Assembly: GCF_000685865.1 (NCBI RefSeq)
Contig: NZ_JMKS01000003.1
Coordinates: forward strand, 992,001 to 1,056,000
Length of the DNA stretch: 64,000 bases
From: Exiguobacterium antarcticum DSM 14480
Lineage (GTDB): Bacteria > Bacillota > Bacilli > Exiguobacteriales > Exiguobacteriaceae
Direction: 5' to 3'
The notes beneath the pieces were generated by a model. It did no database searches. It saw only the letters and a list, made by a program, of their open reading frames with translations, and was not told the DNA's origin. A program made the translations under genes and the position numbers. Shown piece by piece: positions 1 through 64,000 of the stretch (positions within the stretch are counted from its first letter, which is position 1; each line of letters starts with the position of its first letter).

Positions 1-3000
1 CCTCTGTGAACTTGACGCGGATGACATCTTTTTCGTCTTTTTCGTTCGCTGAAACCTTAACGATTTCAAACGGTGTCAAGACCGGTTTCACTGGTGTTTT
101 CATGAGTTTGAAGTCATGTGTCGCTGTTGCGACCGTGTTACCGACATCATCAGAAAGTGATTTGACGACGACTTTCCACTCTTCGCCGTATCCTTCCAAG
201 TCGACAAGGCGTTGGAGACTTTCGTTCGCCTTCACTTGGAAGTTCATGTCTGTCGTATCTGTATACTTGACGACTGAACCATCGATCGTAACGATTTTTC
301 CATCTTTGTTTTTACCGATGAATTCAACCGTTGTTTTTGGTGGATAGACGACACCGTCTGAATTGATGAGTGGCGTGTTGTACTGATCCAAGTCACGGAT
401 TTTAACCGGTTCGCTCATCATGACGACGAAGTCATTCGTCATCGTCACGCGGTCGATCGTGTTGATCTCAGCACTCTTCAGATCTGGTGTGTTGAGTGGT
501 GAACCAGCATAGTTGAGGTCGAGTACTAACGCGTCGTTCTTCTCACCGTTCGCTTCGGCCTGGATCGCACCTTTTTCGAGTGTGATACGGAACTTATCGT
601 TGTAGTAGTTTTCTTTCGTGTTGATCGTATCGTAGAGGTCCGTCCAGTCACGTTTCAACTCGATGACGGCTTCGCCCGTCAGTTTGTCGTAAGAAGTGAC
701 ATCGACATACTCACTGAAATCTTCGTATTTCTTCGTGTTCGAGTTGTAACGCTCAAATTTCATTTCATCGCCAAGCAGATCTTCGATGTCTGCTTTTTTG
801 AGGTTTTTGCTGAACATCACACGGAATTGTTCAGGTGACTCAACGACGACACCGGCAGTCGGTTTGACTGTATCTGCCGCAACCGTGAAGTCGAGGTTTT
901 GTGTCGTTCCGATGTTACTTTCATCCGAAAGTGCAGCGAAGTCCATTGTATCCCAGACTTGAAGTGAGTGTTTACCTGCAGCGAAGTAGCCTTCTTTGAC
1001 GCCTGGATAGTCGTCATCCAACATGATGCGGACTGTATCGCGGCGATCGACACCTGTTTTGTTGTCAAATCCGTAATGGAGGACTGTGAAGTACTTCTCA
1101 CCGTACTGTCCATCGATTTTGAATTTCGCAGAGTCGACAGCTTCAGAGAACTTGACCTCGAGTTGGTTCAGACCAACTGCTTTGACCGACGTTACTTCTG
1201 CCGGACGAGCATCTGTCAATTTGAAGCTAGCTTTTGATTTGACTTCTGTATCCGTACTGCTCGTGATTTTCGCTGTCAATTTGACGACTGCGTTGTCTTG
1301 GAGTGGTGTTTCTTTGTCCAAGATCAATTCGAACGCTTTCGGGTTTGAAGGAATCGCTTTGACCCCGATGACACGCTTCATACCATCAAACTGCTCGATT
1401 TGGATGTTGTCGTTTGCCAAGTAATCTTCTTCATGAAGACCTTGCATGACTTTATCGAGTCCGAATGATTTGAGTAAGAGTTCACGCGAAACGGCTTTAT
1501 CAAGGAACACCGTCACACGATCGGCTTGATTCGATTCCGCTGCAAGGACGTTGATCATCTCGATCGGAGCCGGAGTCACAGCGATTGTGCTGAATTTGAC
1601 TTTCGTCTCTCCAGAAATTTTACCGATGAGGTTTTTGTAATCGCCTGCTGCCGTCTCGATGATTTCTGCTCTGATCATCGCTTCGAGATCCGTGTTGCTG
1701 AACTCTGAAGTAAGGAGGACCGTTGCTTTACCATCTTGGATCGTCACACGATCTTTCGCGAGCGCTCCGAATGATGTCGATAATTTAAGAACGATGTCGT
1801 CTGCATTCTGATCGACTTCACCAGTTGCTTTGTCCTTGAGCAAGAACGTCACTTCTGTGTTGTCAGCACCGTTTGCGACGATTGTCGACGCTTTTGGTGA
1901 GACTTCAAGCATCCAGAGGTTTTCGACGCCTTGTGTCATGAAGCTCATTGAACCAAGATCACGTGCGACGCCGCCGATCAAGATACCTTTCGCTTCCACT
2001 GTGTAGTCTTTGTCGTAGTCAAGACCAGACACGTCGAGGAGTGCTGATTTTTTGTCCGGGCTGAGGTTAACAGCTGTAACTGTTCCGCCGGCGATTTTGA
2101 AGTTGTCGACTGAAACGCTATCAACCGCGCGTGAGAACGACACTTCGACTTTTTTGTTGCCGATGGATTTTGCAGACGTCAACATCGTGTTTGCGATCGT
2201 GAAGTCCATTGCTGGTGATTTCACATCGCCGACTTTCACGACATAGCTGTGTGTGCCTTCAGGGATTCCTGCTTGCGAAGCCATGAATTTCCCGTTTGAG
2301 AGCGTTCCTTTCGCGACGATCGGTGCTTTCGACATATCTTTACCCGGGTAGATCAAGAGGTCAGCCATCGCGCCTGATGCTGCGTACATGACGTCTGCTT
2401 TAACAGAAAGTGTCTGATCATCGACGCTTCCCATGACATTCGTGATGTCAGCTGCTTTGACTTCATAGTTGATCGAACCTGTCACGACAGAGTTCGCACC
2501 TTTATAGGAGTAAGCAATTTTATATTTACCGGCTTTTGATGTGTCCGGTGTTTTGATATTGAATTTGCTGATCGGGCGTTTGACGACGATGCCTGATTTG
2601 TAACGAATGCTGATCGTGCTTGGAAGAACAATTTTTCCTCCGACTGCAACTGGTTCGAGGACTGGTTCGAGGACATCAACTGGATAGTTCTGAAGTTCTA
2701 CTTTGAGGATTGCTTTTTTCGAAGTTCCGGCAACTGTACCGTAAAGCACTTGGTACTTGTTGATGTACTTCTGTTCAAACTTAACGGACCCGCTCCACTT
2801 GACTGAACGCATTTCGTACTTGCCGTTTGTCAGCTTGACTTTGACCTTTGTCGGCAACATCAATTTCTTGACGGCATACTTCGAACCACCCGCATGTTTC
2901 ATCAAGATTGGTGCGATGTATTTAACAGAGACCTTTGAAGCCGCGTCAGCAGCAACCGGTGCGACGACAGATGCAGTGACTGCGAGAGCAGCTGCAGCAG

Positions 3001-3034
3001 CGTACAATTTGTTTGATTTTTTCGTGTAAGCCAT
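1..3034 (-). CDS. Large secreted S-layer-like protein with Ig-like repeats (3-prime part outside window)
   Basis: The frame is open from an ATG at 3034 to the window edge, giving about 1011 residues with no stop, so the C-terminus is missing. A strong AGGAGG site lies at 3045-3050. Residues 1-33 form a classical signal peptide (lysines, an Ala-rich core, then VAADAAS). The rest is rich in Lys, Asp, Val and Thr, with many beta-type segments such as VTAVNLSPDKKSALLDVSGL and VTSVKAVGLNQLEVKFSEAV, which look like the SbsA/SbsC-type Ig-like modules of Geobacillus S-layer proteins. No SLH domain is seen in this part; one could lie in the missing end. Likely role: the surface-array protein or a large surface adhesin. 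The family is inferred from composition and repeat style; secretion is well supported. Confidence 0.75.
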   Translation of the reverse strand, partial: MAYTKKSNKLYAAAAALAVTASVVAPVAADAASKVSVKYIAPILMKHAGGSKYAVKKLMLPTKVKVKLTNGKYEMRSVKWSGSVKFEQKYINKYQVLYGTVAGTSKKAILKVELQNYPVDVLEPVLEPVAVGGKIVLPSTISIRYKSGIVVKRPISKFNIKTPDTSKAGKYKIAYSYKGANSVVTGSINYEVKAADITNVMGSVDDQTLSVKADVMYAASGAMADLLIYPGKDMSKAPIVAKGTLSNGKFMASQAGIPEGTHSYVVKVGDVKSPAMDFTIANTMLTSAKSIGNKKVEVSFSRAVDSVSVDNFKIAGGTVTAVNLSPDKKSALLDVSGLDYDKDYTVEAKGILIGGVARDLGSMSFMTQGVENLWMLEVSPKASTIVANGADNTEVTFLLKDKATGEVDQNADDIVLKLSTSFGALAKDRVTIQDGKATVLLTSEFSNTDLEAMIRAEIIETAAGDYKNLIGKISGETKVKFSTIAVTPAPIEMINVLAAESNQADRVTVFLDKAVSRELLLKSFGLDKVMQGLHEEDYLANDNIQIEQFDGMKRVIGVKAIPSNPKAFELILDKETPLQDNAVVKLTAKITSSTDTEVKSKASFKLTDARPAEVTSVKAVGLNQLEVKFSEAVDSAKFKIDGQYGEKYFTVLHYGFDNKTGVDRRDTVRIMLDDDYPGVKEGYFAAGKHSLQVWDTMDFAALSDESNIGTTQNLDFTVAADTVKPTAGVVVESPEQFRVMFSKNLKKADIEDLLGDEMKFERYNSNTKKYEDFSEYVDVTSYDKLTGEAVIELKRDWTDLYDTINTKENYYNDKFRITLEKGAIQAEANGEKNDALVLDLNYAGSPLNTPDLKSAEINTIDRVTMTNDFVVMMSEPVKIRDLDQYNTPLINSDGVVYPPKTTVEFIGKNKDGKIVTIDGSVVKYTDTTDMNFQVKANESLQRLVDLEGYGEEWKVVVKSLSDDVGNTVATATHDFKLMKTPVKPVLTPFEIVKVSANEKDEKDVIRVKFTE

Positions 3035-3534
3035 GTTTACAATTCCTCCTCTTATCTTTCAAAACTAAATGCGACAATCCCAACCAGATGACCTACACTT
3101 AAAGTAAAATATTTGAAAATATTTACTTTAAACCATTCAACATTTGTTCTGTTTTCTTCGGAGGAATACGTTCTGTTTCACACGCCGATCCATCGCCTAG
3201 CTCAGTAGACGATCGTCAGTGATCCATTATGTATCCAGTTTGGGATGAACAGAAAAATGTTGTCGAACGCCTTATTTATAAGGACATTCCGTATGTGGTA
3301 GGTTCGTACCAAGTCTCACTTGTAAGTAAGTGAAGCACTTAGCTACAGGTCAAATATACAAAACTCAGAAACTAACGACAATAGGTTTTTTGTAAAAAAT
3401 AGGGGAATAGTAGTAACTAGTAAAATATATTTACAGGTTGTATATGGAAATTAAAAATCTAACCATCCCTTTTTAAGAAAACGCTTACAAATATATAGAA
3501 TTTCATGCAAGTCAATATTTTTGTGAAATAAAAT
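3035..3534. other. Leader and promoter region of the S-layer-like gene
   Basis: This 500-base AT-rich stretch has no supported gene. It must hold the promoter and 5-prime leader of the S-layer-like gene (minus strand). The clearest structure is a near-perfect 33-base palindrome at 3099-3131, listed separately. I could not fix a single promoter with confidence. Confidence 0.5.
3099..3131. repeat. Near-perfect AT-rich palindrome in the S-layer leader
   Basis: The left arm TTAAAGTAAAATATTT (3099-3114) and right arm AAAATATTTACTTTAA (3116-3131) are almost exact reverse complements around one central G. It lies about 65 bases upstream of the start codon. It could be a repressor site or an mRNA 5-prime hairpin that stabilises a highly expressed transcript. 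There is no T-run, so it is not a typical terminator. Confidence 0.6.
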
Positions 3535-3567
3535 AAAACCACACACTTTATCCCAAGTGGTGGTTTT
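3535..3567 (-). terminator. Rho-independent terminator after the 3573-3986 gene
   Basis: On the minus strand an AAAACCACCACTT / AAGTGTGTGGTTTT stem closes a 6-base loop and runs into ATTTTATTT. It begins 5 bases past the stop codon. Confidence 0.7.
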
Positions 3568-3572
3568 CTACA

Positions 3573-3986
3573 TCAAGATACACTTTGATTGGCTTGTTCG
3601 ACGGCTTCCAAAAACGGTTCACGTTGAAACCGATGATCGGCGTCAGATGTTAGTTCGATCATGTTTTCCAAACGACGCAACTGGATCGGCAGACCACGTC
3701 CAATCCATTCGAGTTGCTGGTGCAATTGTCGTCTTGCGTGATCGATCGTATGTCGTTCTGCTGCTACGAATTGCCGTAAGTACTGTAAGACGTAGCCGAG
3801 TCCGAATTCAATCGGAATCCGTAATTCAGCTCCCTTGTCTTTAATCCGGATCACTCCCGCCCCGTAATGAATCGCCCGTTCCCACTCTTCACTAATCCGT
3901 TGGTACCAGTTTCCGTTCGTCAGGCAATGCGTTTCAAGTGCGCCTTTTGGACCGCTTGGCATGACAGTAAAGTAATCGATTTTCAT
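3573..3986 (-). CDS. Uncharacterised 137-residue protein
   Basis: I do not recognise this protein. The start chosen is ATG 3986, which has AAAAGGAGA at good spacing; a longer frame to 4028 would run into the terminator of the preceding gene. The product is soluble, begins MKIDYFTVMPSGPKGAL, has no signal peptide or membrane segment, and has a charged helical C-terminal half. It contains Arg/Gln-rich stretches such as HARRQLHQQLEWIGRGLP. It is monocistronic, with a terminator on each side, and lies downstream of ugd on the same strand. No function is assigned. Confidence 0.7.
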   Translation of the reverse strand: MKIDYFTVMPSGPKGALETHCLTNGNWYQRISEEWERAIHYGAGVIRIKDKGAELRIPIEFGLGYVLQYLRQFVAAERHTIDHARRQLHQQLEWIGRGLPIQLRRLENMIELTSDADHRFQREPFLEAVEQANQSVS

Positions 3987-4012
3987 ACGTCCGTCTCCTT
4001 TTCTGTATAAAA

Positions 4013-4045
4013 AATAGGATGAATCCACGGTGGACTCATCCTATT
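4013..4045 (-). terminator. Terminator after ugd
   Basis: The 16-base stem AATAGGATGAGTCCAC / GTGGATTCATCCTATT on the minus strand has one mismatch and is followed by TTTT. It sits 8 bases downstream of the ugd stop. Confidence 0.8.
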
Positions 4046-4052
4046 TGACAGT

Positions 4053-5294
4053 TCAAGAGGTTGGATTGTTCGAAAATGTTTTGTTCGGACGACCGATTCC
4101 TTCATATTGGACGTTCCCCGGTTCTTCGACGAATGCCCAACAGTTTCGACCGTCAATCAGACGTGCTGTTTTCATGTTATCCGTAAGTCGTCGTGGAGTG
4201 ACATGCTTAATTTCATCCCACTCGGTCATGATGACTGCAATCTCAGCACCTGTAACCGCTTCTTCAATCGTGTCTTTTTGATCAAGCAACGTCTTGGCTG
4301 CCGGGTCGTATCCTGTAACGATGACGCCCATTTTAGTCAGACGCTCCGCTAAACGTAACGCCGGAGCATCACGTAAGTCATCCGTTCCCGGCTTAAAGGC
4401 AAGACCCAGTAACGCGACACGAAGCCCTCGTTTAGGAGCGATTTTTTGTAAAACGTATTCCAGTTGCGCCTCATTCGTCCGGTCTGCTGCTTCAATCACA
4501 TGCAGATGCTCACCGTGCTGTTGCGCCAGTGTCGTCAACGCCGCGATGTCCTTCGGAAAACAAGAGCCTCCATAACCAGCACCCGCTTTTAAAAAGGCAG
4601 GACCAATTCGTGGATCGAGACCAATCCCATGCGCTACGTCCTCGACGTCTGCTCCGACGATATCTGCAAGTCGCGCAATCTCATTGATGAAACTGATTTT
4701 GACGGCCAAAAAACTATTTGCCGCATATTTCGTCAGCTCGGCCGTCGTCGGATCGACATGCACGATCGGCGCATTGGTCTTGAATAACTCCGTCAAATCA
4801 CTTGCTAACTGTTGATCGTGTGTCCCGATGATGACACGATGCGGGTTTCGCATGTCGCGAATCGCTGTACCTTCTCGTAAGAACTCTGGAACCATCGCAA
4901 AACGTAACGATGGATAGGCCATCTGTAACTTCTCCGTCGTTCCCGGTGGTATCGTCGACTTCATGACGACAGCAGCATGCGGCTGAATCGAATGGATTAA
5001 CTTAACCACCGCTTCGACTGCCGATAAATCACAACTCCCATCAGCCCGTTCCGGTGTCCCGACGGCTACCAGGTACAGGTCAGACACCGGATACTCCGTC
5101 GTGAAGGTCAGACGACTTTGATTTTGTTGTAACGCCCCTTCGATTCCTTCTTCGGTGATCGGAGCCACCCCGTTCGACAGTTGCTCCATCCGTTCTTTAT
5201 TTAAATCGACACAAACCACATCATGTTTCGCATCGGCTAGTCCAATCGCGGTCACAAGACCCACGTACCCTGTTCCAATTACTGTTACTTGCAT
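4053..5294 (-). CDS. ugd: UDP-glucose 6-dehydrogenase (TuaD/Ugd family)
   Basis: It oxidises UDP-glucose to UDP-glucuronate with two NAD+, supplying uronic acid for teichuronic acid, capsule or exopolysaccharide. The 413-residue length is normal for the family. The N-terminus MQVTVIGTGYVGLVTAIGLA is the Rossmann NAD-binding motif. The active-site segment GGSCFPKD, with the catalytic Cys, is present around residues 252-259, and the C-terminal UDP-binding domain is complete (GLAFKPGTDDLRDAPA). The start was set at ATG 5294 from the Rossmann motif; upstream residues are non-homologous filler. It is a single gene with its own terminator and is not next to a polysaccharide cluster here, so the end product cannot be named. 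Confidence 0.92.
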   Translation of the reverse strand: MQVTVIGTGYVGLVTAIGLADAKHDVVCVDLNKERMEQLSNGVAPITEEGIEGALQQNQSRLTFTTEYPVSDLYLVAVGTPERADGSCDLSAVEAVVKLIHSIQPHAAVVMKSTIPPGTTEKLQMAYPSLRFAMVPEFLREGTAIRDMRNPHRVIIGTHDQQLASDLTELFKTNAPIVHVDPTTAELTKYAANSFLAVKISFINEIARLADIVGADVEDVAHGIGLDPRIGPAFLKAGAGYGGSCFPKDIAALTTLAQQHGEHLHVIEAADRTNEAQLEYVLQKIAPKRGLRVALLGLAFKPGTDDLRDAPALRLAERLTKMGVIVTGYDPAAKTLLDQKDTIEEAVTGAEIAVIMTEWDEIKHVTPRRLTDNMKTARLIDGRNCWAFVEEPGNVQYEGIGRPNKTFSNNPTS

Positions 5295-5410
5295 CTCATC
5301 ACGTCCTTCGTCAGTTTCCCTGTCTTCACTATACGGGAGCGAAAGCGATTTGTGCATCGAAAAAGCTTTTCGAATACGCTATACTGGATACGGGAATGGG
5401 AGGAATGCTC

Positions 5411-5650
5411 GTGGCGATTATCATCTTTTGCCTCGTATGTCTCTTCGCATATCGTATCCGCAAGCTTCCTGAAGCGATTCGGACGATCTTACTCATCCTC
5501 GGGTTACTCAGTGGATGGTTCGCGCTGTTTGAGATCATCAGTTATCTAGAAGCCAATCCTTACCTGGCTGCCATCCCGATTACACTTGGACTTGGCTACT
5601 GGTATTGGCGTCGTAAAAAAAAACGGACGACCGATTCTACCTCTCCTTGA
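5411..5650 (+). CDS. Small membrane protein, unknown function
   Basis: This is a 79-residue, very hydrophobic protein with two or three predicted transmembrane helices (the start to about residue 14, about 23-45 and about 50-63) and a basic tail RRKKKR. GTG at 5411 is the best start because GGGAGGA lies 7-8 bases upstream; in-frame ATGs at 5396 and 5405 sit on or beside that site. A TATACT -10 hexamer precedes it. It is transcribed divergently from ugd and is followed by a clear terminator, which supports a real gene. No family is recognised. Confidence 0.6.
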   Translation: MAIIIFCLVCLFAYRIRKLPEAIRTILLILGLLSGWFALFEIISYLEANPYLAAIPITLGLGYWYWRRKKKRTTDSTSP

Positions 5651-5680
5651 GGTCGAGCGGTGTCCGCACATCAATCAAAC

Positions 5681-5715
5681 AAGACTAGTGCCGCATGCGG
5701 GACTGGTCTTTTTTT
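5681..5715 (+). terminator. Terminator after the small membrane protein gene
   Basis: The stem AAGAC-AGTGCCGC / GCGG-ACTGGTCTT is followed by a T-run at 5709-5715. It ends against the stop codon of the convergent pirin gene and may serve both strands. Confidence 0.75.
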
Positions 5716-5716
5716 G

Positions 5717-6562
5717 TCATAAGACGGCTGGTGGTCCAAATTTCCCGTCATGGTAATCCCGGTACGCCTGACGAATCTCGTCTTCCGTGTTCATAACGAA
5801 CGGGCCGTAGGCAATCGTCTCTTCCCGGATCGGTTGACCGGAGTAAATCAGCACTTTTGTCCGGCTGACAGCGGTCAATTCGAGTTCACTATTTTCTGCC
5901 TGTTCGTCAAACGTCAATGTCGCGGCCATCGTCTTCGCGAGTCGCGTCTGGCTTGATCCGACTTCGAGTTCTCCCGCTAAGACATACAAAAAAGCATTAT
6001 GGTTCGCCGGTAAGACATGACGATACGTTGCTCCCGGAGCCAATGAAACCTCACTCATCGTAATTGGAACCAAGCTGTCGAGTGGTCCCGTCACGCCGGC
6101 AATCTCCCCGGCATAAACCCTGACCTGTCCCCCGTCGAACGCAACGACCGGTGCCTCTTCCAGCAGGACGTTTTGATACGACGTCGTCGTCTCCTTCAAA
6201 CGTTTCGGCAGATTGAGCCAGAGTTGGAGCGTATGGATCAAGTCGTCGTCGACCGCTTCTTCCGCATGCCGCGCCGCCCAACCGGCATTCATGTACTGGA
6301 CGTCTCCGGCGTCTAAAATCGAATGTCCGCCATGATTATCGATATGTTCGAGCCGGCCATCGATGACATAGGTAATCGTCTGAAAACCTCGGTGGGGATG
6401 ATCGGAAAACGTCCCGCGTTTGAACCAATCTTCCGCCATCAGGATGAACGGATCAAACTCATCTTTCCGGTCCGGTGACAGGACCCAGCCTTGCTGCACA
6501 TGGGGATACCCATTTTGTTGATAGGTCACTTGCCAGTGGTTCTTGATATCACGTTTGAACAT
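5717..6562 (-). CDS. Pirin family bicupin protein
   Basis: Pirins are cupin-fold, iron-binding proteins; some bacterial members have quercetin 2,3-dioxygenase activity and others act as redox-sensitive regulators. Of the 281 residues, the N-terminal pirin domain carries the metal-binding signature SDHPHRGFQTITYV and a second ligand cluster in GWAARHAEEA. The C-terminal pirin domain follows from about residue 165. The start ATG 6562 follows GAGGAGATAAAGAG; an in-frame ATG at 6586 has no ribosome site. It is a single gene between two terminators. Substrate and physiological role cannot be read from the sequence. Confidence 0.85.
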   Translation of the reverse strand: MFKRDIKNHWQVTYQQNGYPHVQQGWVLSPDRKDEFDPFILMAEDWFKRGTFSDHPHRGFQTITYVIDGRLEHIDNHGGHSILDAGDVQYMNAGWAARHAEEAVDDDLIHTLQLWLNLPKRLKETTTSYQNVLLEEAPVVAFDGGQVRVYAGEIAGVTGPLDSLVPITMSEVSLAPGATYRHVLPANHNAFLYVLAGELEVGSSQTRLAKTMAATLTFDEQAENSELELTAVSRTKVLIYSGQPIREETIAYGPFVMNTEDEIRQAYRDYHDGKFGPPAVL

Positions 6563-6653
6563 CTCTTTATCTCCTCTACTTATCATATTTTTATTGTCGC
6601 ACAGCCGCGTCCTTAAGCCGTACTCGTTTGCTTATACCAGGGTTTCAACCTAC

Positions 6654-6690
6654 AAAAAAACGACCCCGGTTAGTTGACCGGAATCGTTCC
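6654..6690 (-). terminator. Terminator after the HTH regulator gene
   Basis: The minus-strand stem AACGATTCCGG / CCGGGGTCGTT has a short loop and is followed by seven Ts, 12 bases beyond the stop at 6702. Confidence 0.75.
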
Positions 6691-6701
6691 ACTATTTTGA
6701 A

Positions 6702-7133
6702 TCAGAGGCGTGATGCTTTTTGTTCGAGGACAGCAATCTTCTCTTCGATTTCAAGCAGCTTCAGTTCGTGTTCGAGTTCGAGGCGACGTTTTTTCCGTTT
6801 CAGCTGGCTCAGTTCTTCTGCGACCGATTCCGGTGAAGCTTCCGGACGTGGCGGTGCCGATTGATCCATCGATTGACGGAGCGGGTCAAACAGGTTCGAC
6901 TTGGCAAACTTCGCCGCTTCCGGGCCAAACAGGTCGTTGATGATCGGCAGGACCTTGTTCATCGCGTTGCCCGGAATTTGTGACTTCTCATCGACCAGAC
7001 GTTTGAGTGCTAATTCGTCGACCAAATAGCCTTTACCATCCTGCTCGGCGTGCAACTCTCCCGTACGGATCCAACGGCGGACCGTCTCTTCTGATACGCG
7101 TAACAATTCACTGATCTGTTTTGTCGTTAACAT
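6702..7133 (-). CDS. MerR/excisionase-type HTH regulator with C-terminal coiled coil
   Basis: This 143-residue DNA-binding protein starts MLTTKQISELLRVSEETVRR, a typical winged-HTH of the excisionase/MerR helix-17 type (residues 1-50). A middle region with a LFGPEAAKFAKSNLFDPL motif follows, then a strong coiled coil (about 100-143, rich in KRKKRRLELEHELKLLEIEEK) expected to drive dimerisation. ATG 7133 has AAAGAGGG upstream; an in-frame start at 7178 would lie in the promoter. It is monogenic, with an unusual promoter just upstream (see 7168-7209). Targets are unknown; autoregulation is plausible. Confidence 0.75.
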   Translation of the reverse strand: MLTTKQISELLRVSEETVRRWIRTGELHAEQDGKGYLVDELALKRLVDEKSQIPGNAMNKVLPIINDLFGPEAAKFAKSNLFDPLRQSMDQSAPPRPEASPESVAEELSQLKRKKRRLELEHELKLLEIEEKIAVLEQKASRL

Positions 7134-7167
7134 CGTTATCCCTCTTTCCGATTCATTTGATACCTTT

Positions 7168-7209
7168 ACTATACACACGTGTGTGCGTGTGTGTCAATCG
7201 ATACACACA
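7168..7209 (-). promoter_or_regulatory. Promoter with alternating GT/CA spacer and GTGTGT...ACACAC inverted repeat
   Basis: On the minus strand a perfect TTGACA (plus-strand 7192-7197) and TATAGT (7168-7173) are separated by 18 bases. The spacer is almost entirely alternating CA/GT. An inverted repeat GTGTGTGT-N8-ACACACA (7187-7209) covers the -35, and a 12-base palindrome ACACACGTGTGT (7173-7184) lies next to the -10. This could be an autoregulatory operator or a length-variable spacer. Confidence 0.6.
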
Positions 7210-7211
7210 TC

Positions 7212-7249
7212 AAAAATCCCTCCGAACCATTACGGTCCAGAGGGCTTTT
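7212..7249 (-). terminator. Terminator after the LPQAG surface protein
   Basis: The stem CCCTCTGGACC / GGTTCGGAGGG on the minus strand runs into ATTTTT immediately after the stop at 7253. A T-run on the plus side makes it possibly bidirectional. Confidence 0.7.
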
Positions 7250-7252
7250 GTC

Positions 7253-8749
7253 TTATCCAGCACGTCGTAACAACAACCACAGTCCAACGACTGCAAGACC
7301 TGCTCCTGTTGCTGCATATGGGAATGGTTCATCTTCCCCCGCTTGCGGGAGACGTTCGTTTGACGTCGTGTTCGTTGCTTTTTGATCGGCCACACTCGTC
7401 TCCGGTGCTGCGACCGTCTTGACGGACGTTTGGGTCGGTTTTGGTTTCGGTTCGACGATTGGTTTCGCCTTGGCGATTTCTGCGACGAGGAAATATCCCA
7501 TCGTATCTTCCGTTAGTGTGACCGAATCCGTCGTTGCTTTGCGTTTAAACAGTTTGAGGAATTCATCGTATTCCGGGAATTCTTCTTCCTCTTCACCGGC
7601 CATCCCGACGGCTAATGCTTTCACATTTGCCTTCGTCAATCCCAAGTCAAGTGAATCCATCAAATCGTCCAGTGACACATGGTGCATCGCTTCGACCGTG
7701 TACCCGGCCGCCACTTCCGTTTTAATCGTATACGTTCCTGGTGTCATCTCGATCATCAAAGCATCGTCTTTTCCGATTTTCTCCGTATAGACGTCTTTTC
7801 CGGTGATGGCATCCGTCACTGTGTACGTCGCAGGAATCGTCTGCTCCGAATAACCCGGAATCTTGTCTTCATTCGCGTCTAAGAAGTTCGTGACAAGCAA
7901 GAGATTCGCAAAGTCCATTTCTTCCTCATCTTGACCGTACAGACCGGCATCGATCTGAACGATGTCACCTGCTTTGAGTTTGACGCGTGCCAGGTCTTCA
8001 TCATCCAGGTCGGAATCAATCGTTGGATCCGTCCCTTGATGCTTAGGGGACGTGTAGTAGTAGCCGATATCCATGCCATACACTTCGACGTAATACGTGC
8101 CTGGCTTGATATCCGTAAACGTATACAAACCGTCTTTCGTATAGACTTCTTCGACCACGTCGTATTCTTTGTTCAAGAGATAGACCGGCACGTCATTGAT
8201 CCGTGTCTCTTTTTCCTGACGGATGCCGTCCTCGTTCTCATCGTACCAGATGATTCCGTTGATCGTCCCTGTCGTTGCGACCGGTTGCTCCGTCTCCGGC
8301 TTCGGTTCTTCCTTCACTGGTTCTTCTTTGACGGGCTCCTCTTTGACGGGCTCCTCTGCAGGAGGATCTTCCTTGATCGGCTCTTCTGCAGGTGGTTCTG
8401 CCGTCACCGGTTCCTCTAGAGTCGGTTCTTCTTTGACTTCACGGCCAAACTCAATCAAGACCGTTTTTGTTTGATCCTCCGAGATGATTTTGACGATTGG
8501 TGCCGTCTCTGCCGTGAACGTGACCGTTGGTGTTTTCGTCATATCAATCGCTTGTCCTGTCAGACCGTCCGCGAAGACAAGTTCCGTTTCCGACTCGAGA
8601 TTGACGACACCTTCTCCTGTAAAGGTCAGTGTATACGGATTCGTCCCCGTTCCTTTGACGTCCCATGTTGATGCCGTCTCTGCCTGTGCAGGTGTGATGA
8701 CACCAAAGACGAGCAAACAAGCGAGTATGTACATTCCGATTTTTCGCAT
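7253..8749 (-). CDS. Cell-wall-anchored SdrD B-like surface protein with LPQAG sorting signal
   Basis: The 498-residue exported protein has a signal peptide (residues 1-23, cleavage after PAQA), then an N-terminal beta-rich region to about 105 and a Pro/Glu spacer with repeated EEPVKEEPVK units (about 108-155). An SdrD B-like domain follows (about 160-275, GTINGIIWYDENEDGIRQ...), whose calcium-binding-like acidic loops include DSDLDDEDLA, and then a second module with DANEDKIPGY. The C-terminus is a complete sorting signal: LPQAG near residue 468, an acidic turn, a hydrophobic helix and a basic end LLLRRAG. The motif is a variant of LPXTG. The Shine-Dalgarno GGAG is about 14 bases from the ATG, longer than usual. 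Likely a sortase substrate; binding partner unknown. Confidence 0.8.
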   Translation of the reverse strand: MRKIGMYILACLLVFGVITPAQAETASTWDVKGTGTNPYTLTFTGEGVVNLESETELVFADGLTGQAIDMTKTPTVTFTAETAPIVKIISEDQTKTVLIEFGREVKEEPTLEEPVTAEPPAEEPIKEDPPAEEPVKEEPVKEEPVKEEPKPETEQPVATTGTINGIIWYDENEDGIRQEKETRINDVPVYLLNKEYDVVEEVYTKDGLYTFTDIKPGTYYVEVYGMDIGYYYTSPKHQGTDPTIDSDLDDEDLARVKLKAGDIVQIDAGLYGQDEEEMDFANLLLVTNFLDANEDKIPGYSEQTIPATYTVTDAITGKDVYTEKIGKDDALMIEMTPGTYTIKTEVAAGYTVEAMHHVSLDDLMDSLDLGLTKANVKALAVGMAGEEEEEFPEYDEFLKLFKRKATTDSVTLTEDTMGYFLVAEIAKAKPIVEPKPKPTQTSVKTVAAPETSVADQKATNTTSNERLPQAGEDEPFPYAATGAGLAVVGLWLLLRRAG

Positions 8750-8860
8750 GATGTTTGTTTTCGCTCCATTCCTTAAATATGTGCTACCTAAATTTTAAAC
8801 AAAGCAGGCAAAATAAACCAGTATATTTTAAAAAAATAACAAGATTTCAATCCGTTCAGA

Positions 8861-8915
8861 CAAAAAAAGAAGCATACGATAACCGGGGAACACATGGCTA
8901 TCGTATGCTTCTTTT
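8861..8915 (-). terminator. Terminator after the fabZ operon
   Basis: A perfect 16-base stem (8867-8882 with 8899-8914) around a 16-base loop is followed by a T-run on the minus strand, just past the stop at 8919. Confidence 0.85.
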
Positions 8916-8918
8916 GGT

Positions 8919-9344
8919 TCAGCGAACGACTTCGAGCGGGATTTCAATCCCACGTCCTGCACCTGCATCAATGATGAGTACCGGTAAACGGTTTTCATCA
9001 AAGACTTGCTCTTCAATCGTCGTATCCGACGTATAGGTTCTGACTTCACCCATTTTTTTCGCTTCGAATGAAACAAATGGGAACGGAATCGACTGATTGG
9101 CGACATCCAGACGAATGTCGACTTGTTGGTCGTCGAGTCGGATATCGTTTGCCGTCCGGATCGTCAGGCGCATCCGATCGTTTTCCGTCGTCGAGATCTG
9201 AGCTGAGATGTTTTCTGTTTGTCCGGCGCGTTTGACAGGATCGATGATGACCGTCGGGGAAGCGGTCTCCACCTTGTCCGCACGCTGACAACCAGGAATG
9301 ACAAGCAACGAAATCGCCAATGGAATCAGCCAGCGCTTCATCAC
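8919..9344 (-). CDS. Small putative lipoprotein, unknown function
   Basis: The 141-residue protein begins with a lipoprotein signal peptide ending in the lipobox VIPGC (Cys 19), so it is expected to be attached to the outer face of the membrane. The mature part has beta-type segments and no family I recognise. Start: GTG 9344 directly followed by ATG 9341; either gives the same signal peptide. It begins 4-7 bases after the fabZ stop, so it is probably translationally coupled and is the last gene of the epuA-fabZ operon. A strong terminator follows. Confidence 0.75.
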   Translation of the reverse strand: MMKRWLIPLAISLLVIPGCQRADKVETASPTVIIDPVKRAGQTENISAQISTTENDRMRLTIRTANDIRLDDQQVDIRLDVANQSIPFPFVSFEAKKMGEVRTYTSDTTIEEQVFDENRLPVLIIDAGAGRGIEIPLEVVR

Positions 9345-9348
9345 ATGT

Positions 9349-9771
9349 TCACTTAATCGCGAAAGTCAGTTCAGCAGTACAGGCGACTTCCCCATCGACT
9401 GTTGCTGTAGCACGCCCTTTACCAATTGGTCCACGCAGTTTCGTCAGTTCGACTTCCAGTTTGAGCTGATCGCCGGGGACGACTTGACGCTTGAAACGAC
9501 AATTCTCAATTCCGGCAAAAAAAGCCAGTTTGCCTTGATTCTGCTCCATCTTGAGGACAGCAAAGGCACCGACTTGTGCCAAGGCTTCGACGATCAAGAC
9601 ACCCGGCATGACATTGTAATCCGGGAAATGACCATTGAAGAATTCTTCGTTTGCCGTGACATTTTTGATGCCGACGGCCCGTTTTCCTTCTTCGACTTCT
9701 AAAATCCGGTCGACGAGTAAAAACGGATAACGGTGCGGAATCACTTCCTTGATTTGTTCAATCGTATACAT
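9349..9771 (-). CDS. fabZ: 3-hydroxyacyl-[acyl-carrier-protein] dehydratase FabZ
   Basis: It dehydrates beta-hydroxyacyl-ACP to trans-2-enoyl-ACP in fatty-acid elongation, in the cytosol. The 140 residues form one hot-dog domain. The catalytic His lies in [14 protein letters not shown] and the catalytic Glu in [11 protein letters not shown]; the N-terminal [13 protein letters not shown] signature is present. ATG 9771 follows GGAGCTGTGTGAT. It is in an operon downstream of epuA (27-base gap) and upstream of the lipoprotein gene. In B. subtilis fabZ (ywpB) follows mbl-flhO-flhP; here those genes lie 9-16 kb away on the same strand. Confidence 0.95.
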
Positions 9772-9798
9772 ATCACACAGCTCCAATCACTGGTTAGT

Positions 9799-10095
9799 TT
9801 AAGATTTCGTCCAAAAATCGGTGATGCGGGTCCATGTGTCGAGCTTGAGGACATCCATCGCTTCGCCACCACCAAGTGTCGCATATCCAACCATCGCACC
9901 GATGACTAACGCAAGGACGACAAGAAGAAGAATGATCAACAAACGCGCAATGATCGGAACGCGGCGTGAGGAATACTCGCGTATTTTTTTACGCTGCTTT
10001 GGTTCCTGCTCTTGTTGTTGCTCGTTCTTTATCTGTTGATTACGTTTCAGACGTTCACGGGTCGGCTGGTCCGTTCCTGCTTGATTTTGTACCAT
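9799..10095 (-). CDS. epuA: EpuA-like single-span membrane protein (annotated elsewhere as RNA polymerase subunit beta family)
   Basis: The 98-residue protein has a Gln/Lys/Arg-rich cytosolic N-terminus, then RRVPIIARLLIILLLVVLAL, which matches the short EpuA family (basic residues followed by one hydrophobic helix, about 48-72) with a GAMVGYATLGGG tail. Despite the family name used in databases it is not a polymerase subunit; homologues are small membrane proteins near murA, mbl and fabZ. ATG 10095 has AAAGGTGATC upstream. It is the first gene of the fabZ operon. Function is unknown; envelope context suggests a cell-surface role. Confidence 0.75.
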   Translation of the reverse strand: MVQNQAGTDQPTRERLKRNQQIKNEQQQEQEPKQRKKIREYSSRRVPIIARLLIILLLVVLALVIGAMVGYATLGGGEAMDVLKLDTWTRITDFWTKS

Positions 10096-10104
10096 CTTGA
10101 TCAC

Positions 10105-10402
10105 CTTTCATTGGTTCAGTCTAAAGAACAGTATAGCATATTAGTACCTGGTATTAAACAGTTGCAGTTTAGCTACAAATCGGTTCTTTTTTCAAGTGTA
10201 ACATGCACAAACGATGAACTTGTAAAAAAAGTTTCACAATTTCTATATAAGGAAGCAAAGTGGATTCGAACCCTTTTTCAAAAAAACTTTATCGATTTTT
10301 CAATCCAAATAAAATCCGGGCGCGTATGCTGTTCAGAACGATACAGACAACAACTACCAAATACATGTTAGATGCACCCAAATTTGAGAGGATGATATCA
10401 AG
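10105..10402 (+). promoter_or_regulatory. Divergent region with promoter of the MPNTG surface protein
   Basis: These 298 bases separate epuA (minus) from the surface-protein gene (plus). A candidate plus-strand promoter is TTGTAA (10220-10225), an 18-base spacer and TATATA (10244-10249), which would leave a leader of about 145 bases. No small ORF or structured RNA stands out. Confidence 0.35.
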
Positions 10403-11779
10403 ATGAAACATACTAAAAAATTCGCAGCAACAGCCATGGCAGCAGCACTCGTATTACCAGGAACGGCAGCATTCGCTTCCGGCGGTTCGTCAGATGACAA
10501 GATGATGCATGAGGACAACGCGAAAAACGTCACGGTCAACACGAAAGCCGCTGACCTGCGTGCAACACTTGATCAGTTACTTTCTGAGCACTTCGTGCTC
10601 GCCGTCATGGACATGAAAAAACAATATGACGGATCAAAAGATGCTAAATATTACGAAGCAGCACTCAAACAGAACGCCCTCGACATGACACCTGCGATCG
10701 CATCGGTCTACGGTGAAGAAGGCGCGAAACAGTTCGAGAAAATCTTCGTCGACCATAACAAATACACGACAGATCTCGTCAAGGCCGTCAAAGCAGACGA
10801 CCAAGACGGCATCAACGCGTCAAAAGCAGAGACGGAAGAGTTCGTCCAAGATCTCTCAAGTTTCTTAGATACAGCAACAGAAGGTAAGTTGCCGAAGGCA
10901 GCAGCGGAAGAAGTCCTCCGTACCCATGAAGCAGACGTCTACAAAACATTCCAACAATATGCAGCCGGTGACTACGAAGGATCGTACAACACGTTCCGTG
11001 AAGGTTACAGCCGCATGTATGACATCTCAAAAGCCCTCTCAGTCGCGATCACAACACAAATGCCTGAGAAGTTCGACAACACGAAAGCCGATACAAAAGC
11101 AGCTGACCTCCGGTCAACACTTAACAGTCTCGCAGCGGAGCACGTCGCTCTTGCGAACATCAGCATGACAGCTGGCGTCGATCAAGCGAAAGACTACGAT
11201 GCTGCAAACTGGGCTGAAGACATGCACACAGCAGACTTCAAAGCAGCTATGAAATCGGTCTACGGTCAAGCGGGTGCCGATCAGTTCGAGCAAGTCTGGA
11301 CGAAAAACCACATCGAAGCACAAGCGAACCTCGTCACAGCAGCGATCAACGATGACAAAAAATTGATGGGTGACGCACAAGAGATGCTCAAAATGTTCTC
11401 AAATGACTTCGGCGCGTTCCTCGGTGCAGCGACGCAAGAAAACCTTCCGACAAAAGCAGCACAAGAAGCAGTTTCTGGTCATGAGACGTACGTCCAAGAT
11501 ACGTTCATGCAATATGCCGAAGGCGATTACAAAGGATCGGTCGACACGTTCCGTGAGTCTTACGCTTACATGTACGGCGTCGGTGCGAACCTCGGTGAAG
11601 CAATCGTCAAACAATCACCAGAGAAGTTCATGGACGGTACACCAGGCTCAATGCCGAACACAGGTAACGGCGGTATGAGTGACAACAATACAGCAGCAAC
11701 GACTGGCGCGATCGCACTCTTCGGTCTTGCTCTCGGAGCAGCTGGAATCGTACTTGCTCGCAAACGTCAAAACGCATAA
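10403..11779 (+). CDS. Cell-wall-anchored protein with two tandem homologous domains and MPNTG sorting signal
   Basis: The 458-residue protein has a signal peptide (1-25, AAFASGG) and two copies of a helical domain of about 175 residues (about 47-220 and 232-405). Each copy begins KAADLR-TL and contains matching segments such as SVYGEEGAKQFEKI / SVYGQAGADQFEQV and YAAGDYEGSYNTFREGY / YAEGDYKGSVDTFRESY, then ends with PEKF. The tail has MPNTG near residue 415, a Gly/Asn linker, a hydrophobic helix and basic RKRQNA. It lies directly upstream of a sortase gene and is therefore that enzyme's likely substrate. The start follows GAGGATGATATCAAG. Domain function is unknown; the duplication is clear. 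Confidence 0.85.
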   Translation: MKHTKKFAATAMAAALVLPGTAAFASGGSSDDKMMHEDNAKNVTVNTKAADLRATLDQLLSEHFVLAVMDMKKQYDGSKDAKYYEAALKQNALDMTPAIASVYGEEGAKQFEKIFVDHNKYTTDLVKAVKADDQDGINASKAETEEFVQDLSSFLDTATEGKLPKAAAEEVLRTHEADVYKTFQQYAAGDYEGSYNTFREGYSRMYDISKALSVAITTQMPEKFDNTKADTKAADLRSTLNSLAAEHVALANISMTAGVDQAKDYDAANWAEDMHTADFKAAMKSVYGQAGADQFEQVWTKNHIEAQANLVTAAINDDKKLMGDAQEMLKMFSNDFGAFLGAATQENLPTKAAQEAVSGHETYVQDTFMQYAEGDYKGSVDTFRESYAYMYGVGANLGEAIVKQSPEKFMDGTPGSMPNTGNGGMSDNNTAATTGAIALFGLALGAAGIVLARKRQNA

Positions 11780-11794
11780 GAAATTGGGTATACT

Positions 11795-11826
11795 AAAAAG
11801 GATAGCGCCTCGGCACTATCCTTTTT
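11795..11826 (+). terminator. Terminator between surface protein and sortase
   Basis: The stem AAAAGGATAG / CTATCCTTTTT closes a 10-base loop, 15 bases after the stop. It probably lowers read-through so the sortase is made in smaller amounts than its substrate. Confidence 0.75.
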
Positions 11827-11865
11827 CTGCGTAAGAGACTTTGTCTCGGAAAGGAGTGACGTGTC

Positions 11866-12798
11866 TTGAAAAAATGGTTATTACCGGTCAGCATCCTCTT
11901 GATGCTCGTTTCAATCGGTACGTTAATTTTTATATTGTTCGGGAACACAGATGAAACGAAAACAACTATCACACAAGGCGATGCAAAAACAGAATCTGCG
12001 GCATCTTCCGAGACAAAGGAAGACCCACTCAAACCATCAGAAATCTTCAAAAAAGAATTCAAAAGTCTTTCGACCAATGAAGTCGAACTTCCAAAAACAT
12101 TAACCATCGATAAAATCGACGTCAAAACGAACGTCGAGCAGGTTGGTTTGGATAAAGAAGGCGCCATGGGAACTCCGAAAAATGAACAACAAGTCGGTTG
12201 GTACAAGTTCGGACCTCGTCCCGGTGACGTCGGCAACGCCGTCATTGATGGGCATACCGACACGAAGACCGGACCTGCCGTCTTTAACCGTCTCGACGAT
12301 CTCAAAAAAGGCGACACGATCAAAATCAAGGATGAGTCTGGACGGACACTTGTTTTCCGTGTCAAAAAACTCGTCGAATACGGACACCTCGACGCGCCAC
12401 TCGAAAAAATCTTCGGAGCGTCCGATCAACGTAACTTGAACTTGATTACTTGCATTGGTGTTTACGATGAGAACGAAGGCACATACGACAATCGTCTCGT
12501 CGTCTTCACGGAACTGGACGAAAAGGCTTCAGATCCCGTCAAAACACCGCCGAAACCGGCGACGAACGTCCGAGTATCCGGCGGTTTCGTCAACTGGTAT
12601 GCATCTAAGGATGAAGAAGTCGTACAATACAACGTGTATCAGGAACAGGACGGGAAACGGAAAAAGTTAGGTGCGACAGAATCCATCGAACGTAAAGCCT
12701 TCCCGTTACCAAAAGACGCTACAGGACGATTCATCATCACGGCCGTCAACAAAGCCGGGATTGAATCAGAAGAAGCCTTCAGTGCCGTTCAAAAATAA
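11866..12798 (+). CDS. Class F-like sortase with C-terminal Fn3-like domain
   Basis: A sortase transpeptidase that would cleave sorting signals and attach surface proteins to the wall. The start is TTG 11866 with AAGGAG 9 bases upstream. The 310 residues comprise an N-terminal membrane anchor (5-27), a Ser/Thr/Lys linker, the sortase beta-barrel (about 75-218) with catalytic His 130 (IDGHTD), Cys 196 (LITCIG) and Arg 210 (YDNRLVV), then a fibronectin-III-like module (about 230-308: TNVRVSGGFVNWYAS, YNVYQE, ITAVNKAGIE). The TLTIDKIDVK and DGHTD patterns fit the class F/E type rather than class A. The extra Fn3-like domain is not usual. The neighbouring MPNTG protein is the obvious substrate. 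Confidence 0.85.
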   Translation: MKKWLLPVSILLMLVSIGTLIFILFGNTDETKTTITQGDAKTESAASSETKEDPLKPSEIFKKEFKSLSTNEVELPKTLTIDKIDVKTNVEQVGLDKEGAMGTPKNEQQVGWYKFGPRPGDVGNAVIDGHTDTKTGPAVFNRLDDLKKGDTIKIKDESGRTLVFRVKKLVEYGHLDAPLEKIFGASDQRNLNLITCIGVYDENEGTYDNRLVVFTELDEKASDPVKTPPKPATNVRVSGGFVNWYASKDEEVVQYNVYQEQDGKRKKLGATESIERKAFPLPKDATGRFIITAVNKAGIESEEAFSAVQK

Positions 12799-12800
12799 TC

Positions 12801-12847
12801 AAACTGAGCGAATCGTGCAGATGTCTGCATGATTCGCTCAGTTTTTT
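12801..12847. terminator. Bidirectional terminator between convergent genes
   Basis: AAACTGAGCGAATC and GATTCGCTCAGTTT form a perfect 14-base stem with A- and T-runs on either side. It serves the sortase gene on plus and the 12838-13431 gene on minus, whose last codons overlap the stem. Confidence 0.85.
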
Positions 12848-13431
12848 GGTTGATGAAGCGAAATCCGTAATTGTTTTTCGCCCGACATCGTTTTGTAGCG
12901 CAAATCAAGATGTCCGGCCGTCACTTGCTTCTGATTTGTCGGGATAAACATGATTCCCGTTCGTTCTTCTCCAGCACGATAAGAACCAGCGAGGGGATGT
13001 TGCTCATGCATGACCGGGACCGTTTTTCCACCTGTTTCGTACTCTCCGATTTTTTCTGACAGCTCAATCGGATCATTCGATTGATTTTTAATCGTCACCG
13101 TCAGTGCCAGTAAACAGTCGGAAGCTGCGCCAATTCGGACTGTTTTTTCTTTCGAGATGGCGACACGCAACAGCGGTGTCGTTCGGACTGTCTCACGTCG
13201 TTCGATTTCCAACGTCTCGATTTCCAGTCCACCCAGTGTGTAACGGACACCTAATCGATTTTCCAGATCAAACTGTTTGAGCTGTTTTTCTTCCCACTGT
13301 AGAATCGTTTGCGCAGGTTTCTGCTCGCTAGGTCGTTGTTCTTCCTCCCAGCTAATCGCCGGAATAACCCATTTGACAATCAACAGGATGAACAAGACTG
13401 GTATCAGGACATACAACAGGATGGTTTTCAT
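12838..13431 (-). CDS. Membrane-anchored protein of unknown function
   Basis: The 197-residue protein has an N-terminal uncleaved membrane segment (residues 3-27), a short Glu/Gln linker and a beta-rich domain likely exposed outside. Segments such as LALTVTIKNQSNDPIEL resemble the DUF4352-like immunoglobulin fold of surface proteins, but this is only a resemblance. ATG 13431 follows GGGGAGATGGAGCTGTA. It is monogenic and convergent with the sortase gene. No enzyme motif is seen. Confidence 0.65.
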   Translation of the reverse strand: MKTILLYVLIPVLFILLIVKWVIPAISWEEEQRPSEQKPAQTILQWEEKQLKQFDLENRLGVRYTLGGLEIETLEIERRETVRTTPLLRVAISKEKTVRIGAASDCLLALTVTIKNQSNDPIELSEKIGEYETGGKTVPVMHEQHPLAGSYRAGEERTGIMFIPTNQKQVTAGHLDLRYKTMSGEKQLRISLHQPKN

Positions 13432-13532
13432 TACAGCTCCATCTCCCCTACTTTGACGTCTAGATCTTTCCTTTAGTATTAGTATGTCTTTTAAAATCTA
13501 ATAATTATACATTTTTTCACAATTGCATTAAC

Positions 13533-13565
13533 AAAAAAATACCCTCGAGCATCTGCTCAAGGGTA
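13533..13565 (-). terminator. Terminator after the small wHTH gene
   Basis: TACCCTTGAGCA / TGCTCGAGGGTA on the minus strand is followed by seven Ts, starting 8 bases after the stop at 13573. Confidence 0.8.
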
Positions 13566-13572
13566 AATTCAA

Positions 13573-13896
13573 TCAGTACGTGATGTGCTGTTTACTCCAG
13601 GAAATCGATTCCTTGAACTGGCGAACGAGTTCTTCCGCCGGTCCCGTCAAGGAATACGCTAAGCCTTGGACCTTTTCTGACATCTGTTGAAGGACAAGTC
13701 CATCTTCAATCAGTTCCTGCAGTTGCTCAAGAATCTGACCGTGGGATTGATCGAGACGCTGTTCAATCTCCCCGATCGTCAAGGCTTCATCCCGTAACAC
13801 ATAGATGACACTCGACTTGAGACTATTCTCGAAATTGTGTTGAAACTTTTGGAGTGCTAATAAATCGGCCTGTTCTTCTACATGACGTTGATCCAT
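13573..13896 (-). CDS. Small winged-helix-like protein, putative regulator
   Basis: The 107-residue soluble protein has a central segment VLRDEALTIGEIEQRLDQSH followed by ILEQLQELIEDGLV and YSLTGPAEEL, the spacing of an ArsR/PadR-like winged helix (recognition helix, then a wing ending in a small hydrophobic strand). The start is set at ATG 13896, ten bases after AGGGG; an earlier ATG at 13905 sits on that site. It is monogenic with its own terminator. No targets can be inferred and the fold assignment is tentative. Confidence 0.6.
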   Translation of the reverse strand: MDQRHVEEQADLLALQKFQHNFENSLKSSVIYVLRDEALTIGEIEQRLDQSHGQILEQLQELIEDGLVLQQMSEKVQGLAYSLTGPAEELVRQFKESISWSKQHITY

Positions 13897-13968
13897 CTGG
13901 CGCATACCCCTTTCGTGACACGATACACTACCTTTTCAGTATGACCGAACTGACCCAAAAATTCAAAG

Positions 13969-15126
13969 TCAGTCTTTTGTCGTTACGATCGTGCTAAACG
14001 ACTTCTCGTCTTCCGCGACGACCATCTTCTTCTGTGAACGCAGATGATACAGACGGCGGATATTCAAGATGATGACTTTCATGACGGCGTAGAACGGTAC
14101 ACCGAGCAGGACACCAAAGAAACCGGCGATGTTACCGGCAACCAGTAAGACGATGATGATCGTGAGCGGATGAACATCCAGCGTCTTCCCTTGGACGAGC
14201 GGTGACATGATGTGTGAGTCGATCTGCTGGGCGACGGTCATGACGACGACCGCATACACCGCGAGAATCGGATCCTGGATGAACCCGACGATGAGTGCCG
14301 GTACGACTCCGATGACCGGTCCGAGGAACGGGATAATGTTCGTCATCGTCGCAAACAGGGCAAGCAACAGTGCGTAATCAATCCCAATGATCAGATAACC
14401 GATGTAGGCGATGATCCCGACACCGATACTGACGATGACTTGTCCACGGATGTAACTCATGATCGTCAAGTGGACGTCACTGAGGATTTTTTTCGTTTCT
14501 TTATGGTATTCGTAAGGCATCATCTTGACGAGGTTCCCTTTTAACTTATCCCCATCGAGCAACATATAGATCAACATGATCGGGATGATGATGATCGTGA
14601 CGACCGTCGTCGTGATGACACTGACGAATCCGCCGACACCGGTTCCGATGTTTTTCAGGAACGACGAAGCGTATTCGGAAATGTTTCCGGAAAACTTATT
14701 AAACAGATCGTCCTGTCCCCCTAAGAAACGTGAGAAAAAGGCACTGTTTTGTAATTGGTCCCGGACATCGGTAAGCTGACGCTGGAACTGTGACGCAAGC
14801 GTCGGAATCGAGTTGACGAATTCCGTAATCTGATCCGATAACATCGGACCAAAGATGAATCCAAGCGTCGTCAAGATACTGATCAATCCGAGCAAGACGA
14901 CAATCACGGCTGGTCGCCGCTTCATCTTCTTCTCGAGCAGTTCGACGATCGGGAGCAGAACATAGTAGAGAATACCGGCAATCGCCAGTGGGGGCACGAC
15001 CATCTGCAATAAAATCGCTAACGGTCGGAATAAAAACGTCACATGATTGCCGACCCAGACGATGATCAATAGCGTCATGATCCACCAGGCACCACGGTAC
15101 CATTTGTTCTCAAACATTTTTTGCAT
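13969..15126 (-). CDS. AI-2E family transporter (permease)
   Basis: The 385-residue polytopic membrane protein belongs to the PerM/TqsA/YtvI family. The N-terminal paired helices (about 12-70), the amphipathic central region and the C-terminal helix bundle with PFLGPVIGVVPALIVGF are all present. Some relatives export autoinducer-2 and others move Na+ or act in pressure and alkali tolerance, so the substrate is open. ATG 15126 follows AAGGAAGTGACAAG. It is a single gene transcribed away from the downstream histidine kinase gene. Confidence 0.85.
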   Translation of the reverse strand: MQKMFENKWYRGAWWIMTLLIIVWVGNHVTFLFRPLAILLQMVVPPLAIAGILYYVLLPIVELLEKKMKRRPAVIVVLLGLISILTTLGFIFGPMLSDQITEFVNSIPTLASQFQRQLTDVRDQLQNSAFFSRFLGGQDDLFNKFSGNISEYASSFLKNIGTGVGGFVSVITTTVVTIIIIPIMLIYMLLDGDKLKGNLVKMMPYEYHKETKKILSDVHLTIMSYIRGQVIVSIGVGIIAYIGYLIIGIDYALLLALFATMTNIIPFLGPVIGVVPALIVGFIQDPILAVYAVVVMTVAQQIDSHIMSPLVQGKTLDVHPLTIIIVLLVAGNIAGFFGVLLGVPFYAVMKVIILNIRRLYHLRSQKKMVVAEDEKSFSTIVTTKD

Positions 15127-15407
15127 CTTGTCACTTCCTTATGATTAAAATAATGGCGTCTCCTTCATTAGTTTCCCTTTATCCCGGTTCTTCTAATCCT
15201 TATTTTCAAAAAATAGTTAAGCGACTATGAGTGCTGATTCCCTTCGATTGCTCACCCTTTTTGATCTTCTGCACAAAAACTAGTAATTAGAATATCTTTT
15301 TTGCATCTTTAAGTGTTAAAGTTTGATGGAGACGCTTCTAATAAGTACTATTAAAATACTGGATTAATTTTTTGAACCTAACAAAACCACATACGGAGGA
15401 TAAATAC

Positions 15408-17951
15408 GTGAAATGGATTAATCAAAAAATTGGTCGACAATTGATGTTCGCTTTTTATATGGTTTTCATCGCACTCAGCCTGACATCAGCCATCGTCTAT
15501 AACTACACCGAACGCAAGATCGATCAAACGAATGCGACGTTCGACGATCTACGGGAACGCCGGACAAATGCTAACGCATTAGCCAACGAATGGACACTTG
15601 TGCAGAGCAACGTAAAATCGTATGTGCTGTTCGGAACACCGGAAATGCTCGATACAATCAAAAGCAATCAGCGTGAAATCGATCGCTTAACGACGTGGTT
15701 CGAAGACAATGCCATCTATACCCAAGGAAAAGAATATGCCGCCGCAACACGGACCCTCTATGACGATTATTTTGGGACTGCTCTACCGCTCCTGACGGAA
15801 TATGTCGCAGGTAAAAAACAGGGAGCCATCGACGAAGCGTTCCTCGACCCTAAAACACTTGCTTCCTTATCGAACGGTGACGATTTGTTTAATCAAAACG
15901 GCACCTTAAAAGGGACGAACAGTCAATTGACGACCGATGCCGATGCGGCGGGAATCGATACGCTGCTCGCGAACTACCTGACCTTGATCCAAGGAAAGGA
16001 AGTCGAAGCGAAGACCAGTCTGTTAGATGAGATGCGTGTCGCCCAGATCATCTGGTTATCGAACCTGGTCGTCCTCGTCATCATCCTGCTCCTACTCGTC
16101 CGCCCGTTCATCAGCCGGGTGACGAAGCAGGTCAATACATTATCACGTGACAGTGCCTCACTCGCGGGCGGTGAGGACATTGCCGCCATCCCGTTACCAA
16201 AACGTCAGGATGAACTGTATACCTTAACCACTTCGTTTAATCAGATGGCAGCGTCCATCGCCGATAACAAGGTCCATCTGCTCGCGAAAAATGAAGAATT
16301 ACAAGCACAACAAGAAGAACTCGTCGCCCAGCAGGAAGAACTGCAGGCGCAGCAGGAAGAACTTGAAGAAGCCCTTGAAATCACGTTACGAAGCGAACAG
16401 CACTTGAAGTACCGAAACGAGTTGACGGAAACCCTCGCCTCCCGCGAGACACTGACCGCTTACCCGGAAATCATCGAGAAGCTCGTCTCGATCACCCACT
16501 CGGAAATCGGTGCCTTATTGTTCCTTGACCAGCATGATGTCCGCTCGACGATCGAATACGGGATGACAAAAGAGATGGTCGGTCAACTGGTCAAAGACGA
16601 CCAGTCGCTGTTCCACCGGGCGCGTGTCTTGAAACGACCGGTCCACTCGTCGAAACAAGTCGCACACGACAGTCCCTTGCCGTATCCATATTATATGTAT
16701 GAAGTCGCTGTTCCGATTCTTGATCCGAACGAAGAAAAAATCATCGCCTGCGTTTATCTCGTCCGTTACCGCGATGCCTTCACACCGGAACAAATGGGCG
16801 ATATCCTCTCGTTCTCGCATCAGTTGTCGCTTTCCTTGATGCGGATGGGGATTTACGAAAAAATGATGCACGAGAAAAACAAGACGGGCCAACTGCTGAA
16901 CTCGATTCGCGAGGCCGTCGTCTATATCGAACATGAATCCGACGAGCTGCTCGTCAACGAACCGTTGATGAAACTGTTCCCGGAAGTCCAGACGGAGTAC
17001 CAGGACGAAAGCAACTTGTCGTCGTTCCGTCAAGCGATGTCGGCCTTGTCGTCGATCATCGATGAGCCGGAACCGTTCGAACAGTACATCGAACAGATCG
17101 TCGAACAAAACCTGCCGAGCGAAAGTCTTGTCGTCTCGATTCGCTCTCATAATGCCTACATTCAAATCTATGCCGAAAAAATTCAAATCAATCAGGTTTG
17201 GGTCGGCACGATGCTCGTCTTGCGTGATGTCACAAAAGAGACGGAAGCGGACCGGATGAAAGAAGAGTTCGTCTCGACGGTCTCCCATGAACTCCGGACA
17301 CCGTTATCTTCCATCTATGGCTTTACGGAACTGATGCTGAACCGTGAAATCGATGCGATGAAACAACGCAAATATTTAACGACGATCCACTCGGAAACCG
17401 GACGCCTGACGACTCTCGTCAATGATTTCCTTGACGTTCAGCGGATGGAATCAAGCGAACAACGTTACCAAATGGCGACGTTCGATCTCGTCCAGCTCGC
17501 CAGCGAACTGATTGATTTCCATGATGCGTCACATACGACCCATCAGTTGACGTTCGAGGCAGAAGGTCCGATCATGATCGATGCCGATTCCGAAAAAATC
17601 AAACAGTTGCTGAACAACCTGCTGAGCAACGCGATCAAGTACTCACCGGACGGTGGGGATATCGCGATCCAGATCCAAAATCAGGATGGATTCGCAGAAA
17701 TCACGATTCGTGACCACGGAATCGGTATTCCACAAGAAGCGATGTCGAAACTGTTTGATAAGTTTTATCGTGTCGACAATTCGGAAACCCGCAAAATCGG
17801 TGGGACCGGACTTGGTTTATCAATCTGTAAAGAAATCGTCAAACATCACAACGGAACGATTGACGTCGAATCGACGGTCGGTGTCGGATCTACCTTTACG
17901 ATCCGCTTTCCGATTGCTGTCATCTCGACGATCCTGACGTACGAAGAATAA
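15408..17951 (+). CDS. Large membrane sensor histidine kinase (CHASE3-like, HAMP, coiled coil, GAF, PAS, HisKA, HATPase)
   Basis: GTG 15408 is chosen because GGAGGA lies 9 bases upstream; an in-frame TTG at 15372 has none. The 847 residues have TM1 (about 10-32), a helical extracellular CHASE3-like region (33-205), TM2 (about 208-230) and HAMP (232-285). A coiled coil built from repeated QQEEL units (about 292-325) precedes a GAF-like domain (345-475) and a PAS-like domain (490-605). The kinase core has phospho-acceptor His 627 (STVSHELRTPL), N box NLLSNAIKYSPDGG, G1 DHGIGIP, F box LFDKFYRV and G2 GTGLGLSI. No response regulator is adjacent, so it is an orphan kinase. Signal and partner are unknown. 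Confidence 0.9.
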   Translation: MKWINQKIGRQLMFAFYMVFIALSLTSAIVYNYTERKIDQTNATFDDLRERRTNANALANEWTLVQSNVKSYVLFGTPEMLDTIKSNQREIDRLTTWFEDNAIYTQGKEYAAATRTLYDDYFGTALPLLTEYVAGKKQGAIDEAFLDPKTLASLSNGDDLFNQNGTLKGTNSQLTTDADAAGIDTLLANYLTLIQGKEVEAKTSLLDEMRVAQIIWLSNLVVLVIILLLLVRPFISRVTKQVNTLSRDSASLAGGEDIAAIPLPKRQDELYTLTTSFNQMAASIADNKVHLLAKNEELQAQQEELVAQQEELQAQQEELEEALEITLRSEQHLKYRNELTETLASRETLTAYPEIIEKLVSITHSEIGALLFLDQHDVRSTIEYGMTKEMVGQLVKDDQSLFHRARVLKRPVHSSKQVAHDSPLPYPYYMYEVAVPILDPNEEKIIACVYLVRYRDAFTPEQMGDILSFSHQLSLSLMRMGIYEKMMHEKNKTGQLLNSIREAVVYIEHESDELLVNEPLMKLFPEVQTEYQDESNLSSFRQAMSALSSIIDEPEPFEQYIEQIVEQNLPSESLVVSIRSHNAYIQIYAEKIQINQVWVGTMLVLRDVTKETEADRMKEEFVSTVSHELRTPLSSIYGFTELMLNREIDAMKQRKYLTTIHSETGRLTTLVNDFLDVQRMESSEQRYQMATFDLVQLASELIDFHDASHTTHQLTFEAEGPIMIDADSEKIKQLLNNLLSNAIKYSPDGGDIAIQIQNQDGFAEITIRDHGIGIPQEAMSKLFDKFYRVDNSETRKIGGTGLGLSICKEIVKHHNGTIDVESTVGVGSTFTIRFPIAVISTILTYEE

Positions 17952-18082
17952 TGCAGACGACAAAGGGACTGACTCATAAGTCAGGCCAAAATCAATCCTT
18001 GTGACGGACGGTTTCGACATCCTCGCTTTCCATGGGCGGAAGGTAAACCGCGGATGAACGTTTCCGTCCTCCATCAATCAAA

Positions 18083-18125
18083 TGGCCGATGATCCCATCT
18101 TTTCACGGGGTCATCGGCCGTTTCT
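18083..18125 (+). terminator. Possible terminator after the histidine kinase
   Basis: GGCCGATGA-CCC / GGG-TCATCGGCC forms a stem followed by GTTTCT, a weak T-tract. It lies about 130 bases after the kinase stop. Confidence 0.5.
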
Positions 18126-18155
18126 ATGCAAATTCTTATTGTTCACGAAAGAAAA

Positions 18156-18197
18156 GGGAGGTGGATTTCCGGATCAAACACCGGAAATCCACCTCCC
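18156..18197 (-). terminator. Strong hairpin terminator after flhP
   Basis: A perfect 17-base stem, GGGAGGTGGATTTCCGG with its reverse complement, has an 8-base loop. The minus strand continues CCCTTTTCTTT, which suits termination of the flhO-flhP transcript. Confidence 0.7.
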
Positions 18198-18264
18198 TTC
18201 ATTCATTTTAATCGAGAGACGTCTTTACTTTCGAGTCAGCCCCTTTGCTATTGATCCAACTGAC

Positions 18265-19047
18265 TTATTTAAGCGACGTCACGATTCCCATCATCTGGTC
18301 CGATGTCGTCAAGGCTTTTGAATTGAGCTGGTACGCCCGTTGAATCTGCGTCAAGTTCGTCATCTCTGTTCCCATGTCGACGTTTGACGTCTCAAGGGTC
18401 CCGACGGTCAACGGATTACCTGTTGCATTCTGATATTGCCCCGTCGCCGTGTAGAGCCCTGCTCCTGCTTCGGTCAATTCACCGTGGTTCGGGATATCGG
18501 CAACGCCGATCCGGGCGAGGACACGCCGTTCCCCGTTCAGGATACCCGTGATGTTCCCGTCTTTGTTCAGTTCGATCGAGGTCGCATTGTCCGGTAACGT
18601 GATCGGTTCGTTAGCCTGGTTGATGACAGACCGTCCCGCATCATCCGTCAACAGGACTTGTCCGTTTGCTTGCGGTGACAATTCAAAATTGCCGTCCCGC
18701 GTAAACTTCGTGACACCATCTGCATCGATCACACCAAAAAAGTGATGCGGATCACTGAGAGCTGCGTCAAGATTACGACCCGTATTTTGGAACGTCCCCA
18801 TCGTAAAGCGTGTTGCTTCATTGGCAACATAACCGCCGACGCCAAGGCGAAGTCCCGCTGGTGTCGTCAACGGACCCGTTGCAAGTCCTCCCGGTTGGTT
18901 GTTGAGATTACGCACAAGCAGTTCATTAAACTGCGATTCACGTCGTTTATAACCATTCGTATTGGCATTCGCCAAATTATGTCCTGTCGTATCAAGCTGC
19001 TTCTGGAGCTGTGCCATCGTACTGGCGGATGTATAAAGTGATTGCAT
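18265..19047 (-). CDS. flhP: Flagellar hook-basal body protein FlhP (FlgG-like rod protein)
   Basis: It is a distal rod/hook-type component of the flagellar basal body, exported by the flagellar type III system. The 260 residues include the N-terminal rod signature LDTTGHNLANANTNGYKRRE (about 18-37) and the C-terminal helix with TNLTQIQRAYQLNSKAL, both needed for assembly. It starts 15 bases after flhO and shares its transcript. The AGGAGG-type ribosome site is clear. In B. subtilis the same pair follows mbl. Confidence 0.92.
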   Translation of the reverse strand: MQSLYTSASTMAQLQKQLDTTGHNLANANTNGYKRRESQFNELLVRNLNNQPGGLATGPLTTPAGLRLGVGGYVANEATRFTMGTFQNTGRNLDAALSDPHHFFGVIDADGVTKFTRDGNFELSPQANGQVLLTDDAGRSVINQANEPITLPDNATSIELNKDGNITGILNGERRVLARIGVADIPNHGELTEAGAGLYTATGQYQNATGNPLTVGTLETSNVDMGTEMTNLTQIQRAYQLNSKALTTSDQMMGIVTSLK

Positions 19048-19062
19048 GGATTTCCTCCTTGA

Positions 19063-19851
19063 TTAACGGACACGTCCGATTTCCGAGACAGCTCTTTCAG
19101 CAGTCCGGTCATAGGCCTGGATGACTTTTTGGTTGGCTTCGAACTGGCGGAGACCGGCGTTCATCTCCGTCATCGTCTGCTCGACTTCAACGTTTCCTAA
19201 TTCGAGTACACCTTGGTCCACTTTGACGGCACCCGCGTTCAAGGCATCCGGTGACCGGAACAATCCGTTCCCTGTCCGTTCAAGTGTCTCCGGCTGATCC
19301 GTCACGACAAGACCCAGGTTCCCGATCGCTTGCCCATTCCCGTCCGTGACGGCACCGTCTGCGCTGACGACGAAGTCTTCATTGACGACGTTCAGCGGTC
19401 GTCCATCCTCACCCAGCACCATATCATTTTCAGTCGTCCGTAAGAACCCATCCTGTCCGACGGCGAACTGACCGTTTGTCGTATAAAGGGTTTCCTCTTC
19501 ACCGGTCGTCGGGTCCGCATGGCGAACCGTAAACAAGGCAGCTCCTTCGAGGGAACTGATTTGAATATCTGTCGCATTTCCCGTCTCCGTGATCGACCCC
19601 AGGGCAAAGTTCGGCGTCGCTGCCTGCATGAAGACACCTGTCGCCAGTTTCCCGACCGTTCCGCGTGACCGGATGCCTGACTGTTCATTGACAGCCGACT
19701 GCTGGATCATCATCTCCGGAAATGTCCGAAGGGATGCCTGATCGGCGCGGAATCCAGGCGTCCGGGCATTCGCCAGGTTGTTACTTAACATTTCTTGTTG
19801 CCGTTGTAACGACTGCATGGCATTGGATGCCGTGTACATTCCTCGTAACAT
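19063..19851 (-). CDS. flhO: Flagellar hook-basal body protein FlhO (FlgF/FlgG-like rod protein)
   Basis: The 262-residue rod protein starts MLRGMYTASNAMQSLQRQQE and continues with the LSNNLANARTPGFRADQ signature. The C-terminal segment QTMTEMNAGLRQFEANQKVI is the matching coiled-coil end. It works with FlhP in the flagellar rod outside the membrane. No other flagellar genes are in the window, as in B. subtilis where flhO-flhP is separate from the fla/che operon. It is first in a two-gene operon. Confidence 0.92.
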   Translation of the reverse strand: MLRGMYTASNAMQSLQRQQEMLSNNLANARTPGFRADQASLRTFPEMMIQQSAVNEQSGIRSRGTVGKLATGVFMQAATPNFALGSITETGNATDIQISSLEGAALFTVRHADPTTGEEETLYTTNGQFAVGQDGFLRTTENDMVLGEDGRPLNVVNEDFVVSADGAVTDGNGQAIGNLGLVVTDQPETLERTGNGLFRSPDALNAGAVKVDQGVLELGNVEVEQTMTEMNAGLRQFEANQKVIQAYDRTAERAVSEIGRVR

Positions 19852-20082
19852 ATGTGTTGGCTCCTCATTGACTTATTGTTCAATTCTCTTCTTTATAGTA
19901 TATCGGTCAATTTTTTGGAAATTCGATGTTTTTTTCAAAATAAGGGAATGAAAAACGTAGATGCATCGAAAGACCTACCCCTTTCGTTCAAAAACATTTG
20001 CTTATTTTTCAACAGATTTGATATTTCCAACTCCCATAAATTGTTATAATCACACTATGACGATACGAAACGAGGTGAGATG

Positions 20083-22614
20083 ATGCCCTTCTTCAAAAGG
20101 AAGAATACAGAATCCTTCATCAATGGCTCCTTGGATTTCAAACAGCTTGTCGACGCGACACATTTTTTAGAGAATCATCCGGATGCCGTCTATACGTTGA
20201 ATCTGGACGGTCAGATCGTTTCTTATAATCAAAAACTTTCGCTTCTTTTAGGATACGGGGGAAAACAACTCCAACACCAGCATTTCAGCGACTTCATCAG
20301 TCCGGCAGAAGCGCAACGGATCGCCCCACTCAAACAACGGGCCTTAAGTGGCGAAACCATCCATTTCACGGCGGACGTCTTGCATCGTGAAGGTCATGTG
20401 TTGACGATGAACGTGACCAACATTCCAATCTATCAACATCATGTCATCATCGGGATTTACGGAATTGCGCGAGACATCTCGCAACATCTTGAACTCCGAC
20501 TCCAACATACCCGTTTGTCTGCAAAAGAACAGTTGACGGCGTCGCTGCCAGGTCTCGCCTTTTTCGAGTATGAAACAACGGCTGACCGGCTGTCTCTCTC
20601 GACTCATTTCGCAACCTTATTGGATGTGTCGCATCATCGATTGGCGTCACTCGATTACGATGAGTTTCTACTCGAAATCCATCCGGACGATCGATCGGTA
20701 TTCAAAGAACAACTGACTCTCCTGCAAAAAGAGGGTTCGTCCACAGTCTCCTGTCATTTACGGATGAATCAAAAACAACACTATACGCAACAGGTGCAGT
20801 GTCAAGGTGTCCGTGTTGAGGACGAGCGTCAGGAACTGTTCAGCTTTTTGTTCCGGGAAACAGCCCGGCACACGCCGCTTGACGGAACGAAGAAGACGGA
20901 CCGCTCACAGCAGGACGATGTGCCCGACAGCACCCTCATGCAACAACAAGAGGACATCCGGAAGTTATCGCTGTATGACCACGTGACCGGCCTGCCGAAC
21001 CGGATGTTGTTCCTCGAGGAAATCGAGCACCTGACCCGAAAAAAACATCCCTTTACGATTTTATCGCTCGATTTCAATCAGCTGCACCAGATCAATGAAC
21101 AGATCGGCTTTGACATCGGGGACCAGTGGTTACGGCAAACGAGCCAATTCTTGACGGAACAGTTACCGGACATGTATTGTTCCCGCCTTGCCGGCGACCA
21201 TTACGCCGCTTTATGGACAGAACCGTTTGATGAACTACAATTGAAAAAAACGTGTCTTGATCTTCTCTCGGTGAACACGACCCGCTTTCAGATTGAAGGG
21301 TACGAGCTCGCAGCAGAACTCGCGATCGGCATCAGTCCGTTTCAAACTGAGGAGACAACCGCCACCGAACTACTCCATACCGCTAATCGGGCGTTGTCCC
21401 GGGCGAAACTTAAACCACAACCCGCTTATGAATTTTATACGTCACAACTCGATTTAGAAATTTACCGGCGGCATCAACTCGAACAAAGTTTACGGAATGC
21501 CATCGAACAAAAAGAATTGTTTCTTGAATACCAACCGAAAGTCGATATTTGGAGCGGTCAGATTTTGACGTGCGAAGCACTGATTCGTTGGGACCATCCA
21601 GAATGGGGACGGATTCCCCCACAAGATTTCATTCCTTTGTCGGAGGAAGGACACTGTTATTTACCGATTGGCGAATGGGTTCTTGAAACCGTCTGTCAGA
21701 CCCTCCAATCTTTGTTGCACAACGCGTTACCGGTCGTCCCGATTTCCATCAACTTATCTTCCAAGCAGTTGCTCCATCGGGACTTTGTTCAGACGATCCG
21801 GACTTGTCTACACCGGTATCAAGTACCCGCCCGGTATCTCCAGCTCGAACTTCAGGAGACCGCCTTGCTTCAGGAAAGTGAGTTCATCAAGGAAACGTTG
21901 CAACAGCTCCATCAGCTGGGAATCGAACTGACACTCGACGGCTACGGAAGTGGCGTGTCTTCCTTGAATAGTCTGCGTACGTATCCGATCAGCAGCCTAA
22001 AACTTGACCGGTCGTTTGTCGCTCAACTCGAAGAAGACAACAGTCCGGCGCCCTTGATCAAAAGTATCGTTTATCTAGCCAAGGAGTTTCAGCTGACCGT
22101 CGTCGCCGAAGGAATCGAGACGCTCGAGCAGCTCGAGCAGTTCCGGGAATTCGAATGCCACGCCGTCCAAGGTTATCTGTTCAGCCGGCCAGTTGGTATC
22201 GAGCAGTTACCGGTTGTTCTGAAACAGGCTGTTCTCGTGCCGATGGAGTCGATGAAAAAATCGCCGAAAAAACCATTACCATCGCTCCATGGGCACATCT
22301 CGATCACGCGATTAAACGGAAAGGATGTCAATGTCGGTTCCTCCCCGATCCTGATCACCCGGAGTACGAACCGATCCGTTCATTTTTACGCATCGATCCG
22401 TCTACCGGTCAATCACCAAATCGAGTTGTCCTTACAGCTGACGGATGTCGTCCATCCCAAAACATTGATCGAACCCCTTGCCCTGACCGAACTCGATAAT
22501 GGTCTGTTCCATTATTCGGCTGACTATAAGATTCGGGCCCAGTCGAGTCAAATCATGAAAGCACTTGAAACGTCCCAGCAACTGAAGCTCGATGAATTCT
22601 TCATGTTGTCCTGA
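20083..22614 (+). CDS. PAS-PAS-GGDEF-EAL protein with degenerate catalytic sites
   Basis: A cytosolic cyclic-di-GMP signalling protein of 843 residues (ATG 20083; the adjoining ATG 20080 sits against GAGGTG). PAS 1 spans about 20-140 (ENHPDAVYTLNLDGQ). A second PAS-like region lies at about 145-265. The GGDEF domain (about 295-450) reads AGDHY at 370-374 instead of GGDEF, so cyclase activity is unlikely. The EAL domain (about 465-715) keeps CEALIRW (497-503), the INLSSKQ Asn, LKLDRS, VVAEGIE and VQGYLF. However, the metal-binding DDFGTG motif reads DGYGSG (619-624), with loss of the second Asp. A C-terminal domain of about 110 residues is shared with the protein at 52186-54972. It is probably a sensor or receptor rather than an enzyme. 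Confidence 0.85.
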   Translation: MPFFKRKNTESFINGSLDFKQLVDATHFLENHPDAVYTLNLDGQIVSYNQKLSLLLGYGGKQLQHQHFSDFISPAEAQRIAPLKQRALSGETIHFTADVLHREGHVLTMNVTNIPIYQHHVIIGIYGIARDISQHLELRLQHTRLSAKEQLTASLPGLAFFEYETTADRLSLSTHFATLLDVSHHRLASLDYDEFLLEIHPDDRSVFKEQLTLLQKEGSSTVSCHLRMNQKQHYTQQVQCQGVRVEDERQELFSFLFRETARHTPLDGTKKTDRSQQDDVPDSTLMQQQEDIRKLSLYDHVTGLPNRMLFLEEIEHLTRKKHPFTILSLDFNQLHQINEQIGFDIGDQWLRQTSQFLTEQLPDMYCSRLAGDHYAALWTEPFDELQLKKTCLDLLSVNTTRFQIEGYELAAELAIGISPFQTEETTATELLHTANRALSRAKLKPQPAYEFYTSQLDLEIYRRHQLEQSLRNAIEQKELFLEYQPKVDIWSGQILTCEALIRWDHPEWGRIPPQDFIPLSEEGHCYLPIGEWVLETVCQTLQSLLHNALPVVPISINLSSKQLLHRDFVQTIRTCLHRYQVPARYLQLELQETALLQESEFIKETLQQLHQLGIELTLDGYGSGVSSLNSLRTYPISSLKLDRSFVAQLEEDNSPAPLIKSIVYLAKEFQLTVVAEGIETLEQLEQFREFECHAVQGYLFSRPVGIEQLPVVLKQAVLVPMESMKKSPKKPLPSLHGHISITRLNGKDVNVGSSPILITRSTNRSVHFYASIRLPVNHQIELSLQLTDVVHPKTLIEPLALTELDNGLFHYSADYKIRAQSSQIMKALETSQQLKLDEFFMLS

Positions 22615-22641
22615 CGACCCGCAATCCGCTGATAATACATC

Positions 22642-22679
22642 AAAAAGGCTGTTCCGATGAAAATCGAAACAGCCTTTTT
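22642..22679. terminator. Bidirectional terminator between convergent genes
   Basis: AAAAAGGCTGTT-CGAT / ATCG-AACAGCCTTTTT forms a 17-base stem with one mismatch, A-tract on one side and T-tract on the other. It serves the PAS-GGDEF-EAL gene (plus) and the MFS gene (minus). Confidence 0.85.
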
Positions 22680-22687
22680 CCTATACG

Positions 22688-23884
22688 TCATGAATGTTTT
22701 TTGCTGAGCACGGCTGTTTGTGTCCGCTCGAGGACCGCATTCGTGAGGACGATCAGACCCGTGAACAGGAACAACGCTTCAAAACCAAAGTGACCGGCAA
22801 TCTGACCACCTGCCAGTGGTCCAAGGAAATTCCCCATGAACTGGGCTGACTGATTATAACCGAAGATCCGCCCTGCCGCATTCGCCGGTGTATGTTTCCG
22901 AAGCAACGCTTGGACGGACGGCATCAACGCCGCTGTCGCAAAACCGATTCCCATCCGTAAGATGATCAATTGACTCGTATCCGTCACGAAGGCTTGCGGA
23001 ATCAAGAAGGCCGCAAAAATCAGCAAAGCGTAGAACAGGACACGTTCCGCCCCGATCTTATCCGACAGGCGACCAAGCCGCTGCGCCGCCAGCAAGGCGG
23101 CAATCCCAGGAGCTGACGCGACGATGCCGGATAACAGCGCCAGCCGTTCCGTACCGGGACTGAGTTCCCGGACGTAGAGCGACAAAATCGGACTGATCGA
23201 TTGAGCGGCGAACTGAATCAAAAACGTCGTCAAGAAGAGGCTTAGGATCAATTCTGGATGACGCAGAGATTGAATGATTTCTTTGGCTGACGCCATCGAC
23301 TTCGTCTGTAGAGGAACGAAATCTTCTTTGACAAAGAAATACGTGACGAGAAACGTCAAGAAGAGCGGAATGCTCGTAAAGAGAAAAACGGGTCGAAGCC
23401 CAATCATATCGGCAAGGAATCCTCCAATCAGAGGTCCGAGCAAGCCACCGGCAATCCCACCGGTTGATAATGTACCGAGCGCCCAGCCACTTTTCTCTTT
23501 TGGGGTTTGTGACGCAATCAAGGTGATTCCGGCCGAGATGAATCCGGAAACCGCACCCATGACAAGCCGTAAGAAGACCAGTTGATAGACATCCTGGACG
23601 AAACTGATCAAGAACATGACGATCGACATCCCGAGACTCGCTCGGAGCAACATCAATTTCCGTCCTTTTTTATCCGCGAGCCGTCCCCAAATCGGCGAGA
23701 CGATCGCTGCGACGAGGAATGTCGCACCAAACGCGACCCCGGACCAGGTCGTGATTTCCTGGCGACCATTCACGCCCAGTTCTTCGATGAATAAGGGCAA
23801 AAACGGTAACACTAAGCTCAAGGCGGCAGCGGTCAAAAAACTACCGATCCAGACGACAACTAAATTTCGTTTCCATAATGGCAT
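22688..23884 (-). CDS. MFS exporter, DHA1 drug:H+ antiporter type
   Basis: The 398-residue, 12-helix major facilitator protein has motif A after helix 2 (GRLADKKGRKLMLLRA) and a degenerate copy in the second half (GRLSDKIGAERV). A motif-C-like segment in helix 5 (GGIAGGLLGPLIGGFLAD) is typical of drug exporters, and closest relatives in Firmicutes are MdtG/multidrug-type carriers. ATG 23884 follows AAAAAGGAAGTGATG. It is monogenic and divergent from the secreted protein gene at 24064. The substrate cannot be deduced. Confidence 0.85.
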   Translation of the reverse strand: MPLWKRNLVVVWIGSFLTAAALSLVLPFLPLFIEELGVNGRQEITTWSGVAFGATFLVAAIVSPIWGRLADKKGRKLMLLRASLGMSIVMFLISFVQDVYQLVFLRLVMGAVSGFISAGITLIASQTPKEKSGWALGTLSTGGIAGGLLGPLIGGFLADMIGLRPVFLFTSIPLFLTFLVTYFFVKEDFVPLQTKSMASAKEIIQSLRHPELILSLFLTTFLIQFAAQSISPILSLYVRELSPGTERLALLSGIVASAPGIAALLAAQRLGRLSDKIGAERVLFYALLIFAAFLIPQAFVTDTSQLIILRMGIGFATAALMPSVQALLRKHTPANAAGRIFGYNQSAQFMGNFLGPLAGGQIAGHFGFEALFLFTGLIVLTNAVLERTQTAVLSKKHS

Positions 23885-24063
23885 TGTGGCATCACTTCCT
23901 TTTTAATGGTAATTCCGGTTCAATACAACAACTTCTAATATACACTTCATAAAGTAAAATGTATAGTATTCGAACTGACCCTAAGGACACCCGGACTATT
24001 GGCTTATATCCAAATCACGCTGGACGACCGATAATAAGGTAACTCAATAAGGGAGTGAACGAT

Positions 24064-24933
24064 ATGAAACGCTTCATCATCAGTCTGATTTGTCTTACGA
24101 TGGCTGCTACGCTTCTGCCTGCCAGAACCGAAGCGGCCGTCACCGTCACGCGCCATACCGTGATGTGGTCCATTCCTGAAGCGAAACAAATTTCAACGAA
24201 AGTCACACAGCTGGCAAACAGACAGATGAAACGTGTCTACCTGCATGTCGCTGTCGAGGGTGATCGAACTCTCTACCGTACATTCGTTGAAAAAGCACAT
24301 CTTGCCGGAATCGAAGTTTATTTCTTATTCGGTCAGCCCAGTTGGATTACGAATGAAGGGACGACGAACCGGCCGAACGTCGAAGATCCGTTAGCCTGGA
24401 TCAACGTCTATCTGCAGGAAACGATGGAGCGTCCGGACGGCATCAGTGTCGACCTCGAGCCGTATGCCTTACCGGCCTGGGAAACGGACCAATCTGCCGT
24501 CATCGCTTCTTATCAACGACTTTTGACTGCTTTTCATGATGTCAGCGCGTTTCGCGGGCTTCCGTTGCAACTGTTCTTACCCTTTTGGTTCCATACGGTC
24601 ACTGACGTCTCCGGACGCCCGCTCAGTGAATGGGCGATGGAACTGGCCGACGAAGTAACACTAATGAGTTACAGGACGGTCTATGGCGGTGGAAATGGTC
24701 TTGCCGCGATTACGATGACCGATGCCTTATATGCCGCGAGTCATCAGCACCGTCTGTCCTATGCACTGGAATTCACGGAACTGCCGGAAACACCGAGCAT
24801 CACCTTTTATGGGAAGACACGGACTACACTCAATCAACTGATCAATCAGACGATGAACAGTTCGCTGCCGCCGAGTGCCATCGTCTACCATGATTTTGAA
24901 GCGTATCAGGCATTCATGCGGAGTACGCAATAA
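24064..24933 (+). CDS. Secreted TIM-barrel-like protein, putative glycosidase
   Basis: The 289-residue exported protein begins at ATG 24064, with AAGGGAG at good spacing; an upstream in-frame GTG lies in that site. The signal peptide is about 1-25 (ending ARTEAA). The mature part alternates strand and helix, with LHVAV, VEVYF-like, GISVDLEPY (about 140) and LPLQLFLPFW segments spaced as in TIM barrels. The acidic pair in SVDLEP is placed like the catalytic acids of GH18/GH114-type enzymes, but I cannot assign a family. It is monogenic, divergent from the MFS gene and followed by a strong terminator. Confidence 0.7.
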   Translation: MKRFIISLICLTMAATLLPARTEAAVTVTRHTVMWSIPEAKQISTKVTQLANRQMKRVYLHVAVEGDRTLYRTFVEKAHLAGIEVYFLFGQPSWITNEGTTNRPNVEDPLAWINVYLQETMERPDGISVDLEPYALPAWETDQSAVIASYQRLLTAFHDVSAFRGLPLQLFLPFWFHTVTDVSGRPLSEWAMELADEVTLMSYRTVYGGGNGLAAITMTDALYAASHQHRLSYALEFTELPETPSITFYGKTRTTLNQLINQTMNSSLPPSAIVYHDFEAYQAFMRSTQ

Positions 24934-24981
24934 TCAGGAAAGATTGGTTCCAGAATTATCACTTTTTCTTACGTTTTCCAT

Positions 24982-25023
24982 ACAACAAGGGGTCATTCCG
25001 CGATTGGAATGACCCCTTGTTTT
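24982..25023. terminator. Bidirectional terminator between the secreted protein gene and mbl
   Basis: AACAAGGGGTCATTCC and its exact reverse complement close a 6-base loop, with TTTT on the plus side. It lies between convergent genes. Confidence 0.85.
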
Positions 25024-25031
25024 GATTTATC

Positions 25032-26015
25032 TTATTTTCCTAAGTGATCGAGCATGATGCCTGTCCCGCGCGCGACACATAACATCGGATCTTCTGCGAT
25101 CAAGACCGGCAGTCCCAGTTCCTTCGCGAGTAACTGATCGATCCCGTCGAGCAATGCTCCACCACCGGTCAGGATGATGCCACGGTCGATGATGTCTGCT
25201 GCCAGTTCCGGTGGTGTTTTCTCGAGGACACGTTTCGTCGCTTCGACGATTTCCATCGCCGCTTCCGCCAACGCTTCGTGCATCTCTTGTGAAGAAATCG
25301 TGATGTTGTCCGGGAGACCGGTCACGAGATTACGACCACGAATGTCCATCTCTTCTTGACGCCCTTCGTCTGAAACGGTTGCAACCGTCATCTTGACGTT
25401 TTGAGCCGTCCGCTCCCCGATGATGAGTTTATGGTTATCCTTGATCGCTCGAATGATATCGTGATCAAACCGGTCACCCGCCACTTTTATCGTTTCGCCA
25501 CAGACGATATCTCCCATCGAAAGAACGGCGACATCCGTCGTACCGCCACCAATATCAATCACCATATGACCAGCCGGCATCCAAATGTCCATTCCGGCAC
25601 CAACTGCCGCGACTTTTGGTTCGACTTCGAGGAAAACGGTTTTGGCACCCGATTTTTCTCCAGCCTGGCGAATCGCTTTGGCTTCGACCGTCGTGATGCT
25701 CGCTGGTGTACAGATCAACATCCGGACGCCACCAAACATACTCCGGACTTCAATCTTGTCGATGAAATGGCGTAACATCGCTTCTGTCATCTCAAAATCG
25801 GCAATGACTCCATCCCGAAGTGGACGGATTGCGACGATGTTTCCTGGTGTCCGACCGACCATCTGGTGCGCTTCGGTTCCGACGGCATGAATTTTTCCTG
25901 TTGCTTTATCAATGGCGACAACCGATGGCTCATCGAGCACGATGCCCCTACCTTTTACATGAATGACGACATTTGCCGTCCCTAGGTCAATCCCGATATC
26001 CTTTGTAAAAAACAT
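25032..26015 (-). CDS. mbl: Rod-shape-determining protein Mbl (MreB-like actin)
   Basis: The 327-residue bacterial actin polymerises under the membrane and guides lateral wall synthesis. Phosphate-1 motif DIGIDLGTANVVIH (6-19), the MVIDIGGGTTDVAVLS phosphate-2 motif (about 151-166) and the adenosine motif GIILTGGGALLDGID (about 278-292) are all intact. It is assigned as Mbl rather than MreB because of the position between murA and flhO-flhP, as in B. subtilis, and because no mreC or mreD follows. GGAGATCACGCGAG precedes ATG 26015. The adjacent spoIIID of B. subtilis is missing. Confidence 0.93.
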   Translation of the reverse strand: MFFTKDIGIDLGTANVVIHVKGRGIVLDEPSVVAIDKATGKIHAVGTEAHQMVGRTPGNIVAIRPLRDGVIADFEMTEAMLRHFIDKIEVRSMFGGVRMLICTPASITTVEAKAIRQAGEKSGAKTVFLEVEPKVAAVGAGMDIWMPAGHMVIDIGGGTTDVAVLSMGDIVCGETIKVAGDRFDHDIIRAIKDNHKLIIGERTAQNVKMTVATVSDEGRQEEMDIRGRNLVTGLPDNITISSQEMHEALAEAAMEIVEATKRVLEKTPPELAADIIDRGIILTGGGALLDGIDQLLAKELGLPVLIAEDPMLCVARGTGIMLDHLGK

Positions 26016-26122
26016 CTCGCGTGATCTCCTTTATCCACTGGCTATTATTCCAAAATATAGAGCGTCGTTTGGACGTCTAACCCATTTATGTATACATACC
26101 TTTCAATTCTAGCACAGCAAAA

Positions 26123-26157
26123 CAAAAAGAGACGACTTTCTTTTTGAGAAAGTCGTC
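26123..26157 (-). terminator. Terminator after murA
   Basis: GACGACTTTCT / AGAAAGTCGTC with a 5-base loop runs into CTTTTTG on the minus strand, about 27 bases past the murA stop. mbl is therefore largely transcribed from its own promoter. Confidence 0.8.
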
Positions 26158-26183
26158 AAGAATATAGGGAATGAAATAAGAGC

Positions 26184-27488
26184 TTAAAGCTTCGTAGCTG
26201 CTGTTTCTTCAATCGCAACCGTTTCTTCCGTAATCCGCTCGACATCTGCGCCGAGTGCTTGTAATTTAAGGTGGAAATCAACATATCCACGATCGATATG
26301 GTGTAAGGCTCCGACACGTGTTTCGCCTTCAGCGATCAATCCTGCCGTGACAAGTGCTGCTCCTGAACGAAGATCCGTTGAGAGAACTTCTGCGCCTTGG
26401 AGCTGGATGCCGCCTGTGATGATGGATGAACGTCCTTCAATCTTGATATCGGCATTCATCCGACGGAATTCTTCGACATGCATGAAGCGGTTTTCGAAGA
26501 CCGTTTCCGTGATGACTGACGTACCTTCTGCTTTTAAGACCAATGCCATCATTTGAGCTTGGACATCTGTCGGGAAACCAGGGTGTGGCATCGTCTTGAC
26601 ATCAATCGCAACAAGCTTTTTCGGTCCGATGACACGAAGTCCTTCTTCTGTATCCGAGATCTTGACGCCCATCTCTTCCATTTTTGAGATCAATGGACGA
26701 AGGTGTTCACGCTCTGCCCCGATGACTTCGACGTCACCTTCTGTGATGGCGGCTGCAATCATGAACGTACCCGCTTCGATCCGGTCTGGAATGACATAGT
26801 GGTTGCCACCATGAAGTTTTTCGACACCTTCGATACGGATCGTCTCTGTTCCAGCACCACGGACTTTTGCACCCATTGCGTTCAAGAAGTTAGCGAGATC
26901 CACGATTTCAGGTTCTTTGGCGACATTTTCGATGACAGTTGTTCCTTCAGCAAGTGTTGCTGCCATCATGATGTTTTCAGTCGCACCGACGGATGGGAAG
27001 TCCAAGTAGATTTTTGCGCCTTGAAGACGGCCATCGACTTGTGCTTCAACGAACCCGTTCCCGATGATCGTTTTCGCACCCATTGCTTCAAAACCTTTTA
27101 AGTGTAAATCGATTGGACGTGAACCAATTGCACAGCCACCCGGCATCGCGACACGCGCGCGACCGAGACGAGCAAGGAGTGGTCCCATGACGAGAATCGA
27201 CGCACGCATCTTACGAACGTATTCAAGTGGTGCCTCATCTTTTAGTTCTGCTTCCGCATTAACCGTCACCGTGTTTGCTTCGGCATCAAATATCACTTCT
27301 GCATTCAAATTACGTAGGACATTATTGATTGTATAGACGTCTGCAAGACGTGGGACATTTTGAAGGACTGATGTTCCTTCTGAAGCAAGCAATGTTGCGA
27401 CCAATGTTTTTAAGACTGCATTTTTTGCACCCTCTACTTTTACCGTTCCAGCTAGTTTACGTCCGCCACGGACAACAATTTTTTCCAT
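26184..27488 (-). CDS. murA: UDP-N-acetylglucosamine 1-carboxyvinyltransferase MurA
   Basis: It transfers enolpyruvate from PEP to UDP-GlcNAc, the first committed step of peptidoglycan synthesis and the fosfomycin target. The 434 residues are the normal length. The catalytic Cys 119 is present in [11 protein letters not shown], so fosfomycin sensitivity at this residue is expected. Substrate-binding segments [10 protein letters not shown] (20-29) and [12 protein letters not shown] are intact. Position next to ywzB, downstream of the atp operon, matches murAA of B. subtilis. The B. subtilis neighbour spoIID is absent. Confidence 0.95.
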
Positions 27489-27723
27489 TACTCATACTCC
27501 TCTGCTTTCGTTTCTGTTCTACTATTTATAATTCGCGATTGGTGTGAATCATAGTTGAAGACCAACGCATGATAGAAGAGAAACACACTGTAGTTTATCT
27601 CTCGTTCCAAATCCAACACGACTTTTCAGCTTTACAATGGTTTTGTTTCTTCATTATAAGATTACTATCCTGTTCCATACTAAATCAGATTTCCAATTTA
27701 GGGTTTACAATGAAGTTACAAGT

Positions 27724-27957
27724 TCACCCGACTAAGAACTGGAGACGCTGTGCGAATCCGGAATAATCGAGTAAAAAGCGGGCAACAAGTGAACCGAGCG
27801 CAATGGCAAGTGACACTCGCAAGGCAACCGCCTGTGGTCCTTTAGGATGTTGCAGGAACTTCTCCCATTTGACCGGAAGGAGTGCCCACCAGGCGAAGAC
27901 GATCGCCGTGAGATAGACGAGCATACTGACTAATGCACTTAAACCGATTGACGTCAC
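27724..27957 (-). CDS. DUF1146 (YwzB-like) membrane protein
   Basis: This is a 77-residue membrane protein with two helices (about 5-28 and 45-66) separated by the conserved loop PVKWEKFLQHPKGPQA. Family members sit between the atp operon and murA in many Bacillales, and B. subtilis YwzB is the reference. ATG 27957 has a GAAGAGGTG site further upstream with somewhat long spacing. Function is unknown. It is monogenic, with about 235 bases before murA. Confidence 0.8.
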   Translation of the reverse strand: MTSIGLSALVSMLVYLTAIVFAWWALLPVKWEKFLQHPKGPQAVALRVSLAIALGSLVARFLLDYSGFAQRLQFLVG

Positions 27958-28287
27958 TGTTCCTGCACCTCTTCTGTTTCTGTTTTAGGTTTTCCCAACC
28001 TTACCATGATTTCATACAATGAATGATTGCGCAAACAAAATGACACAAGATAATTTATTTTAGCGTATAAAATATATTATTGGAAGATGATTATGGAAAA
28101 TTCCGCATAATAAGATTGAAAAATGTGTGAAGAGGACACATATAGTGTACTTTTACGTTTTTGACCGTTGTTAAACCTGAATGCCTTCACTCTTTTATGA
28201 GAACGGTTGTCCCAACGGATTTTATTGACCAGTCATCAAAAAAAAGACCCGATTTCCATTGACGGAAACCGGGTCTTTTTACTTGGT
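27958..28287. other. Intergenic region between the atp operon and the DUF1146 gene
   Basis: These 330 bases are AT-rich, with no gene. They hold the atp terminator (28238-28280) and, further along, the presumed promoter of the DUF1146 gene, which I could not fix to a base. Confidence 0.5.
28238..28280 (-). terminator. Terminator of the ATP synthase operon
   Basis: AAAAAGACCCGGTTTCC / GGAAATCGGGTCTTTTT is a 17-base stem with one G-T pair, 7 bases past the atpC stop. Confidence 0.9.
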
Positions 28288-28701
28288 TCAATCGCGACCA
28301 TACTCTTTTAGGTTGAGACGGTTGATTGCGCGTTTCAATGAAAGCTCAGCGCGTTTGAACTCAAGATCTGATAATTTCGTGTCCTGGAGACGACGTTCTG
28401 CACGGACTTTTGCAGCAGAGGCGCGGTCATAATCGACCTTATCCGCTGCTTCAGCCGTTTCCGCAAGAACCGTCACTGTATCCTGGCGCACTTCCATAAA
28501 GCCACCGCTGATAGCGATCAACGTGCGTCCGCCATCTTCGTGGCGCAACTTCAAGATGCTGATGTCGAGTGGTGTTACGAGCGGTACGTGGTGCGGGAGA
28601 ACCCCGATCTCACCAGATATCGTTTTCGCAACGACCATACGGACATCGCCATCATACACTTCGCCATCCGGGGTGACGATATTGACATGAAGTGTGTTCA
28701 T
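28288..28701 (-). CDS. atpC: ATP synthase F1 subunit epsilon
   Basis: The 137-residue central-stalk subunit couples rotation to the c-ring and can inhibit ATP hydrolysis. It has the N-terminal beta-barrel ([32 protein letters not shown]) and the C-terminal two-helix inhibitory domain (about 90-137, [14 protein letters not shown]). GGGGGACTTGAG precedes the ATG. It is the last gene of the operon, 26 bases after atpD. Confidence 0.96.
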
Positions 28702-28727
28702 CTCAAGTCCCCCTTATGCTTTGTCAC

Positions 28728-30161
<1,434 letters not shown>

Positions 30162-30181
30162 CTATCATTACGCCGAGTGGA

Positions 30182-31039
<858 letters not shown>

Positions 31040-31090
31040 TCACCACCTTGTTAGTATCAAGAGCGTCCGGCCGAGCCTAAGAGAAACCTC

Positions 31091-33712
<2,622 letters not shown>

Positions 33713-33732
33713 CTACTTCAATATCTACATAA

Positions 33733-33748
33733 GGGAGCCAAAGCTCCC
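33733..33748 (-). repeat. Intercistronic hairpin between atpE and atpF
   Basis: GGGAGC-TTTG-GCTCCC on the minus strand (6-base stem, 4-base loop) lies in the 136-base atpE-atpF gap. It has only TTATG after it, so it is more likely an RNA-stability or attenuation element than a full terminator. Confidence 0.5.
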
Positions 33749-33821
33749 GTGACGGTTCACTCTTGCTGAACGAATAACGCCCTATGTAGCTCAGTTCTTT
33801 GTACGTAAGATTAAATACGGA

Positions 33822-34109
<288 letters not shown>

Positions 34110-34853
34110 TTAATGGTCGTGCGCTGCCTTATGCCCGATGTAAACCATCGTTAAGATAAGGAAGATATACGCTTGGATTGCTCCGATGAAGAGCGAGAAT
34201 CCTTGCCAGATAATCATTGGGATCGCTGACAGGATGACACCGACTGGTCCGAAGAATTGGAAATCGTTCGTTCCAGAGATGATTCCGATCGAGAGAATGA
34301 TACCAATCATGATCTCACCCGCGAAGATGTTACCGTAAAGACGAAGACCAAGTGTCAACGTGTTTGCGAACTCCTCGATGATGGTGATGATGAACATCGG
34401 CGTCATAAACGTTTTCGCATAAGCGCCGAAGCCGCGCATTTTCACACCGTAATAATGGCTCATGACCACTACCATAGATGAAAGTGCAAGTGTCACGTAC
34501 GGATCCGCAGTTGGTGAGTTGAACCAAATGTAGTGACCCGTCACAACGTTAAAGGGAAGACCCATTAAGTTGGACACGATGATGAATAGGAACAGTGTCA
34601 TTCCGAAAGTTAGGAAGCGACCCCCTGTTTTCCAGTCCATCGTACTGCTGATGATTCCGCGAACGAATTCGAGGAATAACTCCAGCGTGTTTTGAAAACC
34701 GGTTGGCTTCATCGCAAGACGTCGCGTACCGGCCACGGCAATCAGGAAAACGAGAGCAGCTGCAATCAGCACTGTGATCAAGTTTGTCCAACTACCGTAC
34801 AGAACGAAGTCGCCCCAGAGTGGGATTTCGTAAAGTGGCATTTCGTGGTTCAT
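34110..34853 (-). CDS. atpB: ATP synthase Fo subunit a
   Basis: The 247-residue stator channel has about six helices. The essential Arg lies in ANTLTLGLRLYGNIFAGE, and the C-terminal helix SLFIGAIQAYIFLILTMVYI is complete. ATG 34853 has GAGGTG eight bases upstream; the in-frame GTG at 34865 is part of that site. It starts 8 bases after atpI. Confidence 0.96.
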   Translation of the reverse strand: MNHEMPLYEIPLWGDFVLYGSWTNLITVLIAAALVFLIAVAGTRRLAMKPTGFQNTLELFLEFVRGIISSTMDWKTGGRFLTFGMTLFLFIIVSNLMGLPFNVVTGHYIWFNSPTADPYVTLALSSMVVVMSHYYGVKMRGFGAYAKTFMTPMFIITIIEEFANTLTLGLRLYGNIFAGEIMIGIILSIGIISGTNDFQFFGPVGVILSAIPMIIWQGFSLFIGAIQAYIFLILTMVYIGHKAAHDH

Positions 34854-34861
34854 TTGACTAT

Positions 34862-35248
34862 TCACCTCTTTTCCCGCTTAAGTTCGTGAGTAAAAAACTC
34901 ACAAAATTGTATGACGTGGCCGGCGAGAAGGCCTATTACCACCGCAGTTAATGACAATTCGGTTTCATACTTCAAACCGATCATCACACAGAGTACCGCG
35001 ACCGCCATGCGTGATACGGTCCCTCGAGACATTGGCTTACGCCCCCGCTCGATTACACGATACATTCGATCGACGCTTAATCGCTGAAGCGTCAAAATCA
35101 TGAAGCTACCTGCCCCACCTAATGCCAGCCCATAAATCACTGGATCACTCGGATAACCGACAAGTAACAGGACGGCAAGGATTCCATAGTAGAGTCCGAA
35201 CCATCTTAAGTACGCACGATACAACGCATCTTGAAGGATGATGTTCAT
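34862..35248 (-). CDS. atpI: ATP synthase accessory protein AtpI
   Basis: The 128-residue membrane protein has four helices and is known to help c-ring assembly and Mg2+ supply in Bacillus. ATG 35248 (MNIILQDALYRAYLRW) has AGGAGACAAGAC upstream. A longer in-frame extension to 35575 is an artefact: it overlaps atpZ in another frame and has no conserved content. It overlaps the atpZ stop by ATGA. Confidence 0.88.
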   Translation of the reverse strand: MNIILQDALYRAYLRWFGLYYGILAVLLLVGYPSDPVIYGLALGGAGSFMILTLQRLSVDRMYRVIERGRKPMSRGTVSRMAVAVLCVMIGLKYETELSLTAVVIGLLAGHVIQFCEFFTHELKREKR

Positions 35249-35463
35249 GTCTTGTCTCCTAACAAGTGCCTGATCATTGCGATCATGCAGAGAATTCCGA
35301 TGAAAATCCCGATGAACACTGAAAACGTCGCGCCCATCTTTTGCCACCAGTCCTGCTGTTCCCCATAGTTCCCAACAAGAAAGCCGATGACGATCGGTGC
35401 GGCAAGTGCCGTCGAAATTTGCGAGGCCATGACCATACTCGTCGCGAGCCCTTTTTGGCGCAC
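35245..35463 (-). CDS. atpZ: AtpZ/AtpI-family protein (ATP synthase gene 1 product)
   Basis: The 72-residue two-helix membrane protein has QISTALAAPIVIGFLVGNYG and ATFSVFIGIFIGILCMIAMI, fitting the AtpZ family whose members sit at the head of atp operons and assist Mg2+ uptake with AtpI in alkaliphilic Bacillus. Start GTG 35463 lies nine bases after AAGGGG. It is the first gene of the operon and overlaps atpI by 4 bases. Confidence 0.82.
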   Translation of the reverse strand: MRQKGLATSMVMASQISTALAAPIVIGFLVGNYGEQQDWWQKMGATFSVFIGIFIGILCMIAMIRHLLGDKT

Positions 35464-36159
35464 TAGAGACGACCCCCTTTTCCCAGTTGTGAGCTCTTTT
35501 TCTTTCCCACAATTTGCGGATTTTCATACTAGTCAAGAATACAATGAGAACCATTTCATAGTCAAATGAATTCACAATTAAAATGGAGCGTCAAAACCAT
35601 TGTATATCAACAATTGATAAGGTTTTCACAGAGGTATCCCATGCCACTCTTTTCACGAAGATGTGAAGAAAATATGTAGTGCTATCAACGTTTAGCGAGA
35701 TGGTTCACTAGGTGAACAAAACCATTGAACAGTAACGTTATATCGTGTTTCGGAATGAGAAACAAGTCGTCTAAATTTGATTTGTGTCGATTTTGTGAAA
35801 AAACAATTTTTATTCACAATTGTAAACGCTTCCGTTTCGGGACGAAAAAACGCCTCTGACATCTGTTTGTAACAACTACGGCGGACGATTTCCAATTGGT
35901 CTCGTGTGTCCGTTGTCACAGCGTAAAATGTCATCGGTCGTTTTGTCGTTTCGAGGTCATATGTCAGCTATTTTTAACAAAAACCATATATTCATTTCTA
36001 TAGGTGAGTGACTTGACCTCGCTTTCTCATCTCGCTTTCCTCGGGCAAAACGCAAGTCGCATCGGTCAAAATCATCCTGCTTCCATCACTGAATCAAGAT
36101 CAGAACATCGAGTGATTCACCTGTCATGAACGTTCATGAAGAATAACTCGTGTCACAAA
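35464..36159. other. Upstream region of the ATP synthase operon
   Basis: This 696-base AT-rich stretch has no supported gene. It holds the atp promoter (listed) and a short inverted repeat near 35702-35723. An 80-residue frame at 35692-35934 has no ribosome site or family signature. No clear terminator follows mnaA. Confidence 0.5.
35536..35565 (-). promoter_or_regulatory. Candidate promoter of the atp operon
   Basis: On the minus strand TTGACT (plus 35560-35565), an 18-base spacer and TATTCT (35536-35541) lie about 73 bases upstream of the atpZ start. The spacer is a base longer than ideal. Confidence 0.45.
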
Positions 36160-37293
36160 CTAGTTTGCCCGAAACGGTTCTACTACCGGTCCTTGATTAA
36201 AATGTTGCAAAATCGCCGCCGCAATCCGTTCTGAGGCATGACCGTCCCCGTATGGATTCGAGGCCCGGGCCATCTTCTTATACGCCGCTTCGTCTTCAAG
36301 CAACTCGCTCGCCAGACGGTAAATCGTTTCTTCATCCGTTCCGGCCAGCTTCAACGTTCCCGCTTTGACGCCTTCCGGACGTTCCGTCGTATCGCGTAAG
36401 ACGAGAACCGGCACACCGAGTGACGGGGCTTCTTCCTGAACGCCGCCGGAATCCGTCAAAATGAGATGGGCCCGGCTGGCAAAGTTATGGAAGTCAAAGA
36501 CGTCAAGCGGTGGAATCAAGGTGATGCGGTCGTGTCCTCCAAAAACATCATTCGCTGCTTCCTGGACGACCGGATTCAAGTGGACCGGGTAGACGACATG
36601 AATATCCGGGTGGTCATCGACGAGACGCCGGATCGCCCGGAACATCTGATGCATCTTCGTACCGAGATTTTCACGCCGGTGGGCCGTCATCAGGACGAGT
36701 CGTTTCGAACCGATCTGTTCGAGGACGGGATGGACGTAATCCGGTTGGACCGTCGTTTGCAGGGCATCGATCGCCGTATTTCCGGTCACGAAAACGCCCG
36801 CATGTCGGTTTTCCGACGCTAAATTCGCCGCTGCCTGCTCGGTCGGTGCAAAATGCAAGTCGGCCAGCGTCGAGGTCAACTGCCGGTTCACTTCTTCCGG
36901 GAACGGTGAGTACTTGTCATATGTACGAAGCCCAGCTTCGACATGACCGACGGCAATCTGGTTGTAGTAGGCAGCGAGACTTCCGACAAACGTCGTCGTC
37001 GTGTCGCCATGAACAAGAACAAGATCAGGTTTTACTTCCTTCATGACGGCGTCGAGCCCTTCAAGACCTCGCGTCGTGATATCGACCAAGGTCTGCCGTG
37101 CTTTCATGATGTTCAAGTCGTAATCGGGCGTAATCTCGAACAGCTCCAAGACTTGATCGAGCATCTCCCGGTGCTGGGCTGTGATCGTGACATGGACATC
37201 AAACGCAGGATTGTTCTTTAAGACGTTGACGAGCGGTGCCATTTTGATGGCTTCCGGTCGTGTGCCGAAAATCGGCATGACTTTGATGGGCAT
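36160..37293 (-). CDS. mnaA: UDP-N-acetylglucosamine 2-epimerase (non-hydrolysing)
   Basis: It interconverts UDP-GlcNAc and UDP-ManNAc, feeding the linkage unit of wall teichoic acid and other envelope glycans. The 377 residues start MPIKVMPIFGTRPEAIKMAP, the WecB/MnaA signature. Further motifs are HVEAGLRTYDKYSPFPEEVNR (split by positions about 115-135) and the UDP-binding SDSGGVQEEAPSLGVP with catalytic-site Glu. AAGAAGGAGGAAGTCCGT precedes the ATG. mnaA between upp and atp is a known arrangement in several Bacillales. Confidence 0.94.
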   Translation of the reverse strand: MPIKVMPIFGTRPEAIKMAPLVNVLKNNPAFDVHVTITAQHREMLDQVLELFEITPDYDLNIMKARQTLVDITTRGLEGLDAVMKEVKPDLVLVHGDTTTTFVGSLAAYYNQIAVGHVEAGLRTYDKYSPFPEEVNRQLTSTLADLHFAPTEQAAANLASENRHAGVFVTGNTAIDALQTTVQPDYVHPVLEQIGSKRLVLMTAHRRENLGTKMHQMFRAIRRLVDDHPDIHVVYPVHLNPVVQEAANDVFGGHDRITLIPPLDVFDFHNFASRAHLILTDSGGVQEEAPSLGVPVLVLRDTTERPEGVKAGTLKLAGTDEETIYRLASELLEDEAAYKKMARASNPYGDGHASERIAAAILQHFNQGPVVEPFRAN

Positions 37294-37375
37294 ACGGACT
37301 TCCTCCTTCTTGCTTCTGTTTTCATTAAAACATATTCCATGTCACGTGCGCAGTGCACGTCCGTGACGAGTTTAC

Positions 37376-37407
37376 AAAAAAAGACGCTCCCTTCGCAGGA
37401 AGCGCCT
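37376..37407 (-). terminator. Terminator after upp
   Basis: GGCGCTTCC / GGGAGCGTC on the minus strand is followed by seven Ts, 14 bases past the upp stop. Confidence 0.75.
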
Positions 37408-37420
37408 TTGATTCTGCCGG

Positions 37421-38050
37421 TTACTTTGTACCAAACAGACGGTCACCCGCATCCCCGAGTCCAGGAACGATGTAACCATGGTCATTTAATTTCTCATCGA
37501 GTGCCGCGAGATAGATATCGACATCCGGATGCTCTTCCTGAATGCGTTTGACGCCTTCAGGTGCTGCGCAGAGGCACGCGAGCTTAATGCTTTGTGCGCC
37601 TTGTTTCTTTAAAGAGGAGATTGCGTCAGCAGCAGAACCGCCTGTCGCAAGCATTGGATCAACGACGACGAAATCGCGTTCTGCGACGTCTGTCGGTAAT
37701 TTGAGATAGTATTCTGTCGGCTCAAGTGTTTCCGGATCACGGTAAAGACCGATATGCCCTACTTTGACGTTCGGCATCATCCGAAGCATTCCGTCGACCA
37801 TCCCAAGACCGGCACGAAGGATCGGAACGATCCCCAGTTTCTTGCCCTCGATCATCTTTTGCGTCGTTTTCGTGACCGGTGTCTCGATTTCAACGTCGGT
37901 AAGTGGAAGGTCACGCGTGAGTTCATATGCCATCAATGAAGCCACTTCGTCGACAAGCTCCCGGAATTGTTTCGTTCCTGTTTCGACTTTACGCATGATC
38001 GTCATCTTGTGCTGAATCAATGGGTGATCAAATACATGTACTTTACTCAT
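37421..38050 (-). CDS. upp: Uracil phosphoribosyltransferase
   Basis: It salvages uracil to UMP using PRPP. The 209 residues include the PRPP loop [16 protein letters not shown] and the C-terminal uracil-binding [19 protein letters not shown] 38050 ([15 protein letters not shown]) follows GGAGAGGAGATGCAAAACA. In B. subtilis upp lies directly after glyA; here about 5 kb of accessory genes separates them. Confidence 0.96.
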
Positions 38051-38126
38051 TGTTTTGCATCTCCTCTCCATTCTCTTTTCGCATTGTACTCTAAAAAGCG
38101 ACCGCTTGGGAACTGTTTTCTTCGAA

Positions 38127-39104
38127 TCAATCCCCTAGCGTACTCTTCCCTTCCAGGATTGCCTTCGCAGCATAAGACCATTCGTTGTCCGGTTGTTTCG
38201 CTAATTCCTGTAACGTCGTTTTATAGTTTCCGACTTTATTTTTTTGTTCGTAAACAGCCTGCATCCATAAGACATCACTCATGTAACCGGATTCCGGAAA
38301 GTCATTCCGGTAGGCCATGTAGTCACTTTGTTTTGTTTCCTTCAGCTTTCCGGCTGCAATCAACTTATAGAAACGCGCCATACCGGCTGTCTCTTTATTC
38401 GTCAGGACATTTCCGGTCAATAGTTGGTTCGCCGTTTCATACTCTTTGGACTGAACAGAAGAGACTGCCTCTTTAAGGGCTTGCTTCGGGTCCTTCGTTG
38501 ACGCCTGCGGCTCCTCTGTTTGCTTTTCTTTCGATTGATCGGCTTTAGGCTTTTGGGTTTCCGTCTTTTTTGCTTCAGACGTCGCCAGCTTCTCATTTTT
38601 TTGCTTCAACTGTTCGACTTCTTTTTCTAAAGACGCCAGCTTTTGTTCGACGTTCGTTTGTTCCGAAACTTTTTTCGGCGCAGCTTCCTCGGAAAAATCA
38701 AATTGAGTGACCCCGATGACGAATAGACCGGCTACGACGATCCCGCCTAACCACAACGGATTGGAATGAAGATTTTTTTTCCATGGCTTGAGTTGCGGAT
38801 GGTTTTGTACCGCAGCAGGAAAGGTCGAGAAGCGTTTTCGGATTAATCGTTTCCCGCCGATTTTTCCTGCAATCGCTAATCGATAACGGTAGATTTCTGC
38901 CGGTAACGGCAGGTTTTTCCATTGCATGAATCGTGCATCGGCCTGTTCATAAAAACCCGCTTGTTCCATGATGACAATTGCTTTGAAATCTTCAATCAGG
39001 CGTTTATAATCACGTTTTGATAAACTTTTATCTTCCAACCATTTCGTAATTTGTGCAGTATTAATCGTCTCTAGTTCCGACTGTATGAATTTAGATAAGT
39101 TCAT
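38127..39104 (-). CDS. Membrane protein with cytosolic N-domain, coiled coil and TPR-like exterior; unknown function
   Basis: I do not recognise this 325-residue protein. A cytosolic basic helical N-terminal region (1-115) is followed by one membrane helix (about 117-135, [18 protein letters not shown]). Then come a coiled coil (about 150-175, [19 protein letters not shown]), a Lys/Glu/Thr/Gln-rich disordered linker (175-210) and a C-terminal helical-repeat domain with TPR-like spacing (210-325, about residue 220 [13 protein letters not shown]...). This layout is like proteins that couple a cytosolic module to envelope proteins. It is monogenic and divergent in context from no gene: both neighbours are on the same strand. 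No terminator is evident. Confidence 0.7.
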
Positions 39105-39149
39105 CGTTTAAATCCACCCTTAGATTATTCGTGTTCAGTTCAGTATATC

Positions 39150-39204
39150 AAAAATACTGCTCTAACTTTTATTTTTAGTGTGAAAACAAAAGTCAGAGCA
39201 GTAT
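39150..39204 (-). terminator. Terminator after hrtA
   Basis: ATACTGCTCTGACTTTT / AAAAGTTAGAGCAGTAT has one mismatch and a 17-base loop, then TTTTTG on the minus strand. It begins 7 bases past the hrtA stop. Confidence 0.75.
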
Positions 39205-39210
39205 CCTGTT

Positions 39211-39855
39211 TTAATTGATTTCTTGAATCTGTCCATCTTCCATCCGCAAAATACGGTCACAATACGTCAGCATCCGTTCGTCATGGGTGATGACGATGAC
39301 GGTTTTTCCGTACTGATGTGCCTGCTTACGCAACAATTCCATCACCTGTTGTGCGTTTTGATAATCAAGGCTCGCCGTCGGTTCGTCCGCTAAGACGAGG
39401 CGTGGATCATTGACGAGGGCGCGGGCAATCGCCACCCGTTGCCGTTCCCCACCGGATAAGGCGTGGGGTAAGTGATCGTGTCTATCGTGTAAGCCAAACA
39501 CGTCTAATCGGGCAGCAGGATCAATCGTTCGACCTGCTTCTTCCGCTACGAGCTCGAGTTGTTCTGCTGCCGTCAGAAACGGAACGAGGTGTGACTCTTG
39601 GAAGATGAAGCCGATTTCTTCGAGTCGCATCTGACGTCGTCCCTCGTCCGATGTATCACTGACATTCGTGCCATCAAACTGAATCACACCACTGGAAGGC
39701 GTCTGCAGTAGACCAAGCAATTGGAGTAACGTGCTTTTGCCACTTCCACTCGGTCCGACGAGGGCAATCAGCTCACCTGTCTCAGCTTCAAATGAGATGT
39801 CGTGCAGAACCTTCATCTCTCCATACGTTTGTTCGACGTGCGTCATCTTAATCAT
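39211..39855 (-). CDS. hrtA: HrtA-like heme-efflux ABC transporter ATP-binding protein
   Basis: The 214-residue ATPase belongs to the MacB/LolD-like group, with Walker A GPSGSGKST (34-42), signature LSGGERQRVA, Walker B RLVLADEPTASLD and the switch His in VIVITHDE. It pairs with HrtB to expel excess heme, as in S. aureus HrtAB. Its ATG overlaps the hrtB stop by 4 bases (ATGA). The heme assignment rests on the HrtB likeness, the HssRS neighbours and the upstream direct repeat. Confidence 0.85.
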   Translation of the reverse strand: MIKMTHVEQTYGEMKVLHDISFEAETGELIALVGPSGSGKSTLLQLLGLLQTPSSGVIQFDGTNVSDTSDEGRRQMRLEEIGFIFQESHLVPFLTAAEQLELVAEEAGRTIDPAARLDVFGLHDRHDHLPHALSGGERQRVAIARALVNDPRLVLADEPTASLDYQNAQQVMELLRKQAHQYGKTVIVITHDERMLTYCDRILRMEDGQIQEIN

Positions 39856-40883
39856 CCCGTCATTCCTCCCATCGCATCAGCCGGCTCGAGTTTTTTCAAG
39901 GCACGTAACGGAATCAATCCACCGAGTAAGGCGGTCACGACAATCAAACCCCCATATCCGAAACTCGTTGCCCATTCAAACCGGAACGGTAAATCGTCCG
40001 GCAAGAGCTGACCGATCGTCCAGGTCAAAAGCAGACTGATTAAAAACGAGACGGCCGTCAAAACAAATATTTGCAAGACGAGTCCTTGTCCGATCGTTCG
40101 TGTCCGGATCCCGATCGCTTTTAAGATGCCGAGCTGTTTCATCTTCTGCATCGTCAAGATGTAGAAAAAGGCGGTCAAAATCAGGGAACCGATCAAGACG
40201 AGGGCAACCCGCATCATTTGGAATGAATTTTGTTCTGCCGCATAACCGGGCACTTGCTCGACGATCTGTTGTTTCGTGTACGTCGCAAGGTCCGACTGGA
40301 TCGGAACCTGACTGAGGAACGCTGACACATAACTTGTCTTCATCTTGTGTTGCCATGTGTTCCACGTCTCGAGTGTCGTCCAGAGAACCGGTGCATGACT
40401 GTACCGTCCATCGCTGACCGTCCCGACGATTTCAAACGTCGTCTTCGTCCGGAAGTCCGTGATCGTATCACCAACTTTTGTTCCGCTTTGTTTTGCATAC
40501 TCCGTATCGACCAAGACTTGTCTCGTCTTCAATTCCGACAATTGGCTTGGTCCATAGGTCGTGTCGGCTGGAGACGCAAATACCGTCACATCATCTTTTG
40601 TGCCATTCTTTTTCTCAAGGACCATACTTTGGACCCCTAACGCTTCCGTTCCGGACGGCTGATCGGCTTGATCTAAAAACGATCGTGTCAGTTGTCCTTC
40701 GGCGTCTTGGCTGAGCGCCATCTGTTCGACCGGTAAGTTCCGGACGACGGCCCCGTTATCATACGCCAGTCCGTCCGCAAGACCGGAAATCATTAAAATC
40801 AATAAGACGATCAAGGTCGTCACGATTGCCATCAAGGTGAACCGTTGTTTCATCCGAATTAATTCACGCCACCCCATCTTCAT
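39852..40883 (-). CDS. hrtB: HrtB-like heme-efflux ABC transporter permease
   Basis: The 343-residue four-helix FtsX/MacB-type permease starts MKMGWRELIRMKQRFTLMAI, very like S. aureus HrtB. It has a large extracellular domain between helix 1 and helix 2 with SDGRYSHAPVL, then AEQNSFQMM, TAFFYILTMQKMKQLGILKA and a final helix pair. By comparison with HrtB it should remove heme from the membrane. GGAGGGATAACAG precedes ATG 40883. It begins 70 bases after hssS, with its own regulatory repeat in the gap. Confidence 0.85.
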   Translation of the reverse strand: MKMGWRELIRMKQRFTLMAIVTTLIVLLILMISGLADGLAYDNGAVVRNLPVEQMALSQDAEGQLTRSFLDQADQPSGTEALGVQSMVLEKKNGTKDDVTVFASPADTTYGPSQLSELKTRQVLVDTEYAKQSGTKVGDTITDFRTKTTFEIVGTVSDGRYSHAPVLWTTLETWNTWQHKMKTSYVSAFLSQVPIQSDLATYTKQQIVEQVPGYAAEQNSFQMMRVALVLIGSLILTAFFYILTMQKMKQLGILKAIGIRTRTIGQGLVLQIFVLTAVSFLISLLLTWTIGQLLPDDLPFRFEWATSFGYGGLIVVTALLGGLIPLRALKKLEPADAMGGMTG

Positions 40884-40917
40884 CTGTTATCCCTCCTGCT
40901 TGTTCATTACAAGTCTT

Positions 40918-40950
40918 ATCTTAGAGGGGGAAGATGAACGGAACATGAAC
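40918..40950 (-). promoter_or_regulatory. Direct-repeat operator (HssR-like) and -10 of hrtBA
   Basis: On the minus strand GTTCATGTT-CC-GTTCATCTT forms a direct repeat of 9 bases separated by 2 (plus 40931-40950). A -10-like TAAGAT follows 7 bases downstream (40918-40923), so the repeat covers the -35 position. It lies immediately after the hssS stop at 40954. The pattern matches the S. aureus HssR site GTTCATATT-N2-GTTCATATT as known from published work. Confidence 0.75.
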
Positions 40951-40953
40951 AAG

Positions 40954-42324
40954 TTACTCGGCTCGGGGAAAAGTTAAGACAAACGTCGTTCCGATTCCAA
41001 GTGTCGACTCGATAAAGACCTCTCCACCGAGTTGATGGATCGTTTCCTGCACGATCGCAAGACCGAGTCCCGTCCCGGCCGCCCCGCGCGCCGCGTCTCC
41101 CTGATAAAATCGTTCGAAGGCATGTTCGATCATGTCAGGCGTCATCCCTGGTCCTTCATCCCTGATCCGGACCGTAACCGTCTTTCCTGTGGTCTCGGCT
41201 TGAATCGAAATCAGTTGTCCGTCGGTCGAGACATGCAGTGCATTGCGGATGATGTTGTGGAAAATATGGTCCAGTGCCAGCTCGTTCGCAAGGATACGCG
41301 TCCCGTCCGGTACATCCAGCGCGACGGCAACCCCTTGTTCGTCCAGTTGATAGCTGAGTGTCTGTAACGTCGACTGAATGGCGTGACCAAGCTCCATCGG
41401 ACTCCGTGTCAGTTGCCGTCCTTCGTCTAGTCGGGCGAGTACAAGCAGTTGCCGTGTCAGTTCCGCCATCCGCGTTGCTTCCTGACCAATCGTCACCAGT
41501 TTCGCCCGGTCGTCCGGTTGCACCGTCTGTTCAAGTTGTCCGGCGTACCCTTTGATCGTCGTCAGTGGGGATTGGAATTCGTGGGAGACATTCGCGACAA
41601 ACGTTTTTCGTTCCGCATCGGATTTTGCGACGGCTTGCGCCATCTCGTCAAACCGACGCGACAGTTCCCCGATTTCATCCTGTCCCGTCGTCGCGACCGC
41701 GACGGAATAATCTCCCGTCGTCATCTGTTGTGTCGCTTTCGTCAATCGTTTGATCGGACGGACGAGATAACGAATTGAAAAGACAAGCAGCAGAAAACTG
41801 ATCAGGACGAGTAACCCGAGAAAGGCACCGACGAACAAATGCAACTCACGAATCTGCCGGCTTAAATCAGGACGGATGAAAACAGCGTCCGTTCCCGTGT
41901 CTGTTTGTAAGGCCGCGCCATACGTATTGATGACTTCGTTATCAAACAGTCCGAGTAAAAACAGATGAAACGGATACTCCCGCATCCCTTGATAGACTTG
42001 ACCGTCCCGAACCATCTCGACGATGTCAGGTGCGATCGTCTCATCCCGAAACGGATTACCGTAGCGCTCGATTTCTCCTGTATCCGAGACGACATATAAT
42101 TGAAAGCCGGTCGCACTCAGCATTTCGTAAAACGAGTCGATCTGTTGGTCCCCATGTTGTTCATAATAGGCAAAAGACGTCTGAACCGCCTCTTCGACCT
42201 TTTTACTATAAGAAGCTTGTAAGATGGTGTAATACAACAGATTACTGATCAATAAAGCAATCAAGGCCGAGCCCAGCAAGACGAGGCAAACGAGACCAAC
42301 AATCTTCGTATATAACGATTTCAT
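40954..42324 (-). CDS. hssS: HssS-like heme-sensing histidine kinase
   Basis: The 456-residue membrane sensor has TM1 (about 9-31), an extracellular sensor domain (33-160) with segments GNPFRDET, GLFDNEVINTYG and VFIRPDL that match S. aureus HssS, then TM2 (163-185), HAMP (187-238), HisKA with His 248 (VANVSHEFQSPL) and an HATPase domain with RDEGPGM and GTGLGLAI boxes. It should phosphorylate HssR when membrane heme rises. It overlaps hssR by 4 bases. Confidence 0.86.
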   Translation of the reverse strand: MKSLYTKIVGLVCLVLLGSALIALLISNLLYYTILQASYSKKVEEAVQTSFAYYEQHGDQQIDSFYEMLSATGFQLYVVSDTGEIERYGNPFRDETIAPDIVEMVRDGQVYQGMREYPFHLFLLGLFDNEVINTYGAALQTDTGTDAVFIRPDLSRQIRELHLFVGAFLGLLVLISFLLLVFSIRYLVRPIKRLTKATQQMTTGDYSVAVATTGQDEIGELSRRFDEMAQAVAKSDAERKTFVANVSHEFQSPLTTIKGYAGQLEQTVQPDDRAKLVTIGQEATRMAELTRQLLVLARLDEGRQLTRSPMELGHAIQSTLQTLSYQLDEQGVAVALDVPDGTRILANELALDHIFHNIIRNALHVSTDGQLISIQAETTGKTVTVRIRDEGPGMTPDMIEHAFERFYQGDAARGAAGTGLGLAIVQETIHQLGGEVFIESTLGIGTTFVLTFPRAE

Positions 42325-42989
42325 GACTGGGTCTCCAATCGGTAGCCGAGTCCGCGGACCGTCCGGATCTCGATCGCGTCCGTTCCTTCCAAGCGACTCC
42401 GCAGTCGTTTGATATGGACGTCAATCGTCCGGTCGTCCCCCATGAAGTCGAGTCCCCAGACGTGTTCAATCAATTCCTCGCGACTGAAAACCCGTCCCGG
42501 AAAACTGGCCAGCTGGTGCAACAGTTCAAATTCACGCCGGGGAATCGTCAGTTGGGTCGTGCCGATCATCAGCTGTTGGCTCCGTTTATCGATCGTGACG
42601 TCACCAAACCGAATGACGGGCATGCCCGCTTTTTGATAACGCCGCGCGACGGCATGAAGACGAAATACCAATTCTTCCGGATCAAACGGTTTCGTGATGT
42701 AGTCGTCCGCTCCGGCTGTAAATCCCTCCCGTTTATCCGTCAGCTCGCCGAGTGCTGTCAGCATCAAAATCGGAATTTCCTGACTTGCTCGTAACAGAGC
42801 GCATAATTCAAAGCCGCTTCGTCCCGGGACCATCACATCGAGAACCGTGGCTTCAAATACCTCTTCTCCGATCCAACGTGCTGCTTCGTTGCCATCCGCC
42901 GTCGCCCGGACACCGTGTCCATCCGCTTCAAGCGTTTCACAAATCAGTTGCTGGATGTTTGGATCATCTTCGACTACTAGGATTTTCAT
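42321..42989 (-). CDS. hssR: HssR-like OmpR-family response regulator
   Basis: The 222 residues comprise a receiver domain with phospho-acceptor Asp 51 (ATVLDVMVPG), acidic pocket EDD (7-9) and Lys in DDYITKPF, and a C-terminal winged helix (about 125-222) with DFMGDDRTIDVHIKRLRSRL. ATG 42989 follows AAAAGGAGGAACACACC. It is the first gene of the cassette hssR-hssS-hrtB-hrtA. It likely binds the direct repeat before hrtB. Confidence 0.87.
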   Translation of the reverse strand: MKILVVEDDPNIQQLICETLEADGHGVRATADGNEAARWIGEEVFEATVLDVMVPGRSGFELCALLRASQEIPILMLTALGELTDKREGFTAGADDYITKPFDPEELVFRLHAVARRYQKAGMPVIRFGDVTIDKRSQQLMIGTTQLTIPRREFELLHQLASFPGRVFSREELIEHVWGLDFMGDDRTIDVHIKRLRSRLEGTDAIEIRTVRGLGYRLETQS

Positions 42990-43027
42990 GGTGTGTTCCT
43001 CCTTTTCGAATCCAACCGGCTGCATCA

Positions 43028-43075
43028 GAAAAACCACCCCGCACTTCTCATCGTTCGAAAAGGTCGAGGTGGTCT
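43028..43075 (-). terminator. Terminator after glyA
   Basis: A stem of ACCACCTCG with CGGGGTGGT on the minus strand has a long loop and is followed by TTTTT. It insulates glyA from the hss/hrt cassette. Confidence 0.65.
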
Positions 43076-43090
43076 TGAGGCATCCGAAAC

Positions 43091-44350
43091 TTAACCGCGT
43101 TCCGGGTAAAGCGGGAAACGACCTGTCAAAGCCACGACTTGCTTGTGGGCACTTGTCAGTGTTTCGTTGTCTTCTGGATTTTTCAGAACAAGCTCGATCA
43201 GTTCTGCGATCTGTTTCATCTCGGGTTCTTTGAAACCACGTGATGTCATCGCCGCCGTTCCGATCCGGATGCCGCTCGTGACGAACGGACTTGCCGGGTC
43301 AAACGGAATCGTATTTTTATTAACCGTGATGCCGGCTTCGTCCAGCGCATGTTCCGCCAGCTTCCCTGTGATGCCAAGCGGTTGCAGGTCGACGAGCAAC
43401 AGGTGGTTGTCCGTGCCGCCCGAGACGATCCGCAGACCGCGTGCCGTCAACTCTTCTCCGAGGACTTTTGCGTTCGTGACGACTTGTTGGATATAGTCCT
43501 TGAAGTCCGGTGCCAGTGCTTCCGCGAACGCAACGGCTTTCGCTGCGATGACGTGCATGAGTGGGCCACCTTGGATCCCCGGGAAAATCGATTTGTCGAT
43601 TGCTTTTGCATGTTCTTCTTTACAAAGAATCATTCCACCACGTGGTCCACGAAGTGTCTTATGCGTCGTCGTCGTGACGAAATGCGCATGTTCGACCGGG
43701 TTCGGGTGAAGACCTGCTGCGACGAGTCCTGCAATATGCGCCATGTCGACCATCAAATAAGCGCCGACGCTGTCCGCGATTTCACGGAATCGTTTGAAGT
43801 CGATGACGCGCGGATAAGCCGATGCTCCCGCAACAATCAGTTTAGGTTTGTGTTCTTCCGCAAGCTTCGCGACGACATCGTAATCGATCATCTCTGTTTC
43901 TGGATCGACGCCGTACTCGACGAAGTTATATTGAACACCGGAGAAATTCACAGGACTACCGTGTGTCAGGTGACCACCGTGTGAGAGGTTCATCCCGAGG
44001 ACGGTATCACCTTGGTCAAGAATCGTGAAGTAGACAGCCATGTTGGCTTGTGCACCTGAGTGCGGCTGCACATTGACATGTTCCGCTCCGAAGATCGCTT
44101 TTGCGCGGTCGCGTGCCAAGTTTTCTGCTAAATCGACGAATTCACAACCTCCATAATAACGACGGCCCGGGTAACCTTCTGCGTATTTGTTGGTCAGCAC
44201 GCTGCCTTGAGCTTCCATGACAGCTTGTGAGACAAAGTTTTCTGAAGCGATCAACTCGATATTATCGCGTTGACGTCCTAGTTCCTTGCGCATGGCCGAA
44301 AAGAGTTCCTCATCTTGCTGTTTCAGATACGTAAGCGGTGTTTGTTCCAT
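43091..44350 (-). CDS. glyA: Serine hydroxymethyltransferase
   Basis: It converts serine and tetrahydrofolate to glycine and 5,10-methylene-tetrahydrofolate. The 419 residues are standard. The PLP-binding Lys is in [14 protein letters not shown], and [14 protein letters not shown] and the GQ-type folate loop are present. ATG 44350 (MEQTPLTYL) follows GGGGGAATTCAG. It is next to ywlG, as in B. subtilis, but has its own terminators on both sides. Confidence 0.97.
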
Positions 44351-44426
44351 CTGAATTCCCCCATTCATTTCGATAGGACTATCTTAACACGAATAATTGA
44401 TCACGTGCATCCTCTAAAAACACATT

Positions 44427-44457
44427 AAAAAAGCAAGGGGAGTGCAACCCCTTGCGC
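44427..44457 (-). terminator. Terminator after ywlG
   Basis: GCAAGGGG / CCCCTTGC with a 7-base loop is followed by TTTTTT on the minus strand. Confidence 0.85.
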
Positions 44458-44460
44458 AAA

Positions 44461-45000
44461 TCATTCGTATTTAGCGCGAGCGCCACCAATCAGTTTTGGT
44501 CGTGTGACGGCGGCCGTCACGTGCGCTTCACCGATTTCACGGTGCGGCAGACGAACCGGAATCGCGACCGGTTTCAAATGCATCCCGATGAACGTATCGC
44601 CGATATCGATGCCGGCATCCGCCTGAATCGTCTCGACGACGACCGGAGCAGAAAACCGTTGATAAGCGACACTTGCCATCGAGCCACCGGCTTCCGGCAC
44701 TGGGACGACCGTCACGGCTTCAAGTCCTAAACGTTCGACGATTTGCCGCTCCAGTGTCAACGCACGGTTGATGTGTTCACATCCTTGAAACGCAAGATCG
44801 ACTTGATGCGAACGACGGAATGCGTCGAACACGTCAAACAATGCTTCTGCGATTTCAGGTGAACCGGCCTTACCGATCTGTTTGCCGATGACTTCGCTTG
44901 TCGAACAACCAATCACAAGCAATTTTCCTTTGAGGGGAAAACGTTCATTCAGCTCGGTCAACGAAGCCTCCAGATTTTGTTTGATTTGTTCTATATCCAT
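44461..45000 (-). CDS. ywlG: TIGR01440/UPF0340 family protein YwlG
   Basis: The 179-residue conserved protein is of unknown biochemical role. It has LLVIGCSTSEVIGKQIG (28-44), HQVDLAFQGCEHINRAL and VPEAGGSMASVAY, the family hallmark segments. It starts on the base after the rpiB stop, so the two are certainly co-transcribed. Same order in B. subtilis (rpiB-ywlG-glyA). Confidence 0.88.
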   Translation of the reverse strand: MDIEQIKQNLEASLTELNERFPLKGKLLVIGCSTSEVIGKQIGKAGSPEIAEALFDVFDAFRRSHQVDLAFQGCEHINRALTLERQIVERLGLEAVTVVPVPEAGGSMASVAYQRFSAPVVVETIQADAGIDIGDTFIGMHLKPVAIPVRLPHREIGEAHVTAAVTRPKLIGGARAKYE

Positions 45001-45441
45001 TTACTTCACCTCATAATCCGAGATTTTGCAGACACGGTTTTCGTGACGTCCGCCTTCAAACTCGGTCTCAAGCCAAATCTTCGCGATATCACGCGCAAGA
45101 CCCGGTCCGATGACACGTTCGCCCATCGTCAAGATATTCGAGTTGTTGTGCTGACGTGTCGCTTTTGCGCTGAACGTATCATGGACGAGTGCTGCCCGGA
45201 TGCCTTTGACTTTGTTCGCAGCGATACCGATTCCGATCCCCGTCCCGCAAATTAAAATCCCGCGGTCGAATTCACCGTTCGCGACCGCTTCCGCGACCGG
45301 AATCGCGACGTCCGGATAATCGATTGAGTCGGATGAATAGGTACCGAAGTCCGTATAATCCATTCCGAGCTCCTGTAAGAGTTCAGTCAGTTCTGCTTTT
45401 AACTTAAAACCACCATGGTCTGCTCCGATTGCTACTTTCAT
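45001..45441 (-). CDS. rpiB: Ribose 5-phosphate isomerase B
   Basis: It interconverts ribose 5-phosphate and ribulose 5-phosphate. The 146 residues include GADHGGFKLK (7-16), the catalytic Cys in ICGTGIGIGIAANK and the His in RQHNNSNIL. It lies in the operon prfA-prmC-ywlC-ywlE-rpiB-ywlG, 5 bases after ywlE. AllB-type allose isomerases share this fold, but the locus matches ywlF/rpiB. Confidence 0.93.
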   Translation of the reverse strand: MKVAIGADHGGFKLKAELTELLQELGMDYTDFGTYSSDSIDYPDVAIPVAEAVANGEFDRGILICGTGIGIGIAANKVKGIRAALVHDTFSAKATRQHNNSNILTMGERVIGPGLARDIAKIWLETEFEGGRHENRVCKISDYEVK

Positions 45442-45446
45442 TGTTA

Positions 45447-45962
45447 CTATTCCCCCGTTTGTTTAGGTTGTTTTTTCGGAAGTTTCCGGTTGTCCGGTGC
45501 TTTTCTTCCGTTTCCATTCTGCGTTAATTTTAACACAAGACGGTTGACGAGGGGTTCGAGTTCGTTTCGGACCTGCCGGTAGACATTCATCGATCCACCG
45601 TATGGATCATTGATGTCCCGTTCAAGTCCCGTCACGTATTCATACAGCGTAAACGTCCGGTCCTTCAGTTCCGGGTACCGCTCGCCGACTTCTTGCTTAT
45701 GACTCCGTGTCATCGTCAAGATGATATCTGACCAACGTCCGAGGACGTCGTCAAACACTTGCGTATAATGTTCCAGCTCGATACCCCGTTCACGCAAGAC
45801 CTGCAACGCGTTTTCAGAAGCATCAAATCCTTGCATCGAACGTAATCCAGCCGAACGGACATCAAATTCTTGATCAGCGACTTTTGAACGAAGTAACGCC
45901 ATCGCCATCGGGCTTCGGCATGTGTTTCCTGTACAGATAAACAATACACGACGTGTGCTCAT
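45447..45962 (-). CDS. ywlE: Protein-arginine phosphatase YwlE
   Basis: The 171-residue low-molecular-weight phosphatase has P-loop CTGNTCRSPMA (Cys 10 to Arg 16). Thr 14 and Cys 15 match the residues that give B. subtilis YwlE its phospho-arginine specificity and oxidation sensitivity. The general acid is in the DPYGGS segment. It counteracts McsB, which tags proteins for ClpCP; mcsB is not in the window. The C-terminal tail is unusually basic and extended (GRKAPDNRKLPKKQPK). Confidence 0.9.
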   Translation of the reverse strand: MSTRRVLFICTGNTCRSPMAMALLRSKVADQEFDVRSAGLRSMQGFDASENALQVLRERGIELEHYTQVFDDVLGRWSDIILTMTRSHKQEVGERYPELKDRTFTLYEYVTGLERDINDPYGGSMNVYRQVRNELEPLVNRLVLKLTQNGNGRKAPDNRKLPKKQPKQTGE

Positions 45963-45979
45963 CTCAGTATCCTCCTTCT

Positions 45980-46966
45980 TTACGGGCGAATGATCCGACC
46001 ACCTGCTGCCTTATGGAGCCGATTTCGGACTGCTAGCCCAACCCCTTCTTCTGATAGGTCTCGTACAAAAATCTGATCTACCGTCGTCTGATCAAACCGC
46101 CGTAAACAATCGTAAAGACGTTGCGCTGCCGTTTCCATCGTTGAACCGAGGAAACAACGGACATCCGCTTCGATGTCTTCTCCGTCAAAGAGAATGACGC
46201 CTGTCTTTTGTCCAGTTTGGCGTGCTTCATCGATGAGTTGTTGCAGGAATGAGAGGTCGCCCACTACGACGGACAATGTTGCTTCCGGTGCGTAGTGCGT
46301 GTACTTCATGCCTGGTGCCTTCGGTGTCTGGTTCTTCATCGATAAGGCAGGATCGAGTGCCACCGTGCCGATCACTGCTTCAATCTGTTCGCGTGTCACA
46401 CCGCCCGGCCGTAAAATCACCGGTGGATTCGCTGTACAGTCGATGACCGTCGATTCTACACCAATCCCGGTTTCCCCTCCATCGACGATTGCGGCGATGC
46501 GTCCCGAGAGGTCATGTGCGACGTGCGCAGATGACGTCGGTGAGGGTTTACCGGATCGGTTGGCACTCGGTGCGGCAAGACCCAGTCCGGTCGCTTCGAT
46601 CAATTGAAGCGCGAGCGGATGGTCCGGCATCCGTAATCCGATCGTATCCAGTCCTGCGGTGACGAGTGAGGACGCGCTCCCGTTTGAATCCAAAATGATC
46701 GTCAAGGCACCCGGCCAAAACGTATCCATCAACTGGGTTGCGACATCCGGAATATGAGTGACGAACTGCTTTGCCTGTTCGATGGATGCGACATGGACAA
46801 TCAACGGATTGTCGGAAGGTCGACCCTTCGCGGCGAAAATTCGCCGAACGGCCGTTTCATTCGTTGCGTCTCCCGCCAGACCATACACGGTCTCGGTCGG
46901 AATCGCGACGACCTCTCCTTCCAGTAACAGTCGTACCGCTTCATTTAATGTCTCTTGCTGAATCAT
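45980..46966 (-). CDS. ywlC: L-threonylcarbamoyladenylate synthase (Sua5/YwlC)
   Basis: It makes threonylcarbamoyl-AMP for the t6A37 tRNA modification. The 328 residues comprise a YrdC domain (1-200: PTETVYGLAGDA, KGRPSDNPL, LAAPSANRSGKPSPT) and a Sua5 C-terminal domain (about 215-328), so it is the long Sua5 form. ATG 46966 follows GGAGTGAAGACGGAA; the gap to the prmC stop is 8 bases. B. subtilis has spoIIR between prmC and ywlC; here it is absent. Confidence 0.93.
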   Translation of the reverse strand: MIQQETLNEAVRLLLEGEVVAIPTETVYGLAGDATNETAVRRIFAAKGRPSDNPLIVHVASIEQAKQFVTHIPDVATQLMDTFWPGALTIILDSNGSASSLVTAGLDTIGLRMPDHPLALQLIEATGLGLAAPSANRSGKPSPTSSAHVAHDLSGRIAAIVDGGETGIGVESTVIDCTANPPVILRPGGVTREQIEAVIGTVALDPALSMKNQTPKAPGMKYTHYAPEATLSVVVGDLSFLQQLIDEARQTGQKTGVILFDGEDIEADVRCFLGSTMETAAQRLYDCLRRFDQTTVDQIFVRDLSEEGVGLAVRNRLHKAAGGRIIRP

Positions 46967-46974
46967 TTCCGTCT

Positions 46975-47823
46975 TCACTCCGTACAATCCTTTCGTTCCG
47001 CATACACGATACGGTCTTTACCGTTTATATCTTTTAAAATACCCGTTTCCGCAGTTGGATAACGTTTTTTTAACATCATTTGCACTTCATTGCCTTGATT
47101 GTGTCCGATTTCAAACGCAATCAGTCGAAAATCGGCGCGTAAGACCCGGCTACTGTCCTCGATCAATCGGCGGTAAAACACTAAACCATCTTTTCCGCCA
47201 AACAACGCGAGGTGGGGCTCATGGTCAAACACGACATCACTGAGCAATTCATCTTCTTCAATATAAGGAGGATTCGAGACCAACACCCGGACCGAATGAT
47301 CGGCGAGCGGTGCCAGTAAATCCCCTTCTAAAAACGTGACCTCTCCGCCAAGTGCCTGTTGGTTTTCTTTCGCGACGGCGATCGCATCCGCTGAAATATC
47401 GACCGTCGTGACGGGTTGCCCGAGTTCAAGCGCAATCGTCAGACAGATCGCTCCGCTTCCGGTTCCGATGTCGACGATTTCCCCTGCTTGAAACGATTCC
47501 CCTTGCAACCGTCCCGTTACGAATTCAATCAATTCTTCCGTTTCCGGTCGCGGAATCAGGACCGCGGGGGAGACACGAAAATCACGGCCGTAAAACGGCT
47601 GATATCCAATCAGGTGTTGGACAGGTACACCATTCAAATGGGCCAATACATATTCACTGAACAACAGGTCCTGTTCCGGTTCAAGCTCATCCGATAACCG
47701 GATCAATAATCCGGTCCGGTCGACCTGTAAGACGTGCATAAGTAACCATTCGGCACTCGAGGCCTCGCGTCCTGCCGTCACGAACATCGTTTGTGCCTGA
47801 TTGAGTCGTTTTGCGATCCGCAT
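46975..47823 (-). CDS. prmC: Peptide chain release factor N5-glutamine methyltransferase
   Basis: It methylates the Gln of the GGQ motif in release factors using SAM. Among the 282 residues, the N-terminal helical domain is followed by GYQPFYGRDFRVSPAVLIPRP (short segment about 73-93), the SAM motif DIGTGSGAICL (about 117-127) and the catalytic NPPY (about 184-187). It overlaps prfA by one base (TGATG), so it is coupled to the gene of its substrate. Confidence 0.95.
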   Translation of the reverse strand: MRIAKRLNQAQTMFVTAGREASSAEWLLMHVLQVDRTGLLIRLSDELEPEQDLLFSEYVLAHLNGVPVQHLIGYQPFYGRDFRVSPAVLIPRPETEELIEFVTGRLQGESFQAGEIVDIGTGSGAICLTIALELGQPVTTVDISADAIAVAKENQQALGGEVTFLEGDLLAPLADHSVRVLVSNPPYIEEDELLSDVVFDHEPHLALFGGKDGLVFYRRLIEDSSRVLRADFRLIAFEIGHNQGNEVQMMLKKRYPTAETGILKDINGKDRIVYAERKDCTE

Positions 47824-48881
47824 CAGTTTGCCGCCTCCGATGCCCGCGCTTGATACTCCATGACGAGCGTGTCGATGACTTCATCCATCTCGCCTTGCAG
47901 AATCCGGTCGAGCTTCTGGATCGTCAGACCGATTCGGTGATCCGTCACCCGGTTTTGCGCAAAGTTATACGTCCGGATCCGTTCCGAACGGTCGCCCGTC
48001 CCGACCGCCGATTTTCGTTTTTCATCGTACTCGGCCTGTTGCTCGCGCTGAATCTTATCGTAGACGCGGGCCCGTAAGACCTTCATCGCTTTTTCTTTGT
48101 TTTTGATTTGTGATTTTTCATCCTGACAGCTGGCGACGATTCCCGTCGGTACGTGCGTGACACGGACGGCCGACTGAGTCGTATTGACTGACTGTCCTCC
48201 CGGTCCACTCGAGGTGAATGTATCGACACGGACGTCCTTGTCATGGATCTCGACTTCGACGTCTTCAGCTTCCGGCAAGACAGCAACGGTCGCGGTCGAT
48301 GTATGGATCCGTCCGCCGGATTCCGTCGACGGGACACGTTGAACCCGATGCGCCCCATTTTCATATTTCAGCTTCGAGTAGGCACCGCTGCCCTTGACGA
48401 TGAAGATGATTTCTTTATATCCACCGAGTTCAGTATAACTGGCATCGATGATCTCGATTTTCCAGTTTTGTTTTTCGGCGAACTTCGAGTACATCTTAAA
48501 GAGATCACCGGCAAACAATGCGGCCTCATCACCGCCGGCTGCTCCACGGATTTCGACGATGACGTTTTTATCATCGTTTGGATCTTTCGGCAGTAACAAG
48601 GCTTTTAATTTTGTCTCGAGTTCCTTGATTTCCGGCTCGAGGAGGGCGACCTCTTCTTTCGCGAGATCGCGCATCTCCGGATCCGTCAACATCTGACGCG
48701 CCTCCTGATACGACTCCATCTTGTCGCGGTAGATCCGGTAGACTTCGACGGTTGGTGCCAGCTGTGATTGTTCTTTTGACACCTCACGCAATTGATTTGT
48801 ATCTTTAATGATGGCTGGATCCGCCAACAGGTCATTTAATTTTTCATAACGATCTTCCAGGGCACTTAATCGTTCTAACAT
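47823..48881 (-). CDS. prfA: Peptide chain release factor 1
   Basis: It recognises UAA and UAG and triggers peptide release. The 352 residues include GGQ at 228-230 ([12 protein letters not shown]), the codon-recognition tripeptide region VPSTESGG (PST at 184-186, variant of the PAT/PVT form) and the switch helix [15 protein letters not shown]. It is the first gene of the prfA-prmC-ywlC-ywlE-rpiB-ywlG run. Confidence 0.96.
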
Positions 48882-48916
48882 CTTCGGTCATCCTTCCTGC
48901 TAGTTCTTCTGTCGTC

Positions 48917-48930
48917 AGTATAGCAAATAT
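48917..48930 (-). promoter_or_regulatory. Extended -10 promoter of prfA operon
   Basis: TGCTATACT on the minus strand is an extended -10 about 35 bases upstream of ATG 48881. A good -35 is not evident, as is common for extended -10 promoters. Confidence 0.55.
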
Positions 48931-49003
48931 TCATGCGGACGTTATGCAGAAGAGCCGTTTCTTCTTCCTGATCAAGCTTCTTTTGATCGCAGATGGACGT
49001 CTA

Positions 49004-49058
49004 TTGACTTCCGAAACGGAACTTCCTATAATTAGTGTACTAATTGAATTAATACACT
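49004..49058 (+). promoter_or_regulatory. Promoter and YtrA-type operator of the GntR/ABC operon
   Basis: TTGACT (49004-49009), exactly 17 bases, TATAAT (49027-49032). The operator AGTGTA-N13-TACACT (49034-49058) covers the transcription start and is the consensus inverted repeat of B. subtilis YtrA. The AAGGAGG ribosome site follows at 49060. Confidence 0.85.
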
Positions 49059-49073
49059 TAAGGAGGTAATCGA

Positions 49074-49442
49074 ATGTTTACGGTCGATCCAAAAAGTTCA
49101 GCACCGATTTATGAGCAGTTGGTCGCCCAAATCATCCGTGCGATTGCCCGTGGTCTGCTCCGGTCCGGTGAACAGATGCCGTCTGTCCGCGAACTCGCAA
49201 GCAACCTGCTCGTCAACCCGAACACGGTCTCCCGCGCTTATCAAGAACTCGAAAGCCGGAATTTCATCGTCACGATGCGCGGCAAAGGTTCGTTCATCTC
49301 TGACTTACCGCTGGAACAGGTCAAACGTGCCGCCATTCAGAGCCATGTGCAGACATTGTGCGTCGTCGCTGACGAACTATCGATATCAAACGAAGACTTG
49401 TATCAGTTACTGATTCAGACAAGGGAGGATTTATCATGTTGA
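49074..49442 (+). CDS. ytrA: YtrA-like GntR-family repressor
   Basis: The 122-residue regulator has a GntR winged helix (about 10-75: IYEQLVAQIIRAIARG, GEQMPSVRELASNL, NPNTVSRAYQELES, the wing RGKGSFIS) and a short helical C-terminus of about 45 residues, which is the YtrA subfamily design. YtrA repressors keep ABC exporter operons silent until cell-wall antibiotics interfere with lipid II. It is the first gene and its ribosome site AAGGAGG is strong. Its end overlaps the ABC gene by 7 bases. The operator just upstream predicts autoregulation. Confidence 0.87.
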   Translation: MFTVDPKSSAPIYEQLVAQIIRAIARGLLRSGEQMPSVRELASNLLVNPNTVSRAYQELESRNFIVTMRGKGSFISDLPLEQVKRAAIQSHVQTLCVVADELSISNEDLYQLLIQTREDLSC

Positions 49443-50302
49443 CCGTGTCTCACCTGACCAAACAGATTGATTCCAAAATGATTTATGAGAATGCCTCGTT
49501 TACATTACCCGCCGGTACGATCACGGCATTGATCGGACGCAATGGCGCCGGGAAGACGACGTTGCTCAAGACACTAGTCGGATCGCTCGAGCCGTCACGG
49601 GGAAAGGTCGAATGGAACCAGCAGTCGATCCACCATGTTCCGGCTGCACGACAACATCTGTTTTTAGTTCCGGACTCCGTCAGTGTCTACCGTCAGATGA
49701 CGCTCGGCGAACTGATGGAATTTTATCAAGCCTTTTATCCGAACTTCGAACGGACCTATATCGAAAACTACTGCCGTTCGTCGAATCTCGATCGTGGACG
49801 TCGTGTGACCTCGCTCTCGAAAGGTCAGGCCCAGCTGTTTTTACTGCAGTTGGCATTCGCGACGAATGCTCCCGTCTTGTTGCTCGATGAGCCGACGGAC
49901 GGTCTCGACCGGATCAACAAACGGGATTATCTGAAACAACTGGTCGCCTTGCTTGCGGAACGTCAGACGGCTGTTCTAATCGCTTCCCACCAACTCGAGG
50001 AACTGGATTCATTAGCCGACCGGGTGATGACGATCGAACACCATCTCGTCAAGGAACCGAAGTTATTAGATGAAGCAAAATCAAGTATGCAAAAATGGCA
50101 AGTCGTCTATGAAGTCATTCCCGAATTCCAACATAACGACGTTCACATCTTGTCGCAGACCGGACGTGTCGTCACACTGATCATCCGTTCGGAGGCAGGC
50201 GCAAAGTACGTCGAAGAGACCTCTCCGCTACTTAAGGATGCGTTACCGGTTCAAATGGAAGATTATTTTTTAGGCACGTTTGGAGGCGATCATCATGTAT
50301 AA
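49436..50302 (+). CDS. ABC transporter ATP-binding protein (YtrB-like)
   Basis: The 288-residue ATPase carries Walker A GRNGAGKTT (34-42), signature LSKGQ (less common than LSGGQ), Walker B VLLLDEPTDGLD and switch His in LIASHQL. A C-terminal extension of about 80 residues follows. It likely pairs with the permease that overlaps its end by 8 bases. The operon resembles a reduced YtrGABCDEF system with only regulator, ATPase and permease. Confidence 0.88.
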   Translation: MLTVSHLTKQIDSKMIYENASFTLPAGTITALIGRNGAGKTTLLKTLVGSLEPSRGKVEWNQQSIHHVPAARQHLFLVPDSVSVYRQMTLGELMEFYQAFYPNFERTYIENYCRSSNLDRGRRVTSLSKGQAQLFLLQLAFATNAPVLLLDEPTDGLDRINKRDYLKQLVALLAERQTAVLIASHQLEELDSLADRVMTIEHHLVKEPKLLDEAKSSMQKWQVVYEVIPEFQHNDVHILSQTGRVVTLIIRSEAGAKYVEETSPLLKDALPVQMEDYFLGTFGGDHHV

Positions 50303-51257
50303 ACAATTGATTCGGTATCACATCAAACAAGGGATTTGGCCCCTCGCCTCGTTTTTCCTACTGGCAGTCTTCAGTTATGGATTCGGCAGTTATACCGTCA
50401 TCGATAACTTCGGTACGTATAACGGGATGGAGACAGAAGCGATTCAATCCGTTCTCGTCAGTCCAAGTTTTGCGGGATTCGGTGCCATCTTGATTGCCGT
50501 CTTCGCGATTTTGATGCTCGGACAAGAACGCGGCAGCGGTCGGAGCTTGATGTTACACGCTTTACCTATTAATAAGAAGACGCTCTACTGGGTCAAATGG
50601 GGACTTGGTGTCGTTGTCTTATTGGTTCTTCCATTGCTTGGTTTTTTTGTCAGTTGGCTCATCTTACAGGGGCTCGGTGGTATCAATCCGTTTGACTATG
50701 TGACGTTAACTGACCTGGCTTTCGACTTCCTCTCGTACTTCTTGTTTGATCTCGTCGTCTTTAGTATCTTTCTTTTGGCAGGAACCATTGCTGGCGATGT
50801 CATCGGACAACTGTTGCTCGGACTCTTTTTCCTGTTCTTGAACTACCTAACGTTTTTCGCCATCATGGCGGTCGTGACGCTTGGACTAGGACAGACTGAA
50901 GAAGACGGTTCCTTGTTTGATGTCTTGATGACGACCGCTTCACCGTTCACGTTACTGTTCCAAGGTGAACAACTAACGAGTGCCCTCTTATTCCATGCCG
51001 TGTTACTTGTGATTTTAGTCAGCTTTGGCAGTCTGTTGTATGTGCGGAGCGAAAATGAACGACTCGGTCGTTTCACCGTCTTCCCGAAGATCCATCCGTT
51101 CTTGATCATCGTGTTCTCCGTCTATACGACGATTTTACTCGCTGCCGTCATCGGCATCATCTCGTCTGAAAATCAATTTCTATATTGGCTTGCTGTCGCG
51201 ATTCTTGCTTGGCCGGCGTTCAGCTCCTACCGCCGGATGATTGGGTGGAAACGTTGA
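50295..51257 (+). CDS. ABC transporter permease (YtrC/D-like)
   Basis: The 320-residue membrane protein with about eight hydrophobic segments (first at about 15-35) has an extracytoplasmic loop after helix 1. ATG 50295 (MYKQLIRYHIKQGIWPLASF) follows GGAGGCGATCATC. It overlaps the ATPase gene by 8 bases. No conserved catalytic residues exist for this family, so assignment rests on topology and operon context. Confidence 0.82.
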   Translation: MYKQLIRYHIKQGIWPLASFFLLAVFSYGFGSYTVIDNFGTYNGMETEAIQSVLVSPSFAGFGAILIAVFAILMLGQERGSGRSLMLHALPINKKTLYWVKWGLGVVVLLVLPLLGFFVSWLILQGLGGINPFDYVTLTDLAFDFLSYFLFDLVVFSIFLLAGTIAGDVIGQLLLGLFFLFLNYLTFFAIMAVVTLGLGQTEEDGSLFDVLMTTASPFTLLFQGEQLTSALLFHAVLLVILVSFGSLLYVRSENERLGRFTVFPKIHPFLIIVFSVYTTILLAAVIGIISSENQFLYWLAVAILAWPAFSSYRRMIGWKR

Positions 51258-51303
51258 TTCCGTGCTACACTATGCCCAAACTCTTGGATAAAGGACGGAA
51301 TGT

Positions 51304-52014
51304 ATGATGCCAAAATATCTACACATCTATCACCAACTCGTCAGCCGGATTCAAGACGGCACGTTACCTGCCGAGACAAAACTGCCGTCTGAAACGGAGT
51401 TGATGCACGAATTCGAAGCCAGTCGCGGGACCGTCCGAAAAGCGATCGATGCTCTTCAAGACAAAGGGTTTGTCCGCAAACATCAAGGAAAAGGCGTCTT
51501 CGTCCTCAGTCAAGACGCAATCGCTTTTCAGTTCAACGGAATCGTCAGCTTTTCGGAAGCGCATCGTCAAATGGGACAACATGACGTCAAAACTGATGTC
51601 CTCTCCTGTACGACGATCGAAGCGACCGCTGAACTGGCCAACCAGTTTCATGTCGCACCCGGGACGTCTCTGACAGAAGTCAAACGCGTCCGGACGATTG
51701 ACGGAGAGCGGGTCATCTACGATATTAATCTTTTCGTGACGTCACTTGTTCCCGGTCTGACTACAGAAATTGCCGGCGGATCGATTTATGCCTACATCGA
51801 ACAGACGTTAGGACGGCAGATCAGTTACGCGAAACGGAAAATCGAGGCGCAACCCGCAACGATTGATGATCAACAGCACCTCGATCTTGAAGGGACGACG
51901 CATGTCATCGTCATCACGAACGATACGTATTATTATGAAGGGCAACATTTCGAGCGGACGCAGTCGCGCCACCGGCTCGACAAGTTTCAATTCACCGACA
52001 TCGCACGCCGCTGA
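51304..52014 (+). CDS. treR: Trehalose operon repressor TreR (GntR/HutC family)
   Basis: The 236 residues comprise a GntR winged helix (about 5-72: HIYHQLVSRIQDGTLPAETKLP, RGTVRKAIDALQDKG, KHQGKGVFVL) and a UTRA effector domain (about 90-230, which binds trehalose 6-phosphate in the family), ending RLDKFQFTDIARR. ATG 51304 or 51307 with AAAGGACGG. Assigned TreR rather than another HutC member because treP and treA lie downstream and palindromic operators flank the treP -35. The gene is separated from treP by the 52186-54972 gene. Confidence 0.87.
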   Translation: MMPKYLHIYHQLVSRIQDGTLPAETKLPSETELMHEFEASRGTVRKAIDALQDKGFVRKHQGKGVFVLSQDAIAFQFNGIVSFSEAHRQMGQHDVKTDVLSCTTIEATAELANQFHVAPGTSLTEVKRVRTIDGERVIYDINLFVTSLVPGLTTEIAGGSIYAYIEQTLGRQISYAKRKIEAQPATIDDQQHLDLEGTTHVIVITNDTYYYEGQHFERTQSRHRLDKFQFTDIARR

Positions 52015-52046
52015 CGGCTCAAACGATAAGAGCATCCTTACAAGAA

Positions 52047-52086
52047 AAGGAGAGAATGGAACTCAAATTCCGTTCTCTCCTTTTTT
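52047..52086 (+). terminator. Terminator after treR
   Basis: AAGGAGAGAA-GGAA / TTCC-TTCTCTCCTT is a 15-base stem with one G-T pair, followed by TTTT. Confidence 0.85.
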
Positions 52087-52185
52087 GAAAACGAATCGTT
52101 TATTCTCTCATTTCAATGTTATATTATAAAAACACGAACCAAATTTTAGGTTTATTTTGATATTTTTTAACTGGAGGTTTTGCTG

Positions 52186-54972
52186 TTGCCATTGAAGAAA
52201 GGACTACAAGCCCTACTAAAACGTGGTCAGGATGTATCCGTCATTGATGAACATTTTGTGGAAAACCATCCAGATGCGATTTATACCCTTGATCTATTAG
52301 GACGTGTCACGCGTCTAAACGATAAAACGTCCCTGTTACTGGGCTATACGAGACAGGATTTAATGAATCATTTTAAACACTTTGTCCATCCGGACGATCA
52401 AGATAGTACGGTGGACCATTTCCAACAGGTCATGCAAGGAAAAAGCGAAACGTATACAGCACGGATCCGACATTCAAAAGGACAGTATCTGGAGCTGATG
52501 ATCGTCAACATTCCGATCTTTGCGAACGGTTTGATTGTGGGTGCTTATGGAATTGCCCGGGATCTGACGACGAGCCGGTTGATGAAACAACAGATGGATT
52601 CGATCCAGTTTGATCAACAGTTGGTCGAGACGTTACCCGGCATCGCCCTCGCCGCCTTCAGCGAAGAAGGACACTTAGTCCGCTCGTCCGAGTCCTTCGC
52701 CGAACTGTTTGGCTTACAACCGGAGCAGCTCAAAACATTATCGAACCAAGACTTGTTACAGCGGATTCATCCTGCCGACCAGCAGGAGTTCCGTGAGTAT
52801 CTGGAGTTGTTGAAAACCAATCGTTGCTTGTCGTCACTGGATATCGAAACCCGTCTGCTTCATCGACAGCATGGTTATCAGGATGTTTTGTGCCGCTGCG
52901 CGTTCCACCAAGCGGAATATCAGCCTCAGGCGGAGTTGACATGCGTCCTCTATAACTTGTCCGAGCATAAATCGTTGGACAAGCAACTTCATGCGGAAAA
53001 AGAAAAGTTTTTGTCGTTCCAACAAGTTTCGACGAGTGCCATCTACCGTTATGACATCACACAACACAAAATTGACTTTCATACCCGGGGATTTGAAAAC
53101 ATCTTCGACGGGTTACTCCACCGCCATGAACAGGTGGACGGCATTTGGGAAAAGGGATTGATTCTCGCGGAAGACCAACCGAAAGTCGAAGCGAGTTACG
53201 AGCGGATCCTTGCTCATCATGAAACCGAAGTCTCTTACCGCATTCAGCATGACGGTGCGATTCACTGGATTTTAGAAAACCGGACACCGATCAGCAATCC
53301 GAGCGGTGCGGTATTCGCCTTTCAAAGTGTCATCCAGGACATCACCCAATTAAAACAACAGGAAGAAAAAATTTTTCAGCTCGCGATGCACGACCGGGTG
53401 ACCGGACTGCCGAACCGGACCCTCGTCCTCGAACAGATGGCGCAATGGATCGCGACGTATCCGACGTTCAGTGTCCTGACGGTCAGCTATAACACCCTCC
53501 AGGACATCAACCATGATTTCGGATATTCGATTGGTGATAAGTGGTTGTCGAAAACAGCGACACAATTGTTGTATCATCTACCGACTGCTTCTTACTTCGG
53601 TCATCTCTATGGTGACGAGTACATCATCCTCTTTCCGAACGTCGTCGCGGAATGTTCCATCAACAAGATTTGTGAGGAGTTACTCGAACTATCCAAACAA
53701 AAAATCATCATCGATTCGTACGAATGGTATCCGTCGATCGCCATCGGCGTCAGCCGCTTCCCGGAAGATGCCGATTCAGCGGAGGAACTCGTCAAGGCAG
53801 CGAGCATCGCACTCGGGCGGGCACGGGCAAATGACTACAGTGTCTACTCGTCGACCTTCAATATCGAGACCTACCGTCGTCATCAGCTTCAGAAAAGCAT
53901 CCGGACCTCGATCCGGCGTAATGAACTGTTTCTTGAGTACCAACCAAAGGTCAATGCCTGGTCCGGGACGATCATCGGTGCGGAAGCGTTGATCCGCTGG
54001 CAACATCCCGTATGGGGCCGGATTCCGCCTAATGACTTCATCCCGCTATCAGAAGAAAGCGAGATGCATATCTTGATCGCCGACTGGGTGCTCGAAGAAA
54101 CGTGCTGGAACATCAATCAATGGATTCTTGCCGGTCTGCCGATTGTCCCGATTTCGATCAATGTCTCACCCAAACGATTGATTCACGGAAATTTTGCCGA
54201 GACCTGTCAGGAAACGCTCAATCGGTTTGGTGTTTCACCGAGTATGCTCGAAATCGAGATTCTCGAAACCGACGTCTTGTTCGACAACAGTAAAATCCAG
54301 CAATCGCTTCAGACACTCAGTCAGATGGGCATCAAAATTGCTTTGGATGATTTCGGAAAAGGGTATTCATCGATTTCTTATCTGCAACAATACCCGATTG
54401 ATACGATCAAAATCGATCGTCAGTTCGCGACGACGCTCATTCAAGACAAGAAAACCCAGTCCGTCGTCCGCAGTGTCCTCTTCATGGCAAAAGAATTCGG
54501 GATGGATGTCGTCGCAGAAGGTGTCGAAACAATGGAACAACTGCACTTCCTGCGGCAGTTACACTGTACGACGATCCAAGGTTACTTGTTCAGTAAACCG
54601 TTACCGAAGGCCGATTTTGAACGGACGATGCAAGCGCGGCAAATCCGTGCGACGGAGGCGATGACGATTGCCACGAACAATCGGACGATTGATGCGTCCA
54701 TCACGATCCAACGATTAAACGGACAAGACATCACCGTAGGGCGGACGGACATCTCCGTCTCGAAAGGCACGATGCACAGTGTCTCCTTTTATTCGACGTT
54801 ACACCTTCCCGTCCACGAAGGTATTGAACTCGTTTTGATTTTAAACCAACAGCCGATTCCGGTCCGACCGACTCAAACGATTGAGCTCGATAACGGCTTG
54901 ATGGAGTACGAATGCCAGTATCTCGATTTGACCCAATCCCACCTTGTCTTTCAAGCCCTGCAGTCCTCTTAA
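52186..54972 (+). CDS. PAS-PAS-PAS-GGDEF-EAL protein, probable cyclic-di-GMP phosphodiesterase
   Basis: TTG 52186 is the best start (GGAGG 8 bases upstream; TTG 52180 is too close). The 928 residues include an N-terminal PAS (about 20-140, ENHPDAIYTLDLLGR) and two further PAS-like regions (about 145-265 and 270-395). The GGDEF domain (about 405-555) reads YGDEY at 475-479 in place of GGDEF. The EAL domain (about 570-820) has an intact EAL (600-602), Asn in ISINVSPKRL, DDFGKG (721-726), IKIDRQF, VVAEGVE and IQGYLF. It should hydrolyse c-di-GMP, with the degenerate cyclase half possibly sensing GTP. The C-terminal 110 residues are shared with 20083-22614. It has no membrane segment. Confidence 0.88.
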   Translation: MPLKKGLQALLKRGQDVSVIDEHFVENHPDAIYTLDLLGRVTRLNDKTSLLLGYTRQDLMNHFKHFVHPDDQDSTVDHFQQVMQGKSETYTARIRHSKGQYLELMIVNIPIFANGLIVGAYGIARDLTTSRLMKQQMDSIQFDQQLVETLPGIALAAFSEEGHLVRSSESFAELFGLQPEQLKTLSNQDLLQRIHPADQQEFREYLELLKTNRCLSSLDIETRLLHRQHGYQDVLCRCAFHQAEYQPQAELTCVLYNLSEHKSLDKQLHAEKEKFLSFQQVSTSAIYRYDITQHKIDFHTRGFENIFDGLLHRHEQVDGIWEKGLILAEDQPKVEASYERILAHHETEVSYRIQHDGAIHWILENRTPISNPSGAVFAFQSVIQDITQLKQQEEKIFQLAMHDRVTGLPNRTLVLEQMAQWIATYPTFSVLTVSYNTLQDINHDFGYSIGDKWLSKTATQLLYHLPTASYFGHLYGDEYIILFPNVVAECSINKICEELLELSKQKIIIDSYEWYPSIAIGVSRFPEDADSAEELVKAASIALGRARANDYSVYSSTFNIETYRRHQLQKSIRTSIRRNELFLEYQPKVNAWSGTIIGAEALIRWQHPVWGRIPPNDFIPLSEESEMHILIADWVLEETCWNINQWILAGLPIVPISINVSPKRLIHGNFAETCQETLNRFGVSPSMLEIEILETDVLFDNSKIQQSLQTLSQMGIKIALDDFGKGYSSISYLQQYPIDTIKIDRQFATTLIQDKKTQSVVRSVLFMAKEFGMDVVAEGVETMEQLHFLRQLHCTTIQGYLFSKPLPKADFERTMQARQIRATEAMTIATNNRTIDASITIQRLNGQDITVGRTDISVSKGTMHSVSFYSTLHLPVHEGIELVLILNQQPIPVRPTQTIELDNGLMEYECQYLDLTQSHLVFQALQSS

Positions 54973-54994
54973 TCGTTGACTCATTTCCTTCATG

Positions 54995-55035
54995 AAAAGC
55001 CGCTGTTTCGATGTGAATCGGAAGAGCGGCTTTTT
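54995..55035 (+). terminator. Terminator after the PAS-GGDEF-EAL gene
   Basis: AAAGCCGCT / AGCGGCTTT outer stem with further pairing inside is followed by TTTTTG. It separates the gene from treP. Confidence 0.75.
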
Positions 55036-55089
55036 GTAGCGCACACCTACTTTCCGTTCCTTCCAAACCTTCATTTTGAACCCGGATAA

Positions 55090-55137
55090 ACTTATCTATA
55101 TAAGTGATTGACTTAACTTATATAGATAAGTTAAGAT
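55090..55137 (+). promoter_or_regulatory. treP promoter with two TreR-like palindromes
   Basis: Operator 1 ACTTATCTATATAAGT (55090-55105) and operator 2 ACTTATATAGATAAGT (55116-55131) are each palindromic and are reverse complements of each other. The -35 TTGACT (55108-55113) lies between them and operator 2 fills the spacer to TAAGAT (55132-55137, 18 bases). Binding at both would block polymerase. Confidence 0.8.
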
Positions 55138-55151
55138 GAATGGGCGCAGAT

Positions 55152-55166
55152 AAGAAAACGTTTTCA
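55152..55166 (+). promoter_or_regulatory. cre-like site downstream of the treP promoter
   Basis: AAGAAAACGTTTTCA matches the CcpA cre consensus WTGNAANCGNWNNCW except for one base. Placed between promoter and start codon it suggests catabolite repression by roadblock. Confidence 0.6.
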
Positions 55167-55209
55167 TTTCAAAGGATGTCTTCAGTTCAATCCAAAAGGA
55201 GAATGTGAG

Positions 55210-56649
55210 ATGAAACCCAACTACCGGCACATCGCAGAACAAATCATCGAACGGATCGGCGGCAAAGACAATGTCGAACAAGCCGCTCATTGTGTCACCC
55301 GCCTTCGCTTAACACTTAAAGATCAAAGTCTGGTCGAGCAGGAGGCATTACTCGAAGTCCCGCTTGTCAAAGGTGCCTTCCTGAACGCAGGTGTCTATCA
55401 AATCGTCATCGGAGCCGGTGACGTCGACCGTGTCTACGCTGAATTCATTCAATTGACCGGTTTACAGGCAACGACAATTGCCGATGTCAAATCGTCCGGT
55501 GCGTCAAAAATGAATCCGTTCCAAAAACTGATCAAAGTATTTTCCGATGTCTTCATGCCGATCATTCCGGCTATCATCGTCGCTGGTCTCTTGATGGGGA
55601 TCAACAATCTCTTTGGCATCGAATTCGGTGGCAAAACGATGATCGAACGGTACCCGAATCTCCAAGGGTTATGGGATTTGATCAACATGATGGCGAATAC
55701 CGCCTTCGTCTTCTTACCGGCACTTGTCGGTTGGTCCGCCACGAAACGGTTTGGCGGCAGTGAAATCCTCGGGATCGTCATGGGGTTGATGCTTGTGCAT
55801 CCGGATCTCTTAAATGCTTGGAACTACGGACAAAGTGCCTTAAAAGGTGACATTCCGACATTCAATATCCTCGGTTTATTTGAAATCGAGAAAGTCGGTT
55901 ACCAAGGACAGATTTTACCGGTCCTCGCTGCCGCTTATGTCTTAAGTACGATTGAACGTTGGTTAAAAGACCGGGTCCCGAATGCGATCCAGCTCCTCGT
56001 CGTCCCGATTACGACGATCACGTTGACCGGGTTCCTCGCCCTTGCCGTCATCGGTCCCGTCACCCGTCAAATCGGTGACTGGATCACGATCGGTGTCGTC
56101 AATACGTTTGAAGCCGTCCCGTTACTTGGTGCTTTGTTGTTTGGTGCCCTGTATGCCCCACTCGTCATCACCGGGATGCATCATATGTTCATCGCCGTCG
56201 ACTTACAACTGATTGGCCAAAGCGGCACGACCTTCATCTGGCCGATGATCGCGATTTCGAACATCGCCCAAGGTTCGGCGACACTCGCGATGTTATTCCT
56301 CGCGAAAAACGTCAATGATAAAAACATGGCGTCGACCTCTGCGATTTCGGCTTACTTCGGTATCACCGAACCCGCCATGTTCGGCGTTAATCTCCGGTTC
56401 AAGTATCCGTTTTACGCAGCACTTGTCGGATCAGCGATTGCGTCTTCGTTCATCGCCGTCAGCGGTGTACTCGCACCGGCGATCGGTGTCGGCGGTCTTC
56501 CGGCGTTCATCTCGATTGTTCCGGGATCGATTCTGTCGTTCATCATCGGGATGGTGATTGCGGTCATCGTTCCGATCGTCTGTACGTTCCTGTTCCATTA
56601 TGTCTCGACGAAACGTGCCCGAAAAGCGGCACTCAAAGAGGCTGCTTGA
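55210..56649 (+). CDS. treP: PTS trehalose-specific EIIBC component
   Basis: It imports trehalose and phosphorylates it to trehalose 6-phosphate. The 479 residues include an EIIB domain (1-90) with phospho-Cys 28 (AAHCVTRLRL) and an EIIC domain (about 105-475) with about ten helices and the GITEPAMFG signature. No EIIA domain is fused, so a general glucose-type EIIA must serve it. AAAAGGAGAATGTGAG precedes the ATG. The TGA stop lies at the border of the tnpB element (see finding). Assignment to trehalose rests on treR and treA. Confidence 0.93.
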   Translation: MKPNYRHIAEQIIERIGGKDNVEQAAHCVTRLRLTLKDQSLVEQEALLEVPLVKGAFLNAGVYQIVIGAGDVDRVYAEFIQLTGLQATTIADVKSSGASKMNPFQKLIKVFSDVFMPIIPAIIVAGLLMGINNLFGIEFGGKTMIERYPNLQGLWDLINMMANTAFVFLPALVGWSATKRFGGSEILGIVMGLMLVHPDLLNAWNYGQSALKGDIPTFNILGLFEIEKVGYQGQILPVLAAAYVLSTIERWLKDRVPNAIQLLVVPITTITLTGFLALAVIGPVTRQIGDWITIGVVNTFEAVPLLGALLFGALYAPLVITGMHHMFIAVDLQLIGQSGTTFIWPMIAISNIAQGSATLAMLFLAKNVNDKNMASTSAISAYFGITEPAMFGVNLRFKYPFYAALVGSAIASSFIAVSGVLAPAIGVGGLPAFISIVPGSILSFIIGMVIAVIVPIVCTFLFHYVSTKRARKAALKEAA

Positions 56650-57996
56650 ACTACCCCCACCTACGCTTCGCTAAGAGGTGGAGGATTCCTGAGTTATCCG
56701 ACCTAACGGTCGAAACCTGATCAGGCTAACCCCGTCGTCCCGACGGTTGAAGAAGCTAAGATACGTTCGGCTTCTTGTTTGAGATTCAGTCCTGCGTTCA
56801 CATCACGGTCGTGATGAATCCCGCAACTCGGGCATATCCATTCACGCAAGCTGAGATGTTTCACGTCCTTGTGTTGATGTCCGCAACTCGAGCACAGTTG
56901 GCTCGAAGCAAAGGTCTTGCCGACCTTCACGACGGTCTTCCCGTACCAGTCTGCCTTGTATTCCAACATGCGGAAGAACTCCGACCAACTGACATCAGAG
57001 ATGGCCTTGCTCCACTTGCGGTTCTTCTGCATGTTCTTCACCTGCAAGGTCTCGATGCCGATGATGTCGTGGTTTTTGACGATCTCGGTCGATACCTTGT
57101 GCAGGAAGTCAGTGCGCTTGTTGGCGATCTTCTCGTGAATACGGGCGACCCTTTGCTTCTGCTTCTGATAGTTCCGTGCCTCAGACAGCTTGACTTTTTT
57201 GTTGAGGGCGATGCGTTGACGGCGGGAGAGCTTACGCTGTTCGCGCGCCAGCTTCTTCTCAAGCGAACGGAAGTAACGGTCGTTTTGGTAGACCGTGCCG
57301 TCCGACAGGATGGCGAATTTCTTGAGTCCGACGTCGACGCCGACGGATGAACCGGTCTTCGGCAGTTCGTGGATCTTCTGCTCGACGAGCAGGGAGACGA
57401 AATATTTGCATGACGCGTTGCGTCGGATCGTGGCGTTCAAGATACGCCCTGTGATCTGTTTCGAATGGGCGAAACGAACCCATTTCAGCTTCGGAAGTTT
57501 GAGCTTGTTTCCGAAGATTGACACTTCAGGAAGCTGGTTTTTACCTTAGACGTTGGTCTTGTAAGACTGGACGGGATGGCGCTTCGACTTAAATCGAGGG
57601 CGTTTGTTCTGCTTGTTGAAGAAGCGGTCAAACGCATCAGCAAGATGCTTGACGCTCGTTTGAACAGAAGTGCTATCGACTTCCTTCAACCAGTCGAACT
57701 CCTGCTTCAACAAAGGAATTTCTTTGGAACAAGAACCGTAGGACAGTCCTTTTCCAGTGGTCTTGTACATTTCATCCCACTTCGCCAAGAAGTGGTTGAA
57801 GATGAAGCGCGCACACCCGATCGTCTTCGCGATCAGGATTTCCTGCTCTTTTGTGGGGTAGATTCTGAATTTGTAGGCCTTGTGCTTCAACACCATTTTT
57901 CACCTCCCTCAAAGTGAATATACCCGAAAGGCTGGCTGGCGAGTCATCTCCCACTTTCACTTTGTTTAGAAGTGGGAGTATTCTCGCCTAATTTTG
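56646..57996 (-). mobile_element. IS200/IS605-type tnpB-only element
   Basis: About 1.35 kb sits between treP and treA, opposite to their strand. Its right end (56646-56720) contains a hairpin (56654-56662 with 56676-56684, minus strand CCTCCACCT / AGGTGGGGG), typical of the omegaRNA scaffold and end. Its left end (57897-57996) has an imperfect hairpin CTCCCACTT / AAGTGGGAG (57948-57956 with 57970-57978). There is no tnpA. Exact borders are inferred from the hairpins and from reconstructing treP; they could be off by a few bases. Confidence 0.75.
56721..57896 (-). pseudogene. tnpB: TnpB (RNA-guided nuclease family) interrupted by one in-frame stop
   Basis: The frame runs from ATG 57896 (GGAGGTGAAAA upstream) to a TAA at 57548-57546 (116 residues: VLKHKAYKFRIYPTKEQE, N-terminal wedge/REC region). 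It continues in the same frame with no shift through to TGA at 56721 (total 391 codons before the final stop, including the TAA). The second part carries all RuvC residues: Asp in GVDVGLKKF, Glu in IIGIETLQV and Asp in HDRDVNAGL, and the zinc finger CSSC...CPSC. A GTG at 57524 could restart translation of 267 residues. Only one base change (e.g. CAA to TAA) separates it from an intact TnpB. A sequencing error cannot be excluded. Confidence 0.88.
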
Positions 57997-58023
57997 ATAA
58001 GTTTTAGAAAGGTGTGACCTGAT

Positions 58024-59667
58024 ATGACCCTTACGACAACCGACTGGCGCAAATCCGCCGTCTATCAGATTTATCCGAAAAGTTTTTACAGCCCGGAAGG
58101 CAAGGCGACCGGCACGCTTCGCGGTGTGACGGCGAAGCTCGATTACTTGGCGAAACTGGGCGTCGACTACTTGTGGCTGACGCCGGTCTATGCCTCTCCC
58201 CAACGCGATAACGGATATGATGTCAGTGACTATTACGCGATCGACCCGTCTTACGGCACGATGGCAGACTTCGAGGAGTTGCTTGCTGAAGCGAACAAAC
58301 GACAACTCTCTGTCATGATGGATATCGTCGTCAATCACTGTTCGACCGATCACGACTGGTTTAAGCAGGGGCGGCATCCGGAAAGTCCCTACCATGACTA
58401 CTTCATCTGGCGCGATCAGCCAACCGATTGGGTGTCAAAATTCGGCGGACCGGCTTGGTCATTTGATGATGTCGCCGGTAAGTATTACCTGCATTTGTTT
58501 GACGAGACACAAGCCGATCTCAACTGGGAAAACCCGGCACTCCGGGAAGCCATCTATCAGATGATGTGTTTCTGGCGTGATAAAGGAGTCCGTGGCTTCC
58601 GGCTCGACGTCATCAACCTGATTTCAAAAGACGACAGCTTCGCGAATGATCCGACCGGTGACGGACGAAAATACTATACGGACGGTCCCCGGGTCCATGA
58701 CTACCTGCAGGAAATGAATCAACGGGTGTTTGACGGTCACGACCTGATGACGGTCGGTGAGATGTCGTCGACGACACTCGAACATTGTTTACGTTACTCG
58801 AACACGAACGAGCAGGAACTCAAGATGACGTTCAACTTCCATCATCTGAAGGTCGATTATCCGGACGGTCAAAAGTGGACAGCCGCGCCGTTCGACTTCC
58901 TGGAACTAAAACGGATCCTGTCAGATTGGCAGGTCGGGATGCAGGGAAATGCCTGGAACGCCATCTTTTGGTGTAACCATGACCAACCCCGTGTCGTCAG
59001 CCGGTTTGGTGACGATACGGTCTACCGGGTTGAAAGTGCGAAGATGCTCGCGACAACGTTACACGGACTGCAAGGCACACCGTACATCTATCAAGGAGAA
59101 GAGATCGGGACACCGAATCCCGACTTCACCGATTTGACGGATTACCGGGATGTCGAGACGCTGAACGCCTACACTGAAAAAACAGCACTTGGTGAAACGG
59201 AAGCTGACATTCTCGCTGCGATCCGTCAAAAATCCCGGGACAATGCCCGGACACCGATGCAATGGGATGCCTCGCCGCACGCCGGATTCTCGACGGTGAC
59301 ACCATGGATTCCGGTCGCTTCGAATCATACGACAATCAATGTCGAAGCAGCGCTCGCTGATCCGAATTCCGTCTTCTATCATTACAAGAAGCTGATTCAG
59401 TTACGCAAGCAGTACGATGTCCTGACGAACGGAAGTTACCGGCTTCTGACACCTGACGATCTTGCACTTTGGGCGTACGAACGGACGAACGACGATGAAC
59501 AAGTTCTCGTCTTGTCGAACTTTTACGGTACGGCAGCTTCGTTCACGTTACCGAATGATTGGCTGGATCATCAGGTCTTGATTCAGAACTATCCGGATTT
59601 CTTAGAGACGTCAGGGCAAGTCACATTACGACCATATGAATCCATCATGCTGTATCGAACAGTCTGA
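58024..59667 (+). CDS. treA: Trehalose-6-phosphate hydrolase (GH13)
   Basis: It splits trehalose 6-phosphate to glucose and glucose 6-phosphate. The 547 residues form a GH13 barrel with nucleophile Asp 195 (GFRLDVIN), acid/base Glu 246 (TVGEMSST) and Asp 320 (CNHDQPR), plus the MDIVVNHCS region. The N-terminus WRKSAVYQIYPKSFYSPEGK fits TreC/TreA rather than oligo-1,6-glucosidase, and the locus supports it. AAAGGTGTGACCTGAT precedes the ATG. It is in the tre operon but separated from treP by the tnpB element; whether treP read-through still reaches it is an open question. Confidence 0.93.
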   Translation: MTLTTTDWRKSAVYQIYPKSFYSPEGKATGTLRGVTAKLDYLAKLGVDYLWLTPVYASPQRDNGYDVSDYYAIDPSYGTMADFEELLAEANKRQLSVMMDIVVNHCSTDHDWFKQGRHPESPYHDYFIWRDQPTDWVSKFGGPAWSFDDVAGKYYLHLFDETQADLNWENPALREAIYQMMCFWRDKGVRGFRLDVINLISKDDSFANDPTGDGRKYYTDGPRVHDYLQEMNQRVFDGHDLMTVGEMSSTTLEHCLRYSNTNEQELKMTFNFHHLKVDYPDGQKWTAAPFDFLELKRILSDWQVGMQGNAWNAIFWCNHDQPRVVSRFGDDTVYRVESAKMLATTLHGLQGTPYIYQGEEIGTPNPDFTDLTDYRDVETLNAYTEKTALGETEADILAAIRQKSRDNARTPMQWDASPHAGFSTVTPWIPVASNHTTINVEAALADPNSVFYHYKKLIQLRKQYDVLTNGSYRLLTPDDLALWAYERTNDDEQVLVLSNFYGTAASFTLPNDWLDHQVLIQNYPDFLETSGQVTLRPYESIMLYRTV

Positions 59668-59675
59668 CCAAACAA

Positions 59676-59712
59676 ACCCCGCCTTCTCACTCGGAGAAGG
59701 CGGGGATTTTTC
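59676..59712. terminator. Terminator after treA, shared with the symporter gene
   Basis: CCCCGCCTTCT / AGAAGGCGGGG is a perfect 11-base stem with a 7-base loop and TTTTT on plus. It lies between convergent genes. Confidence 0.88.
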
Positions 59713-59721
59713 AAGGATTTA

Positions 59722-61080
59722 CTACGAGACACGCCGGTTCGCTTCCTCCCGTTTCAGCTGTTCGCGGAACAACCTTGTCTCGGCAATGACGACACCGGAT
59801 AGACCAATCAGCCCAATCAAGTTCGGAATCGCCATCAGTCCATTGAAGACATCCGAGATCGCCCAAACCATGTTCAAGTTCGTCGTCATCGCACCCAGAC
59901 CGGCGACGAGAACAAACAGGACACGGTACGGTAAGATGGATTTTTGACCAAATAGATAATAGATTGATTTTTCACCGTAATACGACCAACCAAGGACGGT
60001 TGAAAAGGCAAACATGACGAGTCCGATTGTCACGATGTATTTTCCGGCCGGTCCGAGGAAGACTTCAAAACTTGCTGTCGTCAACTCGACGCCTTCGAGT
60101 TTTTTATCCAGTTGGCCACCCATGACGAGCGTCAATCCTGTGATCGAACAGACGACGAGTGTATCGAGGAACACCTGTGTCATCGAGACAAGGGCCTGCC
60201 GTCCCGGAAAATCGGTTTTCGCAGCAGCGGCAGCAATCGGCGCTGAACCGAGACCCGCTTCATTCGAGAACACCCCACGGGCGACCCCGTAACGAATCGC
60301 GGCACCAATCGCTCCGCCTGTGATCGCTTCGTTTGAGAACGTACTGCTGAAGATCGTCGAGACAGCGCCTGGAATCAATTCGTAGTTCATGATCAGAATC
60401 AAGAGACCGCTTCCGACATAAAAGAAAATCATGAACGGCACGAAATAACTGACGACCTTCCCGATTGATTTGACCCCACCGATGATGACGATCCCCGTCG
60501 CAACCATCAAGACGATGCCCGTGACGTAAAGTGGAACATCAAACGTCGACTTCATCGCGAGGGCAACGGAGTTCGTCTGAACGCCGTTTCCAATCCCAAA
60601 TGCGGCAAGCGATGCAAAGGCGGCAAACAAAACACCTAACCATTTTTGTTTTAATCCCCGTTCGAGATAGTACATCGGCCCCCCGGCCATCTGTCCCTTC
60701 TCATCGACAACCCGGTACTTGACGGCGAGGATCGCTTCCGCATACTTCGTCGCCATCCCGAATAATCCGGACAACCACATCCAGACGAGTGCGCCCGGTC
60801 CCCCGAGGACGACGGCTGTTGCGACCCCAACGATATTCCCTGTACCGACCGTTGCCGCAAGTGCTGTCATCAATGCCTGGAAATGACTGATGTCACCTTC
60901 CGACGTATCGTCCTGATGTTTCGTGAATGCGAGTTTTAAGGCATACGGAAGCTTAGTAATCTGAATGAATCCGAGTCGTATCGTCAAGTAAATCCCCGTA
61001 CCGACCAAAAAGATAAGCAGCGGCGGTCCCCAAACGAAATCCGATACCGTGCCGATCCAATCACTGAACGATGTACCCAT
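59722..61080 (-). CDS. Alanine/glycine:cation symporter (AGCS, AlsT-like)
   Basis: The 452-residue symporter has about eleven helices and takes up alanine, glycine or glutamine with Na+ or H+. Family signatures ALAATVGTGNIVGVATAVVLGG, MWLSGLFGMATKYAEAILA and GVFSNEAGLGSAPIAAA are intact. GAAGGAGGGGAAACAGA precedes ATG 61080. It is monogenic, convergent with treA and separated from the next gene upstream by a strong terminator. Substrate among the small amino acids is not readable. Confidence 0.9.
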   Translation of the reverse strand: MGTSFSDWIGTVSDFVWGPPLLIFLVGTGIYLTIRLGFIQITKLPYALKLAFTKHQDDTSEGDISHFQALMTALAATVGTGNIVGVATAVVLGGPGALVWMWLSGLFGMATKYAEAILAVKYRVVDEKGQMAGGPMYYLERGLKQKWLGVLFAAFASLAAFGIGNGVQTNSVALAMKSTFDVPLYVTGIVLMVATGIVIIGGVKSIGKVVSYFVPFMIFFYVGSGLLILIMNYELIPGAVSTIFSSTFSNEAITGGAIGAAIRYGVARGVFSNEAGLGSAPIAAAAAKTDFPGRQALVSMTQVFLDTLVVCSITGLTLVMGGQLDKKLEGVELTTASFEVFLGPAGKYIVTIGLVMFAFSTVLGWSYYGEKSIYYLFGQKSILPYRVLFVLVAGLGAMTTNLNMVWAISDVFNGLMAIPNLIGLIGLSGVVIAETRLFREQLKREEANRRVS

Positions 61081-61210
61081 TCTGTTTCCCCTCCTTCAAT
61101 TCTGTATGTACTTTTCTATCTTTTCAGAATTTACAGATTATTGTCAATGGTTAATTTTCTGTGCAGACGATTGCTTAGCTTATATTGTTGTATTCTTTTT
61201 ACTGCTCACT

Positions 61211-61256
61211 AAAAAGCGACCACCTTCCAGAGTACTCCGGAAGGTGGTCGCTTTTT
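61211..61256. terminator. Terminator after the DUF6612-like lipoprotein gene
   Basis: A perfect 18-base stem AAAAAGCGACCACCTTCC / GGAAGGTGGTCGCTTTTT with a 10-base loop. On the minus strand it ends the lipoprotein gene 20 bases past the stop. Confidence 0.88.
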
Positions 61257-61275
61257 CAGGTCAATCAGTTTCTTC

Positions 61276-62085
61276 TTATTGCTTGCTGCTCGGCAACTCC
61301 TGTGCGTCTTTTGCTTCCGCCGGCAACTCAATTGATTTAATCTCATTGAATTTCGAGAACGTCGATTCGTTTTTCATCGTAAATTCCGATTGTCCATCCA
61401 CTTCGAACGCCATTTCCATATCCAGTGTTTTCGGATAATATGTCTTGGCGTCATATGTCATCGAGTATTCCATCTTTTTGTAATCGATTTGATCGATGAC
61501 ATCCTTCATCGGAGTAAGCTGTCCGGTTTGTTCGAGCGAATCTTTCATGAACGCTTTTAACTTGTCTCCTTTTAAATCAACGTCAATCTGATAGACGTTT
61601 CCTTCTCTTTTAACCGTCCAGTTGTCTTTATATTTCTTGAGCAACTGTAGATTTTGTTCAATTGAAGCATTTGATTTCATGCTTTCCATCATATCGCCAA
61701 GCTCCGAGATATCCTGGACGAACCATTGGTTATTTTGCGACATATACAATTTATCATCCATGATATAGTTTTCCACCCGAATGTCTTTTCCGTCCTGTGG
61801 ATTTTTCATATTGACGGTTTGATGCATCGCCAGCGGTTTTTGAATGATATCGACCGCTGCCTTTTGATTCACCGACATCTCTCCGGCGTCCGATGTCATG
61901 TCACCTTCCATATGAAACGATTTGATTTCTTCCTGCGCAGCCGTCGCTTTTTTCAGCAACTCCGTATTCGAAAGCTGTTTGGAACCGTTCTCCCCTTGAC
62001 CGTCTTCTATCGTCTGGTCATTACACCCTGCCAGTCCAATCGTTGCTGTGAGGAGCCCGACTGTCACCCACCTTGTCTTCTTCAC
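61276..62085 (-). CDS. Lipoprotein, DUF6612-like (LppX/LprG-like fold)
   Basis: About 269 residues with a lipoprotein signal peptide ending LAGC (Cys about 21). The mature part begins with SNTELLKKATAAQEEIKSFHME, a typical DUF6612 entry, then DDKLYMSQNNQWFVQDISE and an alternating beta half-barrel pattern (YPKTLDMEMAFEV). Such proteins bind hydrophobic ligands or act in envelope stress in Bacillales, but the role is unknown. GTG 62085 is preferred because GGAGGA is 6 bases upstream; ATG 62091 lies against that site. It is monogenic, divergent from the alkaline phosphatase gene. Confidence 0.78.
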   Translation of the reverse strand: MKKTRWVTVGLLTATIGLAGCNDQTIEDGQGENGSKQLSNTELLKKATAAQEEIKSFHMEGDMTSDAGEMSVNQKAAVDIIQKPLAMHQTVNMKNPQDGKDIRVENYIMDDKLYMSQNNQWFVQDISELGDMMESMKSNASIEQNLQLLKKYKDNWTVKREGNVYQIDVDLKGDKLKAFMKDSLEQTGQLTPMKDVIDQIDYKKMEYSMTYDAKTYYPKTLDMEMAFEVDGQSEFTMKNESTFSKFNEIKSIELPAEAKDAQELPSSKQ

Positions 62086-62228
62086 CGTCATTCCTCCTTT
62101 AAGCAGATTATCTTTCTTTACGACCTGTCACTGGAAAATGTTTCAAACCCATTTCCTACTCTATTACCGTTCTGACTCTTTTTTACTCATGGAACTTACT
62201 GTCCAACGTAAAGTCTTCTGTTTGATTC

Positions 62229-62266
62229 TTAACAAAACTTTACATCCCTCAAATGTTCGTTTTACA
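62229..62266 (+). promoter_or_regulatory. Candidate PhoP-box repeats upstream of the alkaline phosphatase
   Basis: TTAACA (62229-62234), TTTACA (62239-62244) and TTTACA (62261-62266) are spaced 10 and 22 (2 x 11) bases apart, like PhoP-binding TT(A/T/C)A(C/T)A repeats. One expected copy near 62250 is missing. They lie about 75-115 bases before the start codon, which is somewhat far. Confidence 0.45.
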
Positions 62267-62342
62267 CTCCAGCGCTAAAGTTAGTCCTGTAGATTTGATA
62301 CGATACTAAACAATATTTATGTTCCTTAAGGAGGACCCATCC

Positions 62343-63701
62343 ATGAAGTTAAAACGAATCATTCCTATTCTTGCGTTATCCACACTGTCCCTCAGCACGA
62401 TGGTCTCGATGAACGAGGCCGAGGCGAAGACGAAACAACCCAAATCACCTGAAATCCGCAACGTCATCTTCTTGATCGGGGACGGAATGGGCGTCTCGTA
62501 TACGTCTGCCCACCGCTACTTAAAAAATGATCCTTCGACGCCACTCGCTGAAAAAACAGCATTTGATCAATATCTCGTCGGACAACAGATGACCTATCCG
62601 GAAGACCCGGAGCAAAATGTCACCGACTCGGCGTCTGCCGCGACGGCAATGTCGTCCGGTGTCAAAACATATAATGCGGCGATTGCTGTCGACAACGATA
62701 AATCAGAAGTCAAGACGGTCCTTGAAGCGGCGAAAGAGCGCGGGAAATCAACGGGTCTCGTCGCAACATCCGAAATCACGCATGCGACACCGGCCTCGTT
62801 CGGTGCGCATGATGAGAACCGCAAGAACATGAACGCCATCGCTGACGATTATTTTAAGGAGCGGGTCAACGGCAAACACAAAATTGACGTCCTCCTTGGC
62901 GGCGGGAAATCGAACTTCGTCCGTCCGGATGTCGATTTGACGAAATCGTTCAAGAAAGATGGTTACAGCTACGTCACGGATCTTGATCAAATGCAGGCGG
63001 ATAAGAACAAACAAGTTCTGGGTCTGTTCGCGGACGGCGGACTGCCAAAACGAATCGACCGCGAGAACACCGTCCCGTCTCTCGAGCAGATGACGAACTC
63101 GGCCATCAAACGTCTCGATTCGAACAAAAAAGGCTTCTTCCTGATGGTCGAAGGAAGCCAAATCGACTGGGCGGGTCACGATAACGACATCGTCGGAGCA
63201 ATGAGTGAGATGGAAGACTTCGAACGTGCCTTCAAAGCAGCGATCGCTTTCGCGAAAAAAGATAAACACACGCTCGTCGTCGCGACAGCCGATCACTCGA
63301 CCGGTGGTTACTCAATCGGAGCAGACGGCATCTACAACTGGTTCGCCGAGCCGATCAAGGCAGCGAAAAAGACGCCGGACTTCATGGCAGCGAAAATCGT
63401 TGGTGGAGCGGATGTCCGTCAGACGTTAACGACGTACATCGACCAAAACCGACTCGCCTTGACGGAGGAAGAGATCCAGTCGGTCTCACGTGCCGCGGAA
63501 TCAAAGAAAGTCCTCGACGTCGATAATGCGATCGAAGCCATCTTCAATGAACGGTCGCACACGGGCTGGACGACAGGTGGTCACACCGGTGAAGACGTCC
63601 CTGTTTATGCCTTCGGTCCAGCGAAAGAACGATTCGCCGGTCAAGTCGATAATACGGATCACGCGAAAATCATCTTCGACCTGTTGAAATCGAAGAAATA
63701 A
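62343..63701 (+). CDS. Alkaline phosphatase (PhoA family)
   Basis: The secreted phosphomonoesterase releases phosphate from organic esters. ATG 62343 follows AAGGAGGACCCATCC. The 452 residues begin with a signal peptide (1-28, ending EAEA). The active site includes Asp in LIGDGMG (45-51), nucleophile Ser 96 (VTDSASAATAM), metal ligands in VEGSQIDWAGHD, TADHSTGG and the final GWTTGGHTGEDVPVYA. The length and motifs match PhoA/PhoB-type enzymes of Bacillus. It is followed 11 bases later by a lipoprotein gene, which may be co-transcribed. Confidence 0.93.
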   Translation: MKLKRIIPILALSTLSLSTMVSMNEAEAKTKQPKSPEIRNVIFLIGDGMGVSYTSAHRYLKNDPSTPLAEKTAFDQYLVGQQMTYPEDPEQNVTDSASAATAMSSGVKTYNAAIAVDNDKSEVKTVLEAAKERGKSTGLVATSEITHATPASFGAHDENRKNMNAIADDYFKERVNGKHKIDVLLGGGKSNFVRPDVDLTKSFKKDGYSYVTDLDQMQADKNKQVLGLFADGGLPKRIDRENTVPSLEQMTNSAIKRLDSNKKGFFLMVEGSQIDWAGHDNDIVGAMSEMEDFERAFKAAIAFAKKDKHTLVVATADHSTGGYSIGADGIYNWFAEPIKAAKKTPDFMAAKIVGGADVRQTLTTYIDQNRLALTEEEIQSVSRAAESKKVLDVDNAIEAIFNERSHTGWTTGGHTGEDVPVYAFGPAKERFAGQVDNTDHAKIIFDLLKSKK

Positions 63702-63712
63702 GGAGACTTTCC

Positions 63713-64000
63713 ATGAAACAGCTACTTGCTGCCTTGATGCTCGGGACGATCCTTTCCGGTTGTGGCAATGCGCCAGATGTCACACAAGAGAAGTCGTCCC
63801 CGAAACAGGAGACGCAGACGCCGGTATCGATTGAAAAAACTGCCGCTTACGTTCCGAATCCACAATTACCAGATGATCGCCAACTGACGTCCGTCAACCA
63901 ATCGGTCTCCGACGACAAAGGGGAATTGACGTTAAAACAGATCGTCCGTCCCGACGTGACACGCACCATCGGACCGATTCAGATGAAAATCGAAGAAATC
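63713..64000 (+). CDS. Lipoprotein (3-prime part outside window)
   Basis: ATG 63713 follows AAGGAGACTTTCC. The 96 codons in the window stay open. The signal peptide ends in the lipobox LSGC (Cys about 17), then CGNAPDVTQEKSSPKQE, a disordered linker, and the start of a beta-rich domain. No family is assigned. It starts 11 bases after the alkaline phosphatase stop, so it is probably in the same operon. Confidence 0.75.
   Translation, partial: MKQLLAALMLGTILSGCGNAPDVTQEKSSPKQETQTPVSIEKTAAYVPNPQLPDDRQLTSVNQSVSDDKGELTLKQIVRPDVTRTIGPIQMKIEEI

Follow-up and report, generated by a model that had tools for sequence, protein, structure and literature searches.

A probable HssRS-HrtBA heme-detoxification cassette with its HssR operator ahead of hrtB in Exiguobacterium antarcticum DSM 14480

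Overview of the locus

The locus described here is very probably a complete HssRS-HrtBA heme-detoxification cassette, in which the heme signal, the binding by HssR and the efflux of heme are ascribed from its relatives. Gene identities, operator, promoter geometry and conservation were established for the locus itself. According to the proposed mechanism, the membrane kinase HssS would sense excess heme at the outer face of the membrane and then phosphorylate HssR. HssR-P would bind two tandem GTTCATNTT half-sites, 11 bp apart, in place of a -35 element, and would recruit RNA polymerase to a -10 box 7 nt downstream, after which HrtBA would expel heme from the membrane.

Gene content

The window, i.e., the whole analysed stretch of 64,000 nucleotides, belongs to a strain whose nearest named relatives by HrtB identity were Exiguobacterium sp. 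KRL4 (95%), E. undae (90%) and E. sibiricum (85%). The cassette hssR-hssS-hrtB-hrtA occupies positions 42989-39211 of the minus strand. The first-pass annotation had described a single run of regulator, kinase, permease and ATPase genes, which was borne out by the ORF calls and by Pfam; its span, 40918-42989, comprises hssR, hssS, the operator and the -10 box, and the cassette with hrtBA extends to 39211. HssR (42321..42989, minus strand, 222 aa) is a response regulator of PhoB/OmpR type with Response_reg and Trans_reg_C domains. It is followed, with a 4-nt overlap, by the membrane histidine kinase HssS (40954..42324, minus strand, 456 aa), in which an extracellular domain between two long helices precedes the HAMP, HisKA and HATPase domains. 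The gap between hssS and hrtB is 70 nt. HrtB (39852..40883, minus strand, 343 aa) is a predicted heme permease of FtsX/MacB type, assigned by the Pfam FtsX domain and a PDB relative, and it overlaps by 4 nt with the ABC ATPase gene hrtA (39211..39855, minus strand, 214 aa, Pfam ABC_tran). On the same strand, glyA (44368-43091) lies upstream of the cassette and upp (37421-38071) downstream, and an uncharacterised gene of 325 aa with a sub-threshold Pfam match, here called orfX (38127-39104, minus strand), is situated between hrtA and upp.

Identity of the proteins

The first-pass annotation had proposed a search of HrtB and HssS against known proteins, and this led to HrtB of Corynebacterium diphtheriae on the one hand and to annotated HssS and HssS-like kinases on the other. 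In the PDB, C. diphtheriae HrtB was the sole relative of the window HrtB at E<=0.001 (5.2e-27). The two are homologous over nearly the full length (PDB 7w78 and relatives), and Glu217 of the window protein aligned with Glu219, which is the heme ligand of C. diphtheriae HrtB (PMC11442138). Glu217 was invariant among eight aligned Exiguobacterium sequences, as well as in all eight sequences of the cross-genus identity comparison. The N-terminal 240 aa of HssS, its sensor region, gave nine matches among 72,556 plasmid records, with HssS-like kinases on top. Seven of the nine were such kinases, from Priestia, Listeria (two), Paenibacillus, S. aureus (two, one of them annotated hssS) and Alkalihalophilus, and the remaining two were weak matches from Proteus covering 23% of the query. 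In Alkalihalophilus the HssRS-like pair had no hrtBA alongside. Identities to S. aureus were 40.5% for HssR, 30.2% for HssS (against the annotated HssS), 25.7% for HrtB and 47.9% for HrtA, the latter measured against the ATPase adjoining HrtB; the corresponding values for Listeria were 51.4, 32.8, 31.7 and 42.0%. For HrtB and HssS the identity to the S. aureus proteins is modest, which counts against the assignment. Among the best 25 NCBIfam models per protein, none reached the cut-off for HssR, HssS, HrtB or HrtA, and hrtB was without any match. An HssS tree that included a single outgroup kinase family left the placement unsettled, the long outgroup branch being attached with low support (0.388), and was given no weight as evidence.

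On the basis of Pfam, PDB and identities we recognised an HrtB-type FtsX/MacB permease with its partner ATPase, and the sensor-region search, the identities and the neighbourhoods assign the adjoining two-component system as orthologous to S. aureus HssRS. The identity as HssRS-HrtBA was in this way upheld by domains, PDB relative, aligned glutamate and sensor-region matches. The locus could instead be an antimicrobial-peptide or cell-envelope two-component-ABC system, of Bce or HitRS type, which merely resembles HssRS-HrtBA. In its favour, cross-regulation between HssR and HitR takes place in B. anthracis, where the repeats of the two regulators are closely related (PMC3968170), and a mutation in S. 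aureus hssR alters susceptibility to plectasin, although hrtB was not induced by plectasin (PMC3001719). We nevertheless consider this reading very unlikely, as the only PDB relative of the 343-aa HrtB within the threshold is a heme exporter, its heme-ligand glutamate is kept, and the sensor region of HssS finds HssS-like kinases. A Bce-type identity was rejected on the PDB relative of HrtB and the sensor region of HssS.

The HssR operator

A direct repeat, GTTCATGTT-CC-GTTCATCTT (= GTTCATGTTCCGTTCATCTT), is found at 40950-40931 on the minus strand, 3 nt past the hssS stop and 47 nt ahead of the hrtB ATG. When the whole genome of 3.22 Mb was scanned for the repeat pattern with at most one mismatch, this was the one site obtained, as the first-pass annotation had predicted, and the reversed control pattern gave none. 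With two mismatches allowed, ten sites were found in the same genome versus three control sites; the one inspected of the nine extra sites, C3:443383, falls within a coding ORF. Since nine extra sites exceed three control matches, weak further HssR targets are possible. In 19 genomes of the genus to which the window belongs, the repeat was present ahead of hrtB with at most one mismatch in 17 and with two mismatches (GTTCATGCTCCGTTCATATA) in the other two, and elsewhere in these genomes it gave three extra matches versus seven for the control. The repeat preceded hrtB in all 33 aligned Exiguobacterium loci, which occupy two distinct genomic places. Of 20 loci from other Bacilli, 17 likewise had the repeat ahead of hrtB. 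The latter 20 were hand-picked from the better rows of HrtB matches in 12 families and form a non-random sample, biased to query-like HrtB. The three loci without a clear repeat were L110 (13/18 positions) and L128 and L129 (11/18 each); the score of L110 was equalled by 8 of 300 shuffles. The direct repeat ahead of hrtB is a further feature, next to the permease with its ATPase, the heme-ligand glutamate and the two-component system, by which the cassette was assigned to HssRS-HrtBA, and the claim of an operator inside the cassette held up, the repeat lying in the hssS-hrtB gap, occurring once in this genome at one mismatch or less, and being conserved.

The genes are collinear and the gap between hssS and hrtB is short, so that the repeat could also have arisen by chance, with hrtBA merely ending an operon of four genes that begins with hssRS. 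On STRING data, Exiguobacterium and one more species have indeed been said to share the single-operon hrtBA/hssRS of group B streptococci (PMC5238366, 2017). The single occurrence of the site in the genome at one mismatch or less, its presence in all 33 aligned Exiguobacterium loci at both genomic places with a fixed 7-nt spacing to the -10 box, and its match to the S. aureus site speak against a chance repeat, to which we give hardly any credence. An operator of HssR type within the cassette, the preferred reading, would mean that hrtBA has its own promoter in Exiguobacterium in spite of the single-operon order.

Geometry of the hrtBA promoter

The -10 box of hrtBA, TAAGAT, is located at 40918..40923 on the minus strand, 7 nt downstream of the operator (40931..40950). 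A TANNNT box began exactly 7 nt past the repeat in 53 of the 54 promoters counted, i.e., the window, 18 relatives of its genus, 14 sister-clade loci, 17 loci from other Bacilli and four named loci; the one exception was L044, with CATACT at this place. L110, L128 and L129 had been dropped ahead of this count, and the Paenibacillus repeat was placed by hand, the top-scoring automatic window being a different one. The promoter scan called no sigma-70 type pair at the hrtBA promoter. Because the spacing to TANNNT is fixed at 7 nt, the repeat is, judged from the sequence, predicted to occupy the place of the -35 element. An operator that replaces the -35 element is the layout known from activators of PhoB type. 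The separate promoter of HssR type that had been proposed for hrtBA is thus supported by the conserved operator and its fixed spacing to the -10 box.

In two loci from two other families of Bacilli, L124 and L127, the repeat of HssR type and the -10 spacing were kept, and HssRS was absent within ~4 kb. Since repeat and spacing are retained with no HssRS nearby, this suggests control of these hrtB genes by an HssRS encoded elsewhere.

Comparison with characterised systems

The S. aureus HssRS-HrtBA system has four homologous genes, and its repeat, GTTCATATT-GA-GTTCATATT, lies 48 nt ahead of hrtB, compared with 47 nt in the window; in both, the GTTCATATT-N2-GTTCATATT arrangement is followed by the same 7-nt spacing to the -10 box. 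They differ in that hssRS is divergent from hrtBA in S. aureus, whereas all genes in the window are on one strand, and in that S. aureus HssS has F25 and R163, where the window HssS has L and H. The HssRS-HrtAB system of Listeria monocytogenes shares with the window the order hssR-hssS-hrtB-hrtA on one strand. Its repeat is more degenerate (12/18 versus 16/18 in the window), and its HssS, unlike that of the window, keeps F25 and R163. In Listeria, deletion of hssR or alteration of the promoter repeat abolished the induction of hrtAB by hemin (PMC6305404). In contrast to the window, HrtBA in corynebacteria is controlled by ChrSA/HrrSA rather than HssRS (PMC11442138). The actinobacterial loci of our sample, L068-L075 (8 of 31), contained HrtB-like genes, with neither a match to HssRS nor the repeat.

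Two further loci deserve a separate mention. A second HrtB-like permease in Listeria (L077, 5001-6104), with 35% identity to the window HrtB, has no two-component system alongside and carries a degenerate HssR-like repeat, GTTCATTTTCCGTTTACATA, that precedes the start of the gene by 24 nt; a TATACT box apparently lies upstream of the repeat. In L043 (G007, 3501-4528), hrtB is split over two frames (residues 58-343 and 1-96), and hssRS, hrtA and the operator are intact; either the gene is decaying or the split stems from an error in sequencing.

Transcription of hssRS

The gap between glyA and hssR (~101-103 nt) contains a terminator-like hairpin with a T run (43029..43075, minus strand) and folds at -36.7 kcal/mol, with z -2.98. 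On visual inspection, the corresponding gaps in the relatives showed a similar hairpin and T run; folding was computed for the window. From the T run to the ribosome-binding site of hssR only ~22 nt are left. Out of a maximum of 13, the best sigma-A-like score within 120 nt of hssR reached 8 for the window and lay at 8-9 for 17 relatives, and the promoter scan found no promoter-like site on this strand from glyA to hssR. The separate promoter that the first-pass annotation had attributed to hssRS was therefore left unsupported, as the region ahead of hssR lacks a good match to a sigma-A promoter and contains a terminator-like hairpin. Expression of hssRS may come about by read-through or from a weak promoter.

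One reading, compatible with the function as HssRS-HrtBA, is that hssRS owes most of its expression to transcription running through the glyA terminator, which would couple the capacity for sensing to the transcription of glyA. The hairpin between the two genes, the low sigma-A-like scores and the empty promoter scan all point in this direction, whereas consensus scans overlook weak promoters or those of other types. In the sister clade, moreover, hssR adjoins other DNA and yet also directly follows a hairpin, of a different sequence and with different upstream DNA (by eye). We regard read-through from glyA as plausible, at somewhat less than an even chance. As the sister-clade hssR has a hairpin with no glyA upstream, glyA itself is inessential to the arrangement, and hssRS may depend on terminator read-through from any upstream unit, be it glyA or another.

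Gene order and genomic place

The one-strand order had been pointed out earlier as a departure from the divergent arrangement in S. aureus. The difference as such stands, but the implied oddity does not, since hssR-hssS-hrtB-hrtA likewise lay on one strand in 13 of the 20 HrtB loci picked by hand from other families of Bacilli. The rest comprised two loci with hrtBA-hssRS on one strand, one divergent locus, which was the closest to S. aureus in sequence, and four with no HssRS within ~4 kb. Both Listeria and a Paenibacillus had the gene order of the window.

The flanking glyA and upp, and the proposal that the cassette was inserted into an older glyA-upp order, were confirmed, with the addition that orfX also lies between hrtA and upp. 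In 24 of 27 loci of Bacilli outside Exiguobacterium (24 of 30 with three loci of the Exiguobacterium family included), glyA and upp were no more than 1.5 kb apart. These loci came from 30 of 41 genomes and represent Bacilli in general rather than B. subtilis by name. In the genus of the window, the cassette came after glyA in all 18 relatives, and orfX-upp followed close behind in 17 of them; in E. flavidum, extra DNA flanked the cassette on both sides. Where orfX lies next to hrtA its identity among the relatives ranged from 42 to 95%, as for a fast-evolving gene. In the sister clade, cassette and operator were present in 14 of 14 loci, a count that is unable to show absence, as these loci had been found by an HrtB peptide pattern. 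Here glyA, orfX and upp were absent from the stretch around the cassette, and orfX directly followed glyA in all five regions read (of eight genomes). In the class sample, 13 of 14 sister-clade genomes had an HrtB match at E<=0.001; the one with none, G122, has likely lost the heme system. Since the sister clade carries cassette and operator elsewhere, the cassette seems to be of long standing in the family, with a place beside glyA that appears specific to the genus of the window.

The proposed heme pocket of HssS

S. aureus HssS has been proposed to bind membrane heme by Arg94, Arg163, Phe25 and Phe128, and to a lesser extent Phe165, and single alanine changes at F25 and R163 lowered its activation (PMC11237747). 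A review from 2024 expresses doubt about direct heme sensing by HssS (PMC11442138). In all 33 Exiguobacterium HssS, R94, F128 and F165 were kept, F25 was replaced by Leu and R163 by His; these two differences out of five residues count against the heme reading. Among 16 HssS from other Bacilli, residue 163 was Arg in ten and His in six, residue 94 was Arg in 12 and replaced in four, and residue 25 was Phe in all 16. As both R163 and R94 vary among other Bacilli, the pocket residues do not define the HssS family.

The AlphaFold model of HssS had a pLDDT of 79.9 and a pTM of 0.49, with residues 124-126 at low confidence; its alignment drew on 20 of 23 Exiguobacterium loci, all but L055, L058 and L061. 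The first long helix (2-57) includes residue 24, residue 162 falls close to the beginning of the second (154-202), and the model is consistent with a position of both at the outer membrane border. His163 could serve in either propionate binding or ligation of iron. A speculative and rather improbable extension is that HssS of Exiguobacterium and of Priestia-like Bacilli holds heme in another way than S. aureus HssS, with His, close to the beginning of the second transmembrane helix, in place of the propionate-anchoring Arg163 and as a possible axial ligand of the iron; the published docking of S. aureus HssS has no such ligand. In a literature search with most subscription papers outside its scope, no description was found of the Exiguobacterium HssR operator or the His163 variant of HssS.

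Implications

Taken as a whole this is an ordinary, Bacillus-type set for heme sensing and export, with its control site where expected, and the swapped pocket residue of HssS is the one unusual detail of an otherwise standard cassette. With its natural replacement of Arg163 by His, Exiguobacterium HssS could be used directly to test the membrane heme pocket that has been proposed. The layout of the HssR promoter, with two 11-bp units and exactly 7 nt to the -10 box, is nearly invariant in the compared loci of Bacilli, so that targets of HssR can readily be predicted. A heme defence known mainly from pathogens is hereby extended to Exiguobacterium.
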